In this document: piece by piece, positions 1 through 64,000 of the stretch
Layout of the letters: every line of letters begins with the position of its first letter
How positions within the stretch are numbered: the first letter of the stretch is position 1
Assembly (NCBI GenBank): GCA_008690995.1
Contig: VRMN01000002.1
Location: 868,001 to 932,000, forward strand
Length of the DNA stretch: 64,000 bases
From: Porphyridium purpureum
Lineage: Eukaryota; Rhodophyta; Bangiophyceae; Porphyridiales; Porphyridiaceae
Reading direction: 5' to 3'
Notes under the pieces: generated by a model
The model's database searches: none
What the model was told of the DNA's origin: nothing
Seen by the model: the letters and a program-made list of their open reading frames with translations, nothing else
Position numbers and translations under genes: made by a program

Positions 1-286
1 CGTGCACAAACATCACAGATGGCGAGGTCACGCGGGTGCCATCTCGATGCACGCCACCTTGGGTCCCATACATGGAAAGCTCAGAGTCGAAGCTGACCGT
101 ACTGTATGTGGACGAGGCTCCATACACCTTTCCTTGTGCGTCAAGCACTACCGCCTTGATACTCTGCGTTGACACATCAAGTCCTAGATATAATCCAGCA
201 TCCGCATCGTCTTTACCAACATTGCCGCTGTCATGACGTGCATCGTGACGCACACCGCTCCGCCCATCTACGGGTATACCATCCAT
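1..286 (-). CDS. XYLB: Xylulokinase (FGGY kinase), N-terminal part, runs off left edge
   Basis: Partial gene read on the minus strand from an ATG at 286; about 95 codons are inside the window. The translation has a short variable leader, then LYLGLDVSTQSIKAVVLD, the N-terminal phosphate-binding motif of FGGY sugar kinases, followed by FDSELSMYGTQGGVHRDG and VTSPSVMFV, which match eukaryotic xylulose kinase. The enzyme phosphorylates D-xylulose to xylulose-5-phosphate for the pentose phosphate pathway. The catalytic and C-terminal regions lie outside the window. It diverges from the HugZ-like gene starting at 395, so the roughly 110 bp between them is a shared promoter. No organelle signal is evident. 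Confidence 0.85.
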   Translation of the reverse strand, partial: MDGIPVDGRSGVRHDARHDSGNVGKDDADAGLYLGLDVSTQSIKAVVLDAQGKVYGASSTYSTVSFDSELSMYGTQGGVHRDGTRVTSPSVMFVH

Positions 287-394
287 GCTCGCCCCAGAAG
301 ATCTCTCAACCTCTGGCTCCCTCCAGCTCGATCACGTCTGAAGCAGAAAGGTTGGTTCGAGGCAAGAGAACGAGGAGGTTGAAAGGTGGGGAGG

Positions 395-1402
395 ATGGCG
401 TTCATTGTATTTGGCGCGGCGAGCTTGTGCTCTCTCAATCGCCATGCCTCTGTTGCAAGGCATAACGGCGTGCGTGACCATCAGCGCGTCTTGGTGGGCC
501 GTGGCGCGGCTAGAGGATGCCGCCTGATGACGATGAATGTGCAGCAGGAGAATAGCAGCGTCGAGAAAAAAGCCCAGTCTGTGATTGAGGCCTCGCGTCC
601 GACTGGTGCGGAGCAGTGTCGCACCATTGCCGCGACGGCTACAAGCGCAGCGCTGGCAACTGTGCATGACCGCAAGGGCGATGAAGACGCAGGAGTGTAT
701 CCGTTTGCGTCGATGGTGGAGCTTGCTGTAGATGAACAAGGGCGTCCGATTCTGGGTATGTCGACGCTTTCTGCGCATACGCGCGACTTGGCATCAAATC
801 CGCGTGCGTCTGTGTGTATTATCCAGAAAGGATGGTCAAGCATTCGGGACTCCCGCGTCACGCTTGTTGGTGAGTGCGTCAAACCCGCGGACGCAAAAGA
901 GCAGGAGGCACTGAAGGTACTGTATCGCGCGAAGCACCCACACGCATTCTGGGTTGACTTTGGCGACTTTAGCATGTTCCGTATGGAGAAAATCGTGGAA
1001 GTGCGGTATGTGGGTGGCATTGGCAGAGCAGGAAGCATTAACGTGGACGCCTACTTGCAAGCGCAGCCAGATCCGCTGATGGATTTCGTAGATCGAATCA
1101 TCGGCCACATGAACAAGGATCATGAAGACGAAATCAAAGCGATTGTCCAGCACTATGCGCCGCTGGAACAGCCAGGTGGGACATTGGTATCCGCCAAAAT
1201 GGCAGCAATGGACAAAAAGGGCATGGACGTGCTGGTCATTGCAGATATCCCGGACGAGGCAAGTGCCGAAGAAGTGAACAAGATGAAGCGCGTCAACTTT
1301 ACCCAACGCCTTGCTTTTCCATTTGAAGCGTCAGATCGTAAGCTTGCCAAGGAAGTACTTGTTGCAATGACCAACGCTGCCGCCGCCGGCGCTGCCACCT
1401 AA
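395..1402 (+). CDS. Plastid HugZ-like / PNPOx-fold protein with DUF2470 domain
   Basis: 335 aa from the ATG at 395; the open frame reaches further upstream but without an ATG. The protein begins MAFIVFGAASLCSL and has a basic, Ala/Ser-rich leader of about 50 residues, a typical red-algal plastid transit peptide. The mature part has a split-barrel flavin-binding (PNPOx-like) domain, including GVYPFASMVELAVD and STLSAHTRDLASNPRASV. A C-terminal DUF2470 domain carries HMNKDHEDEIKAIVQHY. This is the bacterial HugZ architecture and also that of plant plastid relatives such as the glutamyl-tRNA reductase-binding protein. A role in haem or tetrapyrrole metabolism is inferred from the family; no catalytic activity can be read from sequence alone. 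Confidence 0.85.
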   Translation: MAFIVFGAASLCSLNRHASVARHNGVRDHQRVLVGRGAARGCRLMTMNVQQENSSVEKKAQSVIEASRPTGAEQCRTIAATATSAALATVHDRKGDEDAGVYPFASMVELAVDEQGRPILGMSTLSAHTRDLASNPRASVCIIQKGWSSIRDSRVTLVGECVKPADAKEQEALKVLYRAKHPHAFWVDFGDFSMFRMEKIVEVRYVGGIGRAGSINVDAYLQAQPDPLMDFVDRIIGHMNKDHEDEIKAIVQHYAPLEQPGGTLVSAKMAAMDKKGMDVLVIADIPDEASAEEVNKMKRVNFTQRLAFPFEASDRKLAKEVLVAMTNAAAAGAAT

Positions 1403-1534
1403 ACTTAGTTCCGTTCGCCATCTGCTCGTACGCGCACCTCCAAAGTACCCCTGGGATTGGAAAAAGAGTCTGAGGAAGGTAGAGAACGAATGCCACTTGA
1501 ATAAAGAAGACAAGCGAAAGCGCATGTCACGAGT

Positions 1535-2101
1535 ATGGCGTTCTCGAGCAGTCTGGGTGCCTTCATAGTAGCGCCGCTCGGGCGCCCAGTGCGCACGCAT
1601 GTACCGCGCACGTGCGTAACGCGTAGAGCGCGGCCTCGCACCTCGGCGCGCATGAGTGTCCACGACATTAATTCGCTAGGCGATTACGTGAGCCACATGG
1701 TGTGGATTGCATCGGCGGCGACAATTGCTATCTATGGCTCCAAGGTGACGGAAGAGCAGCGCACGCGACAGGCGAGAAAGGAGCAAGAGCGCATTCTTGC
1801 CGAGGAAGAGAAAACCAGAAAGTGGGAACGTTTGGTGGAGGGAGAAAGCAGGAGTCTGCTCATCGGTGATGACCGGCGCCAGCCTCAGTGGCTCCCGACA
1901 ATCGATGACTTTGCGGACGCCACTGAGCTAATGGAGAAAGAAAGGAAAGAAGCGTCCAAGAAGCAAAACGGAGCGCTGTCATCTGCGGATGCGTATCAAG
2001 CAAAGGAAGACATGGTGGATTTTGGACAGGCGTTCGACCGCGCAGACGCAGAGAGGAAGGAGCGCCAAGCCGAGCGCGCGCGGCGTCAAGATAGTCAGTA
2101 A
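1535..2101 (+). CDS. Plastid-targeted single-pass membrane protein, function unknown
   Basis: 188 aa. It starts MAFSSSLGAFIVAPLG, with a leader of about 40 residues rich in Arg, Thr and Val and no acidic residues, so plastid import is likely. One hydrophobic stretch (VWIASAATIAIYG, about residues 58-71) follows. After it comes a long charged helix rich in Glu, Lys, Arg and Gln that should form a coiled coil reaching into the stroma or cytosol. I do not recognise a family. It lies 132 bp after the HugZ-like gene on the same strand and ends 65 bp before the convergent SWD2 gene. Confidence 0.7.
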   Translation: MAFSSSLGAFIVAPLGRPVRTHVPRTCVTRRARPRTSARMSVHDINSLGDYVSHMVWIASAATIAIYGSKVTEEQRTRQARKEQERILAEEEKTRKWERLVEGESRSLLIGDDRRQPQWLPTIDDFADATELMEKERKEASKKQNGALSSADAYQAKEDMVDFGQAFDRADAERKERQAERARRQDSQ

Positions 2102-2166
2102 AATGTCTCTATCCTGTTTGAATATTTATAGCGCATATACAATGTCCTGTCTCCCTACAGTCAGCC

Positions 2167-3474
2167 TCAAGCAACGCGCCAGACATGAAGCTCACTGGAC
2201 ACGGAAGCGAATAAGTTCATGCTCGGATGGAAGCGCGTGCTTGTCACAAGCGACTTGTGAGCTTCCATCGTGCGCAGCAGTCTGCCTGAGTTGACGTCCC
2301 AAAAGCACACTTGACCTCCGAGCGTGCCGCAACTGGCAACGACGCCATCGGGGCTTATATGGGAACTCTGTGCGACAAGTGTGTGCGCGGGCTCGCTTGG
2401 CATCTCCTCAGAACTGCTCGCCCGCAGGTGATGTAAAATGTTCAAAGAAAGACCATCGAGTACGGTCAAACTCGTTCGAGGGAGTGCAGTCCGCAGCGCT
2501 TTTTCATCTACGCTACTCTGTGCAAGCTCGCGCAGCCCGACCAAGAGACGAGACGCGTCATCACTCATATATATAGATTCAACTCGTGTCGCCGCCTTGC
2601 GGCTCAGACCGGGCACGTTGGTAGCGCGCCGCAGGAACGGTCCGCGGTCATACATACGCATGTCGAAGAACTCGGATTCAAAATGGAACGGATTGAGCGT
2701 GCTGTTACTTCCGGTACACACAAGCAGGCATACTCCCACGCCATCACTAGCAATCTGCGCTACCTCTCCTAGGCGGAACAGCGCGATCCGCCCTTGACAC
2801 GTGCTGGTGCGCTGATCCCAGAACCGCACGGACGCATCCATCGCTGCAGACACAAAGGCGTGCGAGCGCGGCACGGCCGCTATGCTCGTGACATAGTCTC
2901 GATGCGCGCGGTAGTAGCGTACGTAGCGCGAGTCCGATAATGATAAGTGACGTAAGGAGTGATCAAACGCGTTGTTCGATGCATGAATCACCATATGTGC
3001 GCCCGAGCTTGGGGCAAAAATCGACGGTCCTACACCATACTTCTTCACAGGATATGTGCGCACATTGATTCTGGGGCCCTTGATGTTTGCCACGCACGCC
3101 AGCAGTTCGCTAGACATCGAGCCGGTCAGCAACTCGCCGCCGTCGGGAGAAAATTCGAGCAGCTGCATCAGTTCATTCGAACTGCTCATCTGCGCCGCCG
3201 GTGCGGGCTCGACACTTTTTACGCCATCTCGATCATTGCCAAACGTAGACCCTAGGCTCTGTGTCCAAGGCGACGTGAGTGCGCTCGCCCGACCTGAGCC
3301 CGTGCCAGGCGCGTGAGTACGATGGTCGTGAACCAGAGCGCCTCCAGCACCTCCGCCTCCAGCCGACGACGAGGCGAGGATCTCTTTTTGGCTCCCGGCT
3401 TTGGCAATCTCCATGACTGGAATTGTCTTTGCGCGGCGAAGAGCCGCCACTCGACTCTGTGTGTCCATAACCAT
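2167..3474 (-). CDS. SWD2: WD40 protein of the Swd2/WDR82 family (COMPASS and CPF subunit)
   Basis: 435 aa from the ATG at 3474. The frame is open to another ATG at 3540, but that would translate a (GA)n tract as Arg-Glu repeats, and similar tracts are noncoding before other genes here. After a poorly conserved Ser/Gly-rich N terminus the protein matches Swd2/WDR82: LLEFSPDGGELLTGSM, KKYGVGPSIFAP, LSLSDSRYVRYYRAH, SAAMDASVRFWDQR and YDRGPF. Swd2/WDR82 links the Set1 H3K4 methyltransferase complex, and the cleavage/polyadenylation factor in yeast, to RNA polymerase II. The closing blade VCFWDVNSGRLLRTMEAH is present. The longer N terminus compared with the usual ~320 aa is lineage-specific. 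Confidence 0.85.
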   Translation of the reverse strand: MVMDTQSRVAALRRAKTIPVMEIAKAGSQKEILASSSAGGGGAGGALVHDHRTHAPGTGSGRASALTSPWTQSLGSTFGNDRDGVKSVEPAPAAQMSSSNELMQLLEFSPDGGELLTGSMSSELLACVANIKGPRINVRTYPVKKYGVGPSIFAPSSGAHMVIHASNNAFDHSLRHLSLSDSRYVRYYRAHRDYVTSIAAVPRSHAFVSAAMDASVRFWDQRTSTCQGRIALFRLGEVAQIASDGVGVCLLVCTGSNSTLNPFHFESEFFDMRMYDRGPFLRRATNVPGLSRKAATRVESIYMSDDASRLLVGLRELAQSSVDEKALRTALPRTSLTVLDGLSLNILHHLRASSSEEMPSEPAHTLVAQSSHISPDGVVASCGTLGGQVCFWDVNSGRLLRTMEAHKSLVTSTRFHPSMNLFASVSSELHVWRVA

Positions 3475-4538
3475 CCTCTTCCTTCTCTTCCTTCTCTTCT
3501 CTCTCTCTCTCTCTCTGGCTAAAGCCACGAAGCGCGACATTCACCAAGTTGTGCCAAAAAGTACAGCGCATGGCGACAAGCTCGCGCATTTTGTTCGCGC
3601 GCGGCACATGCGCAGCCAGAGGCGGCGAGGTATCAACATCCAGGTTTACATGCAAGTGTCGAAACCTGCCGGTGCGCGTGAACAGCGCCGCGAAAAATGT
3701 TATTCCGTGCGCTCCACTCAGAGGCCACGCCACGCAATGACTTTGAAGAAACATACGGAATGGCGGAATGAAAGGGTTGCCGCGAAACACACTGATACCT
3801 TGACGATTTCTCTTTCACCAACTTGTTTGTCATCCGTCTTAGAGACCGCTTGTTATTGCACTTCAGTATAGATCCTTCTTGCGCTTGGTCGCCGCGGTTC
3901 GCCGGCATGATCTCACGCGTGCCAGATGAGCGCGTGTAGCCGCCTTCAGACGATAGAAATCTCTTGCCCACATCTTTCCCTTCAGTGTGAGGTGACAAAT
4001 CAGAGTAGGACGCCTTTACCACAGACAAAGGACGATCGCGAGTTGATGGCTATCTTTTCTCTGCTACGAACTCACCTGCGAACCTGATAACTTCGCGCAG
4101 CACCAGAGCGCAAGGAATCTACCGGCAGAAGAAGCTAAAACAGGACAACGACGAAGGTGCCCAGCTCGGTCTCACGTGGTCAGGAAACCAGAGGTTGGCT
4201 CTGCTTTCGCTGGCCAAGCTCCTCGTGCCCAGTCTTCAGCGTGCAGGCAACGTATTGAATTGAACCTTCGTCTCTGACGACTGGGGCTCGGATGGACACT
4301 TTGGCTCGGACAGAGTGCGACACAGAAACACAAACTTTTCTTGTTGTACGATTTCCTTGCACGAGGAGGTTGAGTTCGACCGTGCGACTCGAGCCCAGCT
4401 ACAGCTGCATCTCTCATTTCTACGGAAACCGCATGGTTCGCAACAACGGGACAATAAAGCGCGCGCGGACATCAATGACCGTGTTAGCGAGACGACTTGA
4501 ATGACCGGGTGGTGCGGCATTTGACGTTTGTGTGTAAA
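3475..4538. other. Intergenic, divergent promoter region without a supported gene
   Basis: About 1.06 kb between the start of SWD2 (minus) and PMS1/PMS2 (plus). The first 40 bases (about 3475-3516) are a CT-rich tract that reads (GA)n on the SWD2 coding strand. Several overlapping open frames of 60-130 codons exist on both strands, but none has recognisable similarity or clear coding character. A minus-strand frame at 3633-4028 (131 codons) is the longest starting with ATG and is not supported. No tRNA cloverleaf was found here. Confidence 0.5.
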
Positions 4539-7418
4539 ATGGAAAGGACGGCCATCCGACCGCTCGAGCAAGGCGTCGCGCGGCACCTGGAAGTGGGTCA
4601 AGTGGTCGCTGACGTGTGTGGCGTTGTCAAGGAATTGGTGGACAACGCATTGGACGCCGCCGGAACCTCGCAAGTGAGTGTGATTGTCAAACACGCAAAC
4701 ACGTACGTCTCGGTGCAGGATAACGGCTGCGGCTTGGCCGAGGAAGATCTGGAGCTTCTTTGCGCACGTGCTGCTACGTCGAAGTATACCGCTGCTGCCG
4801 CCTCTACAGCAGGGCATGGTTCGGTCGGAAACTGTGCGGAGGCTACCAGCCACCCTGAAACGGCGAAAAGGCAGGTCGAAGTCATTGGGGTAAACACGTT
4901 GGGTTTTCGAGGCATGGCCCTCCATGCCATTGCGCACATTTCGTCCACACTCAAGGTGACGACTTGCAAGGAAAGCGCAGTACCGAATGGACTTGCGGCG
5001 ACTTTCACACCACTGGGGCAACTGCAAAAGAAGCCACATCGCGTCGCCCGGGAACGTGGAACCACCGTCGAAGTGTTTGGTTTGTTTGAAAACTGGCCTG
5101 TACGAAAGACGCACGCACAGACGCAGCAGAAGCGCTTGGCGCAAAGCGTGGCCGTCCTCTTGCAGAATTATGCCGTTGCATTTCCTCACATCCGATTCTC
5201 TCTCCTTATGGAAAGCGTGTCTCTACTGCGTACTCCTGGCAGAGCGAGTGCCCTGGATACTTCGTCATGTGTGCCCTCGCAGGGAAGAGGGGTTGATTTG
5301 GATGTTCTCGCAGCGGCTCTTGCAAGCGTTCATGGCGCGGCCATTCTGAGGAAAATGGAGAGAGTGGCAGAAGACTTGCAATTTGATGCGGGCGAGTCCG
5401 ACCCGAATGCCGGAAGCACCCTGCAAGTGTGTCAAATGCGCGGCTTTGTTTCTCGCGGACATCTTGTCGGTAGCGGTACGTCGAGCGGTGCGCAGCAATA
5501 CGTGGTCATCAATGCACGGCCTGTCGAATACCCCGCCATCGCACGCGCCATTACGGAGTCATTTAGGCAGTGCAATCTCAACAATGCGCGGTCGTTTCCT
5601 TGTTTTGTGCTTCACTTCAGTGTGCCATCAGAATTCGTTGACGTCAACGTGAATCCGGGCAAGACGCGGGTATTTATTTCTGGTGGTAAGTCTTTGCTAG
5701 AAGCCATCAAGAGTGTGTTCTGGCGCTTGTGGCATGCCGCTGACTCGGCTCAGATCATACCGAGGGAGCTAAAATCAAGTGCGGGCAAGTCCCAGATGCT
5801 CCTGCTGCTGCAACCATCGGGGCAACCAAGCCAAACCAGAAACAGGGAACCTGAAGACGAATACCCAGAGGAAGAAAAGATTGGGGAAGGCGACAATGAC
5901 ATTGTTCGTGGTGGTCTTGATAGATTAGATGCATGTAGCAACACTCTTGACGGGGAAGAAGACACAGCTTTTCCATCTGTTTCACCGCAGTCGGATGGAG
6001 TCCGAGCTTTTTCGTGCAGCCCGGAAGAATCACTGTCAATATTTCCTTTGTCTATGTCTCTCACCCCGTCAGGCAAGAACGACGATGCGAAACAAGACAT
6101 CGACAACTCAAGTGATCATGCGATTGAATCATTGGCTACGGAAGTTGTGGCCTCCTCGCCGATGCGGCGGACAGGTTTCTCTGGTCAGTGCACTGTGCAT
6201 CCAGGTGTGGAAGTGGATCTGCCAAAAGAAGCACCTCGTCCGCGAAATCGGAATAACCGCATTCGCCAGGCTGTCTTAAACGAAGGCGCAGGTCTCACAG
6301 GCTCAAAGCGAAGGGCTGAAAAGGACAACATCGCAAAGGACTCTATGCGTCACAAGAGCGCAAGCACGCTGGATGAGAAGCATACTCCTAGTGCTGTGGC
6401 TTCAACCACAACTTTCAGGCGTGTGTACGCGCCCGAACAGGACGATGATATGCTGCTCGAGTCGCAGTTGTTTGTTCGACACCGCCTGGTTGCGGATGCC
6501 GTCGATGCCACAAATCCTGAGAAGGATGATCCCTGGCAAAGAGAGAATGATAAGCATGTGAGACAGATCCGCCACGACGACGAATTCACTATCATGCATG
6601 ATATTGGTGGCGTCAAAGTTTCGAAACGCCGCGTGCGCGCTTCCATTAGTGTTTCGCTCGAAAAGCTTGCTGAATGGCGGAAGAGCCATCATGCATCGAT
6701 GCTCCGGCTACGGCAGCTTGATGTGTTGAGTGCGGCACGCGCAGCAGAGCAAGTGCCCCGAAATTTGGAAAATGTGATTGAGGAAGAGAAGAGATTATCG
6801 CTTGTTTTCAGCAAGGCACGCTTTGCCGACTTGGAAGTTATAGGTCAGTTTAATCTAGGATTCTTTTTGGCGCGCCTTGGACAGCAGGTGTTTGTCATTG
6901 ACCAGCACGCAGCGGACGAGAAGTATAACTTTGAAAAGCTGAATGTGGAAGCTGCGGGCGAAGGTGCTTCGTTGGCGTTGCAGAGTCTACTAATCCCGAA
7001 AGCGCTCAGCTTCTGCCCAGAAGACCTTCTCATTGTCCGCGAACACCTGCAAATCATCCAGCAGGCTGGCTTCCAGCTTACAACAAATGCGGACTCGTCG
7101 TGGCGACTCAGCGCTGTGCCTGTGCTGAATGGCGTGGTCTTTGGCGATGGCGACTTGTTTGAGCTGGTTCAGTACATTCGAGAGCATGGCATTCCGCAGG
7201 AAGACGGTCAGACTCTATCAGGTCGTGCTTTGCTCATTCGCGCCTCGCAAAGAATTCGGGCTATCCATGCAAGCAAGGCTTGCCGTAAAAGCATCATGAT
7301 TGGTACGGCATTGAAACGGCAAACCATGGAACAAGTGGTCTCGAATTTATCTGGTCTGCAGTCACCTTGGAGCTGCCCTCACGGACGTCCCACCATGCGG
7401 TATTTGTTTTCCCTGTAA
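4539..7418 (+). CDS. PMS2: DNA mismatch-repair endonuclease, MutL family (yeast Pms1 / human PMS2)
   Basis: 959 aa starting at the ATG at 4539 (MERTAIRPLEQGVARHLEVG). The N-terminal GHKL ATPase has KELVDNALDAAG, VQDNGCGL and TSKY, and ends in VDVNVNPGKTRVF. A long disordered acidic linker (about residues 410-720) follows. The C-terminal dimerisation and nuclease domain has DQHAADEKYNFEKL, the DQHA(X)2E(X)4E metal-binding endonuclease motif. It finishes with CRKSIMIGTAL and SPWSCPHGRPTMRY, diagnostic of PMS2-type rather than MLH1-type MutL. With MLH1 it would nick the daughter strand in mismatch repair. Oddity: the usual GFRGEAL ATP-lid motif reads GFRGMAL. Confidence 0.95.
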   Translation: MERTAIRPLEQGVARHLEVGQVVADVCGVVKELVDNALDAAGTSQVSVIVKHANTYVSVQDNGCGLAEEDLELLCARAATSKYTAAAASTAGHGSVGNCAEATSHPETAKRQVEVIGVNTLGFRGMALHAIAHISSTLKVTTCKESAVPNGLAATFTPLGQLQKKPHRVARERGTTVEVFGLFENWPVRKTHAQTQQKRLAQSVAVLLQNYAVAFPHIRFSLLMESVSLLRTPGRASALDTSSCVPSQGRGVDLDVLAAALASVHGAAILRKMERVAEDLQFDAGESDPNAGSTLQVCQMRGFVSRGHLVGSGTSSGAQQYVVINARPVEYPAIARAITESFRQCNLNNARSFPCFVLHFSVPSEFVDVNVNPGKTRVFISGGKSLLEAIKSVFWRLWHAADSAQIIPRELKSSAGKSQMLLLLQPSGQPSQTRNREPEDEYPEEEKIGEGDNDIVRGGLDRLDACSNTLDGEEDTAFPSVSPQSDGVRAFSCSPEESLSIFPLSMSLTPSGKNDDAKQDIDNSSDHAIESLATEVVASSPMRRTGFSGQCTVHPGVEVDLPKEAPRPRNRNNRIRQAVLNEGAGLTGSKRRAEKDNIAKDSMRHKSASTLDEKHTPSAVASTTTFRRVYAPEQDDDMLLESQLFVRHRLVADAVDATNPEKDDPWQRENDKHVRQIRHDDEFTIMHDIGGVKVSKRRVRASISVSLEKLAEWRKSHHASMLRLRQLDVLSAARAAEQVPRNLENVIEEEKRLSLVFSKARFADLEVIGQFNLGFFLARLGQQVFVIDQHAADEKYNFEKLNVEAAGEGASLALQSLLIPKALSFCPEDLLIVREHLQIIQQAGFQLTTNADSSWRLSAVPVLNGVVFGDGDLFELVQYIREHGIPQEDGQTLSGRALLIRASQRIRAIHASKACRKSIMIGTALKRQTMEQVVSNLSGLQSPWSCPHGRPTMRYLFSL

Positions 7419-7439
7419 CGTGTACTCAAAACGTCTCCG

Positions 7440-8846
7440 TCAACGAGCGGCAGCAGCGGCCATGATCTTAATGATCCAGAATTTGCCGACAAGGACGCCC
7501 AGGAAAGTTGCGATTGAGTAGCCGAAAACGCCCACGAGCAACCCTGGAATGATCAAGGACTTCCAAGACCGGCTGGATGCCATCGCTGCAGCCGTCGTTG
7601 GACCACCAACCGACGCATTGGAGCTGATGAGCAGGAGACTGAGGTTGATCTTGAGCATCTTTCCTACTCCGATCAGAAACAGAAAATGGACCGCGAGCTG
7701 CACAAAAATGTGCACAAACGCCGACGGCGCAGTCTGAAGGACCGTGCGAATACTTCCAGACGCACCAGATGCGGCAAAGAAAAGCTGCATGAAAAATACA
7801 CCGAGCGAGTTGGCGGCGCCTGCGCGGCACCGAAAGTAGTCCGGCAGCGCGGTCGCCAGTGCGAGAATGATGAGCGTCGACACGGGAATCATGCCAAATT
7901 GGCGAAGTACGGGCACAGTACGCGCGAGGTACCCGCCCACTGTACAGATACAAGCGCTCAAGGTCAGCACCACAGCCATATCATTCAGACTGACTCCAGA
8001 CGTCTCTTCCAAGTCCGTAGCCACGACCAGTGCGTTGCCGTCGGATACCAGCTCGCTGGTCTGAGTGGGCTCAGAAGAAGTCAGCTCCGGATCTGGTTCG
8101 TTGCGGGCAAAGTAGAAGAGCATCATGAAGTAAAGCGCAACGATCACATTGTCTGCGGCCAGAGCGCTTGCCGTTGCAGAACCGCCGGTTTTGAGCGCGT
8201 CCGCGACCGCAACGAAATTAACCGCACCGCCAATGTGCCGTGCCATAAGCATGGAAGCAACTTTCCATGCGTCGCTTCCAAACGATTTCATCGGGGCAAC
8301 CCAACTTGCCACTAGGGCCCCTAATACCGTTCCAATTGCAGCGATAAGAAACGCCAGGAACAGTGCTCCTGTCTGTCTGAACACTCGACGTAAGTCTGCA
8401 TTGAACAGCAACAAGGGCACCGCCATCGGCACCAAGTACGCATTGATCACTTCGTACACGCCGCTGGTCGAGGGCAATACTCCCACGTTGGTCATTAGGA
8501 GAGTCAGCAGCATCGTCACGATCGGGGGTGAGACCATGGCTCCCACTTTGGTCTTCTCGGCCAGAATGCCCACTGCTGCACTAAACCCCATGGCCGACAG
8601 CACGGCCCACGGGTCTGCCGCCATCTTGATTTGAGAGCATGACCGCAATGTCGATCGCTTGAATCTTTGCGAGACCGATGCAGGTCCTTCACGTTGTCCT
8701 AGCCGGTGCTTACTGGGACGCACAGAGCCGCGCGGCGCGGCGCAAGTTAATGCCGTACAAGAAGATGCCCAAAAGCATCGTGGCGGCGCCTGACCATTTC
8801 CCCAGACGGATGATGACGCGACAAAAGCCCCAGAAGAATGCAACAT
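7440..8846 (-). CDS. Plastid-targeted DUF819 multi-pass membrane protein
   Basis: 468 aa. The ATG at 8846 is the first in frame; the frame upstream has only a TTG. The N terminus (MLHSSGAFVASSSVWG, then Cys/Arg/Ser-rich to about residue 70) looks like a plastid transit peptide with the Phe feature. The rest is about ten hydrophobic segments typical of DUF819 (bacterial YjcL, and plant plastid homologues). Examples are PWAVLSAMGFSAAVGILAEK, the motif ARHIGGAVNFVAVADAL, and LLLISSNASVGGPTTAAAMA near the C terminus. The fold resembles secondary transporters, but the substrate is unknown. It is convergent with PMS2, separated by only 21 bp. Confidence 0.85.
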   Translation of the reverse strand: MLHSSGAFVASSSVWGNGQAPPRCFWASSCTALTCAAPRGSVRPSKHRLGQREGPASVSQRFKRSTLRSCSQIKMAADPWAVLSAMGFSAAVGILAEKTKVGAMVSPPIVTMLLTLLMTNVGVLPSTSGVYEVINAYLVPMAVPLLLFNADLRRVFRQTGALFLAFLIAAIGTVLGALVASWVAPMKSFGSDAWKVASMLMARHIGGAVNFVAVADALKTGGSATASALAADNVIVALYFMMLFYFARNEPDPELTSSEPTQTSELVSDGNALVVATDLEETSGVSLNDMAVVLTLSACICTVGGYLARTVPVLRQFGMIPVSTLIILALATALPDYFRCRAGAANSLGVFFMQLFFAASGASGSIRTVLQTAPSAFVHIFVQLAVHFLFLIGVGKMLKINLSLLLISSNASVGGPTTAAAMASSRSWKSLIIPGLLVGVFGYSIATFLGVLVGKFWIIKIMAAAAAR

Positions 8847-8923
8847 TACGGGCAACGTTCTCCCCAGATCTCAAAGAGTACTGAAGCTTGTGTCGCCCAA
8901 CCAACGGCAATTAAAAGTCACGT

Positions 8924-9499
8924 TTACTGGCTCTGCGAGTCTGGGTCTAGTCTGACGTGATCTGGTGCCAAAGTCGTGGCTGTGGGGTCAGCGGTATCGG
9001 CGGCGGCAGTACTCTGCTGTTGCTGGACGAGCGCAGCCGAAAGACATGCAATTTCCGAGTCAACGCGCCGCATGGATTCCTCTAGCGCGACAATTCTGCT
9101 CAGAAATGCCTCGTCGTGTTGCAGCTGGAGACGCATCTTTTCGTCGCGTTTGGCTTCTTTCTTGGCCTCTAATTCAGCCCGCTCGCGACCTGCTTTGATG
9201 ACCTCGCTAATCGTGACTCCGCCAACGACGCTCACGACAAACAGCTCTCCTACGAGTTCAGCACCGCGCTCCACGGCCCTTTCGTGCGGCAGCGCCTTGA
9301 TGAGTCCGCCGCCCTCCTCGTCGCGTGCGAGGCGAAAAATGCGGACCACTAGCTTGTGAACCCCTTGCCCCAAAGTTGCACAGCTATCGTGCAGCATCGG
9401 ATGCGTCTTTGCCTGCCCCTTAATCACAGAAGCTACCGGTTTGGCGAGCAACTTGAGCCCGACAGCCAACAGCTTTCCTAGAGGAACGAAATGTGCCAT
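8924..9499 (-). CDS. OPA3-like protein
   Basis: 191 aa. The start MAHFVPLGKLLAVGLKLLAK followed by PVASVIKGQAKTHPMLHD matches the N terminus of OPA3 (xPLxKLLxLxxKxxSKPxAxxIK). Further on, FRLARDEEGGGLIKALPHERAVERGAELVGELFVVSVVGG corresponds to the family's conserved IKPLNEEAAxELGAELLGE segment and hydrophobic stretch. A coiled coil with a Gln/Ala/Thr-rich tail follows, longer than in animals. OPA3 acts at mitochondrial membranes in animals; its function in algae is not established. It lies 42 bp downstream of the UXT gene on the same strand. Confidence 0.8.
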   Translation of the reverse strand: MAHFVPLGKLLAVGLKLLAKPVASVIKGQAKTHPMLHDSCATLGQGVHKLVVRIFRLARDEEGGGLIKALPHERAVERGAELVGELFVVSVVGGVTISEVIKAGRERAELEAKKEAKRDEKMRLQLQHDEAFLSRIVALEESMRRVDSEIACLSAALVQQQQSTAAADTADPTATTLAPDHVRLDPDSQSQ

Positions 9500-9541
9500 G
9501 TCGAGCGACGACTGGAACCTTACAGTGACCGCCTGCTGGTC

Positions 9542-10295
9542 CTATTCACGGGCAAGATCGAGCATCGAGTAAGCCAGCGAAATATCCGCCTGGAATTCTG
9601 AGATGCGCGCGTTGAGAATCTCTACCCGTGCTTTCAGCTTCTTTTCTCGGTCCGCTGCGATCGCGATCGCCTCACCCACAGATACTTCCAGCAGCACGCC
9701 TAGCCCTAGATCAAGCACGACTGTGTCAAGTTGGTCTGCCGAAGCACGCGTTTCGGCGAACACGTGCGCTCCAATATCCGCCTTCAAATGCCAATCGCGT
9801 ATAACCCACAAAGCAAGGACGACACACAGCGAACCAGGCGAAAGTAAAAGGCACGAGCGAAAAGCCCCACGTGCGACGAACGAACACACACACACACACA
9901 CACACACACACGCCCACTTCCAGATATCGTTAGTACTCCGTCAGTCCACACATTGGTTGCGCTCCAAGTCCTTCGGAGCGCTAAATCGCGACCACTGGCG
10001 CCGCATGCACGGTCGACTACAGCAATGAGTGACGTACCTTGAGCTGGAGAGCCGGCGCCACGGGTAGGGCACCACCGTCTTGGTAGGACGTGGAGGAGGC
10101 ATGGGTTGCGGACGTTAGCGCGCGCAGCAGAAGCATATTTTGTGTGACTTGGTACCACTCAGCCAGCTCAAGGAAGCACGCGTCGCGTTGCGCGAGAACG
10201 CCGTCCAAGTTCTGCTTGATGCCGCGCTCGATTCGAGCCGTGACCGCTTCAATACCCTCCTGCACGAAAGCCCGCGTGGGCGTAATCGTGTCCAT
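9542..10295 (-). CDS. UXT: UXT-like prefoldin-family protein, two exons
   Basis: Exon 1 is 10295..10038 (86 codons) and exon 2 is 9781..9542 (79 codons plus stop). They are joined by a 256-nt phase-0 intron with donor AAG|GTACGT and acceptor TTTGAAG|GCG. The spliced product of 165 aa is close to human UXT (157 aa). The junction reads LQLK|ADIGAHVFAETRA, aligning with the UXT/prefoldin-alpha segment YMQVDLGCNFFVDTVV, and LGLGVLLEVSVGEAIAIA follows it. UXT belongs to the URI/R2TP prefoldin-like complex. The intron holds a (GT)n microsatellite (about 9889-9910 on the plus strand, CA). Splice sites are inferred from sequence only; the acceptor lacks a pyrimidine tract. Confidence 0.85.
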
Positions 10296-10577
10296 CTCGA
10301 AATGATTTGCTCACTGGCTCGACCCCGAGCTGCACGTCGACAGACTGAAAGGCTTGATCATCACGCTGCGCAAGTCGAGAACACAAAATGGCTGGAGTGA
10401 TGCAAACTGACGGCGTCCCACAAGGCTAAGGACAGGCTGGCCACGATGCCATCGTAGATGTGAATCAAGGACAAAAGCAAAGAATTCACATTTATCTCGA
10501 GCACGCGCAGGCCACAAGTCAGCACTGTTCATAGCTCTCTAGGACACGGCTGCGACTTGGCGGGCCTGCGCAGGGGC

Positions 10578-11816
10578 TTAGTCTGCAAACACGCTTGGTG
10601 ACGTGAGCAGAAAAAAGATCTGAATGAGGTTGAGCACGATACAGACAACGATAAGCGCAATGACAATCCACTCCAGTCGGTGGTTGTTGCTAATATGCCG
10701 CTCGTCACGAAATAGCGCGTACATACTCTCGACAACGCTGAGCCGCTTGTTCAACACGGAAACGCGCGCCTTGCAATCCAGGTACTTTTGCGTCCGGTCA
10801 AACACCGGTACGTACGCACTATTGTCCCAGAACCAGTCGGGCACCACGTCCAGGACGTCAGTCTGAAGGTTGATGTATGCACTATACGTGTACAACTCAC
10901 CCGACAGTATCAAAAGCTGGCGATCTGAAATGCGCAGCGTGCCCGTCTTGGCGAGCTCTACGGGGTATGTCTCGACGCGCTTGAAAATTCCCTCCACAGC
11001 CGACTCAAAACTACTCAGTTTGATAGATTGCGCAATCGCATGCGTGCATGCCAACTTGCAGTGCAAGAGCTCGGCTAGAGTTTGGGTGGCAGAGAAAAAA
11101 AACGCGTCGTTTTCGATTCGAAAGCTCTGGCTCGGAGATGCCACATTCATCTCATCCACAACGCCCATGGCCAGCGTGGCGTCCTGCTCGCTCTCCAGTA
11201 CAAGGGGCGTTGGCGTCGGAGGTACAAAGTAGGTGTAGTCGTACCCATCAAACTCCACTTCCTGCTCGAGCCTGCCAATTTCAAAATTCTTCATGACATC
11301 TAGCAGCTGCCACTCGGCGCCCTCTGAAAAGCCCCACGAGATCATGACGCCATACTCAAAGATGAACAGCTCGCCAGCGCCTGCGTGCGCATCTTCGACG
11401 CCGATCCACCAGAGCGTGTCCTGTATTGTGGATGCCTGCATTTGCTTGCGCACATGCAGCAGGTCGCGGGAACACCGTCGGGCCTCCCATTCGGGCGCCA
11501 GCTCAAAGTAATGCAACACGTCCTTGAGGTTGAATGTGTTGCACGTGCAAAACGCTGACAGGCGGCCTGTCCATTGGTGCAGAGGAAGAATTTCCTGCTC
11601 GACACCAACCTGTGTTTTGAGCACGGGCGCGGCCGGCTTCGCAGGCGCCCCCTTGACGCGATCCAAGCGCGTCTTTGCGCCCGCCGCAAAGCGCGACGTC
11701 GAGATCGAGTTGGCCAGATCAGGCGCGCGCGCTACGCTCTGCCCTAATCCCACATTAGACGACGGCGCACGCGCATGCGTATATGTAGCCACTGCATTAT
11801 GTCCTGTTGTCCCCAT
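10578..11816 (-). CDS. DUF155 / RMND1-Sif2 family membrane protein
   Basis: 412 aa from the ATG at 11816, the first ATG in frame. After a disordered N terminus, the DUF155 domain begins at about residue 85. It has FCTCNTFNLKDVLHYF, FIFEYGVMISWGFSEGAEW and, near the C terminus, YLDCKARVSVLNKRLSVVES followed by HISNNHRLEWIVIALIVVC. The last is the conserved HRLEW motif preceding a single C-terminal transmembrane helix, as in RMND1, yeast Sif2/Sif3 and plant RRG. Homologues are anchored in mitochondrial or endomembranes and RMND1 supports mitochondrial translation; which compartment applies here is unclear. An out-of-frame upstream ATG at 11842 opens a 33-codon frame overlapping the start. A (GA)n tract lies 43-65 bases upstream. 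Confidence 0.85.
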   Translation of the reverse strand: MGTTGHNAVATYTHARAPSSNVGLGQSVARAPDLANSISTSRFAAGAKTRLDRVKGAPAKPAAPVLKTQVGVEQEILPLHQWTGRLSAFCTCNTFNLKDVLHYFELAPEWEARRCSRDLLHVRKQMQASTIQDTLWWIGVEDAHAGAGELFIFEYGVMISWGFSEGAEWQLLDVMKNFEIGRLEQEVEFDGYDYTYFVPPTPTPLVLESEQDATLAMGVVDEMNVASPSQSFRIENDAFFFSATQTLAELLHCKLACTHAIAQSIKLSSFESAVEGIFKRVETYPVELAKTGTLRISDRQLLILSGELYTYSAYINLQTDVLDVVPDWFWDNSAYVPVFDRTQKYLDCKARVSVLNKRLSVVESMYALFRDERHISNNHRLEWIVIALIVVCIVLNLIQIFFLLTSPSVFAD

Positions 11817-12199
11817 GGAGACCTGCCGTCGCGTTTGTACATCCACACTCTGGCTTTGCTCTCTCTCTCTCTCTCTCTTTCCTCAGCCACGCACATTCGT
11901 CCTGTCCGCCTCTTCGCCCCAACCGCCTTTTGCGCCACAACAAGCCGAATCTGGACGGTTAAACCGATTAACCAAGTTGAACTGAGGTACAGTAAATTGA
12001 TTCAAACACGCGCCTTTTCGTTTTTGATAGTGTTCAGCGCTTGGTAAGATAAACCGATAAAGATGGAATGAGCAAATCGGTCTAACGGTTCGGTTCAAAG
12101 AGAGAAAAGGATTCGAGTCGGAGCGCGTTTGCGCGCGTTGCGGCAACGTGGAACAAGGCTAGAGAGAGAGAGAGAGAGAAAGAGAGAGAAAGAGGTGGG
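11817..12199. promoter_or_regulatory. Divergent promoter with (GA)n tracts and GGTTAAC-like repeats
   Basis: 383 bp between the DUF155 gene (minus) and the oxysterol-binding protein gene (plus). CT-rich 11859-11881 reads (GA)n toward the DUF155 gene. AG-rich 12161-12194 reads (GA)n toward the OSBP gene and ends 6 bases before its ATG. Between them lie diverged copies of GGTTAAACCGATTAACC-like sequence (11957-11973, 12049-12056, 12080-12095). GAGGTACAGT at 11984-11993 recurs at two other intergenic sites. No RNA gene seen. Confidence 0.5.
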
Positions 12200-13405
12200 A
12201 TGGGTTCCGAAAAGGATGGTACGGCATCGCCAGGGATGGCGCAGCAGGTAAAGCCGTCATGGGGTACACGGATTCTGAATGGCGCTGCGTCTGGACTGAG
12301 CTCGCCGTTTGGCAGCCGCAAGAACTCGTCCGCGCAGAGGTTGTCGCTCATGGATAAGGACGCGCCGCGGCACCCGCTTGCTTTGCCCACGGGCGGGATG
12401 GGCTGTGATCAGCAGCAGTTGGCGGAACAGCGCGGCCTCGCTATGGTGGTTGTCAAGCAAATTGGCATGAACGTGCTTCGTGGAAAGGACCTCCTGTATG
12501 TCACCTTTCCAATGTCCACGGCTGAGCCGCGCACGGCGCTCCAGAAGTTTGCTCTCTCTTGCTCTTTGGCGCCCGATCTGCTGCAAAAGGCCGCCGACAC
12601 TTCTGATCCCGTCGCGCGCATCAAGTTGGTCATGGCGTTCTACGTTGCAGGAATGTCCATGACCTCGGGCATCAAGAAGCCGCTCAACCCGTTGCTGGGC
12701 GAGACGCTCGAAGCGCAGCTCGATCATCAAACCATGCTTTACATGGAACAAACCAGCCATCATCCACCGGTGTCGAGCTGGGTACTGCGCGGGCGCGGAT
12801 ATCAATACTACGGCTACATGAATTACGAAGCGCGCTTCGGGCTCAATGAAGTCAAGCTCATGCACAGTGGCGGGCGCCGGATCGACTTTGCGGATGGGTC
12901 ATCGGTCTCATTCACGAATCCATGGGACAGCTTTTCCGGCGTGTTGTTTGGTACATACACGCATAACACGTACGGCTCGGTGCTCTTCTCGGATGAGAAA
13001 AATCATATCTCTTGTGAGCTCAAGTTTGGCGACTCGAAGAATGAGCTGAGCGACTTTTTCTCGGGCACCATTTGCCGCGATGCAGACACGCCGCAGGATG
13101 AGCAGCTCGGCATCGTTACGGGCTCATGGCTGTCCTACTTTGATTGCGACGGTGAGCGGGTCTGGACGATCAACAAGCATCACATGTACACGGCACATCC
13201 GCTTTCCAATATTTTGCCGTCAGACTCGTCACGACGGCCTGATTTGATGCTGTTTTTGGACGGAAAGTTGGAAGAGGCTGCGGATGCCAAAATTGCGTTG
13301 GAAGAAAGACAGCGCAATGACCGCAAGCTGAGACAAGCTGCCTCCACCAGCTCTGGAATTCATGGCTCCGCGTCATCAAATAGCTTGCGGAAGGATGACG
13401 GTTGA
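12200..13405 (+). CDS. Oxysterol-binding protein-related protein (ORP/Osh)
   Basis: 401 aa, starting six bases after a (GA)n tract. It consists of the ORD lipid-transfer domain only, without PH or FFAT regions. The signature EQTSHHPPVSSW begins at Glu183. Other ORD landmarks include MTSGIKKPLNPLLGETLEAQ, DGSSVSFTNPWDSFSGVLFG and LSDFFSGTICRDAD. Such short ORPs move sterols or phosphoinositides between membranes at contact sites. The C-terminal ~40 residues are charged and Ser-rich. Length fits yeast Osh4-like ORPs (about 430 aa). Confidence 0.92.
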   Translation: MGSEKDGTASPGMAQQVKPSWGTRILNGAASGLSSPFGSRKNSSAQRLSLMDKDAPRHPLALPTGGMGCDQQQLAEQRGLAMVVVKQIGMNVLRGKDLLYVTFPMSTAEPRTALQKFALSCSLAPDLLQKAADTSDPVARIKLVMAFYVAGMSMTSGIKKPLNPLLGETLEAQLDHQTMLYMEQTSHHPPVSSWVLRGRGYQYYGYMNYEARFGLNEVKLMHSGGRRIDFADGSSVSFTNPWDSFSGVLFGTYTHNTYGSVLFSDEKNHISCELKFGDSKNELSDFFSGTICRDADTPQDEQLGIVTGSWLSYFDCDGERVWTINKHHMYTAHPLSNILPSDSSRRPDLMLFLDGKLEEAADAKIALEERQRNDRKLRQAASTSSGIHGSASSNSLRKDDG

Positions 13406-13672
13406 GAAGAAATCATTAAAGACAGGAATCCATTTATTTAGATTCCGCCGGTTTTGACGTGCGCGCATGGCTTTTGTCAGGAAATACTCCGCCCCCACCC
13501 TCCTCCTCTAAAACCACTGGACAGAAGCCTCACGCCGCCGTGCGCGACAGTGTCTCCACACAGTATAAATCCATCAGGGCTCTGCTCTGCACGGCGCACG
13601 AGCTGCAAGGCTTATCCGCAGCCCCTCACCACCTCACACGGCAGCCAAAGAAAAAGCAGAGCAAAAGCCACG

Positions 13673-15731
13673 CTAAATGCTGCCCAGGGCGAATTTGAGG
13701 TCGGCCAGCTCCAACTCCAGGCAACCATCGAGCTCGCGCAACCGATCCCCGGCCATGGGTTCGCGACGCACTTGCTGTTCTTTGAGAGGGATCCATTCGT
13801 TGTACAAATCCACTAAGTTTGAGACGTGCGTGAAAAAGACCGGGCTCGCAACGTCCGCTTCGAGCGACTTCACGGCAGAGCGCAACGCACCTAGTTCCAA
13901 GACGAGTGCGTGGCTCTTTTCTTCAAAGAATTGGAGCTGATCAGGGATGGAAATGCCTGCGGCCAGCGTATGTAGAGCTGCGCTCACTCGCATCACACCT
14001 TCACAAAGTGCGGCAAACTGCCCTTTCTCCTTGGCGTACACTGGATGTGTCATGCGCACAGCGTCGGCCGGTGTGATAATGAGGACATCGCTCATATATC
14101 CCAGCAGTATCCACGCCACGAATCCAAGCAGGATAAATGAAATGATCATAAATGGACCCAGGAGAAGGCTGAGCGGACTGAATCGATATTCTACCACAAC
14201 GCTTGGCGCGACGCTGAGACCGGTCAGGACAGTACCCATGTGTAGTTCAAGAACAGGTCGGCCTTTGAAGGCCAGCGTCGCGGGATTGCGCCCAAAATCG
14301 ATTGTCTCAACGTCGAGTCCGTTGACGAATGCATCGTACGCATGACTGCCTTCCGGAAGTGAAACCGCAACAACCAGGTCATCTATCAGGATCGAGGACG
14401 CGTCTATCGTGGGTGCAACTATACCCACAAGCTGAAAGCGAGTACTTTCACCAACGCATTGGGATAAAAGCGAAGACGCAGGAAGATCATAAGAAATCCA
14501 GAATGCATTCTTCCAGCCACCAAACAACGGGAACCGTAGCGTTGCATCGAAAATGCGCGTACGCACGCCCGGCTTGTGCAACGTTGAGCTGGTCACGTTA
14601 CCGTCCCAATCACGGTAATACACATTGGATGCGTCAGGCGGGAGCCGGAATCGCAGCTTTGGTACCGAATTAAAGTGTTGCCCTCGATCATAATCGACGC
14701 GCGAATTCTGACCGCGCAACGCGGTGCCAAAGTTTCGCAAATCGTACTCCTCGCGCACGTTCACATTACCCCAGTGAGAAACCGTGAATATCTTGCGGAA
14801 CGAGTCGAGCTTGAGCAACGGGCTATTGCCCGACACCAGCACGCGCACGGGCGTATACGTGTACGGTTGAACGCCTGCAAGCACGTTGCGTGAGACAATT
14901 CCGGTCGAAATCTTCTTGACATCATTGCTGTCACTTCGCACCGCGTCTATAGTCCACCCGGAGGCCGTTTTGAGCTCGAGAGCGTCCTGTAAAGTCACGT
15001 ACGGAGAAAAGAATTCAGAGGAAACGTCAAACTTGAGCACTTGCTTTGAAGTCTGTACGTTTGATTCTGGAACGGGTTTCAGCGCTTGGCCAAACCCGTA
15101 CTTGATGATCAGCGTGCGCTCCTCGCCGGGCATCAGGGGCTCTGTCAATGCGAATGAGTAGAGCTGCGCACCATGATCACGATCCTCCTCCACAGTCTTA
15201 CTCAGAAGACGTCGTTGACCGTCTGCATCCGTGAAGCAGTCGGTGTGCTCACAGGCTTGCAGAAAATGCAGCGCCTCCGCATCTGACGGATGAATCGCCA
15301 CACGATACGCAGCGATGCTTTGGTCTGGAAATTGATTCTGCACAGTGCATTGCACCATCATGGTCAATACCATCTTATCGAGCTTCTGAAAGTGACCAAA
15401 ACGCGCAAGAAACAACCCGATGAAACACAGATCACGGAGCGATCAAATCAAAAAGGCACAGAAGAAGGGCAAGAGACGCCTGTTAGTGATCACACTTCTT
15501 GCTGGAAAACTGGAGATCTAGCACTCCCACATGACAGCAAATGACTCACTGCGCGCGAGTACCGTGCCGGAAAGGACAAAAAAGTGAGACGCAAGCAAAG
15601 CAAGTGAGGAGCATAAGACATACCACTGCACGACGCACATCGAGATTCACCAGCTGGGCGTGTGCATTACCCGCGACGGCTAGGACCGCAAGTAGGGCCG
15701 AGACGATTTTGAGGGCGCGTGGAGCCCACAT
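13673..15731 (-). CDS. RPN1: Ribophorin I / OST1 subunit of oligosaccharyltransferase, two exons
   Basis: Exon 1 is 15731..15624 (36 codons) and exon 2 is 15385..13673 (570 codons plus stop). They are joined by a 238-nt phase-0 intron (donor GTG|GTATGT, acceptor CACTTTCAG). Exon 1 encodes a signal peptide ending near GNAHA, then QLVNLDVRRAV, which matches the mature N terminus of ribophorin I (VNEDVKR). Exon 2 contains the hallmark LPPDASNVYYRDWDGNVTSS and LRFPLFGGWKNAFWISYDLP, one transmembrane helix (LLGPFMIISFILLGFVAWIL) and a cytosolic coiled tail. The total of 606 aa is almost identical to human RPN1 (607). It binds nascent chains for N-glycosylation in the ER. An exact TGACGTCA palindrome lies about 365 bp upstream. 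Confidence 0.92.
15618..15623 (-). other. 5' splice site of the RPN1 intron
   Basis: GTATGT directly after codon 36 of RPN1. Without splicing, the signal-peptide exon runs on to a stop at 15546 and the remaining ribophorin frame has no signal peptide. This, plus conservation on both sides, is the basis for the intron call. Confidence 0.8.
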
Positions 15732-16309
15732 GATCTGGACAGACCTGTGCGTGAGCTTGACGCGCCGTTTGCTACTTCCTCCCCAGCCCGATTCCCCGTC
15801 CACAGCGATTAAACACAGCAGCGACGCCACGCGATCACCAGCGCCCTTTTTTTTTTTTCTTCTTCATGAAAAGTACAGTAGACAAGTTAGTAGTGTTCAG
15901 TGAATTCCATGCAACGACCATGAGCTGCCGGGGTGTGGGTTTGTCTTGACGATGGATGAAAGATGGAGGTCTCTGACGTCTTCGCGTGGAGTCTCGCAAG
16001 ATCGCGCCACGATCTATACGTGATTCCAATACACTCGCGAGCTTTTCGTTCGAAAACGAAAGCTTGGATACGACGTGTGCGAAATGACAAGGATGACGTC
16101 ATCATCCACGAGCGCAGAGAAGCCATGCTTGTAGGCAGTGCTGAGCAAAGCGGTGACGATGCCTACTGAGCCTGACAATCCAACACTCGCACAGGATTTG
16201 TCCACAAAAAGCCATGAACGTGAGGTGTATCAGACCCATACGGGGATGTGTCTCACGGCGTGATCCGATGCGTGGCCGGGTGACAATATTGAAAACACAT
16301 CACATTCAA
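15732..16309. other. Intergenic region upstream of RPN1, with CRE/UPRE-like palindrome
   Basis: 578 bp between RPN1 (start at 15731) and the VPS29 stop, with no supported gene. It contains a 12-nt homopolymer-like T run (about 15847-15859), a hairpin-forming stretch at 16040-16062 (GCTTTTCGTT...ACGAAAGC) and two TGACGT motifs: TGACGTC at 15974 and TGACGTCA at 16094. The hairpin resembles a tRNA T arm but no matching acceptor stem exists. Confidence 0.5.
16092..16103. promoter_or_regulatory. Palindromic GATGACGTCATC (bZIP CRE/UPRE-like site)
   Basis: A perfect 12-bp palindrome containing TGACGTCA, the consensus bound by CREB/ATF-type bZIP factors. It lies about 360 bp upstream of the start of the ER-resident RPN1. 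In other eukaryotes TGACGT cores recruit unfolded-protein-response bZIP factors to ER glycosylation genes; use here is inference. Confidence 0.35.
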
Positions 16310-16885
16310 TCACGTAGGAATTGTGCGCACAGACTTATCATACACAATGCGCTCGACCTTGACGTCATCGTGGATCAGCATGTATGTGTAGGTTACGATG
16401 CGCGAACCCTGCAGGTCCATGAGGACAAAGCTGGGGATCCCACTGCTCGGGAAGTACGTATTGTTCGTGCCGGTGGCGGATCCTGGGCAGACAAGTAAGC
16501 CGCCGTCCTCCGGCTGGGTGATCTTGCACTCTGGCTGGAAGCCCGTAATCAGCACGTCCACGCCCATGTCACGCTTGAGCGCGATGGCGGCATGCGAATC
16601 AGAGTACGGAATGAGCTGGTGTCCGTGTATCAAGCCCAAAGACACGCCTGCGATTGAAACAACGAGGCGATCAGGATACTCCTGCGTCACATCCAAGTCG
16701 CCACGCGTGATGAACACCTCTGCGCCGAGTGACACAAAAAACTCCTCGACCTCGCGCGTGTTCAGGTTGCCCGTGACAAACACATACTGTATCTTCCCCG
16801 GCACGAGCATTCGCTGGAACTTTTCCGGAAGCGCCGCGGCACCGTACGGAACGTTCAAGTCCCCAATCGCCAATACAAGGACCAT
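16310..16885 (-). CDS. VPS29: Retromer subunit VPS29
   Basis: 191 aa, the usual length (182-189). It has the metallophosphatase-like fold and family motifs: VLAIGDLNVPYGAAALPEKF, QYVFVTGNLNTREVEEFF, VFITRGDLDVTQEYPD and LGLIHGHQLIPYSD. VPS29 scaffolds the retromer with VPS35 and VPS26 for endosome-to-Golgi retrieval. Two metal-site positions differ from animals and yeast: GDFD reads GDLD and the SGHTHK segment reads TGFQPEC. Since VPS29 works as a scaffold, this loss of metal ligands probably does not abolish function. Confidence 0.93.
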   Translation of the reverse strand: MVLVLAIGDLNVPYGAAALPEKFQRMLVPGKIQYVFVTGNLNTREVEEFFVSLGAEVFITRGDLDVTQEYPDRLVVSIAGVSLGLIHGHQLIPYSDSHAAIALKRDMGVDVLITGFQPECKITQPEDGGLLVCPGSATGTNNTYFPSSGIPSFVLMDLQGSRIVTYTYMLIHDDVKVERIVYDKSVRTIPT

Positions 16886-17182
16886 CCTTTCCCTCTAACC
16901 CACCCTTCGCTCTTCGTGTGTCTTCCCTCTCCCTCCCCGCTCCTTGGCACGAGTTCCCCTTTCCGCTTCAACTGTACCCTACTTGGGAAGAACGTGTTGC
17001 GTACACGACTTTCTACTGAAACCAGGTCGGTTTATCATTTTCTTTACTGGATGGGTGAGAGGAGAGCTGAAGGGCGGGTGGCAGAGACGGGAAAGGGAAG
17101 AGAGCAAGAGGGAGAGAGGGAAAAGTTTTGTGTTGAAGAGAAGGGGGTTAAGGGAGGGGTTGGAAAAGGGGTGCCAGGAAGG

Positions 17183-17413
17183 ATGCCGGCGATAAAGAAG
17201 CTCCCGAAAGTGCGCGGCGTTGTGACGTACAGCATCTCGCCGTACGAGCAGCGGCCGTTCGCGGACGTGTTTGACACGCAGTTCATGATGACCAAGCTCA
17301 GGAGAAAGATCACCGAGAACTGGGAGTGGATTCCAAACTTCTTGATCCTCGCCGGCGTGATTTCGTACGCCAAGGCCGAGAATAAGCGCGAGAAGGACTC
17401 GCATCGCTTTTGA
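17183..17413 (+). CDS. QCR8: Mitochondrial complex III subunit 8 (QCR8/UQCRQ)
   Basis: 76 aa from the ATG at 17183; the longer open frame from 16916 is a purine-rich leader. KLPKVRGVVTYSISPYEQRP matches the QCR8 N terminus (MRxVVYSLSPFxQ). TENWEWIPNFLILAGVISYAKAEN is the membrane segment, and the C-terminal REKDSHRF corresponds to the EKLAHRY ending of the family. QCR8 is a single-pass inner-membrane subunit of the cytochrome bc1 complex next to the quinone site. A GA-rich tract (about 17090-17130) precedes the start. Confidence 0.88.
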   Translation: MPAIKKLPKVRGVVTYSISPYEQRPFADVFDTQFMMTKLRRKITENWEWIPNFLILAGVISYAKAENKREKDSHRF

Positions 17414-17718
17414 ACGCGTGCGGTCGCCGTCGGATGTGCGGCTCGCGTGATCGCACGGTTCGCTGCGGGTCCCTGATGCGGTGCAACACGCAGCTCCCGC
17501 ACCGAGACAATCCAAGTATTCGCATGGAGGGAACAAGCTTGCTTGGTCGTGGAATCTCCCACTCTCTTTCGAGAACTTGAGCGCGTCGACCGGTCCGGTG
17601 ATTGACGTTGAATCGTGTTTCTTGTTCGCGGAAATGAGTGCTCCGTCCAGAAATATATGTGTTTATTTGTTCCAAATCTCAGTTTAATGATGCCAGCCAG
17701 CGGTTTCCTACAAGCCAT
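17414..17718. other. Intergenic, 3' ends of two convergent genes
   Basis: 305 bp between the QCR8 stop and the stop of the minus-strand gene ending at 17719. Only short shadow frames are present; I see no RNA gene or repeat. Confidence 0.5.
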
Positions 17719-19389
17719 TCACAGGGCTTCCTGGAAGCGGCTCAGGCGTCTCCAACCCTTGCCATCCCACATTTGTAGTTCGATGCAAAGCCTCTTGAAG
17801 GCACGCATCCAGGTCTTCTCCATGTTGAAAAGCACGCCGTCCACCAGAATCACGATGCGTTTCTTCCATTCTCGATCATAGAGGGCGCTGGGCGCCGTTT
17901 CAGCCACGAACCCGATTGTATCAATCACCTCTTCGTCGTCATGCGCCACAGCGTCGGTAAGCTCGCGTAGGTCGTAAGACACAGCGGCAACGCTACTCGG
18001 AACAAAATGAGATACCCCAACAAGCGCCGAGATAGATGAATCGATGGCTGAATACTGAGCATCCCACCTGTCTGCTGAAATGGTGCTTATAGCATTGTTG
18101 CGCGTGTGTTGCCGCTCGATACGCATCTTTCGTTTTTCCTCGAGCCATCTTTCAAAGCTGCCAAGCGACTCGCTTTGAGGACGCGACGGAGCAAGCATTT
18201 TCAGATTTCTCACAGCCTTGTGCGTCGAGGATGCGGTCAAAAGTAATCCACTCGCCGTGACTACTCCGACTGCGGCTTTGGTCAGCACGACCGCGCCAAG
18301 AGCAGAGAGAAAAACCGTGCCGCCAAGCACCGCTCCTGCGCCCCATGTTGCGGGGAGCACCCACTGCGTGTCAACGCCAACGTTCGCGGCCGTTTCGGCG
18401 CTTTTCGGATGGCGCGGGATCTCTTTGTGGCTTGTGCGAGATGGGGCGGTGCGCTTCTCACTCGCCATGGCCCGCGGCAAAAGAGCCGCGATCGACTTGA
18501 CTGGCCCAATGGCGTAGACCTCGATATCGCGCCTGCCGCGCTGCACTATTTTGGCGACAGTTTGAACATTCGGAGACCTCGGCGTGTCCGGCTGCAGTCT
18601 CTTGCGAAGACCGTCCTTGTACTGGAGCTTTGCCGTTCGGTTCTCCTTCTCATACTGCATGGGCAAGGATCGGCTCTCAGAGGACACGGATGGCTGCCAT
18701 CGAAACCCTTTCAATCGCTTCAAAGGGTGGTTGTCACGAGGGACAGGGGCGAGATGCTGAAGCGTCTCTGAAACCGACTCGGCCATTCGCGCAAGTATGA
18801 GGCCAGATTGTTGGAGTGGGTTTGGGACTTCGGCAGGACGCCCACCACCCGTTCCTCCGGCTGCTAGATCTGAGACTGAATCCCGATTCTTCGGCGTCGA
18901 TCGAACACCAGGGAGCACTAGCTTGGCCCGCTGCTGAATCTCCGAAGCTGAGTACAGGGTCAAGTCGATGAGGAATTCCACTTCGGTCGAGAACTCGCGC
19001 GCAACTGTCGCCACCCTTTCCCGCATCGTGATGGCCAGCTGGAACGCTGCCTCTAAGCTCTGACTCTTTATGCGTCCATCCGAGTCCGTGCCTGGGCTTC
19101 CTACTGATGTGGCGCTCCCCGCTGACCGACGCGATGGCTCATCCGCGCTGTGAGTTGCGCCCGGCCGCGCATAATGCACCTCATAGCCATCATCTCCCTG
19201 TCCATGCAGACGCACCACAAACTCACCACGCACGCGCCCGCACGCATGTTTACCTTGTCGAAGACGCGAGCGAGCTACCACGAACGTCGGAGGCACGTCG
19301 CCACATGACGCCTGTGTCCGTGGTCGCACACACACTGACACCTGACCCGCCTCCAGGCCTCCCGCGCCGCCGACCAGCGACACAAACAT
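17719..19389 (-). CDS. Uncharacterised membrane protein, possibly plastid-targeted
   Basis: 556 aa from the ATG at 19389 (MFVSLVGGAGGLEAGQ); the frame extends upstream only to a GTG. The N-terminal 70 residues are rich in Arg, Val, Gly and Cys, with Phe at position 2, so plastid import is possible. Residues ~110-190 form amphipathic helices (LEAAFQLAITMRERVATVAREF). Near residue 350 two hydrophobic segments sit close together (VLPATWGAGAVLGGTVFLSAL and VLTKAAVGVVTASGLLLTA), suggesting a helical hairpin in the membrane. The C terminus (KKRIVILVDGVLFNMEKTWM, WDGKGWRRLSRFQEAL) is well ordered. I do not recognise a family. Confidence 0.65.
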   Translation of the reverse strand: MFVSLVGGAGGLEAGQVSVCVRPRTQASCGDVPPTFVVARSRLRQGKHACGRVRGEFVVRLHGQGDDGYEVHYARPGATHSADEPSRRSAGSATSVGSPGTDSDGRIKSQSLEAAFQLAITMRERVATVAREFSTEVEFLIDLTLYSASEIQQRAKLVLPGVRSTPKNRDSVSDLAAGGTGGGRPAEVPNPLQQSGLILARMAESVSETLQHLAPVPRDNHPLKRLKGFRWQPSVSSESRSLPMQYEKENRTAKLQYKDGLRKRLQPDTPRSPNVQTVAKIVQRGRRDIEVYAIGPVKSIAALLPRAMASEKRTAPSRTSHKEIPRHPKSAETAANVGVDTQWVLPATWGAGAVLGGTVFLSALGAVVLTKAAVGVVTASGLLLTASSTHKAVRNLKMLAPSRPQSESLGSFERWLEEKRKMRIERQHTRNNAISTISADRWDAQYSAIDSSISALVGVSHFVPSSVAAVSYDLRELTDAVAHDDEEVIDTIGFVAETAPSALYDREWKKRIVILVDGVLFNMEKTWMRAFKRLCIELQMWDGKGWRRLSRFQEAL

Positions 19390-19856
19390 TTTGTGCGGCG
19401 CGGTCAAGGCCACACCGACGCTGAGCACGGCGCTGATGACACTCGTTGAGAAACGTCACGCGCCTCTCCTGCCTGTTCTGCCGGCTGCCTTTATGCAGTC
19501 AGCTTTCAACAGCAAAGTTCAAAAGCGTGAAACGGGAGATGCAGGGGGTACAGCGTGCGAGTCGCTGTACGTTTTGTCCGGACATTTCGCTGCGCCACTG
19601 CGAACCGACAACCCAACCAGCACGTTTATCAGTCCAAGCATTAAGCATCCAACTTGTCCGAGCCGCATTCGCTGCGCAACTCCTCACGTGACCAACCACG
19701 CTCCGCGTCACGCTTCATGCGCAGGTCGCACACCACCAGACTCGTACTCCCACGCTCTCGCCCGATGCCCAACAATCGCACCTCCCAACCTGCAGGTGCC
19801 TATCGGTTGGTTGTTGCCGGTTTAACAGTTCCCGGTTCATGGCTAACCGAAAGCCG
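19390..19856. other. Intergenic with GGTTAAC-rich low-complexity stretch
   Basis: 467 bp upstream of the unknown membrane protein and downstream of adenine deaminase. The last 70 bases (about 19800-19870) are built of diverged GGTT/AACC words (TCGGTTGG, CCGGTTTAAC, GGCTAACCGAAAGCCG, GCCGTTAACC), like the motif cluster at 11.95-12.1 kb. No gene supported. Confidence 0.45.
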
Positions 19857-20930
19857 TTAAGCCGTTAACCGACCTGCCACTGTTTCATGAATTGGCGCTC
19901 GCTGCACCGCATCAAGCTGTTGCTCGAGCGCGAGCTTGTGTGCTGCAGGTAGCAAGGAAGCTTGGATGGCATTGCGCAGAAGCGTGTGGATGACGCGCTG
20001 ATCGACAAAGTCAAACGCTCGGATGACTGCCTCGAAATTGTCATTGATGTACCCGCCAAAGTAGGCTGGGTCGTCGCTGTTGATGGTCACACACAGGCCC
20101 GCGTCAAGCATGTCGCGAAGCGGCAGCTCGGCCACAACAGCCACCACGCCCAATTTCAGGTTGGACAGAGGGCAAACGGTCAGTGGGATGCGCGCGTCCG
20201 CAAGGCGCTTCATGACCATTGGGTCATCTACACATCGAATGCCGTGGTCGATGCGGCGACATTGCAGCAGGTCAAGCGCCTCACTTATGTATTCGGCGGG
20301 GCCTTCTTCGCCCGCATGCGCCACGCAGTCCAGGCCGAGACCCCGAGCGTGCTCGTACACGCGCTGGAAAAGGTGTGGCGGAAATCCCCGTTCTGAACTG
20401 TCCAGACCCACTGCTTGAATCGAATCCACGAACGGCTTGGCAAGATTCAATGTGGTAATCGCGTCTTCCTCCGGCAAATGGCGTAAAAAGCACATGATCA
20501 GTAGTACCGACATCCCAAACTCGGTCTGCGCGTTCCGGATCGCCCGTAGAAATCCACCCATAAATACCTCGAATGGAATGCGTCTCTGTAAATGTGTCTG
20601 CGGGTCAAAAAAGATTTCGGCGTGTACCACATGTTCGTCACGACATTTCGCCAAATATCTCGACATCAGCTCGTAAAAGTCGTCCTCATCCTGCAAGACC
20701 CGCGCGCCGAGATAGTAGATGTCCAGAAAACTCTGCAGGTCCGTAAAGCTATACGCAGCGCGGAGCTCATGCACACTCTGGTACGGTGCCAAGTCTACGC
20801 CGTTCTTTGCTGCCAGCTTAAACACGAGCTCCGGCTCCAACGTGCCTTCTATGTGAACATGCAGCTCGACCTTTGGTGCCGCACGCGCATATGCGATCGC
20901 ACGCGCCACGCGCTCTTCGTCTGCATTCAT
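19857..20930 (-). CDS. Adenine deaminase (Aah1-type, adenosine-deaminase fold)
   Basis: 357 aa. It has the amidohydrolase zinc motif VELHVHIEGTLEPE at the N terminus, FFDPQTHLQR, GLDSSERGFPPHLFQ, the catalytic VAHAGEEGP, CPLSNLKLG and NSDDPAYFGGYINDNF. The SSE...FPP and DPAYFGGY signatures separate fungal/bacterial adenine deaminases from true adenosine deaminases. The enzyme converts adenine to hypoxanthine for purine salvage. Length is normal (about 340-350 aa). It overlaps no neighbour and diverges from the large glycosidase-like gene, whose start is 86 bp away. Confidence 0.9.
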   Translation of the reverse strand: MNADEERVARAIAYARAAPKVELHVHIEGTLEPELVFKLAAKNGVDLAPYQSVHELRAAYSFTDLQSFLDIYYLGARVLQDEDDFYELMSRYLAKCRDEHVVHAEIFFDPQTHLQRRIPFEVFMGGFLRAIRNAQTEFGMSVLLIMCFLRHLPEEDAITTLNLAKPFVDSIQAVGLDSSERGFPPHLFQRVYEHARGLGLDCVAHAGEEGPAEYISEALDLLQCRRIDHGIRCVDDPMVMKRLADARIPLTVCPLSNLKLGVVAVVAELPLRDMLDAGLCVTINSDDPAYFGGYINDNFEAVIRAFDFVDQRVIHTLLRNAIQASLLPAAHKLALEQQLDAVQRAPIHETVAGRLTA

Positions 20931-21016
20931 GATTTGGTGTTGTCCTCCTTCTCTGGTCTAACATTTGTTGAAACTCCGCAAACTCCTCGACGATCGCCGG
21001 TACTCCGCGCACTCGG

Positions 21017-24000
21017 ATGCAGAGCGAGTCACGGGAAATGATGGCTGCGGATCGCGACGAGGAGACGGTCGCGCTTCTCCCGGAGCCTGAGACAGATCGA
21101 GTGCGTGACGATCACCGTCCCACTTGTAGGTTTGAACGTCTACGCACGATACGGAATGGCGCATATGTAGTTGGCGTGCTGGTTCTTCTTGCGGTGGTAG
21201 GAGGCGGCGTGCGGTATTCGAAAGTGCCCGAGCGGCAAGGAGCAATAGCGAAATGGAGCCGCAATAACGAGCTGGCAAAGTGGAGACGTCCAAACGGTAT
21301 TTACGTCATTCCTGATTTCACAGCCGTGAGTGTGGAAAGTCTGCAGCTGCACGGTGAGCAGCGTGTGCTGATGGGCTGCGATGCGAGCATCAAGGTCAGC
21401 AGTAGTGTTCGAATACATGGCAACGTGGTATTTGAGTCCCTTGCGCGTGCAGAAAGAATTGCTCTCAGTCCAGGGGATTGCCAAACCTGGAACGGTATTA
21501 AAGCTGTCGCTGCATCGGTGGAAATATCTGGCGCATCAGTGCGTCATGTGGGCGCATCGTTCGCGGCATTGACAGTCATTGATGCGGTTCAAGTCAATGT
21601 TCGGAACAGCTCACTTACCTTCTGTGAACAGGATGGGCTTGTCGTACAGGACTCGGACAACGTGCACATTTCAAATTCGACCTTTTCGGACATCGTCGGG
21701 ATTGCAGTGAAACTCGTGTACTATGGCGGAACAAACCATGCCACCGCCCAGATTGAAAGATGCAGCATCGGCCCGGTGCACGAAAACGATTTCAGTGCGA
21801 TATACGTCCAGGTGGCACCACTTCTCACACCGCTGCTTGTGATCCGCAACAATACGATTCGAACGCACGGAACTAGAGGCATATCGGTCATTCAGCACGT
21901 TGAACTTGAAGGCGCTCTTCCGGCGCTTCAGAACCATGCTCTTGTTGATATATCGTACAACCACATTTCACATTGCCGTCGTGGAGCCTTGAGAATTTTT
22001 AACTTGGCTGGGCGGATTGCATTCAACGTAATCGAGCACAATTATTTGGACACCGCGAAGAAGTTACAATGGTGGGGCCTTCTCCAGACTTTGTCCGAGA
22101 ACATGCAGGGCATATGCGTCGCGGGAGGATTGAGTCTCGAGAGCAATTTGATGCGCGTCTATGCCAATGAATTCATGAACAACACAGTTTTGGTCTCAAG
22201 AAGAAAAGACAAGGCGCTTGCACTGCCAGCTCATCTGTGCACAAGGACCATGCCAAACATGCGCATTACACCCTATTTTGGGTCTCGCTACCACCATATC
22301 ACGGGCTACTTTGTGGATGGAATCGAAGTACACCACAACCGATTCATCTCGCAGGCAAGCACAAAAGCAAAAAGCGACGGTAGTGGCGATTTCGTTTGGG
22401 CAGCCGTGGCCATAATGAGCGGAAATGTGACCTTCCAGTACAACCATCTGTTTTTGTCGTCGCTTTGCACTGCGACGCAGTCTTCAATACGTGGTGTTCT
22501 GGACTGTCGATACAACTACTGGGGTGGCCACGATCCGTTCGCCATTGGTATCTGTGGAATGTCTATCAGCGATCCAGAGTTGAAAGCACAGCAAGAAAGC
22601 TCACGTCAGAGGGTGATGACACTTCCGGTTCTGCTGTCAAAGGAGCCTGTAAATGCTGAAGTTCGCTTTTTTGAGCTGAAGGACGATACAGAATCCAGCG
22701 CTATGGGAGCATACGTGCCGAGAGCTCACGCCAAAGGAGATAGCACGATATTGATGGATTTATCACGTGCTTCTCATTCTACTGTGTATGGTATGAACCA
22801 GGCTGCCCTGGATGAGGACCGTCCGTCAAGGTACCGATCCCTTCTGAAGCGGTTGCGTCCAAAATCGGAAAGGCCCATTTCAAAGTCCCCTGAATCATGG
22901 AGTATTGTACGCATGGGAGGTTTCTTACTCACTTTGGAGTATCCTGGTCTTCTGCCGACCTCACGATCTGCACCTAGCCAAACGCTGATGATTGAAATTC
23001 GGCGTGTGCTTTTTAGAGTGGTATATACACGCGCCGTGCTGAAATCACTCCGTAAGGCCAGGAAGAAGCTTTCAGCATTTGATGTGGTCGTATCTGCATG
23101 GAAAATACCGTACGATTATGTCAGTATTTGGGATCGACAATTCATAGAGCCAAGTCTCGTCCGCCATGCGGCATTGTACTTTGCAGTATCTTTGCACATT
23201 ATGCATGAAAATGGTGCCAACGTGGAGTTTGTTGAAGCCTTGAATGAACCGGATGGAAGGTGGGGCACAGTCATTCCGCCGGCTTCGATGGGAGCTTTTC
23301 TTATTTACTTGCATGATGCGATGCGCTTTCTCATGGGCAGGAAGGATGAGCGCGACCAGAGCAATTCCGCAATGTATCAGGGAGTTCCCAAGATCCTTGC
23401 ACCAGGAAGCTCGCAGATGGTGACACAGGACCGCGGGTTTCAAGGACTTTCTGCGAAAAACTACATTGAGGCTCTAGACAGCCAGCAGCCAAAGCTACCT
23501 CACTTGCTGATGTCACCAAGTCATGACATCAAACGAGCAAGCGAGGTCATTTTTGGTCTTTCCTTCCATTCATGGGATGACGTGTATCTTGCGTGGGAGC
23601 AAGAGCAAGTCTTTGATCTCGCGCTTCAGCGCGTTCGCAAGCTGCTTGCAAGCACAGCATCCTTATCCGCGAAGCCGATGTTCATCACTGAATGGGGTTT
23701 GAAATCACCAATGCTGTTGGTTTCTGACGCGGTAGGCTGCCGCGAGCAGCAGCGGCAGCGCGGATACTGGATGCGCTTGTACTCCGTGTCGCCCGAATTT
23801 GGGGATGGCGGATGTGACGAGCGTACGCCCTGGAGCCCTGCGTATCCAACGTGTGCTTCGTATCCAGCCAATGGCGCGTCTGTACCCGAACTTGTGGAGT
23901 CGCAGGAATTGTCTCCACTGATCGTGCCGCGCTACATGTCGCGCATGCTCCTCATGATCAACCACAAAGTGGACGTCGCGCTTTTCTGGGAATTGGCAGA

Positions 24001-24613
24001 CGCAGAGCATGCCAAAAGTGGCTGGGGCATGTTTGACCGAATGGATCACATGAAGCCGTTTGGTTTCGTCTTCAAGGCGTTCACAGACCGCATTCCAAAA
24101 GGCTCGTTGAACATTGATAGAACATGGAACGATTCAGCAGCAGTACTGGCGGCCATTACCGTGGAGCGACGAGATACGGTCGTGCTGGCTGTGGCGAACC
24201 CGACCCCGTTCGACCTGGACAGGCAAATAGTCATGGACCATGCGAGCTGGCGCTGGATAGAGATTGTTTCCTACGTGGCTGCAGAAACTCTGGTCACCGA
24301 TACGCAAGGCAATGGCTCTCACAGCGTTCGTCTCGTGGGGCAGCTGTGCTACTCTGGATGGCAGTCGATCTCCGCGAGCCGCGACGCAACACGAACTGTC
24401 ACCAGCGGCAAATCGACAGTCGTTCAGTGGCTATCTTCGCAGCACGAGCTGCATCTCCGCGTGCCCGGATTTTCAGTCACCATTGTCCGTCTGTCTGCTG
24501 CCAAACGCCCTCCGCGCGCTGAACGCAAGACATGCACGCGCGTGGTGGATGCCGCGCTGCTCGCCAATCCCAACTTGCGCGTGACGCACATTCCTCAACT
24601 CGGAGGGTGCTAG
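21017..24613 (+). CDS. Type II membrane protein: parallel beta-helix plus glycoside-hydrolase-like domain
   Basis: 1198 aa. A short acidic cytosolic tail is followed by one transmembrane helix (about residues 49-65), giving a type II topology as in Golgi enzymes. Residues ~75-540 are repetitive with Asn-ladder features (VRNNSLTF-like turns, NVHISNSTFSDI, VDISYNHISHC, IAFNVIEHNYLD), typical of right-handed parallel beta-helices. Residues ~610-1050 look like a clan GH-A (beta/alpha)8 glycosidase: EALNEPDGRW gives a candidate acid/base at Glu744, and FITEWGLKSP gives a candidate nucleophile at Glu892, 148 residues later. A beta-sandwich-like tail follows. I cannot assign a CAZy family. A role in building or trimming cell-wall or extracellular polysaccharide is inferred. 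Confidence 0.75.
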   Translation: MQSESREMMAADRDEETVALLPEPETDRVRDDHRPTCRFERLRTIRNGAYVVGVLVLLAVVGGGVRYSKVPERQGAIAKWSRNNELAKWRRPNGIYVIPDFTAVSVESLQLHGEQRVLMGCDASIKVSSSVRIHGNVVFESLARAERIALSPGDCQTWNGIKAVAASVEISGASVRHVGASFAALTVIDAVQVNVRNSSLTFCEQDGLVVQDSDNVHISNSTFSDIVGIAVKLVYYGGTNHATAQIERCSIGPVHENDFSAIYVQVAPLLTPLLVIRNNTIRTHGTRGISVIQHVELEGALPALQNHALVDISYNHISHCRRGALRIFNLAGRIAFNVIEHNYLDTAKKLQWWGLLQTLSENMQGICVAGGLSLESNLMRVYANEFMNNTVLVSRRKDKALALPAHLCTRTMPNMRITPYFGSRYHHITGYFVDGIEVHHNRFISQASTKAKSDGSGDFVWAAVAIMSGNVTFQYNHLFLSSLCTATQSSIRGVLDCRYNYWGGHDPFAIGICGMSISDPELKAQQESSRQRVMTLPVLLSKEPVNAEVRFFELKDDTESSAMGAYVPRAHAKGDSTILMDLSRASHSTVYGMNQAALDEDRPSRYRSLLKRLRPKSERPISKSPESWSIVRMGGFLLTLEYPGLLPTSRSAPSQTLMIEIRRVLFRVVYTRAVLKSLRKARKKLSAFDVVVSAWKIPYDYVSIWDRQFIEPSLVRHAALYFAVSLHIMHENGANVEFVEALNEPDGRWGTVIPPASMGAFLIYLHDAMRFLMGRKDERDQSNSAMYQGVPKILAPGSSQMVTQDRGFQGLSAKNYIEALDSQQPKLPHLLMSPSHDIKRASEVIFGLSFHSWDDVYLAWEQEQVFDLALQRVRKLLASTASLSAKPMFITEWGLKSPMLLVSDAVGCREQQRQRGYWMRLYSVSPEFGDGGCDERTPWSPAYPTCASYPANGASVPELVESQELSPLIVPRYMSRMLLMINHKVDVALFWELADAEHAKSGWGMFDRMDHMKPFGFVFKAFTDRIPKGSLNIDRTWNDSAAVLAAITVERRDTVVLAVANPTPFDLDRQIVMDHASWRWIEIVSYVAAETLVTDTQGNGSHSVRLVGQLCYSGWQSISASRDATRTVTSGKSTVVQWLSSQHELHLRVPGFSVTIVRLSAAKRPPRAERKTCTRVVDAALLANPNLRVTHIPQLGGC

Positions 24614-24869
24614 GGTAGGGTTTCCACAAAACTCGAAACCCTAACCCAATGAGGTACAGTGTGTGTACAGTGGTTCATGGGAACCGAATCGTGCGACTCC
24701 TCGGAGATTGCATCGGATGGGAGGCGACGACGGGGAGGCGACGACGGTGAGGCGACGACGGGGAGGCGACTGCCAGACGCGTCGGAAGGAGAGGAGCAAA
24801 GAGAGCTGTCGGCAGAGAGAGAGAGAGTGTGTGTGGCGTGGTGGCCGACAGAAGAAAGACTGTGCGAAG
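24614..24869. promoter_or_regulatory. Promoter/5'UTR of Rieske gene: telo-box hairpin, GAGGCGACGACGG repeats, (GA)n
   Basis: Immediately after the upstream stop codon is an inverted repeat, GGGTAGGGTTTC ... GAAACCCTAACCC (24615-24647), holding telomere-like AAACCCTAA. GAGGTACAGT follows at 24651-24660. A minisatellite of about four copies of GAGGCGACGACGG lies at 24721-24770, and GAGAGAGAGAGTGTGTGTG at 24818-24836. The ATG is at 24870. Confidence 0.5.
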
Positions 24870-25304
24870 ATGGCGTTTGTGGGATGTGTCAGTGGTCTGA
24901 AGGCTGCGCAGACAAAGCGCGCGCCGCGGGTGTGCGAAGTGAAGATGGCGTGGACGCCGGTGACGACCAAGGACGAAATTGACGCCGCGGGCGGATTCAC
25001 CGTGGTCAAGACCGCCGGGAAGAAAGTGCTGATTAAGGAACTGGATGGGCAGCTGTACGCAGTGTCAAACAAGTGCAGCCATCTGGGGTTGCCCATTGAG
25101 GGCAAGATCCTCAAGGCCAAGTTCAGCGACACGTGCGTCACCTGCGCCGCACACGGCTCCCAGTTTGATATTAAGACGGGTGAGGTCGTCGAGTGGTGCC
25201 CGACCATTCCGAACTGGGCGGGCTTTGCCAAGGCTAAGCCGGCACCGCTGCCAACGTTTCCCGTGCGCATCTCCGGCAACGGACAGGTCGAAATTGACGT
25301 TTGA
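24870..25304 (+). CDS. Plastid Rieske [2Fe-2S] ferredoxin-like protein
   Basis: 144 aa from the ATG at 24870 (MAFVGCVSGLKAAQTK), whose first ~27 residues resemble a red-algal transit peptide. The remaining ~115 residues are one bacterial-type Rieske domain. The cluster motifs are NKCSHLG (Cys-X-His) and CAAHGSQFDIKTG (Cys-X2-His), with the second preceded by CVT. The C terminus PTFPVRISGNGQVEIDV is the usual closing strand. It is not cytochrome b6f PetC, because it has no membrane anchor and its Rieske box is of the ferredoxin or dioxygenase-component type. It probably transfers electrons to an unidentified plastid oxygenase. Confidence 0.85.
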   Translation: MAFVGCVSGLKAAQTKRAPRVCEVKMAWTPVTTKDEIDAAGGFTVVKTAGKKVLIKELDGQLYAVSNKCSHLGLPIEGKILKAKFSDTCVTCAAHGSQFDIKTGEVVEWCPTIPNWAGFAKAKPAPLPTFPVRISGNGQVEIDV

Positions 25305-25596
25305 AATCAGCAGAGCCACATTTTGTTGAGATAATTCGGATGCAAAACCGCGCTCTTCTTTCACAATAATCAAAGTACAACATCGATCTTTTCTACGACG
25401 ATGAATTGGGACAGTCGAGTACTTCGTCTGATGCTTTTCTCCTTACTTCTTGATCTGTCTGTTTGTTTTTATTTATTTTCTCTCTCTTGCACAACCGGTA
25501 ATACTGAAAGGAAGCACAAAGGCGTCCGTGCAACAGCTGTTTTCGCATGTCTACCAATCTCTACGGTCGAGACATTGTCTCGAACCCCATTCATCG

Positions 25597-26736
25597 TCAC
25601 CTTGCTTGATGCCAACTTGAGGCGTCTTCTGCCAATGCAGTGGCAGAAGCTACGAACAGTTTGCTGGAGCGGAACTGTTCCCCAACATTTTCGTTCAAGA
25701 CTTTCATAATCCACTCTGCTTGAAGCTCGCCACTGCATAAGCGAGCCTCAAATAGTCGTTCAGCAAGCACGCTCACTTTTTCCAGAGCGGCTGCCATTAG
25801 CAGCGTCTTCGGTCCGATGAGAGAGAGAATGCTGCTTGGACGCGCCTGTATTTCCGACATAGATCTAGACTCGATTTCTGACGCGAGCTTGAAGAGGCCC
25901 TGTTGGGGCGAACCAGCATGAGCCATCGTCCACCTGCGTCCCAGCTCCACTTCAAAATCACGCACGCGAGCCTGCAGCTGCCGGCGTCGAATCGCGTACA
26001 TCTGGCGGGTAAGCCGAAGACGCTTGAGTGTGCGTGGCTGCTCGGCAGAATCCCCGTCATTGTCGGTCTCCGTTTCATCACCATTCTGCGACGCGGCTGC
26101 CTCACGGGCATGTTTCGACGTCATCACTGGAGACTCTGTAGGTACCGAACAAGGATTCACGCCGCTCAAATTTAAGGCCACCATGTCTCCCGCTTCAGAA
26201 AGACCACTGCTGCGTCGTGATGCTCTCTTTGGCAAAGTAGAAGGGCGTTTGCTGGTAGTGCGGTTGCTGCTTGCGAAGTAAACATCTGCACCGATCGTCA
26301 AGATCGACTCACAGCCAAGCGCCTCGCCGTGCTGGGCGAGCTTTTGAAACGCGTCTGCGAATACGTGTTCCTGCTTGGACGCATGGAGCAGGCGTCGTTC
26401 ATTCACAACCCATTTTCGTGCACGCACGTCAGCGATGGCAAGCTGTAACGCCTTAATCACAGAATCCTTATGTTTCTTGCTGAGGGTGGTCGGATTGAAC
26501 AACTCGATCGATCGCTGTGAGAATACTCGCATCTGGTTCTTCGGCACCCACGAACCTTCATCGTTATCATTGTAGAAAAGCACCCAATACTTTCCCTTGT
26601 GCTTCCACTGCGGCGAGTCAAGCTTGTCAGACGTCCATGACGCGCCGTTCCTGGCAACAAGCGCTGGCCACCATGGAAATCCAGTAACATGGGCCCACAC
26701 AATCTGGCCAAAGACAACCTCGCGCGGCTCTTCCAT
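25597..26736 (-). CDS. PWWP-domain nuclear protein
   Basis: 379 aa from the ATG at 26736 (MEEPREVVFGQIVWAH). The frame stays open to 27285, but that part overlaps the divergent coiled-coil gene and lacks domain character. The PWWP domain occupies residues ~7-90: VWAHVTGFPWWPALV, then WVLFYNDNDEGSWVP. PWWP domains bind H3K36-methylated nucleosomes. A basic middle region (KRPSTLPKRASRRSS) and a C-terminal helical domain (about residues 240-379) follow; the latter resembles the helical bundles found behind PWWP in HDGF/LEDGF-like and plant proteins, but I cannot assign it. It shares a 143-bp bidirectional promoter with the gene at 26880. Confidence 0.8.
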   Translation of the reverse strand: MEEPREVVFGQIVWAHVTGFPWWPALVARNGASWTSDKLDSPQWKHKGKYWVLFYNDNDEGSWVPKNQMRVFSQRSIELFNPTTLSKKHKDSVIKALQLAIADVRARKWVVNERRLLHASKQEHVFADAFQKLAQHGEALGCESILTIGADVYFASSNRTTSKRPSTLPKRASRRSSGLSEAGDMVALNLSGVNPCSVPTESPVMTSKHAREAAASQNGDETETDNDGDSAEQPRTLKRLRLTRQMYAIRRRQLQARVRDFEVELGRRWTMAHAGSPQQGLFKLASEIESRSMSEIQARPSSILSLIGPKTLLMAAALEKVSVLAERLFEARLCSGELQAEWIMKVLNENVGEQFRSSKLFVASATALAEDASSWHQAR

Positions 26737-26879
26737 CCCACCGTTCTTGAGCCTCTCGGAACCGGCCCGACCTGACTGCGTCGCCTTCCTCTTGCTCGAA
26801 TTGACTTTTAACGAGCAGCATGCAAGAGTGCATGAGACGAAGAGGAGAAAGCCGTGGTTCAGAACGGCGAGTCGAAAAT

Positions 26880-27689
26880 ATGGCGCCGCGTAAAATACCG
26901 GCAGCCACGCGCGCGCCGGCAAAGGGCAAACAAGACAAGGCGAACTCTGCAGAGCGTCCGAGCAGGCGGGAAGCATCCGTGCTGAAGCGAGCGCAGCCGC
27001 ATACAGTGATGGATGCAAATGCATCGCTGCGCTCGAACGAGGCTCGAAAGGTAGATGAAGGACCATGATGGTGCAAACGCGATGTTCCTCTGCGGACGGA
27101 GAGAGATCCGTCACTTGCCATCTTACGCTAGCTTTCATTGCTGTGGGCGATGCAGTCGGTGGTCGAGTGCTGGACATTGGTAGCAAGCTGGTGCTAACGC
27201 GGGTTGCATTTTGTATCGATTGATTGTGTCCGACTGCAGCTGGCAACAGAAGTTGATCATCAAGTCCGCGAGCTTCTTGAAGCATATTCGCCGAAGAGAA
27301 AAATAGATCTGCAGGAGCTTGTTGCCAAGGAGATGGCTGCGATAAAGAAGGTCAAGCAGGTGAGTTATTGACCCGGGTTTTCATGCCTTGATGCATGCTT
27401 TGTGCCAGCAGACTTGTATGACTTGTACGACATGTACGGTACCGAAGCTAGAGGGAGAGAGTTCACGAAGCGCATGAGACAACGTGATACTGACAGCGTA
27501 TGGGAACGTCCGCATGTCCCATTTATTTTTCATTCTGCTCTTTCATTGCAGGACGCGAGTACGACTGTGGTCCGGGAAGTACGGGATGCTCAGCGCTTCA
27601 CGGCGCAAATCAAAGGCGACTTTCAAAGTCTTCTTCAGACTCTGCAGCAAAGCAGCAAGCCCGCGCTCGTTCAACAAGAAGACGAGTAG
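26880..27689 (+). CDS. Small basic/coiled-coil protein in three exons, function unknown
   Basis: Inferred exons are 26880..27050 (57 codons), 27240..27359 (40 codons) and 27552..27689 (45 codons plus stop). Both introns are phase 0, of 189 and 192 nt, with AAG|GTAGAT...CTGCAG and CAG|GTGAGT...ATTGCAG boundaries. The product is 142 aa: a basic disordered N terminus (MAPRKIPAATRAPAKGK), then heptad-rich helices (EVDHQVRELLEAYSPKRKID, VAKEMAAIKKVKQ) and FTAQIKGDFQSLLQTLQQS. It resembles small coiled-coil subunits of chromatin or kinetochore assemblies, but I do not recognise it. The consistent phase, exon lengths divisible by three and good splice sites support the model. Confidence 0.6.
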
Positions 27690-28086
27690 CCGAATTTAGG
27701 GGTTTAGAGACTTACTTGCATCTTTCTCTCGGTATATATCATCAAGTACGACTGCGTGGCACTGATGACCCACACTCGCAACCTAGATTCATGTGTGGAC
27801 GCTTTAATGTCCATGTATTTTCGAATCTTTGTCCTTAGAAAAGGCTTGAGCAGTACGGACGGACAACCGTCGTGTCGCGGATACGGAAGGCGCGAGTGAT
27901 TCTGGACCGCTTTGTGCTACGGCATCGTCAGTAAGCCTTCGATACGTGAAGCACATTGATTCCGCGTCTCAGCGGTTGCGTCCTGCAGCACCTCGTTGAT
28001 TCTATTTCTCATTTTGTCTTGAGTATAAAAATGGATTAACCAATGTCGGGAAGTTGAGTCGAGCAGGCCGGTGGAGGCTCGGTTCC
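27690..28086. other. Intergenic, holds promoter of the plastid exporter gene
   Basis: 397 bp without a supported gene. A clear TATA box (TATAAAAA, 28024-28031) lies 63 bases before the downstream ATG. Confidence 0.5.
28024..28031 (+). promoter_or_regulatory. TATA box
   Basis: TATAAAAA, 56-63 bases upstream of the ATG at 28087. Its position and sequence fit an RNA polymerase II TATA element with a very short 5'UTR. Confidence 0.45.
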
Positions 28087-29031
28087 ATGGCTTTCGCGAG
28101 CTATCCCTTGCTGCCGGGATTTGCGCGCATTTCGCAAGGGGTTAATCGAGCGCCGCAGTTTCTGAATCCCGAGGCGACCTCTAGAGGACTTCGCGGCCGG
28201 CACCCCGGTCTCCGAGCGTGTGTTCACGCTCCGGGCCGGCACGCAAGCGCGCTGGAGATCCCGGATGAATTTCGGGCAACAGGCGCGCCCGATGACGCGC
28301 AAGCACCTCAATGCACGAAGACGCGACCTTTACTTATTGTCGGGCTGGTGTTGTGCTTGTGTGTCGTGTTCAGTGTGTTGCTCGGTGCTCCGCAGTGGGT
28401 GCAAGCAGCGGCATCAGAGTCGAGTGCGATCGGACGCAAGACCAAGCATGTAGGTCAGAAAATTGCTGAGGTATTGGCAGATCGAGGAGTGCCACGTGAG
28501 ATGGCGCTGCTCTTTCTGTCCTCCTTGCCGGTGATCGAGCTACGCGGAGGTGTGCCAGTGGGCTTTTGGATGGGCATGCACCCGGGATACGTGCTCTTGC
28601 TCTGTGTGTTGGGCAACTTTCTGCCCATGCTACCATTTTTGCACTTGCTGCGCAATCAGTACGTGGAAAGTGCATTAGCACCATTCCTAAGTCGTGCTCG
28701 TTCGATGGTGGGCGAAGTCAAAGACGCAGCGTCGCCGTTGGTCGCGCTCGCCATCTTCGTTGGCATCCCATTGCCCGGCACTGGCGCATGGACTGGCGCA
28801 ATCATTGCTCACCTACTCGGCTTTTCGGTGCTCAATACTGCTGCTGCCCTACTTGCAGGAATCCTAATGAGCGGCACTATCATGATTGCTTTGTGCACAA
28901 TGGGCAAATATGGTGCACTAATTGCCGCTATCGTATGTATTGCACCCGCTTTGGCATGGCTTCTTAAGCAGCTCAGCGGATCGCGCACCGGCTCAGTCCA
29001 TACAGCAGGCCATGACCATAGTCAGATATAA
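28087..29031 (+). CDS. Plastid small multidrug export-like membrane protein (PF06695 type)
   Basis: 314 aa from the ATG at 28087 (MAFASYPLLPGFARIS), with a ~75-residue Arg/Pro-rich transit peptide. A first hydrophobic helix (LLIVGLVLCLCVVFSVLLGA) could be a thylakoid- or envelope-type second signal, ending in VQAAA. The core matches the small multidrug-export family: LLFLSSLPVIELRGGVPVG, GNFLPMLPFLHLL, and VALAIFVGIPLPGTGAWTGA, the conserved PLPGTGAWTG motif. The transported substrate is unknown. Its stop is 6 bp from the stop of the convergent amino-acid transporter gene. Confidence 0.85.
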   Translation: MAFASYPLLPGFARISQGVNRAPQFLNPEATSRGLRGRHPGLRACVHAPGRHASALEIPDEFRATGAPDDAQAPQCTKTRPLLIVGLVLCLCVVFSVLLGAPQWVQAAASESSAIGRKTKHVGQKIAEVLADRGVPREMALLFLSSLPVIELRGGVPVGFWMGMHPGYVLLLCVLGNFLPMLPFLHLLRNQYVESALAPFLSRARSMVGEVKDAASPLVALAIFVGIPLPGTGAWTGAIIAHLLGFSVLNTAAALLAGILMSGTIMIALCTMGKYGALIAAIVCIAPALAWLLKQLSGSRTGSVHTAGHDHSQI

Positions 29032-29036
29032 TTATT

Positions 29037-30599
29037 CTACACAATTTGTGAAAGGTTTGAAATCGTACCGCCTACGAGGAGGCAGAGGCCAACAAGTGCA
29101 ATCACAAGATCCAAGCCAGAGTACCAGAAGCGCTTCAACAATGGTGACTCTGTGCGCGACGGTGAAAACAGTCTCCAGTCAAGCAACGAAGGCCAAATTA
29201 GGTTCGATTGTGTTGCGATGAGGGAGGCCGACAGAGAGATGATGTTGTCAAATGACGGAATAACAATACACATGGAAAGTTGCGTCAGACTGACCAGTGA
29301 AGTCCACAACAACCACCAGAGAACCGCTGGAGCCGTCCAGTCTTCAGCGGCGGCGATCTTTGGATACCACCGCTGTACCTTGATGTCTTCTCCATCAGCG
29401 GCTTCTGGGTCAGACGCCGATTCGCCCTGAGACTCATCTCCCATGTTCACCGATTGCAATGACGTTGAAGTTTTAAATGCTTTCACGCGCTCCGGCGACC
29501 TTTCACCGCCTCCCTCTTCGCTTCGCACCGCTTCCGCATCTAGGTGCAAACCCGAAGAGATGCTTTTGTGCTCGTCCATGCTGTAGTTTCGCACTTGGTG
29601 AGCTCTCGGATGAAAGAGAAGCTTAATGATAGGCTCAAGCCTGGACTGAATGGCGCCGACGAGTACTGTATTATTGACCGCCCCGGTCGTCACCACATGC
29701 ACACTGATGAGGCCCTGTACAATGACAGATATGCCTCCAGACGGTAGAGACAATGTGAACGGACTTTCAAGCCACTCGGCATCGCCAACCAAATGGTACA
29801 TGACCGCGCCGATGACAATGTAAACGGCGAAAATAATAAACTGTGACAGCCACAGCGCTTTGGGGAAGTCAGATGGTGTTCGTAGCTCCGATATCAGCTC
29901 AAAGTACACGACATGACCCGCATAGCTATACATGAATTCTAACACGGCGACAAACGCTGCGGTCGCGCTCGAGCCGAACAAGACCGTGGAACCTCTTGGA
30001 TACTGCTCTGGATCGTTCCGAATCGCACTTGCAATACCAATGATGGCGATAACTGTCGGTACCATGACTGAGAGAGAGCCGACCACGCTCACAACGGCGA
30101 TGTTTGAAAACGACCGCGCCTGATTCACGACCAATGTACAGGCTGCAGCGATAAATAAACTCACCGGAAGACTCAACGACGGAGCAATATTCCGCCATGA
30201 ATCTGCTTGGACCAACAGGTTCGCACTCGTGTACATAAACAGTACTGTATACACGCAAGCCGCGGCGTAAAACCTCGCCGTGCGTCCAAAACAAAACTCG
30301 AACATGTCCGGAAACGAGCGTGCCTCTGGATGTGCATTTCGGGCACGGAAGATCTGCATTCCAGTGACGCTTGTGAGCAAAAAGAACGCGATATTGATTC
30401 CAAATGCCGGGATCCAGCCAAGGCGCGCAAACACACGCGGTAGCGACAGAACTCCGACTCCAATCACCTCGGCCAGCATGACGAACACCAGCTGCACCCA
30501 GCCCAAATGCGGCGTGTGCTTTGGCTGCGCACGTCGGATCACAGATTCGTATTCATCTTCTTGTTGATGCGAGCAGAGCGAACTCGCACTTTTTTCCAT
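29037..30599 (-). CDS. Amino acid/auxin permease family (AAAP) transporter
   Basis: 520 aa from the ATG at 30599. The frame upstream translates a long (GA)n tract and is taken as 5'UTR. Eleven or so hydrophobic segments start with WVQLVFVMLAEVIGVGVLSLP, the AAAP signature in the first helix (GxGxLxLP). The order and spacing fit eukaryotic AAAP transporters such as the AVT or SLC36/38 groups. A ~100-residue hydrophilic loop (HKSISSGLHLDAEAVRSEEG onward) splits the C-terminal part and is unusual. Likely a proton-coupled amino acid carrier on the vacuolar or plasma membrane; substrate not predictable. Confidence 0.85.
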   Translation of the reverse strand: MEKSASSLCSHQQEDEYESVIRRAQPKHTPHLGWVQLVFVMLAEVIGVGVLSLPRVFARLGWIPAFGINIAFFLLTSVTGMQIFRARNAHPEARSFPDMFEFCFGRTARFYAAACVYTVLFMYTSANLLVQADSWRNIAPSLSLPVSLFIAAACTLVVNQARSFSNIAVVSVVGSLSVMVPTVIAIIGIASAIRNDPEQYPRGSTVLFGSSATAAFVAVLEFMYSYAGHVVYFELISELRTPSDFPKALWLSQFIIFAVYIVIGAVMYHLVGDAEWLESPFTLSLPSGGISVIVQGLISVHVVTTGAVNNTVLVGAIQSRLEPIIKLLFHPRAHQVRNYSMDEHKSISSGLHLDAEAVRSEEGGGERSPERVKAFKTSTSLQSVNMGDESQGESASDPEAADGEDIKVQRWYPKIAAAEDWTAPAVLWWLLWTSLVSLTQLSMCIVIPSFDNIISLSASLIATQSNLIWPSLLDWRLFSPSRTESPLLKRFWYSGLDLVIALVGLCLLVGGTISNLSQIV

Positions 30600-30634
30600 A
30601 TCGCTTGAGCTTTGTTCTGGGTCAATCTCCGTCT

Positions 30635-30716
30635 CCCTCTCTCTGTCTCTCTCTGTCTCTCTCTGTCTCTCTCTCCCTGTCTCTCTCTCTCTCTCTCTCT
30701 CCCTCTCCCTTTTCTC
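30635..30716 (-). repeat. (GA)n microsatellite in the 5' leader of the AAAP gene
   Basis: About 80 bases of near-continuous CT on the plus strand (interrupted by TGTCT and CCCT units), reading GA-rich on the coding strand. It is the longest of the purine tracts preceding genes in this window. Confidence 0.8.
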
Positions 30717-31758
30717 CTTCTCCCACATTTGTCCAACTCACCTCTGAATCGGTTGGAAGTGATGGTTCAACAGAGACACGAGCAGACCGAGAAACGTGTC
30801 ACAACCTGTCACCTCTTTCGCAGTGCACGTGGAAGTGAGACGTGTGTACAGCAGCGCCATGGAGTAGAATAAGCTGAGAAGAGAGGCTCCGGCGACACCA
30901 GCGTTAAAGCGGGCCGCACCAGCCGCCGCACACGCGCGAGCCCGGAAACCAAGGCTACCTTCCCGCCCGCCTGCGTGGTATGGCGCTTGAAACGGAGCGT
31001 GCACATCTTCCGCGTGATGTTCGGCCTGGACCAATGCTGTGCGCTGTCCACTCGGTGACGGCAATGTGGTGCGCATGGCGCATGTTCCCGTGGGCTTGGA
31101 CAAGTCAGCGTCCAAGATCGACAATGCGGGGAACATGTGGCAGCGTGATATGCTGCGTCATTCTGCACAATGGGCACGCGTATGCTCGTGAGCAACCTAG
31201 TCGATGAGGTGCAAATGCATTTGGCCGCGTCTTTCGTGCTCAAGTACGACGTCACCATGCTACGCAAGGTTGAGATGTCCAGCCTGGACTGCCGCCTTGA
31301 CAGCAAACTGTGCTCCAATAATGCCCGCCAGCTGGTCTGCAAGGGCAACTGCTGCCTTCCGGAGGCGCCTCGCGCTCAATGCGCGTCGGCGCGGCTCTGT
31401 GATGATCCTGGTCGAACGGGCGCTTATGTCCAAGACCTAAAGCACGTGGGGGACCATCAGGCGTGCGCACGTGGCTCCGCGGCCGGAGGTTCAGCCATAG
31501 ACCTGGATGTGAATGGCACCAAGAAGATTTGATTGCGGAACGTTTAAGCGTTGGGCAAGTCGGTTTCCAGTTTGTGCCTTGCAGCCTGTAGCTTGAAGAC
31601 GATTATGAGTGTGACCGCACGATCTTCATCGCGGACCCCCTGCGGCCCTGTAAGGCGTGGTGGAAACACGAGACCTATTCCGCGTGAGGCTACAGCTTGC
31701 CACGGTTTCTCGCCCTCTCGTTTAGTTCATTCACTCCCTGGAGGTTTATGCTTATATA
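30717..31758. other. About 1 kb without a resolvable gene; conflicting open frames
   Basis: Three overlapping ATG-started frames compete: minus 30738-31136 (132 codons, with a membrane-like segment GASLLSLFYSMALLYTRL), minus 30809-31348 (179 codons) and plus 31170-31532 (120 codons, Cys-rich). None has recognisable similarity, and on the plus strand plausible coding character changes frame near 31060. A fast-evolving spliced gene or a decayed gene could be hidden here; I cannot decide. Confidence 0.35.
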
Positions 31759-33582
31759 TTAGTACATGTCCCTAGTTGAAACAATGACGATGTGAGATTG
31801 TTCGCTTGCGGTGGTCGTGGTGGCGGGGGCATTGGCACGCGGTGGGCTCGCACGGATGTCTGTCCTGCTGCGTGCCTGGTGGAGTTCTCTGAGAGTAGGC
31901 ACATGGTCTGCGTCCTGGACGGAACCAGGGTCCACTCTGCGCATGTTCAGCTTGATTAGTCGTTTCAGGTCCACAACATCCCAGTATCCCGTGTCAGACC
32001 GCCGCTTAGCGTCCGCACTGCACGAGATCAGGCATGAGGATGCTGTTTCTGCTAAAACATGCACGAGGAAGTACATGCGCTTCTTGTGCTTTGCGCCGCT
32101 CGAGGACCCTCGGCGCTGAATCTCTACGCCAAAGGTATAGTCATCGCGCATTTCAATGGTCGAGCGCGGGATTTCTTTGAGCGCCACCCCAAGACATCGC
32201 AATGTGTCAAGAAGTCCAATCGCAGTGAGGAAGCTGAGATCACGAGCCTGCGACAGCGGCTTCCCAGATATACCCGGTGACTTCGCCGCTGCGTCGCTGT
32301 CGCGAGGCGAGGACATCAAAGAAGACCGACTTCGCGCCAAATTCCTGGCGCTTGGAACTCGTACTATCCCCACGCCATGAACTTTGTTGCTTGTTTCGTC
32401 CTTGTGTGTTGATGACTTGAACAAAAATGGCAACGTTTTGGTGGACTTACTTCCTTCCATGCCAACTTCACCTTTTGACGTTGGGGTACCAGAACCAGAT
32501 CGATTTCCAGGATTCTTCCGAAACGAAGAACTTCCAGATAATCGTTTTTGCGGTGTTCTCCGGTCGGGCGTGGCCATGTCGCTGCTTGCATGGATATCCC
32601 GGTCTTTGGCGTGTGCCGATTTTCCACGACGAAGAGTGAAGATTTTTTGCTTGAAGGTCTTGCGCTCATGCAAACTGTGCGTCGATTCCGAGCTCATTCT
32701 CCGACTAAGCTTGTCTCCGCTCTTCAGAGAGCCTTCGCGATCCATGGTCAAGTGGAACATCAGCTCTTTCTCAACGTCGCTCACACTGCCTCGATTGCGA
32801 AGACTCTGTGCTGGAGGCGACGGTCCCGCACCTTCTTCGAGGTCCAGGTCACCTTGTATTGCTGAGCGCCTGTATGTATTCGCTTCAGTCGAAACCCCAG
32901 AACTCCCTGTCCGTGTGGGCTTTGGTGGAAGCGCGCTCCATGATTTTTGCTTGGCAGAAACCAGAACCGGATCGCTTTGCAGAGATGATTCCGCGGTCTC
33001 ATCGGACGCACATTGTTCCTCTCGGGCAGCCAGCGTACGTTCCGTATCTTTCGAGGCATTAGCCATGCTTGACGGCGGAGATTCCGGCCGGCGTCGATTT
33101 AGCCGACCCATCTCAGACCGAATACTGCCGCGCGCACCTTGCGCAGTGACTTCAACCGCGGCGGCCCTTGACTCGGGAGACTGTACTGCATTTACATTCC
33201 TTGCAAGATGAAGCTGAGTGGACGAGTTTTCATCTTCACGCAGGTCCTGGCCGGCCGAGGAGGCCGCAAGCGGTTCTGGCTGCCACGGCACAAACTGACT
33301 CATGAGGCCCGAGTCATCATCATCGCCACACCTCCTGTCCTCGAACCGCGGCACAAGGTCGTCCTTACTCGAGTACCGGTGACTGCTACCCCTATTGCTC
33401 GCGCGCTCCTGCATTTCCATCACTGTCTGCACCAAAGACAAGCTACCCGCGCGCGTCAGTTTCGGCGTTACTGCGTGCGTGTGCGTGTGCGCGTGGGTCT
33501 CCCACGCATGCTCAAAGCCGTCACCAGTCTGCAGATCTTTCAACGACCTGCGGAGCTCCGCCAATTCCAGCTCGTCCCCCAT
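31759..33582 (-). CDS. Ser-rich low-complexity protein with conserved C-terminal domain, unknown
   Basis: 607 aa. The first ~430 residues are disordered and rich in Ser, Arg, Glu and Lys with many potential phosphorylation sites (RRMSSESTHSL, SRSGSGTPTSKG). A short helical start (MGDELELAELRRSLKDLQ) and a His-Thr microsatellite (THAHTHTHA) stand out. The C-terminal region (about residues 445-560) is ordered: FLTAIGLLDTLRCLGVALKEI, DDYTFGVEIQRRG, KRMYFLVHVLAE and SDTGYWDVVDLKRLIKLNM. Its alternating strands and helices recall kinase-associated KA1-type lipid-binding domains, but this is only a resemblance. No catalytic motif is visible. Confidence 0.6.
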   Translation of the reverse strand: MGDELELAELRRSLKDLQTGDGFEHAWETHAHTHTHAVTPKLTRAGSLSLVQTVMEMQERASNRGSSHRYSSKDDLVPRFEDRRCGDDDDSGLMSQFVPWQPEPLAASSAGQDLREDENSSTQLHLARNVNAVQSPESRAAAVEVTAQGARGSIRSEMGRLNRRRPESPPSSMANASKDTERTLAAREEQCASDETAESSLQSDPVLVSAKQKSWSALPPKPTRTGSSGVSTEANTYRRSAIQGDLDLEEGAGPSPPAQSLRNRGSVSDVEKELMFHLTMDREGSLKSGDKLSRRMSSESTHSLHERKTFKQKIFTLRRGKSAHAKDRDIHASSDMATPDRRTPQKRLSGSSSFRKNPGNRSGSGTPTSKGEVGMEGSKSTKTLPFLFKSSTHKDETSNKVHGVGIVRVPSARNLARSRSSLMSSPRDSDAAAKSPGISGKPLSQARDLSFLTAIGLLDTLRCLGVALKEIPRSTIEMRDDYTFGVEIQRRGSSSGAKHKKRMYFLVHVLAETASSCLISCSADAKRRSDTGYWDVVDLKRLIKLNMRRVDPGSVQDADHVPTLRELHQARSRTDIRASPPRANAPATTTTASEQSHIVIVSTRDMY

Positions 33583-34070
33583 CCCGGAGCGTCACGCGGC
33601 AGTCGCCCCGACATCAACCTCTGCTCTCACGCCCCCCCGCTCCTGCCTTCACCCTCGGCACCAACCCTCTCTCAAACCTGTTGCTCAGCTGCTCACACAC
33701 CCTTCCCCCAACGCCCCTGCCTCCCGCGATTCAAACTAAACTGGCTCCCAGGTACTGAGCAACGAGGTACCTTGAAGTACAGCAAATCTCAGTAGTGTAC
33801 ACCGGTGGGTCACACACTGTACCCAACTGTACTTTGCCCGTTCGCAAAATCACGCAGCGTGCAACCTGTTTTTGACCGGTTCGGCGGTTCGGCGGTTTGG
33901 CGGTTTGGCGGTTTGGCGGTTTGGCGGTTTGGCGGTTTGGCGGTTTGGCGGTTTGGCGGTTTGGCGGTTTGGCGGTTTGGCGGTTTGGCGGTTTGGCGGT
34001 AGATGTAATGGAGAGTGGAAGTAGTCGGTGGGAGAGCAAGAGGATGGGGGGGTAAGGAGGGGGATCAAAG
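33583..34070. other. Divergent promoter region with octamer array
   Basis: 488 bp between two divergent genes (33582 minus and 34071 plus). It contains GTAC-rich sequence (33770-33835) and the GGTTTGGC octamer array (33878-34000), but no supported gene. Confidence 0.5.
33878..34000 (+). repeat. Octamer tandem repeat GGTTTGGC, 15 copies
   Basis: Two GGTTCGGC units are followed by thirteen identical GGTTTGGC units and a partial GGT, all in perfect 8-bp register. The lack of divergence indicates recent expansion. The array ends 71 bp before the P450 start codon. Confidence 0.9.
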
Positions 34071-35684
34071 ATGAGTGATAGGTATATGTTTGTGGGGAAT
34101 TCCTATGGGCATGGACGCCTGGTGAATGCTGGACATGCGCTTGGAAGAGCGCAGGTCTGCGTGGATCGTGCGACCCGTGCCGTGCCATATGCGGCGGGTC
34201 GAGGGTGTGGCGTGGTGTGTTCGTCGTCACTTGAGCAGCAGGTTCCGACAAAACCAACGGTGGAGCTGGAGAAATTTGCCGTGGATACCACGATCAATGT
34301 GTTTCATGTACTCTCCTTTGTTAAAGATAATTATGCCTGGTTCAAACAGATGGCGGCCAGGTTTGGCGACGAGGCGGGCGTGTTTGTGTCGCTGAAGAGC
34401 TTGAACGCCCAGGATTTTCTGATTCTGTTCGATCTTGCCATGTATTATCAAATTACAACGGGTCCAAACAGGGCTTCGTATCCCGATCGTATGCCTGGAG
34501 CCTTCATTCGTGAGTATGTGCAGAAGAACGCACCCCTGGGCCGCGGTTTGGTCTTCTCGAGGGGAGAGTATTGGAGTGAACATCGCAAGATCGCAGCGTC
34601 TGTTTTCCGCACCGGCATTGTGGAAAACTCCCTCCCCAACTCGATTGACAAGAAACTAGACCAACTTCTTCGCCACATGGAAGCGAACGGCAAGCTGAAC
34701 GGCGATCGCATTGATACGTTTGATGTGTTCCAGAGAATTGCGCTCGATGCCGTTGGCGAAGTCGCGCTCGGATGGGACTTTGATGCGTGCGGGGAAGGTG
34801 ACAAGTATGCAGATTTTATGCACGAGATGCTAGGCGCCACGTGGACCCTCGAAGTGCTGGGTCTTCCCATTTATCGACTTCCCTTTAAGGTGGGTCCGGT
34901 CAAGACGTACGAGGTTGCCCGCGCAAAGTGTTTGGATATTATTCTTTCGCTGATGGAGGAGGAAAAGAAGCGAATCCGGGCGGGAGAAGGACCATCGACA
35001 AGCTACCTGAGCCGACTGTTGGAGGCCGGCCAGTCCAATGCGTTCCTGTTCGACGACGAAGCAGTTGTCGCCGATTGTATGGACCTCATGATTGCCGGTC
35101 ACGACACGACGGCAAACTCGCTCGTCGCGGCTGCCCACTTGATTGCCACACATACTGACATTGCGGAGAAGTTGACGGCCGAGGTGGCTGACGTGATGCA
35201 GGGGCGCTGCAACGTATCGTTCCAGGACGTGCAGAAAATGACATATCTGGATTGCTTTGTGAAAGAGAGCCTCAGGCTTTATCCGGCGGCATCACTGACA
35301 TCACGCCTTAGTGTAAAAGACGAAGTGTTGGTGGGCATAGACGGGAAGCGGTACTTTCTGCCCAAGGGCAAAATGATAACGATGCCTAACATATTGTACG
35401 CGACATCCGCGAAGTACTGGTCCGAACCTTTCGTGGTGCGTCCAGAGCGCTTCGCGCCCGGAGGGGAGTATGAACGTATGCCGCTCAAAGCATGGGTGCC
35501 TTTCGGCGCTGGACCACACGTTTGCATCGGCCAGCACTTTGCTCTGCTGGAAATGAAGCTCATTCTTGCCGGTATCTTGGCGCGCGGATGCCGCTTCACA
35601 GACCCGCAAGTGCCAGATCTCGATCCCGTCTTTGGCATCACCGTCTCCTTTCCCAAAGGAAAATTCATGCGAGTAGTACGATGA
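34071..35684 (+). CDS. Plastid-targeted cytochrome P450 (CYP97-like clan uncertain)
   Basis: 537 aa from the ATG at 34071; an in-frame ATG at 34086 gives MFVGNSYGHGRLV, a better red-algal transit peptide. All P450 landmarks are present: I-helix AGHDTT (from Ala342), ExxR as ESLR (Glu399-Arg402), PERF, and the haem loop PFGAGPHVCIGQHF with Cys485. The N terminus has no ER signal anchor, supporting a plastid location, as for the CYP97 carotenoid hydroxylases. The GLVFSRGEYWSEHRKIAASVF segment is a typical helix C. Carotenoid hydroxylation is a reasonable guess, but the family is not certain. Confidence 0.85.
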   Translation: MSDRYMFVGNSYGHGRLVNAGHALGRAQVCVDRATRAVPYAAGRGCGVVCSSSLEQQVPTKPTVELEKFAVDTTINVFHVLSFVKDNYAWFKQMAARFGDEAGVFVSLKSLNAQDFLILFDLAMYYQITTGPNRASYPDRMPGAFIREYVQKNAPLGRGLVFSRGEYWSEHRKIAASVFRTGIVENSLPNSIDKKLDQLLRHMEANGKLNGDRIDTFDVFQRIALDAVGEVALGWDFDACGEGDKYADFMHEMLGATWTLEVLGLPIYRLPFKVGPVKTYEVARAKCLDIILSLMEEEKKRIRAGEGPSTSYLSRLLEAGQSNAFLFDDEAVVADCMDLMIAGHDTTANSLVAAAHLIATHTDIAEKLTAEVADVMQGRCNVSFQDVQKMTYLDCFVKESLRLYPAASLTSRLSVKDEVLVGIDGKRYFLPKGKMITMPNILYATSAKYWSEPFVVRPERFAPGGEYERMPLKAWVPFGAGPHVCIGQHFALLEMKLILAGILARGCRFTDPQVPDLDPVFGITVSFPKGKFMRVVR

Positions 35685-35721
35685 ACCACTATCGACGCGT
35701 CGAGGCATGTAGTTGCGTCCG

Positions 35722-36579
35722 CTAAAATTCGAAATCGTCTGAAAACTCTGCAAAGCCGCTCGAGGTAGCTTTCTTATTGTTCTTAATGTGAAACAGCACA
35801 CGGATGACTTCTCCGAGACATTTCGCCTCCGCTGGCATTTCGTCAAAGTACCCAAACTGTACTGTGCCTCTCACATCCCACACAAAGAACACCCCGGGCG
35901 CGAATTCGGTCCGCGCCCTTTCGACGACCACAACAACCTCGCACGCCGGATTGATCGGGATGTTGAGTTCTGTGTTCTTCGCGAGAATGACCACCGGGTT
36001 TAAGACGGCCGTGATGGCCTGGTCTTCTGCTGGCAGCGTCATCAGCTGAAACTTGTTTCCGGAAATCTCCACGCCATTCCAGACAGAACCAACGTCTACC
36101 CTGTTCAACTTGGGCGCCGCAATGACGTCCTCTGGTGAGAGGTCTTGGATCCACCCAAGGACCGGCGCCATGCGTGGCATGAAATCCGGGTCGTCGATTC
36201 TTGTCAGCGGCGCAAAGCGGCCCTTCTCGCCGTGCTTGAGCGGAGTCAACAGATCGACACCCGCTTGTTCCGCTGCGGCCAGCTTCTCTTTCCGCTTGCG
36301 CGCATCCTCCTCCTCCTTCTTCTTAATCAACGCCTGTATCACACGCTGCATTTCCTCGTCCGACATCTTATCAAAGCTATCACCCCGTGGCGCCGGCGGC
36401 TCTCCCCCTTGAACCATACTGATCGCTGTCGCGCTTAATCGCTTCCTGCCCCCGACCACTTTTGCACCCACCCCACCGCACACATTCGACCTCCTTGCGA
36501 AAACCCCATGGCTACTACTCCCGTAGCACACATTTCCTAACCCCACGAACGCTCCCATCGTCATCATCGCCATCACCAT
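35722..36579 (-). CDS. Plastid-targeted soluble protein, function unknown
   Basis: 285 aa if started at the ATG at 36579 (MVMAMMTMGAFVGLGN). Any of the clustered Met codons could be used, and a (GA)n tract lies 16 bases upstream. The leader to about residue 55 is a likely transit peptide with Phe. A charged coiled stretch (ALIKKKEEEDARKRKEKLAA) is followed by a compact domain of about 170 residues: GRFAPLTRIDDPDFMPRMAP, VLGWIQDLSPEDVIAAPKLN, VVVVVERARTEFAPGVFFVW and FGYFDEMPAEAKCLGEVIRV. Its tail is acidic and Phe-rich. I do not recognise the family. It converges on the P450 with a 37-bp gap. Confidence 0.7.
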   Translation of the reverse strand: MVMAMMTMGAFVGLGNVCYGSSSHGVFARRSNVCGGVGAKVVGGRKRLSATAISMVQGGEPPAPRGDSFDKMSDEEMQRVIQALIKKKEEEDARKRKEKLAAAEQAGVDLLTPLKHGEKGRFAPLTRIDDPDFMPRMAPVLGWIQDLSPEDVIAAPKLNRVDVGSVWNGVEISGNKFQLMTLPAEDQAITAVLNPVVILAKNTELNIPINPACEVVVVVERARTEFAPGVFFVWDVRGTVQFGYFDEMPAEAKCLGEVIRVLFHIKNNKKATSSGFAEFSDDFEF

Positions 36580-37678
36580 CGCCACGTCTCGTGCTTCTCT
36601 CTCTCTCTCTCCTCTCTCGCCTCTTCCTTCTCCAGATGCTCCCGCCATCGCCGCCCGTCTCGACGTGCAAGGTTTAAAAAACAACATTAAATTAATAAAC
36701 GCAACCCATCGGTCAGAGTGACTTACACTGCTGTACGTTTTCCAACGCACTGCCGTTACGTTCTCATGCTGCGCGCCTCGTTCGAAAATTTGAAATCGCC
36801 AACACGCAAACACGCGCGGCAAAGCGCGCGGACACGCGAACAGCGGCGCCGCACGAAAGGAGCCAAGCTGGAGGTGACCGGAAATGACCGCAAGATGGAA
36901 TGATCTCGCTCTCATCCTCTGCGTCCTGTCCACCTCACCCCAGCCTTCTCATCCATCTCATCCATGACACTTGACGACCGTTTCGGGAATTGGAGCACGA
37001 CTGTGGAAAGCGGTTATGATGTCGATCCGGCACGTGGAGAAAGCAGGAGGAGCAGTGGCATAACACTTGATTCTTTCACCTCACCAAGAAGCGCCCACAC
37101 GAAATGATTTGACCATGCGGGTTTCTGGTGACCTTCTGAAAAGGATGCGAGTACACAGCGGAGGTGGGAAGCGTCTCATGGACGCCTGGTGAACTTGGAG
37201 CCGTTGCAAGAACACCTGACGGTCGAGTTATCTAGATTTATGGATTCAACGCAGAGCTTCCCATGCAGTGAAGTCGGTCGAATCGATATGCTTCAATGCG
37301 CTCGTAGTAGTGTTGGTGTGGGTAATTCACGGATCTCGAACCCAACCCCTCTGCCTGTTCTGAGACGAACGGCGTGAGACAAAAGCCAAACCGACTTAAA
37401 AGGAAGTAACGTGTCTGAGTTGCACAAGCTTGGTAGCGTGTGTAGACATGTGCCTGTGGAGGCAAGCAGAAGCGCGCACAACGTGTTTACTCCAGCGTGC
37501 GATGAGGATAAAGGGGCAGGAAGACGCCATAAGGGAGACGGATTCTTTGGTTCCTTCGGAAGAGCTGGCTGCTTTACTGCCAGCCGCTGTGCAGACGTCC
37601 TATCGGTTCGAATCGAAACATTTTTAAGGCCTGCAAGAGCACGCACAAGTGCGACAGAAGTCGCGTGGGCTAAGGAAT
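36580..37678. other. 1.1 kb intergenic, divergent promoter; no supported gene
   Basis: Lies between the plastid protein (minus) and the zinc-finger gene (plus). A CT tract (36595-36612) reads (GA)n toward the plastid protein. An 8-bp inverted repeat (AAGTCGGT 37271-37278, ACCGACTT 37390-37397) encloses a stretch with a TTCGAG motif on the minus strand, but it does not fold into a tRNA. Short open frames at 37189 and 37411 are not supported. Confidence 0.45.
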
Positions 37679-38378
37679 ATGGATGAAAGTGGAATGCAGG
37701 ATGGGGCGTTCACGGAGTCTAACCTCGAGTTTTTCCAGCATTTTGACTCTGTGGCTACGTACGATCCGCTTGAATTGGTCCTGCCGGACTCAGTTATATT
37801 AGATGAGCAGGAGGCACTTCATGACCGCTACTTGTGCCAAAAGCCAGCGGACTATGTTGCGTCTCCAGCCATCGGCTTTCCTCATAGCATGAGTGCGATT
37901 ACAGAGGCAAGCGTCGGCGTACCCGTTACCTATTCTGAGCAAAGCTTGCTCGGGTCAAGTGGGTACGAAGTGAGCTACCGTGAGACTGCCACGTGCAGCA
38001 CACCGGCCGTACATAGTATGGCGTGGAAAGAGTCTGTATCGGCGCCACAGCTAGGTGCTACGTGTCACTACACGCAGCAGCCGAACGTGGCGGAGGCCTC
38101 TTTCATCAGCATTCTAGAAGAGCAACGACACAGTCACAAGTACGATCGGCAGTCGTACAACAACAACAACAACAGGGACCAGCCCAAATCATTTCACATG
38201 GAGCACCGGCGCGAGGCAGAGAGCTTGCTGTCAAAAGCGCCAATTCTGGGAAATGCAACCTTCTGCTACTCAAAAGAGCAGACATTTAATGGCGGTCTCC
38301 CATGGATGCACGACCACGCCGGGCCAGACTCAGTGCAAGCTCCCGGAAAGAACGAGCTGCCCCACGTGCTTGTGCAGC

Positions 38379-38410
<32 letters not shown>

Positions 38411-39064
38411 AGGGCTGAGGCTCAGCCATCATTTTATTACCCGCGGCATCAGGCGCACGGCGACAATCGCATGACCGCCACATTCCACGGAAAGTCTGCG
38501 ATGGGCTTATTTCGTGCAGGCGGTGTCGATGAGGCTCTAGGATCGTACACCCCGGATGACATGATCTGCACGAGCGAAAGCCCCAGCCAAGCGACCCCCT
38601 TGAAGAAAACGGTGTCAAAGAAAGGCAGGGCGACTGCAGTGCGAAAGCAATTGTCCGCCAAGAGCAAGCCCGGGAGCACCATAGGAGTACCATCAAAGTA
38701 CTGCCACATCTGCGCGCGCGACACCCAGAACGGCAACCCGCGGGCGCTCGTTTGCATGAATGTGGCAGAAGGAGAGTGTCGCAAAATCGTTTGCGAGATC
38801 TGCTTTCCTGGGTCAGACGTCGAGTTTGTCATGCACTCGGAAGGCATTGTGAAATTTTTGTGTCCACACTGTGAAGGAATTTGCCCAGACATTGCGCGCT
38901 GCAAGCTGTACGACAGAATCAACGCTAAGCGTGACGGCAAAAAGAAAGTGGCAGCCACGCCCGCGACCAAGCAGAACATATTCACGAACTCTACGTTCAC
39001 GGGCTCCATTCGCGACATGATGCCGACATGGGGTACGCAGACCATGCACAACGTGCCGCGCTAG
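37679..39064 (+). CDS. zf-4CXXC_R1 (CDCA7-like) zinc-finger regulator
   Basis: 461 aa from the ATG at 37679 (the frame upstream has only GTG). The first ~330 residues are disordered, with Asn and Gln runs encoded by AAC and CAA repeats (38158-38176 and 38377-38410) and a basic patch (KKTVSKKGRATAVRKQL). At residues ~345-415 is a Cys-rich domain: YCHICARDTQ, CRKIVCEICFPG and KFLCPHCEGICPDIARC. This has the CXXC spacing of the R1/CDCA7 four-CXXC zinc finger, which occurs in chromatin or transcription regulators. A DNA-binding nuclear role is likely; targets are unknown. Confidence 0.8.
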
Positions 39065-39219
39065 ACTTCAACAAGGACGGATCGGAACCATGCCATGACT
39101 GCATTTTATCCTCTAGATGATCGACTTCGTTGGATTCTCCTCCCCTGTAATTTTCTTTCCCCGCGAACGTAAAAATGCTGTAGTTATTTTGGATCATCAT
39201 CTTCCTTCCGCTTCTCCGA

Positions 39220-40782
39220 CTACAGCTCCTTGGCTTCCCCAGAGATTGTCCGAGATGCTCGTCCGCTCGTCTTGACATCAAAGCAGGCTTGAAGATTTTC
39301 ACAGGTTGCATGCAAAGCAGTATTGCACTGAACAAAGATAGCCGGCTCGACGGCTACAACTGCAGACAACTCTGCCCATGAAAGTGCTTTGGGAAATCGC
39401 AGCCGACGAAAAGCAGGCTCCTCGTGAATAAGCATGAATCCATCTACCGTTGGTCGCTCCGTGACCAGCAGTTCGAAATCGCTGACCCAAGTTAGAATTG
39501 AATGGTCCTCCTCCTTGGAGTACAGCCACTTGCCATCGTCCCTTTCTAAGAATCTGTTGATGCCTGTCGTGGCACTTTTTGCGTCGATGTGCACTCGCAA
39601 GGGCCCGCGTGTAGAGTTACCCTCACACTCGGCGCTTCCGTGAATAAGACCATCTAGCGCACGTCCTCCGGGGTAATTCCAGTACGAGGCGCTGGCGTAG
39701 AGCGGAAGTAGCGCGGCGGATACTAGCAGAATTCCTAGCGACATTATCCAAGCTAGCCGTGATTGCTTCGAAGAGGATCGCCCTGTCCACACGGTGGCGA
39801 CCGTGGTCGCAGCGCACACGTTGCACGCTGGAATAGCATAGAAAATGAAACGGAGCTCCTTGTGGGGCAAGAAGGAATACAGTGCCACAAACATCACGAA
39901 TGGCACACACGTCCTTCTGCAGGACGGATCTTGTACGAGACCAAACGCCGCAAGAGGGAATGCACCGGCCAAAGCGCGCGGCAAAGCTGACGTGAAGTAC
40001 CAATGGAAGGGACTGACACCCCAGTCCGACGACTTGTTCAGCACTGCATTAAAGTAAAATACCTCAAGTTCCGGGTAACTCAGCCGCTGCCAAAAGTAAG
40101 AATCGACGGCCACGGAGAAGAATGCCGTGACCAATGCACTGCTGAACAGCTTGAGCGCTATACGCACGAGCGATTCAAGGCTGTGATTTTTCAGCGGCCA
40201 TAGATCCACCACGAGACAGCAGATGAGCAGCAGCACCACTTCCGATCGTAGCAATGCTACCACCACCGCGAGCAGGATCCAGCTCGCTTCAAATCGGCGG
40301 CGGATGCGCATGGCAAGCGCCGCATTCGTCAGAATCAACGCAAATGTGTTCGGCAGCGTTCGAGATGCATAGTAGAGCGCGTGAAACTGAGCGCAACTTA
40401 CGACCACAAATGCACGCGCAATAACCACGCCATGAGATGCCTCCAATGCACCAGCAATAAGATCGAGCGACCATGCCGAAGCAGCACCCACGACAAGCCG
40501 CGCCACCAAGTGGACCAGGCGCTTCCCGGTTGCTCCAAGAAGGAGCCGGAAAGGGAATGCCAACGCTGCAATCACACACGGAATTATAAATGTGCGAGGC
40601 ACGATGCCTGGAAATGCGACGTGATCAAAGTGCTGCTGAATATTGTCCCGCCTCCACCATGCGTGATACAAGAGATCATGCACCGCCTGCGTGTTGAAGG
40701 ACTCTTCCACTTTCTGGTAACAAGGTGCAAGCGCTACGTACGCCAGAATCCAACAAAACGGCAAGGCCCGGTACAACCGCAT
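39220..40782 (-). CDS. ALG12: ALG12 dolichyl-P-Man alpha-1,6-mannosyltransferase (GT22)
   Basis: 520 aa with about ten membrane segments. The luminal first loop YQKVEESFNTQAVHDLLYH, with HVAFPGIVPRTFI, is the GT22 signature including the catalytic acidic pair. SYFWQRLSYPELEVFYFNAV and NKSSDWGVSPFHWYFTSALP follow, and HKELRFIFY is the conserved HKExRF motif. ALG12 adds the eighth mannose to the lipid-linked oligosaccharide in the ER lumen. Length is close to human ALG12 (488). CACGTCA lies just upstream of the start on the coding strand. The predicted stop of a short spliced frame from upstream overlaps its first codons. Confidence 0.92.
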   Translation of the reverse strand: MRLYRALPFCWILAYVALAPCYQKVEESFNTQAVHDLLYHAWWRRDNIQQHFDHVAFPGIVPRTFIIPCVIAALAFPFRLLLGATGKRLVHLVARLVVGAASAWSLDLIAGALEASHGVVIARAFVVVSCAQFHALYYASRTLPNTFALILTNAALAMRIRRRFEASWILLAVVVALLRSEVVLLLICCLVVDLWPLKNHSLESLVRIALKLFSSALVTAFFSVAVDSYFWQRLSYPELEVFYFNAVLNKSSDWGVSPFHWYFTSALPRALAGAFPLAAFGLVQDPSCRRTCVPFVMFVALYSFLPHKELRFIFYAIPACNVCAATTVATVWTGRSSSKQSRLAWIMSLGILLVSAALLPLYASASYWNYPGGRALDGLIHGSAECEGNSTRGPLRVHIDAKSATTGINRFLERDDGKWLYSKEEDHSILTWVSDFELLVTERPTVDGFMLIHEEPAFRRLRFPKALSWAELSAVVAVEPAIFVQCNTALHATCENLQACFDVKTSGRASRTISGEAKEL

Positions 40783-41146
40783 CGCACATCTGACGTGTCG
40801 CGCGGTTGCGAATCGCTTTCATCTGCAGTTACACCAATCGCGTCAGCTGCCTTCCCCAGTTGGCCGCCTCTATGCAGAGAAAGCAAGCGCTTCGCCGACA
40901 ATGAAGTCTCTTTACTTGTTGTAGCGACAATGTCAGGGTGGGTGCGTCTTTGCCGCCTCTGGATGATCTGCTCAGTGTGAAGGAGAAGTGAAAAAGGCAA
41001 CTATGGGGCAAGCGCACGCGCCTCGCTGACGAAGTCAAGGTCACGCAGCCTTACCTGACGTAGACGAGCTTGGATCTGGGACAGCTTCGCTCGCAAGTCC
41101 AGTTCATCGGCAAATACCTTTGGCTCTGCGCATGGGTTGGGTGCGT
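40734..41146 (-). other. Candidate extra exons (alternative GEX1 3' end or small overlapping gene)
   Basis: On the minus strand a segment 41146..41055 is bounded by a pyrimidine-rich acceptor (TGTTCTTCTAG) and a strong donor (CAG|GTAAGG). It encodes DAPNPCAEPKVFADELDLRA and KLSQIQARLRQ. An 87-nt intron leads to the acceptor ACTGAGCAG and exon 40967..40734 in the same phase, continuing IIQRRQRRTHPDIVATTSKE. The combined frame looks like coiled coil. No ATG starts it, so it would need an upstream donor, perhaps inside the GEX1 frame. It overlaps the first 49 bases of ALG12 in another frame. Confidence 0.35.
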
Positions 41147-42417
41147 CTAGAAGAACAGCTCAAGGCTTGCCGTGACTCTGTATGCTCAGCTTTCGGTGCT
41201 GCCCGCCGTGACCTGATGGTCTCGTCGTGACGGGCACATTCAGTCTCCGAGCTATAATCTCCGCGAGCACGCCGCGCCTGGCCTCGCACTGTAGCTTCCA
41301 GAACAGCGAATCGAATATGCAGGGACTGAAGCTTCGCATCGATGGACAATAACGTTTCTTGTAGCGACGCGCGGCCGAAGCACGCAGCATACAGACCACG
41401 AAGAAGACCGAAAAGACACGCGTATCGCATCGCACGAACCGAAAGAAATGAATGCTCTGCATCTCTTCCAAGACTTGTGACATACAACAGAGCGCGAGCA
41501 ACCCCGCGACTGCTGAACAGTGGTGATGGCGATAAAAAATGCAAGAGAAGCGTGGATGAAAGTAGCTGCGTTCCTTCCCAGAACGAGAGAGGAAGATGAA
41601 TCAGAGCCAGAGCTACAACATTGATCCACACAGGCGCGAAAACGGCAAACCATACGCACGCCAAAACTTGCGACACGTTTCGAAATGTGGCTGCAAAAGA
41701 TACAGCACAGCGCCGTGCTTCATCCACGCTCGCTTGCAGACGCTCGCTTTGGCGGTCAAAGAAAAGCTTCTGCGCATGTACAGATGTCTCCATGAGCTCG
41801 AGACTGGTTGACATTCGCTGTTCTGCGTCAAGTAATCGAGCGTGAGAGCTAAGTAGCCGATTATTGACCTCGAGGAGCTGTTCAGAAACAAAATTCTGCT
41901 CTTTTAGCCAATCTGCCGCATGCATGGTAGCCTCAAGAAGCTTTGTCCAACTTTCCTGAACGTGCAGAAGCTGCATATTCCCACGAATTAAGGAGCAGAG
42001 TCCTGGCGTGTGAGTAAGAAACAAGGAAAAGACTTGGAACTGTTCTGCTGACATGCGTGACGTGCATTTGTGTAGCGCGGCGTCATTTTTACAGCTCCAT
42101 ATCTTCCGGTGTGATTCACGAAGATGGCACTCGGCTAGCTGCAAGGCAAGCCGACCCATACTGTCCTCACTCAGCTGTGTGCACCCGCTGGTGGCATACC
42201 GATCGACGGCATCCACATAACAGCTCGTATACTGAGAGTCCAAGCTGGATGCGGTCCCTAGTAAGTCTAGCGCGCTTTGCTTGTACGACTCGATGGTGGA
42301 CAGATGGGACAAGACATCAAACTCGGACTCGTCATGTCGCGATAATGCGACAACGAGGGTATTCGAAAGAAACCACGCGACAAGACTGCACCCAAAGAAG
42401 GCTGAAGAAGCTCCCAT
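41104..42417 (-). CDS. GEX1: GEX1/KAR5/Brambleberry-family nuclear-fusion protein
   Basis: 437 aa from the ATG at 42417 (MGASSAFFGCSLVAWFLS), which begins with a signal peptide. The Cys-rich luminal domain has the family pattern: CTQLSEDSMGRLALQLAECH, LRESHRKIWSC, HKCTSRMSAEQFQVFSLFLT and HTPGLC, as in plant GEX1, yeast Kar5 and zebrafish Brambleberry. A coiled coil (EQLLEVNNRLLSSHARLLDA to LFFDRQSERLQASVDEARR) and a cluster of membrane segments (VLACVWFAVFAPVWINVVAL, LPLSFWEGTQLLSSTLLL) follow. These proteins reside in the nuclear envelope/ER and are needed for karyogamy after gamete fusion. The basic C-terminal tail may be longer if downstream exons are spliced in. Confidence 0.82.
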   Translation of the reverse strand: MGASSAFFGCSLVAWFLSNTLVVALSRHDESEFDVLSHLSTIESYKQSALDLLGTASSLDSQYTSCYVDAVDRYATSGCTQLSEDSMGRLALQLAECHLRESHRKIWSCKNDAALHKCTSRMSAEQFQVFSLFLTHTPGLCSLIRGNMQLLHVQESWTKLLEATMHAADWLKEQNFVSEQLLEVNNRLLSSHARLLDAEQRMSTSLELMETSVHAQKLFFDRQSERLQASVDEARRCAVSFAATFRNVSQVLACVWFAVFAPVWINVVALALIHLPLSFWEGTQLLSSTLLLHFLSPSPLFSSRGVARALLYVTSLGRDAEHSFLSVRAMRYACLFGLLRGLYAACFGRASLQETLLSIDAKLQSLHIRFAVLEATVRGQARRARGDYSSETECARHDETIRSRRAAPKAEHTESRQALSCSSRRTQPMRRAKGICR

Positions 42418-42774
42418 GACGCCCCTGCAGAAGAAGGGACCACGACAAGAGAAACAACGGTCACTTTCTTTCTCGCCCTGCACCGCCCCTGGCCCGACGA
42501 TTCCTTCCCATTGCCAGGAGGGAGGCTGGCAGGACCCCGCCGTCTTCTGCGCCTCTTCTTGAAAGCATACCCTCCCGAGTACTGCATTCCAAAAGTTATG
42601 ATGTCTCTGACTCCCATTTTGTCGCAGCAACGGTCTAGATTCATCAAGTCAATACTTATCGCCGCGACTGATGGCCATTGACCACACGCCTAGAACGTTG
42701 ATGTCGACGGACCTGAGTCGCAAATCAGCTTGGCCTCAGGCGTCCAGGCACGTGATGCGATGCCTTTTCTTCCT
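42418..42774. other. Intergenic upstream of the GEX1-like gene
   Basis: 357 bp between the GEX1-like start and the UreF stop. The GEX1 frame is open upstream to 42630 but the added sequence has no signal peptide or conservation. No RNA gene or repeat is seen. Confidence 0.45.
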
Positions 42775-43647
42775 CTAGCTCGTAAATAGACGGCTGTACA
42801 AATGGGCATGAGCACACGCGGCATTATCCAGAAGTGGCGACGTGGATGTCGGAAGTTCCGCGAGATGATCCATGAGCTTGATAAAGTCTGAGCCACACCA
42901 GTCGTGGTCGCCTGATGCGCTACCATGTATACAGGCGCGCATCTGCTCCTCGCCCAGCCGAGCAAGTATCTCGATCGCCGGACCCAAGTCCTGCATGATC
43001 TTTTGTGACGCAATGGCACCGACCATGCCTAGCCTGACTCCGGCGCTTAGCAGCGCGCGAGCTTGCCAGAAGAGGAATAGACGAGACAACATGCAAGCGT
43101 TGCTTACTTCCTGATTTGAGCACACAAACGCGATGACACATCCAAACACCACCGCAAAATGGCCTGGCGCGGACCGTTGAACAATATGCTGCTTCCAGGC
43201 AAGCAGCACCTTCACGGAAGAATCTGCGGCGGAACCTGCTAGCTCCGCTTGATAAATTGTATTCAACAGCGCGGCACCTTGCGCGCGACTGGACTCACTA
43301 GTAATCGCAACGGCGCTCAATCTCTCATCCAGAAGCTCGTCAAGCTGGAGTATTTCCGCGAGCAGCCCCTTCTCGACCTTTTCACCCTGAGAGACGCTCA
43401 ATCTTCCCGCACGCATCCACGCAGCTCGCGCAAAGGGCAGCACACATCGCGCCGAGGCGTGCAAGCTCTGCAGTGAGAATTGCACCAGGTGGCGCACCGA
43501 GGAGGGTTCGGTGTGTCGTGCGTCAGCACCATGCCGGCCATGATGTTCTGCGAGCACCCCGCACTGCAGCGAAGCCTCTAGTCCATTTGACTGCACAAAC
43601 CCGCCACTCGGAAATGCAGAGTCCAGCAGCATCCACACATTCCACAT
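42775..43647 (-). CDS. ureF: Urease accessory protein UreF
   Basis: 290 aa from the ATG at 43647 (MWNVWMLLDSAFPSGGFVQS), the first in frame. The N-terminal LLDSAFPSGGFVQSNGLE is the UreF signature (LADSxxPxGGFxHSxGLE). Further segments include LVQFSLQSLHASARCVLPFA, SRAQGAALLNTIYQ, HFAVVFGCVIAF and GMVGAIASQKIMQDLGPAIE. UreF works with UreD/H and UreG to deliver nickel to apourease, so the alga should carry a nickel urease system. Length (bacterial UreF about 225) is increased by inserted loops. Confidence 0.88.
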   Translation of the reverse strand: MWNVWMLLDSAFPSGGFVQSNGLEASLQCGVLAEHHGRHGADARHTEPSSVRHLVQFSLQSLHASARCVLPFARAAWMRAGRLSVSQGEKVEKGLLAEILQLDELLDERLSAVAITSESSRAQGAALLNTIYQAELAGSAADSSVKVLLAWKQHIVQRSAPGHFAVVFGCVIAFVCSNQEVSNACMLSRLFLFWQARALLSAGVRLGMVGAIASQKIMQDLGPAIEILARLGEEQMRACIHGSASGDHDWCGSDFIKLMDHLAELPTSTSPLLDNAACAHAHLYSRLFTS

Positions 43648-44160
43648 TCGGTGCCCGCGCTCCTTGCCATCTGTTGTTCCACTCTCTCGCTCTGGCACGG
43701 CCAATTCCTGCGCGAGCTCAACGTTTCAAGGAAACGGGATTCGAGGTTCAATTTCAGCGAGAAGTCTTCTTGAGACGGACGGATGAAGCCGCGTTGAGAG
43801 CGTGATGCGTGCGACTCGCAGAGATCAGGATCTCAGTGCAGAGAATCGCGACTTGTGCGTGCGTGCTCAAGCATTTTGAGCTGATGTTGGCGGAAGTGTT
43901 GCCGGCGGTAGGTGGGTCCGTCATGGGTATAAAAGCAGCGTCAGCACGGCACCTCTCTGGTTCACGGAAGGATGGGCAACAGGCAGCACGAAGGCTGGGT
44001 TTGGCTGCTGGCGAGACCGTCACGGAGAGTGGAGTTCCGTTTGTCAAGTCGTAGTTGCTGCTGCTGCGCAGAAAGCGAGTTCGGACCGCTTTGAATCAGA
44101 GAAAGTCAGAAGGACGTCTCACGTCGGTGTTTGAAAAGGGAGCTCTGCAACCTTGACGAA
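43648..44160. other. Intergenic with TATA box; short ATG-less open frame
   Basis: 513 bp between divergent UreF and the cupin gene. A frame open from 43806 to 44054 (RIATCACVLKHFELMLAEVL...) begins after a stop and contains its first ATG only at about 43884, leaving 56 codons. It could be a terminal exon but no partner exon is evident. TATAAAA at 43928-43934 may drive the cupin gene. Confidence 0.4.
43928..43934 (+). promoter_or_regulatory. TATA-box candidate for the cupin gene
   Basis: GGGTATAAAAGC context, about 227 bases upstream of the ATG at 44161; a perfect TATAAAA in an otherwise GC-rich region. Confidence 0.35.
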
Positions 44161-44895
44161 ATGACGTTTAATTTAGCGCTGGCTACAGTTCTGCTTGTTG
44201 CGTTGTTTGGAAACGCTGTGGCTGTGCATCAGCCAGGCGGACGCTCAAGTGCGCCGCCGTCTGGCTTTGAGGGCACAAGTGGCAGTGGTGGTCCTGCTCG
44301 GAGTGCGACCTCGCCGCGAAGCGGCACGACTCCGAATCCAGACCTGATTCCAGAGTCATTTGAAGCAGCAGATTTTGTTTATGATTTCAACACGGCTGAA
44401 GTGACGAGCACAGGCACAGGTGGCACAATCAGGCCAGCCACGGTGGTCCAGTTTCCGGTGGTCAAAAATTTTGACCTTTCGTTTTCGCTTTTCACGCTGG
44501 ATCCAGGAGGCGTGAACTTGCCGCACTTCCACCCGCGCGCGAGCGAGGCCCTCTTCTTGATTCGCGGCAACATTCGCGCCTGTTTCAGCGAGGAGAATGA
44601 TGGGCGTGTCTTTTGCAATGACATGAAGCCTGGACAGGCCACGATCTTCCCCATGGCCAATATTCACTACCAGCAGAATATTGGTTCGGAAGAAGTACTT
44701 TTCATGTCGATTCTCAATTCGAACAACCCTGGTGTGAGTACGACCATTCCGCGCACCCTCGCCTTACCATTGGATGCGATAGCAAGCCAGTTCTTCCTGC
44801 CAAAGTCTGATATCATGGATCTTGTGGGCCAGATCAAGTCAGGCCCGTCGCCACAGGGCCGAGAACCCATTGACGCAAAGATTGAATTTCCATAG
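44161..44895 (+). CDS. Secreted germin-like cupin
   Basis: 244 aa from the ATG at 44161 (MTFNLALATVLLVALFGNAV), which is a signal peptide. A Gly/Ser/Pro-rich linker of ~40 residues is followed by one cupin domain. The metal-binding set is visible: PHFHPRASEALFLIRGNIRA (two His and Glu) and IHYQQN (third His). GQATIFPMANIHYQQN matches germin box 2. Germin-like proteins are extracellular Mn proteins with oxalate oxidase or superoxide dismutase activity in plants; the activity here cannot be read. It is likely an extracellular-matrix protein. Confidence 0.85.
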   Translation: MTFNLALATVLLVALFGNAVAVHQPGGRSSAPPSGFEGTSGSGGPARSATSPRSGTTPNPDLIPESFEAADFVYDFNTAEVTSTGTGGTIRPATVVQFPVVKNFDLSFSLFTLDPGGVNLPHFHPRASEALFLIRGNIRACFSEENDGRVFCNDMKPGQATIFPMANIHYQQNIGSEEVLFMSILNSNNPGVSTTIPRTLALPLDAIASQFFLPKSDIMDLVGQIKSGPSPQGREPIDAKIEFP

Positions 44896-45646
44896 CGCTG
44901 CTGTGTCTTTGGCCAATACTTCTGTGTACCAGACGAAACACACAGTCACGTGGGTATGGTTCTAGACGTTTGCCCAAAGCGTTGCATCTTGTATCCAGAT
45001 GTTCTGTCTGTTGTCTGGTGGACGCGTCGTAGATGCAGATGCAAAGGTATCATCATACTAGCTGCACGGCCGAAAGGAGGCAGAATCTCACGGCCTGAAT
45101 GGCCCCTTATACCCTCGTGCGTTCAGTGGGCAACCGGCTCCAATGTTTGTCTGCCTGCTTGCCGGCCCGTTTTGTTTCTGATTCCATCCTTCTCGAAAGC
45201 CGGATGGGATTAAAATTTTCTGCTGCCATCTCTTCCGAGATGAGCACGTGTCCACCACAACCTCGTTTTCTCTGTCGAAGGCTTGTTTGTATGTCCGTAA
45301 AAACTATCCGTAAAGAAGCTGTGGAAACGGTGTTTTTGCACTCGGTCTCGCGTGAATCATTGAATACTTGGCCGGCTGGCTGGCTGGCTGGCTGACCAAC
45401 TAGCCAAGTTGCGAAATGTGCCCTTGACATACTGCATCGTCTTGTACATCCCGAGCAGCACGGAGGTGGGCTCGTCCTGCAGACGACACTGACAAGAGCT
45501 CGGTGCTGAATGCTTCACAGAACACTACACGATTCACTGTACTACAGAGATGGGTTGAAGGTGCTGGCGAGTACAGGTTGCACTGGCAACAGCAGCGGAT
45601 GTTGGTTGGTTGGGTTTTGGGGTGGGAAAGTCTGAACACAAAAGGA
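44896..45646. other. Intergenic, no gene supported
   Basis: 751 bp. It contains a short (GGCT)n tract at about 45371-45394. The frame of the downstream PSMG2 gene is open from 45503 without an early ATG. No tRNA or other RNA gene is recognised. Confidence 0.45.
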
Positions 45647-46555
45647 ATGATGGAGGTGTCGTGGACGCCGCTCACAGGCAAACAGCAAGATGTGCAGAAC
45701 ATCCAGCGCCTCGTGATACCGGCCGTCTCTGTGGGCAACGTACCGCAATTGGCGCTGGATCTGCTACTGCATAACGTGCCTTGTCGTGCACCGGTGCCGA
45801 GTGCCGTGCTCCGATCGCCATTCGTGCTTCCGTGCGCAGGCGGATTCGATCTCGAAAGCAGCCAAAGTGATCAACCCGAGCATCGTGCTCCGCGCAGAAT
45901 CAGCACCAGCTTGCAGCTGTGTGAGCTGGATGTTCCTGGGCAAAGTTTGCACGTGATTCACCAGAGAGCGCCCGTCATGGCTGGCTGTGCGGCAGTGTAT
46001 GCGAAACAAATGGCCGAGTTCCTCAGCAGGGAGAGAATACAGGACGCTGTCTTACTTATGAGCTCTTCGGCTGCCGGGCGGCGCGACATGCACATGCACA
46101 CGCAGGCACAGCCGCAAAGGCCTTTTGATCTCAGAAGCCGTGTTTGGAGCATGATGACGTCGGCCATGGCAGGGACAGAGCTCGCCGGGCGAGCTTCCGA
46201 GACGCTGGGCGTGGAAATGTTGCGTGGAATGGGAGCGCTGGGTTGGAATCCAGCGCACGCGCGCGAGGAGGTGGCGACCGACGCCGAGGTGGACTCGTCT
46301 ACGCTGCCGTTGTTCTTCGCTGCGAGCAGGCCTGGTAGCTTTGTGCGGTGCCTTTTGGAAGAGTGCGAAAAGCTTGGATTTCCACTCCTTGTACTTGTCA
46401 TGTTTGTGCACGAAGGAGACAACACCTTGGAGGCAACGGCGATGGCTAGTACATTGTGCGATCTGCTCGATTTACCTAGATCTGATGCGTGGAAGATGCC
46501 ATCTTCATGGGAGTACGTGCTGGGGCCGCCGCCGAGTTCTGCCTTATACATGTAA
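45647..46555 (+). CDS. PSMG2: Proteasome assembly chaperone 2 (PAC2/PSMG2)
   Basis: 302 aa from the ATG at 45647 (MMEVSWTPLTGKQQDVQNIQ). This start places the conserved LVIPAVSVGNVPQLALDLLL about 22 residues in, as in human PSMG2 (LLMPAVSVGNVGQLAxDL). An ATG at 45599 is also in frame. Later segments fit the family: SLHVIHQRAPVMAGCAAVYA, ERIQDAVLLMSSSAAGRRD and FPLLVLVMFVHEGDNTLEA, which matches the C-terminal SEGDN motif. PAC1-PAC2 heterodimers guide assembly of 20S proteasome alpha rings. Confidence 0.88.
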   Translation: MMEVSWTPLTGKQQDVQNIQRLVIPAVSVGNVPQLALDLLLHNVPCRAPVPSAVLRSPFVLPCAGGFDLESSQSDQPEHRAPRRISTSLQLCELDVPGQSLHVIHQRAPVMAGCAAVYAKQMAEFLSRERIQDAVLLMSSSAAGRRDMHMHTQAQPQRPFDLRSRVWSMMTSAMAGTELAGRASETLGVEMLRGMGALGWNPAHAREEVATDAEVDSSTLPLFFAASRPGSFVRCLLEECEKLGFPLLVLVMFVHEGDNTLEATAMASTLCDLLDLPRSDAWKMPSSWEYVLGPPPSSALYM

Positions 46556-46612
46556 AATCATTAAACCACGTGCGACGCATTTCAAGAGGCGCATCCACGT
46601 TTGGCACTATGG

Positions 46613-49162
46613 CTACGTCTTTTCTAGATTTATGGAGAGCATGCGAGTAACAAGACTTGGCTCAACGATGCGAAGCAAATCACCGAGTTCAGCGACTGTA
46701 AACGCATCTGCGAGCTCGCGCCAATTCTCTACGAGAATCCCCGCAAGAACAGACTGATCAGCGCCTTGAAGCGTCCGCGCCAGCATGAGCATCACCGTCG
46801 GTAAAACTTCTTTCCTGACTAGATCCATCTCAAACTGACGCCCAAGCGAAGGGCACGACAAATCAGGAGCGCCACGGTTCGTATCCGCATCCACTTTTAC
46901 GTCCGGACGCAGCCAGCCCCCATCAAATTCAAGAATGCGCAACAAAGCGCTCGATACGCCTTCAGCGTTATGCGCACTCGAAGACCAATCCGCAGCGTGT
47001 GATTCAACGCCCCTGTCGTGACTCCAGATCTGGTACGCCTGAATCCCCTCCATGTAAGCCAGCCAGCACTGAAATTCGCGCTGAGCTTCCAAGACTTCAA
47101 AGTCATCTACTGACGAGATGCTTGCAAACAGAGCTTCCGGAATCCACTTGATTAGGTCCAATGCCGCCATCATGCGCTTCAAGAGCACAAATCGCCGAAT
47201 CGCAGTGTTGCAGTACCTTAAAGCATTCGTAGCGTCTTCCATGTCGGGGTACAAGAAGAACTCAATTGCACGAACAATGCATTCTACACTGAATACCTCG
47301 CTGCTAGCAAGCGCTGGCTCTTGCAGTTGTGACGCTCGTGTCGGCTGCGCAGCGTGCTCCAGGATCACAAACTTCTCATGCCACACCATTTCCACGCTTT
47401 GCTTGGCAGCAGCAAGCCGTACGCGTTCCATTTCTTCACTTTCACCTCCTTCACAAAGTACCTGAAGGCATAATGTCCTTCGTTGAACCAAGAAATCGGT
47501 CCGCATTGCCGACTTTTCTGCAATCAGGTCAAAGTACAGCGCATCTTTTAGAAGCGTTGCGATCAAGCGCGTTTGAGTGTCCGCCATGGTTGGAAAGACG
47601 CAATACCGCATCGCCAAAGTGTATACCTCTTGCAAGGAGTGCTCTTGCTCCGACGCACCAGTCGCGCCACTGCCACCACGGTGCTCCACGTACGCAACCG
47701 AGTCGAACAACACGGCGCAATACGAAGCTAGAATGGCATCAGAGTCTGCAACGCAGTACGTGACTGATTTTGGGTAGATTCTGCGCAGAAGTAGCAGCAT
47801 GTGCGCGCATGATCGTACCAACCAACTCACCTGCGAAGCGCAACACTCCTTCATAACGCGAACGAGCTCCACAAAGTTTGTCTTCCATGACGCTTCAGAA
47901 CAATCCCGGACGTGCAGCAAAGCGATTATTCCCAGCATACTGCGTGCATTTGTCCGACAGATGCCCGAAAGTTTGTCATCAAAGGCGCCCTTCTTCTGCG
48001 TGGCGAGAAACGCTTCCAAAATCTCGCTGTCTAAAATATCCGGTACATTAACACTGCTCATTGTATCTGCCGACTGTAACGTGTCGTCCATCGCCGTTTG
48101 ATTCACATTCGCATTTGCAGTCGCTTCTAAGATCATATCGATCCGGTCACGCAGGAGAATGACGAGACGCGCCCATACTTCGTCGTGGTATGACTCGCAC
48201 ACGTTAAGCAAAGTATCAAGCGACCCTCCAAACACACTGTACAGAGCGCGCTCATGCGGGCTAAGAAGTGCCGCGAATGCCGTGTCCGACAGACACAGTC
48301 GCCTCACAAGTGCACGATATGACGCCAGGCAACCTCCCGGCTGCCCGCGGGAATCACTTTGCGCGCTCGCGCCGAGCTCTTCAATCGATGGAGCCGAAGG
48401 CACACACGCTGCGCGCCAAGGTTGACCGGCTTCACGGCAGCAAAGCTGTATCTCATCTAATCGTCCGGCGCGTAGCAATTTAAAGCATTCCTTCATCAAG
48501 CGCATTTCAGCCTGGACTTCATGAGCCTGCCTGTCCTGGGGTTCGACTTTTGACAAGTAGTCTGGATCCGAGACAAACGCGCGTTTCTTGGCTGCGCGAG
48601 AATATGCAAGGCGATATGCCGGATCGTCAAGCGGCGCGAGGTCGGGGCCTCCGCTCCGATCCAATGCGTCGCCGGCCTCCTTCTGCAGCCATTCGATGAC
48701 GCGCCGGCACTTGAGAATGCCTGGATACGTTTGAACTTGTGGTATATCACCGTAAAAAGAGTGCCACAAATCTCGAGGCTTCCGCGTAGAGCCCATCACC
48801 GTCCGCAACGCCAGTGACCACAAATCATGTTCAAAAGCAAGTGACTCGGCCACTCCGTCCGGCGCATGATATGTCTGAGCACGAGCGGTCCCCGAACAAT
48901 AGTCGACGGCTTCAACCATCTTCACAAGAACTGCCTGTTGATCAGAGCCATCATCACCGTGCGCCGCGTCGTCATGCCAACTGGCGGACGAGTCTGCACC
49001 TTGCGCGCCGAGTGCAGCGACATAATCTAGCACAATATTCCCATGCAAACTCTGCAACTGCTGCTCGATCCCGACCACCAATCGCATGGGCATTGACGTG
49101 GGGAGCACATGTGCCGTTCCGCCGCCGTCTGCCAAGCTCCGAAGCGTCTGACCGACCATCAT
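46613..49162 (-). CDS. NUP107: Nucleoporin NUP107/Nup84
   Basis: 849 aa, mostly alpha-helical solenoid. The diagnostic N-terminal part is clear: RRVIEWLQKEAGDALDRSGG, DYLSKVEPQDRQAHEVQAEM and RLMKECFKLLRAGRLDEIQL followed by CCREAGQPWRAACV, matching the Nup107 signature LLRAGxxEEAxxLCxxxGQxWRAA. The C terminus has the expected DLIKWIPEALFAS and FQCWLAYMEGIQAYQIW segments. NUP107 is a core member of the Y-shaped Nup107-160 scaffold of the nuclear pore. Length fits (yeast Nup84 726, human 925). Confidence 0.9.
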   Translation of the reverse strand: MMVGQTLRSLADGGGTAHVLPTSMPMRLVVGIEQQLQSLHGNIVLDYVAALGAQGADSSASWHDDAAHGDDGSDQQAVLVKMVEAVDYCSGTARAQTYHAPDGVAESLAFEHDLWSLALRTVMGSTRKPRDLWHSFYGDIPQVQTYPGILKCRRVIEWLQKEAGDALDRSGGPDLAPLDDPAYRLAYSRAAKKRAFVSDPDYLSKVEPQDRQAHEVQAEMRLMKECFKLLRAGRLDEIQLCCREAGQPWRAACVPSAPSIEELGASAQSDSRGQPGGCLASYRALVRRLCLSDTAFAALLSPHERALYSVFGGSLDTLLNVCESYHDEVWARLVILLRDRIDMILEATANANVNQTAMDDTLQSADTMSSVNVPDILDSEILEAFLATQKKGAFDDKLSGICRTNARSMLGIIALLHVRDCSEASWKTNFVELVRVMKECCASQVSWLVRSCAHMLLLLRRIYPKSVTYCVADSDAILASYCAVLFDSVAYVEHRGGSGATGASEQEHSLQEVYTLAMRYCVFPTMADTQTRLIATLLKDALYFDLIAEKSAMRTDFLVQRRTLCLQVLCEGGESEEMERVRLAAAKQSVEMVWHEKFVILEHAAQPTRASQLQEPALASSEVFSVECIVRAIEFFLYPDMEDATNALRYCNTAIRRFVLLKRMMAALDLIKWIPEALFASISSVDDFEVLEAQREFQCWLAYMEGIQAYQIWSHDRGVESHAADWSSSAHNAEGVSSALLRILEFDGGWLRPDVKVDADTNRGAPDLSCPSLGRQFEMDLVRKEVLPTVMLMLARTLQGADQSVLAGILVENWRELADAFTVAELGDLLRIVEPSLVTRMLSINLEKT

Positions 49163-49347
49163 GCTCTACCCACACACACACGCTCCCTAGTCCACCAACC
49201 TCTGTCGACTCTGCGCACTTCCTTGTTCCCATTGTAAAAAAAATAGATTAAAATAACGCCACCCATGTGATAAAAAGGATAGAAAAAGAAAGTGTAGTGT
49301 ACAGTTGAACGCAGCACGAGAACGAACTAGAAATAAATATCATTAAG

Positions 49348-49355
49348 AATATATT
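49348..49355 (+). promoter_or_regulatory. TATA-like element upstream of the permuted tRNA gene
   Basis: AATATATT in an AT-rich stretch about 37 bases before the first tRNA-derived base. In Cyanidioschyzon, tRNA genes are reported to use upstream TATA-like elements; permuted genes have their internal boxes in reversed order. Confidence 0.35.
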
Positions 49356-49391
49356 ATTGTTAGAATTTCTATTCTCACAGCAGTTTGGCAA

Positions 49392-49491
49392 TGAGAAGAT
49401 CCCGGGTTCGAGGTGCTCAGCAGAGGAAGGTCCCGGTGGGAGCTTCTTGGAAGCCGCTCCTATGGCTAAGCGGTATAGCGTCTCACTAGTA
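49392..49491 (+). tRNA. Circularly permuted tRNA-Thr(AGU) with an insertion in the T loop
   Basis: The 3' half precedes the 5' half. 3' half: TGAGA (49392-49396, 3' anticodon stem), AGATC variable loop, CCGGG (49402-49406), TTCGA..., CCCGG (49432-49436), TGGGAGC (49437-49443, 3' acceptor) and discriminator T. An 11-nt spacer follows. 5' half: GCTCCTA (49456-49462, 5' acceptor), TG, GCTA-AGCGGTA-TAGC D arm, G26, TCTCA (49481-49485) and loop CTAGTA(A) with anticodon AGT. Every stem pairs: 7-bp acceptor (one G-U), 4-bp D, 5-bp anticodon, 5-bp T. Flanks TTTGGC (49384-49389) and GCCAAA (49493-49498) pair, giving a bulge-helix-bulge-like processing site at the anticodon loop. The T loop spans 25 nt instead of 7, implying an 18-nt ectopic intron. 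Confidence 0.88.
49412..49429 (+). other. Probable 18-nt ectopic intron in the tRNA T loop
   Basis: Between T-stem strands CCGGG and CCCGG are 25 nt starting TTCGAGG. A standard seven-base loop would be left if 18 nt were removed; the exact borders are ambiguous by a few bases (412-429 is one choice). Ectopic tRNA introns are known from Cyanidioschyzon. Confidence 0.55.
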
Positions 49492-49505
49492 AGCCAAAGT
49501 CTATC

Positions 49506-49510
49506 TTTTT
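49506..49510 (+). terminator. RNA polymerase III terminator (TTTTT)
   Basis: Five T residues eight bases after the 3' pairing flank of the permuted tRNA gene, at the expected place for Pol III termination of the pre-tRNA. Confidence 0.6.
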
Positions 49511-51109
49511 GCTCCGGCTTTCTCTTTTGGCCTCCTCAGACTTCCAAAGCCCATGAACCACTTTGTCATTCTGGTTCCAAGCTAGTCGCATATCATCGGC
49601 TTGTAACACTGCGCTCGTCTCGCCAACCAGTAATCCAACGGCACATGAAAGAGATCTCTCGCACTGTGCCAGAATCCACTTCTTCCTGTTCTGTCGAGTG
49701 CCTCCACTTGCAGGGTCTTCCGTGCACCTGTTTCGCTGCATCCTCCATGCCTTCATGGCGTGGTGAGTTCAAGCGGCGGCAAATGTTGGTCGTAGGTCAA
49801 GTCTGCGAATTTGCTTTTCTCCGGACAGGTTTCAGCAATATCGAGCAAGCACCAACACATGTTAACGCAAGAAACCCGCAACGCGAAAGGCGGAAAGCAA
49901 ATGCGCTGTCGTGGCTCTATTCTTGAAGCCAGTCGTTCCCCGGGCCCCACTTGAGATGCCAATGCCTCGTCACGTACTTTAAAAGTTCGGATAAGATCAC
50001 GGACAAAGTGGCTCCCGTTGAATGTACAAGGAGCACTCTTGACTCGTTCACGAGGCAGGGCCCCGCGTACGCTGCTTATCGACCGCAAAATCCCACCTCG
50101 ATGGATGAAAGGATTCTGTCGTTTTTCAGGAAAATAAAGTCAAATCCGACAAGCTGCGCAATCGATATCGGCACAGAAACTGGCCACGTCGCTCGACCTC
50201 TTGCAAAGGTCGAACTTTGGGACAGCAAAGTTGGCCAGTTGACCGGAAAGGCGCGTACTTCGTGCACACTGAGACGATTGATGGCTATGAAGTCAGGCTC
50301 GGCGACGTGACGTTCTACATGTTGATCAAGCTGCCCCAGAAGGCTCATACCGCCTCGTTACTCGAGCACAAATGGTCTGCTGGCTTCTTCGCGAAGTTTC
50401 ATCGTCTTTCACCTTCCCAGAAGCCAGACATCTTCTGCAGCCGCAGGGTCTTAACGCAATCACGGGCTATGGAATCTGCTCAACTTGTCGCAGCCACCGT
50501 GTGGCGAGCGAGCACTTGGCGCAGCCACGAAAGGACCTTGCTCGTCTCTCGGATGCATCGTGCGATCGCTCTGCTTTCGACTCTAAAAACACAAGTCTTG
50601 ATTACTGGCCGGTTCGAGAGAATGGTCGCTTCGATATTATTGATTCTCGACGGGTTTCTGCCACTGATTTTCTTTCGTCCGTGCCGACTTGATTCGTACA
50701 GCGCCGAAGTGACGGACTGTTCCGATGCTCCTGCATCGAGTGGCAGCGTGATGAATGGGCTATGGAACAAGTTGCAGTTGAGACACCCTCCGTTGCCATC
50801 ATCCTGTTGCCTGGACGCATTGTCCTTGTGCACATTCGACCAGTCTCCAATCCAAAGCGATCTCCTGTTTGAACCCATCCAGTCTCCACCATTTGTACCC
50901 GCGGCCGTGTTTACGTTGCACACGTGTGCGTCGACATGGTAGACGCGTTGCGTAGCAAACGGGTGACCTGCGTCTCCACTTGTCGAGCAACGTCCGGAAC
51001 GAAGTCTCCAATGTTGAAAATGATTCCCTGACTCAACGGGCAGCGCCACTAGCCGCACATCAATTTAGTGTATCCGCAAGCTCCACGGTTCTGCGTGCGT
51101 TGTCGACTG
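49511..51109. other. 1.6 kb without a confidently assigned gene
   Basis: Overlapping open frames occur on the plus strand (49951-50310, 50217-50942 and 50372-50692) and minus strand (50480-51058). Stretches such as FDSKNTSLDYWPVRENGRF and ETIDGYEVRLGDVTFYML look protein-like but lie in different frames, so a decayed or multi-exon gene is possible. On the minus strand, FNIGDFVPDVARQVE faintly resembles 2-oxoglutarate dioxygenases. None is strong enough to annotate. Confidence 0.35.
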
Positions 51110-53128
51110 ATGCGGCGCTCAAGTTTGCACGGCATGGCGATACTGGGATGGGTTGCACAGACTGGGTTACGATCACCTGGGTCTCTCTGTCCGCCGAAAT
51201 GCTGCGACAGAACACGCAGGTATCGACGCACTGCTTTTGCGCCCACTCGATTTGCGCGTGCCCTCCAGACCCGCGTGTCCTTGTCGCCTTCACGAGAAGC
51301 AGCGGTACCGACAGACGGGGTCGCCACGTCAGTTGCCGCGCCGAAGAAGGTTTGCGTGGTCTGGTTCAGGCGCGATTTGAGACTAGACGATAATCCTGCT
51401 CTGTATGCAGCGGTCGCCGAGCATAAGTATGACCTCGTCGTGCCATTGTTCATTGTCGGTGATGACCAGGACGAGCTGCCCGACGTGTTTGCCGCGACTT
51501 CGCGGTCATGCCGTGATCCCTTTGCGCATACTGCGCATTCAGTTTACTTGCAGAGTAGTCTTCAATCCTTCAGCCGCCGGTTAAAGGAACTTGGTGGCGC
51601 TGGACTCCATGTGGTGCAACGCGGTGACCAGACGGTGGCGGCTGTATTGAAAGCAGTTTGCGATTCAGCAAAGAGCACCGCTGTTTTTTTCAATGCGCGA
51701 TATGAACATGGCTGTGCTCAGCAGGATGAGCGGACGATTGCTGCGTTGAGTCGACAAGGCATCATAGTGCACCGGTGCATGGGTGACCTCTTGTTCGACC
51801 CTGCTCGCATTGCGACGGCGCAGCAACGCCAGACAAGACGAACAACACACCAGCAAGATATTGAAGAATCGGACAAGAATAGAAAATTCGCGCACTGGGG
51901 TACGCTGACATGGTTCAAACGACTTGCAGAGTCAAGCACACCATCGTCACATCACGCCGCCTTGGTTCCACCAATCCACTCTTTCTCAGCGCTTGAGATT
52001 CATACTTTGAAGGAACAGAGCGAGCGAATATTACATACTCCTTTGCGGCGTTGGGGGACCAAAGTCATGCAATATTGGGAACCCGGAGAGCAAACGGCAC
52101 AGAAAGCGTTGCGAGAATTTATCGATAATGGCGGACTTTCGGCATACGAACGAAGCAAATCACGCGCAGATATGACTGGTGCCGTATCTAAGCTGAGTAT
52201 GCGTTTGAGGTGTGGGGAACTGTCTCCTCGCACGGTGCAGAATGCGTTTGAAAAAGCCAATGTGCGCCATCGTGCTCCAATCCTGTCGCGGAGGCTGTAC
52301 TGGCGCGACCTGGCGTACTTTCAATTAGCCTTGTTTTCGGATCCTTTGGAACCCATTCGTCCGCAGTACCGCGAGCAGACTTGGCCAGGTACAAAAGAGC
52401 AAGCAGACGCATGGATCCGAGGGCAAACGGGCTACCCCTTAGTCGACGCCGCCATGCGTGAGCTCTGGGAAACCGGGTGGATGTCGCAAAACGTTCGAAT
52501 GATTGCGGCGAGCTTTTTGGTACATATACTGGGCGTGCATTGGCATGTAGGCCTGCGTCATTTCCACAATGCGCTTGTCGATGCAGACGTTGCGATCAAC
52601 ACCATGATGTGGCGCAATGCAGCCGGCGTAGGCGTGGACTCGTGGAATTTTTCTCTCGATCCTGTATCAGACAGTCGATTTGTGGACCCGACTGGTGCGT
52701 ATGTGCGCCGATGGATACCCGAACTTGCTCACTTACCGAATGAGCATCTGCATGCGCCGTGGCTAGCATCGAGCCGCGAAGGCTTGAACTATCCGGAACG
52801 GATCGTCACAGATCTGAAATCGGCACGGGAGCGCATGATGGATTTTTTCCGACAAGCCAAAATCCGGCATCACGCCACGTCATCGGTGTCTTGCAACGAG
52901 CGAGGGTATGATCTTGTGCGGGTGCCAGGTACCAAATCCGAGACCGTGCTCTTCACGCTGCCTTTTTTGCGCAAGGCTGTCCCAAAGGCGCAAGGTATGA
53001 CCGAAGCCACGGCGCAGTCTGTGTCGAGCAAATCGCGGAAGCATGGGCCGAAGAAACCGAGCAAGACAGCATCAAGCAGGTCCTCGGAGAAACGCGCCTT
53101 GACGCGTCAACTGCGCGACTTATCTTAA
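51110..53128 (+). CDS. Cryptochrome/photolyase family flavoprotein
   Basis: 672 aa from the ATG at 51110 (another at 51134); earlier codons lack ATG. A long Arg/Ser/Cys-rich leader of ~95 residues may be an organelle signal. KVCVVWFRRDLRLDDNPALY starts the alpha/beta antenna domain. The FAD domain includes WFKRLAESSTP, LSMRLRCGELSPRTV and RLYWRDLAYFQLALF, then GYPLVDAAMRELWETGWMSQ, FHNALVDADVAINTMMWRN, GVGVDSWNFSLDPVSD and DPTGAYVRRWIPEL. This is the standard CPF core of a class I/III or plant-like member. Whether it repairs CPD lesions or senses blue light is not decidable from sequence. The C-terminal ~90 residues are basic and disordered. Confidence 0.88.
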   Translation: MRRSSLHGMAILGWVAQTGLRSPGSLCPPKCCDRTRRYRRTAFAPTRFARALQTRVSLSPSREAAVPTDGVATSVAAPKKVCVVWFRRDLRLDDNPALYAAVAEHKYDLVVPLFIVGDDQDELPDVFAATSRSCRDPFAHTAHSVYLQSSLQSFSRRLKELGGAGLHVVQRGDQTVAAVLKAVCDSAKSTAVFFNARYEHGCAQQDERTIAALSRQGIIVHRCMGDLLFDPARIATAQQRQTRRTTHQQDIEESDKNRKFAHWGTLTWFKRLAESSTPSSHHAALVPPIHSFSALEIHTLKEQSERILHTPLRRWGTKVMQYWEPGEQTAQKALREFIDNGGLSAYERSKSRADMTGAVSKLSMRLRCGELSPRTVQNAFEKANVRHRAPILSRRLYWRDLAYFQLALFSDPLEPIRPQYREQTWPGTKEQADAWIRGQTGYPLVDAAMRELWETGWMSQNVRMIAASFLVHILGVHWHVGLRHFHNALVDADVAINTMMWRNAAGVGVDSWNFSLDPVSDSRFVDPTGAYVRRWIPELAHLPNEHLHAPWLASSREGLNYPERIVTDLKSARERMMDFFRQAKIRHHATSSVSCNERGYDLVRVPGTKSETVLFTLPFLRKAVPKAQGMTEATAQSVSSKSRKHGPKKPSKTASSRSSEKRALTRQLRDLS

Positions 53129-53131
53129 TGG

Positions 53132-53153
53132 TAAACGGTTTGAACCGTTTTCG
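53132..53153. terminator. Perfect inverted repeat after the photolyase stop
   Basis: AAACGGTT-TG-AACCGTTT, an 8-bp perfect inverted repeat with a 2-nt spacer (about 53134-53151), located 5-25 bases after the stop codon. It may act in 3'-end formation or be a degenerate relative of the GGTT/AACC clusters seen elsewhere. Confidence 0.3.
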
Positions 53154-53264
53154 TAATTTTCGTTTCCTTCTGAGCGGTGGAAGTGGGAACGCGCGTTGGG
53201 GTAGAAGCGCAGAAGAAAGACTAGACTTCGCGCGTGGCGTTGGCTTCGGCTGCGGCTTGAGTTC

Positions 53265-53678
53265 ATGGCAGTTCTAACATCTGTTGACTCCCCGCTGGAT
53301 CAGGTTTCAGCGGGGACGGCAGGTGCGATTTTGTCGCTGTACTCGACGGCGTCGCGCTGGTTCGTGACAGCGTGTATTGGGCGTGTGCTGGTGGCTTCGT
53401 TCCCCGACAGCGTGCGCTCGCAGTTGAAGATGCAGCTGCGCCCGTTGTACCTTATCTGTGATCCGGTGTTTGAGAGCTGCAAGATTGCCGTCCCAGCCCT
53501 TCGCAGGGCGGCCGCATTAACTGGAGTGGATCTGACTCCGATTCTGGTCATTGTGGCCTTTCAGACCTTGTCAGTCTCTTCTCGCGCTCTGGGTGCTGAA
53601 GTGCCCGCAAGTGAAATGGGTCCAAATTCTAAGGCTGACGGAAGAAAATCCCGCTCCGTCAGGCGACGATCCTTTTAA
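53265..53678 (+). CDS. YggT/Ycf19-family membrane protein
   Basis: 137 aa. The pattern AILSLYSTASRWFVTACIGR, VASFPDSVRSQLKMQL, RPLYLICDPVFESCKIAVPA and GVDLTPILVIVAFQTLSV matches YggT/Ycf19: two membrane segments flanking a conserved L..xxDPxL..xRxxxP..xGxDxSP motif. In most red algae ycf19 is plastid-encoded; this is a nuclear copy, with only a short N-terminal extension, so its targeting is unclear. The C terminus is basic. Confidence 0.82.
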   Translation: MAVLTSVDSPLDQVSAGTAGAILSLYSTASRWFVTACIGRVLVASFPDSVRSQLKMQLRPLYLICDPVFESCKIAVPALRRAAALTGVDLTPILVIVAFQTLSVSSRALGAEVPASEMGPNSKADGRKSRSVRRRSF

Positions 53679-53854
53679 CGTCTCCGATTCGAGGCGCGAT
53701 ATCGTGCTGGGCTGGAATCCTGTACTAGTATGCACGTAAGGGGCCGCTGCGAATCTGCTCAGAAGGACTTCTATGACTTGCGCATCTTAGGGTCCGGTTG
53801 CTTTGCGGCCAGGGTAAACACGAAAAACGATCCGAACAAAGCTTCAGGTATACT

Positions 53855-54349
53855 TCAGGTATATATCAGATAGTTTGGCAGCTTGATCGATACGAAAACA
53901 TTGATCATCTTGTAGCAGCCCAAAAAGAGCACTGCCCCAGTCCCGATGGCAACCAGCTGCATGTTACGGCTGAATCCCATCTTGCTACCCAAACTGGGCG
54001 CCTGGTCGATCAGGATGACTCCTAGTGTCCCGAGCATGTAGAACAATCCGCCCGTCATACCTTCCGTAATGGTCTGCGCACCGTACCGCTTCATCACGGC
54101 CTGTGGTCGCTGAAGACCGGTTGCGGGATCCATCTCCATCGTCACGCTGGGCGGCTTTTCCAGAATGTTGTAGATCGTGCCAGACTGCACGATGTAAAAC
54201 GACAAGAGGAGGAGCAGCAGCACGGTCAACGAGGACGGTCGCCACCACGCCGTCCCTTCCTCCGAGGACGGCCCGCGCAGCCGTATTTTTGGCGCGCGCA
54301 GCACATGCCGAAATGCCAGCAGTAGCCCCTCAAGCACAAGATCCTTCAT
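53855..54349 (-). CDS. OSTC: OSTC/DC2-like oligosaccharyltransferase subunit
   Basis: 164 aa, close to human OSTC (149). FRHVLRAPKIRLRGPS corresponds to VLECPNLKLKKPP. RPSSLTVLLLLLLSFYIVQS with GTIYNILEKPPSV matches the first helix and the conserved IYDVIVEPPSVG loop. QRPQAVMKRYGAQTITEGMT, the hydrophobic GGLFYMLGTLGVILIDQAPS, and the ending SIKLPNYLIYT (human MKLPGYLM) complete the match. OSTC links the STT3A-type OST complex to the translocon. It pairs functionally with RPN1 and ALG12 in this window. It shares a 174-bp divergent promoter with the acidic protein gene. Confidence 0.9.
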   Translation of the reverse strand: MKDLVLEGLLLAFRHVLRAPKIRLRGPSSEEGTAWWRPSSLTVLLLLLLSFYIVQSGTIYNILEKPPSVTMEMDPATGLQRPQAVMKRYGAQTITEGMTGGLFYMLGTLGVILIDQAPSLGSKMGFSRNMQLVAIGTGAVLFLGCYKMINVFVSIKLPNYLIYT

Positions 54350-54523
54350 TCTACCTTGCTACCTGGTCCAAACTTGGAGATCGGTTTAGGAATTGAAGCG
54401 AACAAGGCTTTCGCGCAAGGGATAAGACAGTCGTGCGAACGTCTAGCGCATGCTTTGGTGTGGCATTGTGACTCGTTTCGTCTGCCTCGTCATCTCTTGA
54501 GCCGGTGCCTTGATGCGATCACG

Positions 54524-55969
54524 ATGAAGCGCGGCCGTGGGGATGACGATGATGAGCACAGAGCTGACGACAGCGACGGCCACAGACCTGGACAGCGGCT
54601 TCGGGAGAAGAGAAGCAGACATGACAAGGACGCTTCGCTTAAAGATAGCTCGCGTGCGCGTGCGAATCCCGTTGCTGTGCACATTGATCCCGATGATAGC
54701 GACGACGGGTGCGAGGACCAAGATGAGCATTCGAAGCGTGAGGAAGAGGCAGGCAAGGAACGTGAGCAGTTAAGTGCGGGCTCGGATGGGGAAGATGAAG
54801 ACAGTGAGGAAGACGAAGAGGAGGAGGACGACGAGGACGAGGAAGGCGACAAGACGAACTCGGATAATTCTGAGAATTCCGAGAAGCAGGGCCAGGCCCA
54901 CGCGAAGGCTACATCCGTGCAGGATGATGAATCTCGCTCGGCGACCGAGACGAGTGGTTCGAGTGAGGGCGGGTCGAGTGTCAGTGGAGACGACAACGCT
55001 GATGAAGAGGGTGGCGTGGACGTGGACGTGGACGGAGACGAGGATGAGGACGAGGACGAGGAAGCGGACGTAGAGGAGGATGAGGACGAAGATGGAGACG
55101 GAGAGCAAGAGGATGAGGAGGAAGAGGAAGTTGATGACGACGAAGACGAAGACGAAGACAAGGAACAAGTTGACGAAGCTTCAGGCGGGCAAGATGAAGA
55201 TGCTGGCGACTTTGAGTTTAGTGATGAGGAAGCAAAGACCACTGCAAAGCGTGCTGTAAAGGCGCAGGATTTTCCGAAAAAGCCGGAGCGTTCGGCTCGC
55301 AATGCGTCACTGAGATTGAAAGAAATCATGCGTGGCGGTAGAATTGGTACTGGAAGGCGCATGTCACCGCCCGAGCAGCAGAGTCAGCCCCGTCCCAAGA
55401 GATTGCGCGGTCGAAAGGAAACCGTGATAGTTTCGCGCCGCCGTAATGTCGACACATCTGATGAAGAAGAAGAGCCTGTTGATGCGAAGCAAGATCATTC
55501 TTCCAGCGATGCAAGTACAGTGAGTGCAAACTCGGAAGAATTCGAAACGCCACCACCTTCGCCCTCATTGGTGGTGGACGTCGACGCTCGGCGCGCAGCA
55601 GTTGCCCAGGCAATGAAAGACCATGATGGTTCCCAGAATGCGTTTTTGGAATGGCAGTCATTGATGATCTCGAAGCAAACGAATCGGCTAAAACAATGGG
55701 TCGATTACATGAAAAAGGTCTATCGAAAGGAATCGGCTCTGATCACCACCGCCGAAAAGCTACGCCTCGATGCGCAGCGCATAGCACGACGGGCTCTAAC
55801 TGCTGGATCTGCATTCACGGAGACCGATTTGGCATGGGGAGTCGATGTTTCAAAGCTTGACGCTGTACGTCTCCCCCTAGATGCTTACATGCCGTCCGGA
55901 CCCAGCAAAAGGGACCGGATAGTGACGACGCTGCCGCCAGTAACGGAGAAGCAGCCAGAAGGGCGATGA
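54524..55969 (+). CDS. Highly acidic nuclear protein, function unknown
   Basis: 481 aa from the ATG at 54524 (MKRGRGDDDDEHRADD). Residues ~90-230 are almost continuous Asp/Glu runs, encoded by GAC/GAG/GAA/GAT repeats. Basic motifs flank them (RLREKRSRHDKD; RPKRLRGRKETVIVSRRR), likely nuclear localisation signals. A conserved-looking helical region lies near the C terminus: AFLEWQSLMISKQTNRLKQW, VDYMKKVYRKESALITTAEK and LRLDAQRIARRALTAG. The composition resembles histone chaperones or chromatin-remodeller subunits, but no family is recognised. Confidence 0.7.
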   Translation: MKRGRGDDDDEHRADDSDGHRPGQRLREKRSRHDKDASLKDSSRARANPVAVHIDPDDSDDGCEDQDEHSKREEEAGKEREQLSAGSDGEDEDSEEDEEEEDDEDEEGDKTNSDNSENSEKQGQAHAKATSVQDDESRSATETSGSSEGGSSVSGDDNADEEGGVDVDVDGDEDEDEDEEADVEEDEDEDGDGEQEDEEEEEVDDDEDEDEDKEQVDEASGGQDEDAGDFEFSDEEAKTTAKRAVKAQDFPKKPERSARNASLRLKEIMRGGRIGTGRRMSPPEQQSQPRPKRLRGRKETVIVSRRRNVDTSDEEEEPVDAKQDHSSSDASTVSANSEEFETPPPSPSLVVDVDARRAAVAQAMKDHDGSQNAFLEWQSLMISKQTNRLKQWVDYMKKVYRKESALITTAEKLRLDAQRIARRALTAGSAFTETDLAWGVDVSKLDAVRLPLDAYMPSGPSKRDRIVTTLPPVTEKQPEGR

Positions 55970-56768
55970 CAAGGAGTAGAGTCAGGTACTATGCCGCGTG
56001 CGTGCTGTAACAGTATTCCTAACCATGGCCACGCTTTGCTTCTTCACGCGAATGGGCGAGTCTCTGACCCTTTGCCCGCCTCACGAAGGAGTTTGAAAAA
56101 CCTCGCCGGAGCCTGAGATGAGGGAGATTTCGCGCTTTCTACTGCGTGAGAAATCTGTCGCGTCTACAAGTGATGCAGACTTCATGCATTTTCTTTTCGT
56201 CTTTCAGGAGGACGACGAGGTAGCATGAGTTTTATTGACGGGAATGTGCCTACTGTCCATGTTCTCTGCAAGAAGGAGACCTGTATTCAGGACAATTTGA
56301 CTATTGTCGCGCGATCTTGATGACAGACTTTCCGAGCCTTAGCCCCGCGAGGTTATGCAAACACGGATTGTGCGATTGCGGCGGTCAACGAGGCATAACT
56401 TCCTCAAGGCATATCCTACGCAAAATCTGTAAAGCATCGTTGAAAAAAAAATCAAAGTTCGCAGTTCCCTGGGCTTCAGATCAAGCTCCACCCGTTCGCA
56501 AGCGAAAACCACGGATCATGCGCAAGTCCAACGGTCTCATGTGCGTCTCGGAGATACATGAAAACGTGTTCAGGATCTGTTACCGGGTATGGTCATGTAT
56601 ATCCCTTTCGACACCCAGCATTTTTAGCCATCGAATAAATCTTTTCCCATACAGACCTTGCCACAGCATATGGGAGCGTTGCCAAAAGCATTTTCGCGGA
56701 AACGGAACTCTAGAGAAAGCATTTCGACAGCCCACCGCCCTCATGCCCATCGCTGCCGACCTTTCCTG
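55970..56768. other. About 0.8 kb intergenic, no supported gene
   Basis: Between the stops of two convergent genes. A pyrimidine-rich stretch TTTTCTTTTCGTCTTTCAG (about 56190-56208) looks like a 3' splice site, and a 36-codon frame starts at 56119, but no gene model can be built. A frame from 56317 into the decarboxylase 3' end is not supported. Confidence 0.4.
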
Positions 56769-58412
56769 CTACGTAGAGGCAGCCAACGCAACAACCTGCA
56801 CCTGGCCGTCAGAAAGGCCCGTGATGGTGCCGCCGCGTTCCACAATTGCTTCCAAATACTGAATGCAGTCTGCGGTGATCCGTTCGCCCGGAAGTAGCAC
56901 GGGAATACCTGGCGGATACGGGCACACCGTTGCCGAGCTTACTCTACCTGCGCTCGCAACGAGCGGGGTACCCTCCGAAGGCCCAAGAAAGGCTTCGCGT
57001 GGAAGCATCGCGAGCTCACCAAACGCCGACTGCGGCGGTAGAGGAATGCTATCCGATTTGGTGCTCGGAGAATCAGTCAACTTGGCCGAAAAGGCCTCTG
57101 CCATGGCGTTTTCCACGCCGTCCACCAAGATGTCAATATCCTGCTGAGTCGTGGCGTCAGTAACGATGAACAGCATCGCATTCATGGTGGGAAGCTCTGC
57201 GTACACTCCGCGCTCAATGAGCATTTCGTCAAGTTCAAACCCATCAATCGGAGCATCGTGCAGGCAGACGGTCACGCGCAGGGTGTCCATGTACGGGAAC
57301 TGACTTGGCCGCCTTAAGACTGATACACCCTTGATCGATTCCAGCCGCTGGCGAGCCTGTTCTGCCAAGTGTAGTGCATCGATGAGACCCAGCGGCGCTT
57401 TGTTGGCCATTTTCCAACGCGCTGCATCGAGCGAGGCCAGCAACAGCGCATTCGGGCTGCTGGACTGAACCATGCGCAAGCTCGCGGCTAGCGGTTGCTC
57501 GAGCTTGACACGTGCATGCAACATGGCGGTTTGCGACATGGAACTCAGTGTCTTGTGTGTGCTCTGGATAATCATATCGGCGCCACATGACACGGCGCTG
57601 CGTGGTAGACTCGTGTTCTTCGTCCTGCGTTCCTCTGGCCCGAAGAAGGGCAGGTGCGCTCCGTGCGCCTCATCGACAATCAAGAGCGCGTCCATTTCAT
57701 CTGCAATCATACGCAGTTCATCCAGGTCACTGCCGACACCATAATATGTCGGCGACACTACCAGAATGGCGGCGACATTCTTGGCTCGATCCGGTTGAGC
57801 GAGAAGCGCTCCGCGTACTTTCTGCGGCGTAAATCCGTGGAGTACGTCCAACACTCCATCATACTCTGGCTCAATAAACCATGGCTCCACGCCCGCCAAC
57901 ACACAGCCGTAGATTACGCTCTGATGCGCATTTCTCGGCAGCATCACCACGTTCCTTCTCCCGTTCGCCAAACGAGGCAACGCGAGCAGACTCGCGAGCA
58001 CTCCGCTGGTCGAGCCATTCACGAGAAAGAAGGTACGATAAGCCTCTCCGTCGCGCGCATCGCGACAGAACAGCTTTGTGGCGAGCGACTCGGCGCGCGC
58101 GATGGGGCCGTAAGGTTCAAATAAATTATCGAAATCTGGCAGTTCAGGCAGATCCAGCTGCATGCCTCCATGCCCGCGAAGCGCTTCCTTGAAAGGCGCG
58201 GCGATGCCCACACCCAGGCGGTGTCCTGGGCAGAAAAAGGCCGCACGCACGCGTTTTGATTCGGCACGGAGTGCGCTTAGAATTGGCAGCTCATCCTGGC
58301 CCGGCTCCGGTTCGGATGACGCAGGAGCAACAGTGCAGCATTGTACGGTCGCTGACCGAAGTTTGGCCGAACGACGTGCTGCGCATGCCGAGTTCGCAAA
58401 TGCCGCCTTCAT
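56769..58412 (-). CDS. Orn/Lys/Arg decarboxylase, PLP fold type I (cyanobacterial type)
   Basis: 547 aa. After a ~40-residue Ala/Ser/Arg leader that could be a plastid signal, the PLP domain has AAFFCPGHRLGVGI, FFLVNGSTSGVLASLLAL, PRNAHQSVIYGCVLAGVEP, VVSPTYYGVGSDLDELRMIA, LIVDEAHGAHLPFF and the Schiff-base motif QSTHKTLSSMSQ with its lysine. The C-terminal domain ends PYPPGIPVLLPGERITADCI, typical of group III basic amino acid decarboxylases. It probably makes a polyamine precursor (cadaverine, agmatine or putrescine); the substrate is not predictable. Confidence 0.88.
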   Translation of the reverse strand: MKAAFANSACAARRSAKLRSATVQCCTVAPASSEPEPGQDELPILSALRAESKRVRAAFFCPGHRLGVGIAAPFKEALRGHGGMQLDLPELPDFDNLFEPYGPIARAESLATKLFCRDARDGEAYRTFFLVNGSTSGVLASLLALPRLANGRRNVVMLPRNAHQSVIYGCVLAGVEPWFIEPEYDGVLDVLHGFTPQKVRGALLAQPDRAKNVAAILVVSPTYYGVGSDLDELRMIADEMDALLIVDEAHGAHLPFFGPEERRTKNTSLPRSAVSCGADMIIQSTHKTLSSMSQTAMLHARVKLEQPLAASLRMVQSSSPNALLLASLDAARWKMANKAPLGLIDALHLAEQARQRLESIKGVSVLRRPSQFPYMDTLRVTVCLHDAPIDGFELDEMLIERGVYAELPTMNAMLFIVTDATTQQDIDILVDGVENAMAEAFSAKLTDSPSTKSDSIPLPPQSAFGELAMLPREAFLGPSEGTPLVASAGRVSSATVCPYPPGIPVLLPGERITADCIQYLEAIVERGGTITGLSDGQVQVVALAAST

Positions 58413-58478
58413 CGCTCTCTCCCAATCCTTTAATCGTAAATTTTGCGCGCGGACGAAATCGGTTCTGCTGCAACCTTT

Positions 58479-59339
58479 CTACTTTGAATCCGTCGAGCGC
58501 GCCGTCCTAGCAGCTTCGGCAAGAATTTGACGCTTTCGTAGCTGGTACCGGCGTTCAAGCTCGTCCAGATCAAGATCTTCTGAAAGTTCGAGTTCCGTGT
58601 CTTGAGCCTGATGGGTGATTGGTGCGGGAGTTTCTGCCAAATCGTTTTCCTTGGCAGCGGGCTCCAAGTCTTTCAGTACCGGCTTGGGCGGTGGTGGCGC
58701 GGACGTCATGGCCGGCACGCGGTGTAAATCATCTTTCACGTCGCCTTTTTCGTTGCCAAAGTCTGCATCCTTCAAGGTGTTTTCATCGGCAGAATTGAAG
58801 GTCTTGGCGGTGGACTCCGTCTGACGTTCTCTGGGCGCAACCTGGGCGGGGTCGTTCATGCGCATAATCTGCTCCTGGAAGGTCAATGATTCTCTCTGGA
58901 TTTCCTTGATGGGTTCTTGCATGGTGCGCATTGTTTCAGATAGAGTCTCAACCATATTCTCTGACTCCAGGAGCTGAGTAACATTGGTTCGCACATTCTC
59001 GACCGTGCCCTTGAGCCCGCCAATAAACTTGCCGAGCTGTCTCGCTAAACTAACCAGCTCGCTGGGCCCCAGCACGATCCACCCGACTGCAAAGACGACC
59101 GCTAATTCCATTGGCCCAACGCCCAGAAGCCCGCCAGAGAGAGACATGGTCACCGTCGCCGTCGAGCTCCTTGAGCGTGTCGCCGCCGAGTGCGCGGCGG
59201 CGCTCCGACCCGCGGGCGTCCGTGTGATACGTCGCGCATACTCGCAGCAGCTAGCTCCATATTCTCCGCGCCACGCTGCCGCGCGTTGGACGGCGAGCGG
59301 CCGTCCGGCGCTCACGAAACACATCACTGCGTCTCCCAT
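58479..59339 (-). CDS. TATB: Plastid Tat translocase component TatB/Hcf106
   Basis: 286 aa from the ATG at 59339; an ATG at 59324 gives MCFVSAGRPLAVQR and is also plausible. The N-terminal ~65 residues are Arg/Ala/Ser-rich, a plastid transit peptide. The mature start MSLSGGLLGVGPMELAVVFA and VGWIVLGPSELVSLARQLGK is the TatA/B pattern: short membrane helix with a Glu near its start, a GP hinge and an amphipathic helix. The long charged tail (about 190 residues, coiled coil then acidic) favours TatB/Hcf106 over TatA. It would form the twin-arginine receptor at the thylakoid with TatC. Confidence 0.88.
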   Translation of the reverse strand: MGDAVMCFVSAGRPLAVQRAAAWRGEYGASCCEYARRITRTPAGRSAAAHSAATRSRSSTATVTMSLSGGLLGVGPMELAVVFAVGWIVLGPSELVSLARQLGKFIGGLKGTVENVRTNVTQLLESENMVETLSETMRTMQEPIKEIQRESLTFQEQIMRMNDPAQVAPRERQTESTAKTFNSADENTLKDADFGNEKGDVKDDLHRVPAMTSAPPPPKPVLKDLEPAAKENDLAETPAPITHQAQDTELELSEDLDLDELERRYQLRKRQILAEAARTARSTDSK

Positions 59340-59824
59340 TCCGTCCACCTCTTACCACGCCCCATCATCTTCCTCCGCTTCCACCTAGCGACTCCCTCAC
59401 GCCACGTTGCCGAGCAAACCTCGTTCTCGCGTACATTAATTCCGCATTGCAATGTAATTATCAAACTGAATGTCGCATTGCAACGTAATCACAAAATTGA
59501 ATGTTGCATTGCAATGTAATTATTGAGTTGAATGAGGCATTTTAATGTAATCACTAAAGCAGATGCCGCACTGTATTGTTTTTTCTGAAATGCATCTCGC
59601 ATTACATTGTAATTACTGGCGTTGATGTCGCATTGTATTGTCATTTCTTAAGCGAATGCCAAATTGCATTGTCATTACTGACGTGCAGCTCGCATTAGAT
59701 TTTAATCACCGAAGTTTCTGTCGCATTGCAATGGAATGGACAATTGCAGAAAGCGGGACGCCTGCCAGCGTGTGTGCAAGTGGACCGGAGGTTGGGGAGG
59801 TTTGCTCGGGTAGTCGCGGTGGAT
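59340..59824. other. Divergent promoter region containing a 31-bp repeat array
   Basis: 485 bp between TatB and the helical-repeat gene; most of it is the array at 59444-59740. The local AT content is much higher than in flanking DNA. No gene supported. Confidence 0.6.
59444..59740 (+). repeat. Ten-copy diverged tandem repeat, exact 31-bp period
   Basis: Units begin at 59444, 59475, 59506, 59537, 59568, 59599, 59630, 59661, 59692 and 59723. The consensus starts GCATTGCAATGTAATTACT and ends TGATGTC-like. Spacing is always 31 although units have diverged at many positions. The early units contain the palindrome CATTGCAATG. 31 bp is close to three helical turns, so each unit presents the same DNA face. 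Confidence 0.9.
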
Positions 59825-61129
59825 ATGGAGGGATGGCCGACTGCGTTCGTGGCAGGAGCAGCGAGTGCATGTGGATGGAGAGCGCGCGCGGCGCAGCAGC
59901 AAAGATGCACAGGAGGAGTATATGTGGTTCGTGTGTGCGCGCGATCTCACAATCAGGGTCGCTCGCGACATGACAAGACAGGCGCTGGGAACGGCGCGCG
60001 AACGATTGCATCACGACCATGGAATGGCAGCAAGCGAGTTCTGCGCTGCGCGCGTGTGGTAATGTCTTCGCGAAAGTTTGCAAAGCCCAGAGGTTACTGG
60101 ACAGACATCAAGAACATTTTGGCCGAACTAGACGTTTACGTGCAGGAGCGCGGACTTGGTCGCCGAATGCCGACAATGAAAGAGTTGCGCCAGAACCACC
60201 GCGCGGACCTCGCGGGTGCCATTCGCCGCCACGGCGGTCTGCAAGTCGTTGCCGAACAGGCAGAACTAACAATGACGAGCATTCTGCATCCACGCTCACT
60301 CTACTTGACTTATGCCGTTCAGCTCAAGCGTGGCAGAATGAAGCCTCACAATTTCTGGCGCAGCTTCGAGAACCTAAGGCGCGAAATTGAAGCATTTGTT
60401 CGGGAGCAGCACCCGAGCATGGAGGCGCTCGATGAGCCGTCTTTGTGTGCCGAGCGTGAGCAGTGGAATCTTCCCACCGCTCGTGAACTGGAGCTGGCGA
60501 ATCGCTCAGACCTCATTCGTGCCATTCAGAAGCATGGCGGCATGGATGCAGTGGCCAAGAAGCTCAACTTGCGCACGCGCTACAAGAAGAAAGGATATTG
60601 GACGGACTTCAATACTGTCGCAGAGCACGTGACGCTGCTCTGTGATGAATACGAGCTTGGCAATGCCATGCCAACCATGAGCATGGTAGCGTCCCTGGGC
60701 CCGCCTGGGCTGCACAAGGCGATTCGGATGCATGGAGGGCGGCACACGGTAGCTCAGCAGCTGGGCCGCGAGACCTTCCGAGCGAGAAAGGGGTATTGGG
60801 CTGATCGCGCCGCGGTGGTGCGTGAGCTCAAACAGTTTGTCTCGGAGCATGCCACGCTGCTTTCGGTAGAGGAGGTGGGGAGCGGTGGCGCTGGCCATGA
60901 CAGCACCCGGTTTGCGCGTCGCGTTCGCATGCCGACTCGAGCGGAACTAGTAAGTGCCGGTCGTGGAGACCTCGCGCAGGCACTTGTGCGCCACGATTCG
61001 ATGCAGACCTTTGCCGACGAGCTGGAACTGGTCGTGACGCCGCGCAGTCGGAGCGCGTCCACATTTCACCGGCGGCGACGTTCGCGGGATACTGGACAGG
61101 AAAACAGCATCGAAAGCCAAGAGCCGTAG
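59825..61129 (+). CDS. Plastid-targeted protein with four HGG-type helical repeats
   Basis: 434 aa from the ATG at 59825 (MEGWPTAFVAGAASACGWRA), whose Ala/Arg/Cys-rich leader with Phe suggests plastid import. Four repeats of about 60-75 residues follow, each of the form GYWTD...EL..FV...MPT..EL....R.DL..AI..HGG...VA..L. They lie near residues 90-150, 178-255, 263-325 and 330-405. Examples are RADLAGAIRRHGGLQVVAEQ, RSDLIRAIQKHGGMDAVAKK and GYWADRAAVVRELKQF. The fourth has lost HGG (RHDSMQTFADEL). Similar repeats occur in plant and algal organellar proteins without a firm function; nucleic-acid binding is a guess from the basic helices. Confidence 0.72.
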   Translation: MEGWPTAFVAGAASACGWRARAAQQQRCTGGVYVVRVCARSHNQGRSRHDKTGAGNGARTIASRPWNGSKRVLRCARVVMSSRKFAKPRGYWTDIKNILAELDVYVQERGLGRRMPTMKELRQNHRADLAGAIRRHGGLQVVAEQAELTMTSILHPRSLYLTYAVQLKRGRMKPHNFWRSFENLRREIEAFVREQHPSMEALDEPSLCAEREQWNLPTARELELANRSDLIRAIQKHGGMDAVAKKLNLRTRYKKKGYWTDFNTVAEHVTLLCDEYELGNAMPTMSMVASLGPPGLHKAIRMHGGRHTVAQQLGRETFRARKGYWADRAAVVRELKQFVSEHATLLSVEEVGSGGAGHDSTRFARRVRMPTRAELVSAGRGDLAQALVRHDSMQTFADELELVVTPRSRSASTFHRRRRSRDTGQENSIESQEP

Positions 61130-62008
61130 CACTATCCTAGCCACTCGCAGGCAACAGCGCGAGCCCGCGTCTCGTGCATGTCGCGCTCTAGCGCAGATAA
61201 ATCTTCATGTCCGCGCACCCCGCGCGCAGGGTTGATCGACTTTGAGCTCTTGACGAATGGCCAAAATGAGGAAGAGCTAGACGAAGTGCCCTCGATATCG
61301 TTGTGGCCATGCGCAGTGCCGAACAGTCGAGTCCAAACGTCTGTCCTGAAGGCGGGTCTTGGAGACACACCCATTTGCAGTCAACTCACCACCAGCACGT
61401 GCCGCCCAACACACTGCTCAAGGCGCCCGCACTGTACCTCCAGTAACTCGAGCCATGTCCACCTTTCTGTTTCTATACAAACGCGTGCGATTTACTATGG
61501 GTTCTTCTGTGTGCCTCTGGCGTGCGGGGCGCTGGTTCTGAGATGGCAATGGCGCATTGGTCTGTAATGCAAACGGCGCGGCTGCGTCGAAAATGCGTCA
61601 AACGGGGCGATTCTGTTAGACCGACGCGTCGCGCGAACGCGAATCGGTGACTTGCGATTCGGCGCTCGGTTTTTACTACAAAACGACGCTCGTTGTGTTA
61701 TGGGGGCGTAGCGGGTTGGTTTGGTTTTTTTTTTTGGCGCGCTGGTGAAAGGGATGTCCAAGTGATGCGCGTTGGTGAGTGAGTGTGGCACGTGGTTGGT
61801 GGTTGGGGGGTGGGGGGGTCGAGTGAGAACACACGCACACGGACATCCTGCGCTCGGCCCGCGACGGTGCGCCGTTGTGTGATTGTGTGTGATTGTGCCG
61901 CGCCTCCGCGCTGCCCCGGCGTGCGTGTGGGTTGACACGCGGAAGAGGTCGTCGCGCTGGTGAGCCTGTGCGCGCGCTGCAGAAGCGCAGCCGGCGAGCG
62001 TCTCTGGT
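61130..62008. other. 0.88 kb intergenic, no gene; G-rich tract
   Basis: Between two tandem plus-strand genes. It contains GAGGTACAGT on the minus strand (61431-61440), a T run (61729-61736), a G-rich stretch GGTGGTTGGGGGGTGGGGGG (about 61798-61818) and short GTGATTGTGT repeats (61876-61896). Long minus-strand frames here are GC-driven shadows. Confidence 0.5.
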
Positions 62009-63130
62009 ATGCTGCAGCTGGGCGGTGACAGAATGCCGCCGAGAAACATGAAAGGCGCACTGTCGCGCGCACACGAAGAAGAGCATCTGGTCACGCCGCA
62101 AGGCGGCTCGGGCGCAGAAGGGCTGGGAGTGGATGGGATGATGGCGCACGAGGTGGAGGAGGAGCCGGCGCCGCTGGGCTCGCATCATCAAGTGGGGGTG
62201 CCAAGCGGCGAGGAGGCCGCAGAGGCCGTGCTGGAAGCCGCCGTGGAGGCAGCGGCAGCGCAGGACGGAATCGGGGAGGTCGAAGGCATGACTCTTCCGG
62301 ACAGAGACGTCGCGCATCCGCAGGACGTGCACACACACTACACGCCCGTGAAGAGCAGCGGCAACGCGGAAATGCCGCGAGCGAGGAGCTACACATTCCA
62401 ATTGCAACACTGCAAGAAGTACGGCCTCCGCTTGAAAGAAAACGAAAATGGCTCATCGGAACCAGAACTGGTCGTATGCCGGTTTTGCGAAACCTTTGGT
62501 CGCGAGCCGCAGGTGGTAGAAGGATCTTCTGTAGAGGCGGACGAAATCCTCAAGGCAAGTATGAAGCGCCGCAAAACAAGTCCGGAAGAGTTCAAGGCAA
62601 ACAAATTTTATATCTCAAACGTATCTGCGCACATGCACAAGCAGCATCCCAAGAAATGGGCAGAGTACGACGCGGTGTGCCGGGCCGGAAATGAAGACCA
62701 GATCAACCAATTTTTCAAGGTGCCGTCACACGTGCAAGAAAAGGCGCTCAAGGAGCCGTCGAAAGGCCCAAGAAGAAATTACACGTTTCAATGGCAGCAC
62801 GCGATCCGTTTTGGTTTGCGAGTCAGGGCGCACCGCGAGACGGGTGAACCCGTCGCCGTGGTGTGTCGCTTTTGCGAATCGTTCGGACGGGACCCGATTA
62901 TTACGCCTTCATCGGATGACCCGTCGGCTCCTCCAAAGGCGGCGAGAGGAAAGCGTCGACGCGCTGATGTCGAAGAGTTTCAACCAGACAAATTTTACGT
63001 GTCAAATGTGCGTATGCACATGAACAAAATACACGGTAAGAAGTGGGCCGAGTACGAGAAGCTTTTAGCGACGGCCAATGACAAGGCACTTCAGGATTTC
63101 TTCGTTGATGAGCCGCCGCAAGAGCTGTGA
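62009..63130 (+). CDS. Twin BED-like C2H2 zinc-finger protein
   Basis: 373 aa. An acidic, Ala/Glu-rich N terminus (about residues 1-125) is followed by two tandem copies of a ~105-residue domain. Copy 1 is YTFQLQHCKKYGLRLK, VVCRFCETFGRE, FYISNVSAHMHKQHPKKWAE. Copy 2 is YTFQWQHAIRFGLRVR, VVCRFCESFGRD, FYVSNVRMHMNKIHGKKWAE. Each has Cys-X2-Cys and His-X4-His spacing like BED fingers, with a conserved aromatic start and KKWAEY end. Such fingers occur in transcription factors and in domesticated or active DNA transposases; no transposase catalytic domain is attached here. Sequence-specific DNA binding is likely. Confidence 0.75.
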   Translation: MLQLGGDRMPPRNMKGALSRAHEEEHLVTPQGGSGAEGLGVDGMMAHEVEEEPAPLGSHHQVGVPSGEEAAEAVLEAAVEAAAAQDGIGEVEGMTLPDRDVAHPQDVHTHYTPVKSSGNAEMPRARSYTFQLQHCKKYGLRLKENENGSSEPELVVCRFCETFGREPQVVEGSSVEADEILKASMKRRKTSPEEFKANKFYISNVSAHMHKQHPKKWAEYDAVCRAGNEDQINQFFKVPSHVQEKALKEPSKGPRRNYTFQWQHAIRFGLRVRAHRETGEPVAVVCRFCESFGRDPIITPSSDDPSAPPKAARGKRRRADVEEFQPDKFYVSNVRMHMNKIHGKKWAEYEKLLATANDKALQDFFVDEPPQEL

Positions 63131-63635
63131 TGCTGAACAGTGGCAGCTTTTGAAATGTTTAGTCACAGTCAGGCATATTCGCTGGCTTCTGACGCAGCAT
63201 TGCAATCGCGATGGAGTTCAGGTACAACGTCCGTGCCTGCATCGCTGGTTCTACAAGAGATGAGGCGGTCCTTTCTTGCCAGTCTCTCGAGTTCAAACTA
63301 ATTTTGCATCAAGGCGTCGCTAGGAGTGGGCACCGGAGCGATCCGAGATATCGCTGCATGTTCCCCCCCTCGTGTAGGCATCTGCGGATCTGTAATCTTC
63401 TTCGTGAAGTATCAGGTTACGTTGCGGTCAAATACAGAGCAGGTCCTTGATAGGGCGCCTGACGTTCTTGTGCCGATGGCTGAAAAAAGGTTATCACGGT
63501 GTTAATATTGTACTCAGGCAAGGAACAAACGCACATGGCAGACTTTCTTTGAAGCGAACATCTGCTTTACGGGGCTGAGCACCTTGCCTTGACCCGGAAT
63601 ATTTCCGTGATCTCAAAAATGGTTCGGTCTATGTT
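63131..63635. other. Intergenic, convergent 3' ends
   Basis: 505 bp with only short open frames (63078-63263, 63211-63450). No RNA gene or repeat recognised. Confidence 0.4.
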
Positions 63636-64000
63636 TTATTTGAACACGGATGTTAGCCGCGCTCCTTTCTGATCATTGTACAGACGACGGTCCGTTCCCA
63701 CAAGTTTGGTAAATCGCCGGTCAATTTCCCTGCCGATTGCCCACCGATGCGAGGTATGGGAATCCGCGTCGAGGTCTGGCTATATTTACACAAGGCCGCT
63801 GTCAAGCTCCGCGGGCTTGGTCAGGAGACGTATGATGTGCGCGTGGCTCAAGCGACCCGCCAACTTTATCAGGAGCCCTTCAATATCCGCATGTTTCCGC
63901 AACGACCCAGAAGTCTGGTCCACTTCGAAGTGCCGCATCCGCGGCAGTGCGTTCTCGAAAGGACTAAATAGTTTCATGATTACCGTTTGTTTCTCAGGGA
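63636..64000 (-). CDS. Partial spliced gene at right edge, function unknown
   Basis: Minus strand; the frame is open from the window edge and includes an ATG at 63977 (MKLFSPFENALPRMRHFEVD). It runs to a candidate donor GT|GTAAAT after 63790. A 60-nt intron (63789..63730) ending in TCGGCAG joins it to 63729..63636. The junction gives SGLV|EIDRRFTKLVGTDRRLYNDQ and ends in LTSVFK. The splice phases match (phase 2), and both parts look coding, but the intron is shorter than others here and I recognise no family. Without splicing the frame stops at 63786. Confidence 0.35.

Follow-up and report, generated by a model that had tools for sequence, protein, structure and literature searches.

In the red alga Porphyridium purpureum, a threonine tRNA gene is encoded with its 3' half first and its 5' half second. 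The gene lies in a window of 64,000 nucleotides (C1:868001-932000), i.e., the whole stretch of DNA that was analysed, and genome searches were performed on the assembly of 22,164,627 bases in 46 contigs. Judged by its sequence features, the locus is very probably a working nuclear gene for tRNA-Thr(AGU), circularly permuted and apparently present in a single copy.

Structure of the tRNA-Thr(AGU) locus

A preliminary description of the window had placed the 3' half 5' of the 5' half, and every element named there is found at its position (Table 1). When the halves are swapped and 18 nt of the T loop are removed, ARAGORN reads a 72-nt tRNA-Thr(agt) with every stem paired; the pairing of the four stems had been called exact, which holds apart from one G-T pair in the acceptor stem. 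A full cloverleaf with the conserved D-loop and T-loop positions claimed earlier is obtained from the swapped halves by both ARAGORN and covariance-model alignment. CCA is not encoded at the 3' end of the 3' half. The locus shows the properties of type II genes (Soma et al.): halves on the same strand and in swapped order, a short spacer and a full cloverleaf. The 11-nt spacer is free of T runs, and, as far as signals can be read from sequence, a promoter motif lies upstream and the T5 run, present as described, follows the 5' half.

The identity of the permuted tRNA-Thr(AGU) is supported by ARAGORN, the genome query, the rotated covariance model, the promoter motif and the structural descriptor. 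The original reading was incomplete in that it missed a putative T-loop intron at 59/60 and the presence of about ten permuted genes in the genome. Among ten ORFs scanned with Pfam, the nearest are an ORF with a Nup84/Nup100 domain (46613-49162, minus strand) on one side and a photolyase ORF (51068-53128; 100% identity over 99% of its length to a Porphyridium purpureum protein) on the other; because of these neighbours, the setting looks nuclear.

Table 1. Elements of the tRNA-Thr(AGU) locus, in window positions
Feature	Position	Strand	Comment
AT-rich upstream promoter-like element, TATTATTGTTAGAATT	49352-49367	+	Starts 39 nt 5' of the 3' half; motif from 17 conventional-order tRNA genes
Junction helix, 5' flank strand TTTGGC	49384-49389	+	Complementary to 49493-49498
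3' half, exon 1 (A38, anticodon stem 3' strand, variable loop, T stem 5' strand, T-loop 54-59)	49391-49412	+	
Anticodon stem 3' strand TGAGA	49392-49396	+	
T stem, CCGGG with CCCGG	49402-49406 with 49432-49436	+	
Putative T-loop intron, 18 nt, at 59/60	49413-49430	+	Boundary suggested by BHB-like fold
3' half, exon 2 (position 60, T stem 3' strand, acceptor 3' strand, discriminator T73)	49431-49444	+	
Acceptor 3' strand TGGGAGC	49437-49443	+	
Intervening sequence, 11 nt	49445-49455	+	Would link the tRNA 3' end to the 5' end in the precursor
5' half (acceptor 5' strand, D arm, anticodon arm up to A37)	49456-49491	+	
Acceptor 5' strand GCTCCTA	49456-49462	+	
D arm	49465-49479	+	
Anticodon arm	from 49481	+	Anticodon AGT at 49488-49490
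Junction helix, 3' flank strand GCCAAA	49493-49498	+	Complementary to 49384-49389
T5 run	49506-49510	+	Likely RNA polymerase III terminator

Unmodified ARAGORN and Rfam scans of the whole window give no tRNA match. The rotated covariance-model search, proposed earlier as a check, was run with a model (R2) of seven conventional-order tRNAs of the genome rotated by computer; no Thr gene was included, and the introns of the training tRNAs (T-loop introns in two of them, an anticodon-loop intron in one) were excised beforehand. The sole R2 match in the window up to E 10 is the tRNA-Thr(AGU) locus (49391-49491, 49.4 bits, E 1.1e-13 by a rough calibration). An earlier model, R1, was trained with the window gene included, and its E-value is left out of the evidence. 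A strict structural descriptor, composed once the locus was already known, has one match in the window (the tRNA-Thr locus) and none in 60 + 3000 dinucleotide-shuffled windows. Chance resemblance within ordinary intergenic DNA, with its negligible probability, is ruled out by the score of a model built without the Thr(AGU) gene and by the 3060 shuffled windows devoid of descriptor matches. What it has in its favour is the junction helix: the flanks TTTGGC and GCCAAA, described earlier as pairing into a processing site, do form 6 bp, but 13.6% of random flanks give an equal or better helix (6 bp or more), and the pairing is not significant singly.

As to further copies, the only match of the 72-nt mature query in the whole genome is the tRNA-Thr locus, split into two segments whose order is swapped (nt 1-37 at C1:917456-917492, E 5.4e-12; nt 58-72 upstream at C1:917430-917444, a weak match with E 4.8), so a near-identical conventional duplicate is rejected. 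Two D-arm patterns give 73 and 51 places; most are chance matches, as the same patterns written backward yield 70 and 49. The tRNA-Thr locus is the only one of these 124 places with the anticodon AGT. A TGGT-type pattern gives 160 places, of which the first ones listed were inspected. Two of those listed read AGT (C2:275291 and C14:147347); both lie inside open frames, lack stem partners and a T-loop motif, give no match with ARAGORN or R2, and were rejected. Thus a conventional tRNA-Thr(AGU) gene elsewhere, the finding that was to speak against permutation, was met neither with the D-arm and TGGT-type patterns nor with the mature query, in non-exhaustive searches that a diverged or D-arm-broken copy could escape.

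The locus could be a dead relic, i.e., a permuted pseudogene, the functional conventional tRNA-Thr(AGU) being situated elsewhere. This is improbable, since all stems are intact, a promoter motif and a likely terminator are present, and neither the mature query nor the AGT places of the two kinds of pattern provide another gene, even if an ordinary tRNA-Ile(AAU) escaped the genome-wide RF00005 scan, in which 63 of 475 candidates were scored, and the TGGT-type places were inspected in part. Eukaryotes decode ACU and ACC via A34(I)GU, and from this general knowledge the AGU gene should be essential. Still more improbable are two neighbouring broken tRNA genes (tandem or split) or halves trans-spliced with distant partners: the two halves are complementary to each other in the acceptor and anticodon stems (12 pairs), neither has a second copy in the genome query, and nine further isoacceptors have genes of the same arrangement. 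Such an arrangement finds some support in the origin proposed for permuted genes, tandem duplication with loss of the outer segments, as described in a 2014 review (PMC3978253). The working permuted gene is the reading retained below.

Putative promoter and processing signals

A 16-nt motif (ATATATATTTTAATTT) was trained on the 85-100 nt upstream of 17 conventional-order genes; it starts 33-50 nt 5' of 16 of them and 76 nt 5' of tRNA-Arg(UCU). Because these genes trained the motif, the permuted genes are its sole test. It is present in nine of ten permuted genes (the exception being Ile UAU), starting 39-64 nt 5' of the 3' half, with scores that no more than 1.03% of 4000 random stretches attain. 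The Thr(AGU) score is the second lowest among the nine; of 4000 random 100-nt stretches taken from the window, 0.75% attain it. The motif supports a transcription start ahead of the 3' half in permuted genes.

The strands of the Thr(AGU) T stem are 25 nt apart instead of 7, therefore 18 nt need removal, and we infer an 18-nt T-loop intron at 59/60. Its boundary (49412|49413...49430|49431) is placed according to a BHB-like layout, in which positions 54-57 pair with the four bases preceding a 3-nt bulge beside the T stem. In ten T-loop-disrupted genes (seven introns and three permutations), 30 of 40 such pairs are formed versus 16.5 expected, and 1 in 50,000 random draws is as good. All four pairs are found in four genes, three in Thr AGU, Trp, Glu and Arg CCU, two in Val and none in Pro CGG. 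The putative Thr(AGU) intron, with three of four pairs and the bulge GGT, has the layout of a BHB intron.

Next to 37/38 the Thr(AGU) helix is relaxed, with no canonical BHB, and its 6-bp outer helix is unremarkable singly. For the seven type II genes together, among 5040 re-pairings of the flanks, 8 attain the observed helix length and one, the true pairing, attains the energy; Cys and Glu, with four contiguous pairs each, contribute little to the length. The free MFE fold of the bare Thr transcript has -35.6 kcal/mol and a different structure, versus -32.6 kcal/mol with the tRNA pairs imposed. The genome contains splicing-endonuclease ORFs, two with PF01974 and one with PF12928 (Sen54-type; subunit names are tentative), and two RtcB ORFs. 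For the C. merolae endonuclease, Sen2, Sen34 and Sen54 are reported and Sen15 is given as absent in the review (PMC3978253).

Synthesis of the tRNA could begin at the upstream AT-rich promoter, from which RNA polymerase III would cross the 3' half, the 11-nt spacer and the 5' half, terminating at the T5 run. The precursor would fold into a tRNA body with its free ends meeting in the anticodon loop. The tRNA-splicing endonuclease would remove the T-loop intron at 59/60 first and then cut the flanks at 37/38; an order of this type (intron first, flanks after) is reported for Cyanidioschyzon merolae in the same review (PMC3978253). Subsequent joining of the exon ends would give a circular intermediate. 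Such intermediates are opened at the acceptor stem by RNase P plus a 3' nuclease, which could perform this reaction here too, and CCA would then be added. All these processing steps for Thr(AGU) are modelled on C. merolae.

tRNA genes of the P. purpureum genome

With 63 of 475 candidates scored, the RF00005 scan gives at least 17 matches at E up to 10, at least 12 of them above the cut-off. The ordinary tRNA-Ile(AAU) that it missed (L072) was recovered by the D-arm pattern. The census of isoacceptors combines RF00005 with D-arm and T-arm patterns, and is incomplete and non-random. It comprises 27 isoacceptors, including eight uninterrupted (Lys CUU, Phe, Arg ACG, Gln CUG, Ala CGC, Sec, Leu CAA and Ile AAU), nine that keep the normal order but contain introns (Arg UCU, Ala AGC, Ala UGC, Met, Arg UCG, Val CAC, Pro CGG, Pro UGG and a tentative Gly UCC) and ten permuted. 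Seven of the latter are type II, with the junction at 37/38 (Thr AGU, Thr UGU, Leu AAG, Leu CAG, Cys GCA (L060), Trp CCA and Glu UUC), and three have the junction at 59/60 (Lys UUU, Arg CCU and Ile UAU). With introns excised, ARAGORN reads eight of the nine intron-bearing normal-order genes (all except the tentative Gly UCC, L012); after swapping and intron removal it reads all ten permuted genes, whose exon borders were set by hand.

R2 was run on 90 loci, where it gives Thr UGU 53.3, Cys 52.5, Trp 45.6, Leu CAG 29.3 and Leu AAG 28.6 bits, the remaining matches having at most 20.4 bits, and on nine further loci, with the window gene (L001) and one 9.9-bit match; 22 of 121 loci, mostly duplicates or training genes, were left out. 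Glu UUC was spotted by eye, its 3' half lying partly beyond L111, which scored 13.8 bits with R2. Model R3, rotated at 59/60 and run on 91 sources, gives Lys UUU 67.9 and Arg CCU 61.6 bits, and 61.4 bits for Arg UCG, a member of its training set. Normal-order genes also score with R3 (Ile AAU 38.1, Met 35.7 bits) because their 5' 59 nt stand intact in order; R3 scores below about 40 bits are therefore no proof of permutation.

Ile UAU (L017, C8:565243) has 21.2 bits with R3 and is the weakest of the ten permuted genes, with no upstream AT motif and five Ts within its 63-nt spacer. It also has an apparent D-loop intron. Its permutation at 59/60 appears from a perfect 7-bp acceptor stem, the T stem and BHB pairs. 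The C. merolae tRNA-Ile(UAU) is described with three introns (PMC9602550). A Gly(CCC) candidate (C2:1488708, L110) was rejected, as it has no upstream AT motif and no 3' half recognizable by eye in 301 bases; for L113, L114, L082 and L018, no consistent cloverleaf could be formed, and they are left out of the counts.

Leu(AAG) (L039, C11:1462518) and Leu(CAG) (L081, C45:208983) are nearly identical in the 3' half as far as the acceptor, which would fit duplication of a permuted gene followed by an anticodon change. The normal-order Pro(UGG) (L080, C43:568256) seems to carry a 7-nt anticodon-loop intron and, tentatively, a 40-nt intron in the variable region.

Repeats were also met in the pattern searches. 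GGGCTCATAACCC, which we take to be the anticodon arm of the initiator tRNA-Met, has 37 dispersed matches (34 exact copies) versus 5 in the control, e.g., at L043:498, L045:498 and L077 (minus strand). Two of three copies inspected (L043 and L045) lie in nearly identical DNA. In some LTR retroelements the anticodon half of the initiator tRNA serves as the primer, and because the flanks of L043 and L045 are nearly identical, the copies are suggested to be primer-binding sites of this kind. The initiator tRNA-Met gene itself was not identified among the few matches inspected, which look like retroelement sites. A 33-nt stretch starting with TAGCGGAG, found with the D-arm pattern, has 11 nearly identical dispersed copies (e.g., C1:2184542 and C45:763702) and probably belongs to a repeated element.

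Comparison with Cyanidioschyzon merolae and other algae

Permuted tRNA genes are already known as a kind of gene; the interesting part is their occurrence in Porphyridium and the genome-wide set with break points matching those of C. merolae. The titles and abstract openings met in literature searches contain no report of a permuted tRNA in Porphyridium. According to the 2014 review, permuted tRNA genes have a patchy distribution, and their isoacceptors are not conserved from one organism to another; C. merolae is the sole red alga listed there and is considered unique in having permuted genes plus many ectopic introns (PMC3978253). A red alga beyond the Cyanidiophyceae with about ten permuted genes and 59/60 introns makes this combination wider than C. 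merolae.

Eleven permuted genes are given for C. merolae in the same review, including Thr(AGT) and Leu(CAG) of type II and Arg(CCT) and Lys(TTT) of type IV (PMC3978253). Of the isoacceptors permuted there and located here, four of six are also permuted in P. purpureum with the same junction class (Thr AGU, Leu CAG, Arg CCU and Lys UUU), while Gln(CUG) and Ala(UGC) are not. Label shuffling over the 27 isoacceptors gives p 0.008 for isoacceptor plus class and p 0.11 for isoacceptor alone, values to be read with an incomplete, non-random census and with Leu AAG and CAG as near duplicates. Four further isoacceptors with permuted genes in C. merolae, namely Thr(CGU), Gly(CCC), Leu(UAA) and iMet, do not appear in this incomplete census and are therefore neutral on shared descent.

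Compared by isoacceptor and junction class rather than by C. merolae sequence, the shared set suggests inheritance from a red-algal ancestor. Chances are about even that permuted tRNA genes existed in the common ancestor of the Cyanidiophyceae and other red algae, and that the same isoacceptors and break points (37/38 in Thr AGU and Leu CAG, 59/60 in Arg CCU and Lys UUU) have been retained since the split. If so, permuted tRNA genes would be neither of recent, accidental origin nor peculiar to algae of hot, acid habitats, and red algae generally may have a splicing endonuclease of relaxed specificity. An ancient versus a recent origin is now testable through break points across red algae.

tRNAscan-SE sets of 22-26 genes are reported for unicellular red algae, except for 82 in G. 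sulphuraria (PMC10496412); permuted and intron-broken genes could explain such small sets. Codon-usage studies that use default tRNA scans of the P. purpureum genome have likely missed these genes.

In detail, and within what the consulted sources describe, the closest known counterpart is the type II Thr(AGT) gene of C. merolae, with the same isoacceptor and junction at 37/38; it has a 24-bp spacer and no intron, unlike the P. purpureum gene with its 11-nt spacer and putative 18-nt T-loop intron (PMC3978253). Spacers of the other shared genes also differ between P. purpureum and C. merolae, respectively (Leu CAG, 44 and 9; Arg, 58 and 23; Lys, 27 and 38), as do the introns of the shared permuted genes. 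Common to the permuted genes of C. merolae and Thr(AGU) here are a TATA-like upstream element (in most C. merolae genes), a downstream T run and the lack of an encoded CCA (PMC3978253). Type II permutation and a T-loop intron are combined in one gene, as in P. purpureum Thr(AGU), in the C. merolae Gly(CCC) genes, which represent another isoacceptor and have a 13-bp intron at 55/56 rather than 59/60 (PMC3978253).

Among green algae, the permuted genes of Ostreococcus and Micromonas have swapped halves and are nearly all of type II, like Thr(AGU) here; they represent other isoacceptors, except for Cys(GCA), which is of type II in P. purpureum too (PMC3978253). As described there, green algae have almost no ectopic introns, unlike P. 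purpureum (PMC3978253). The permuted tRNA genes of Auxenochlorella, as far as they are described, have swapped halves as in P. purpureum.
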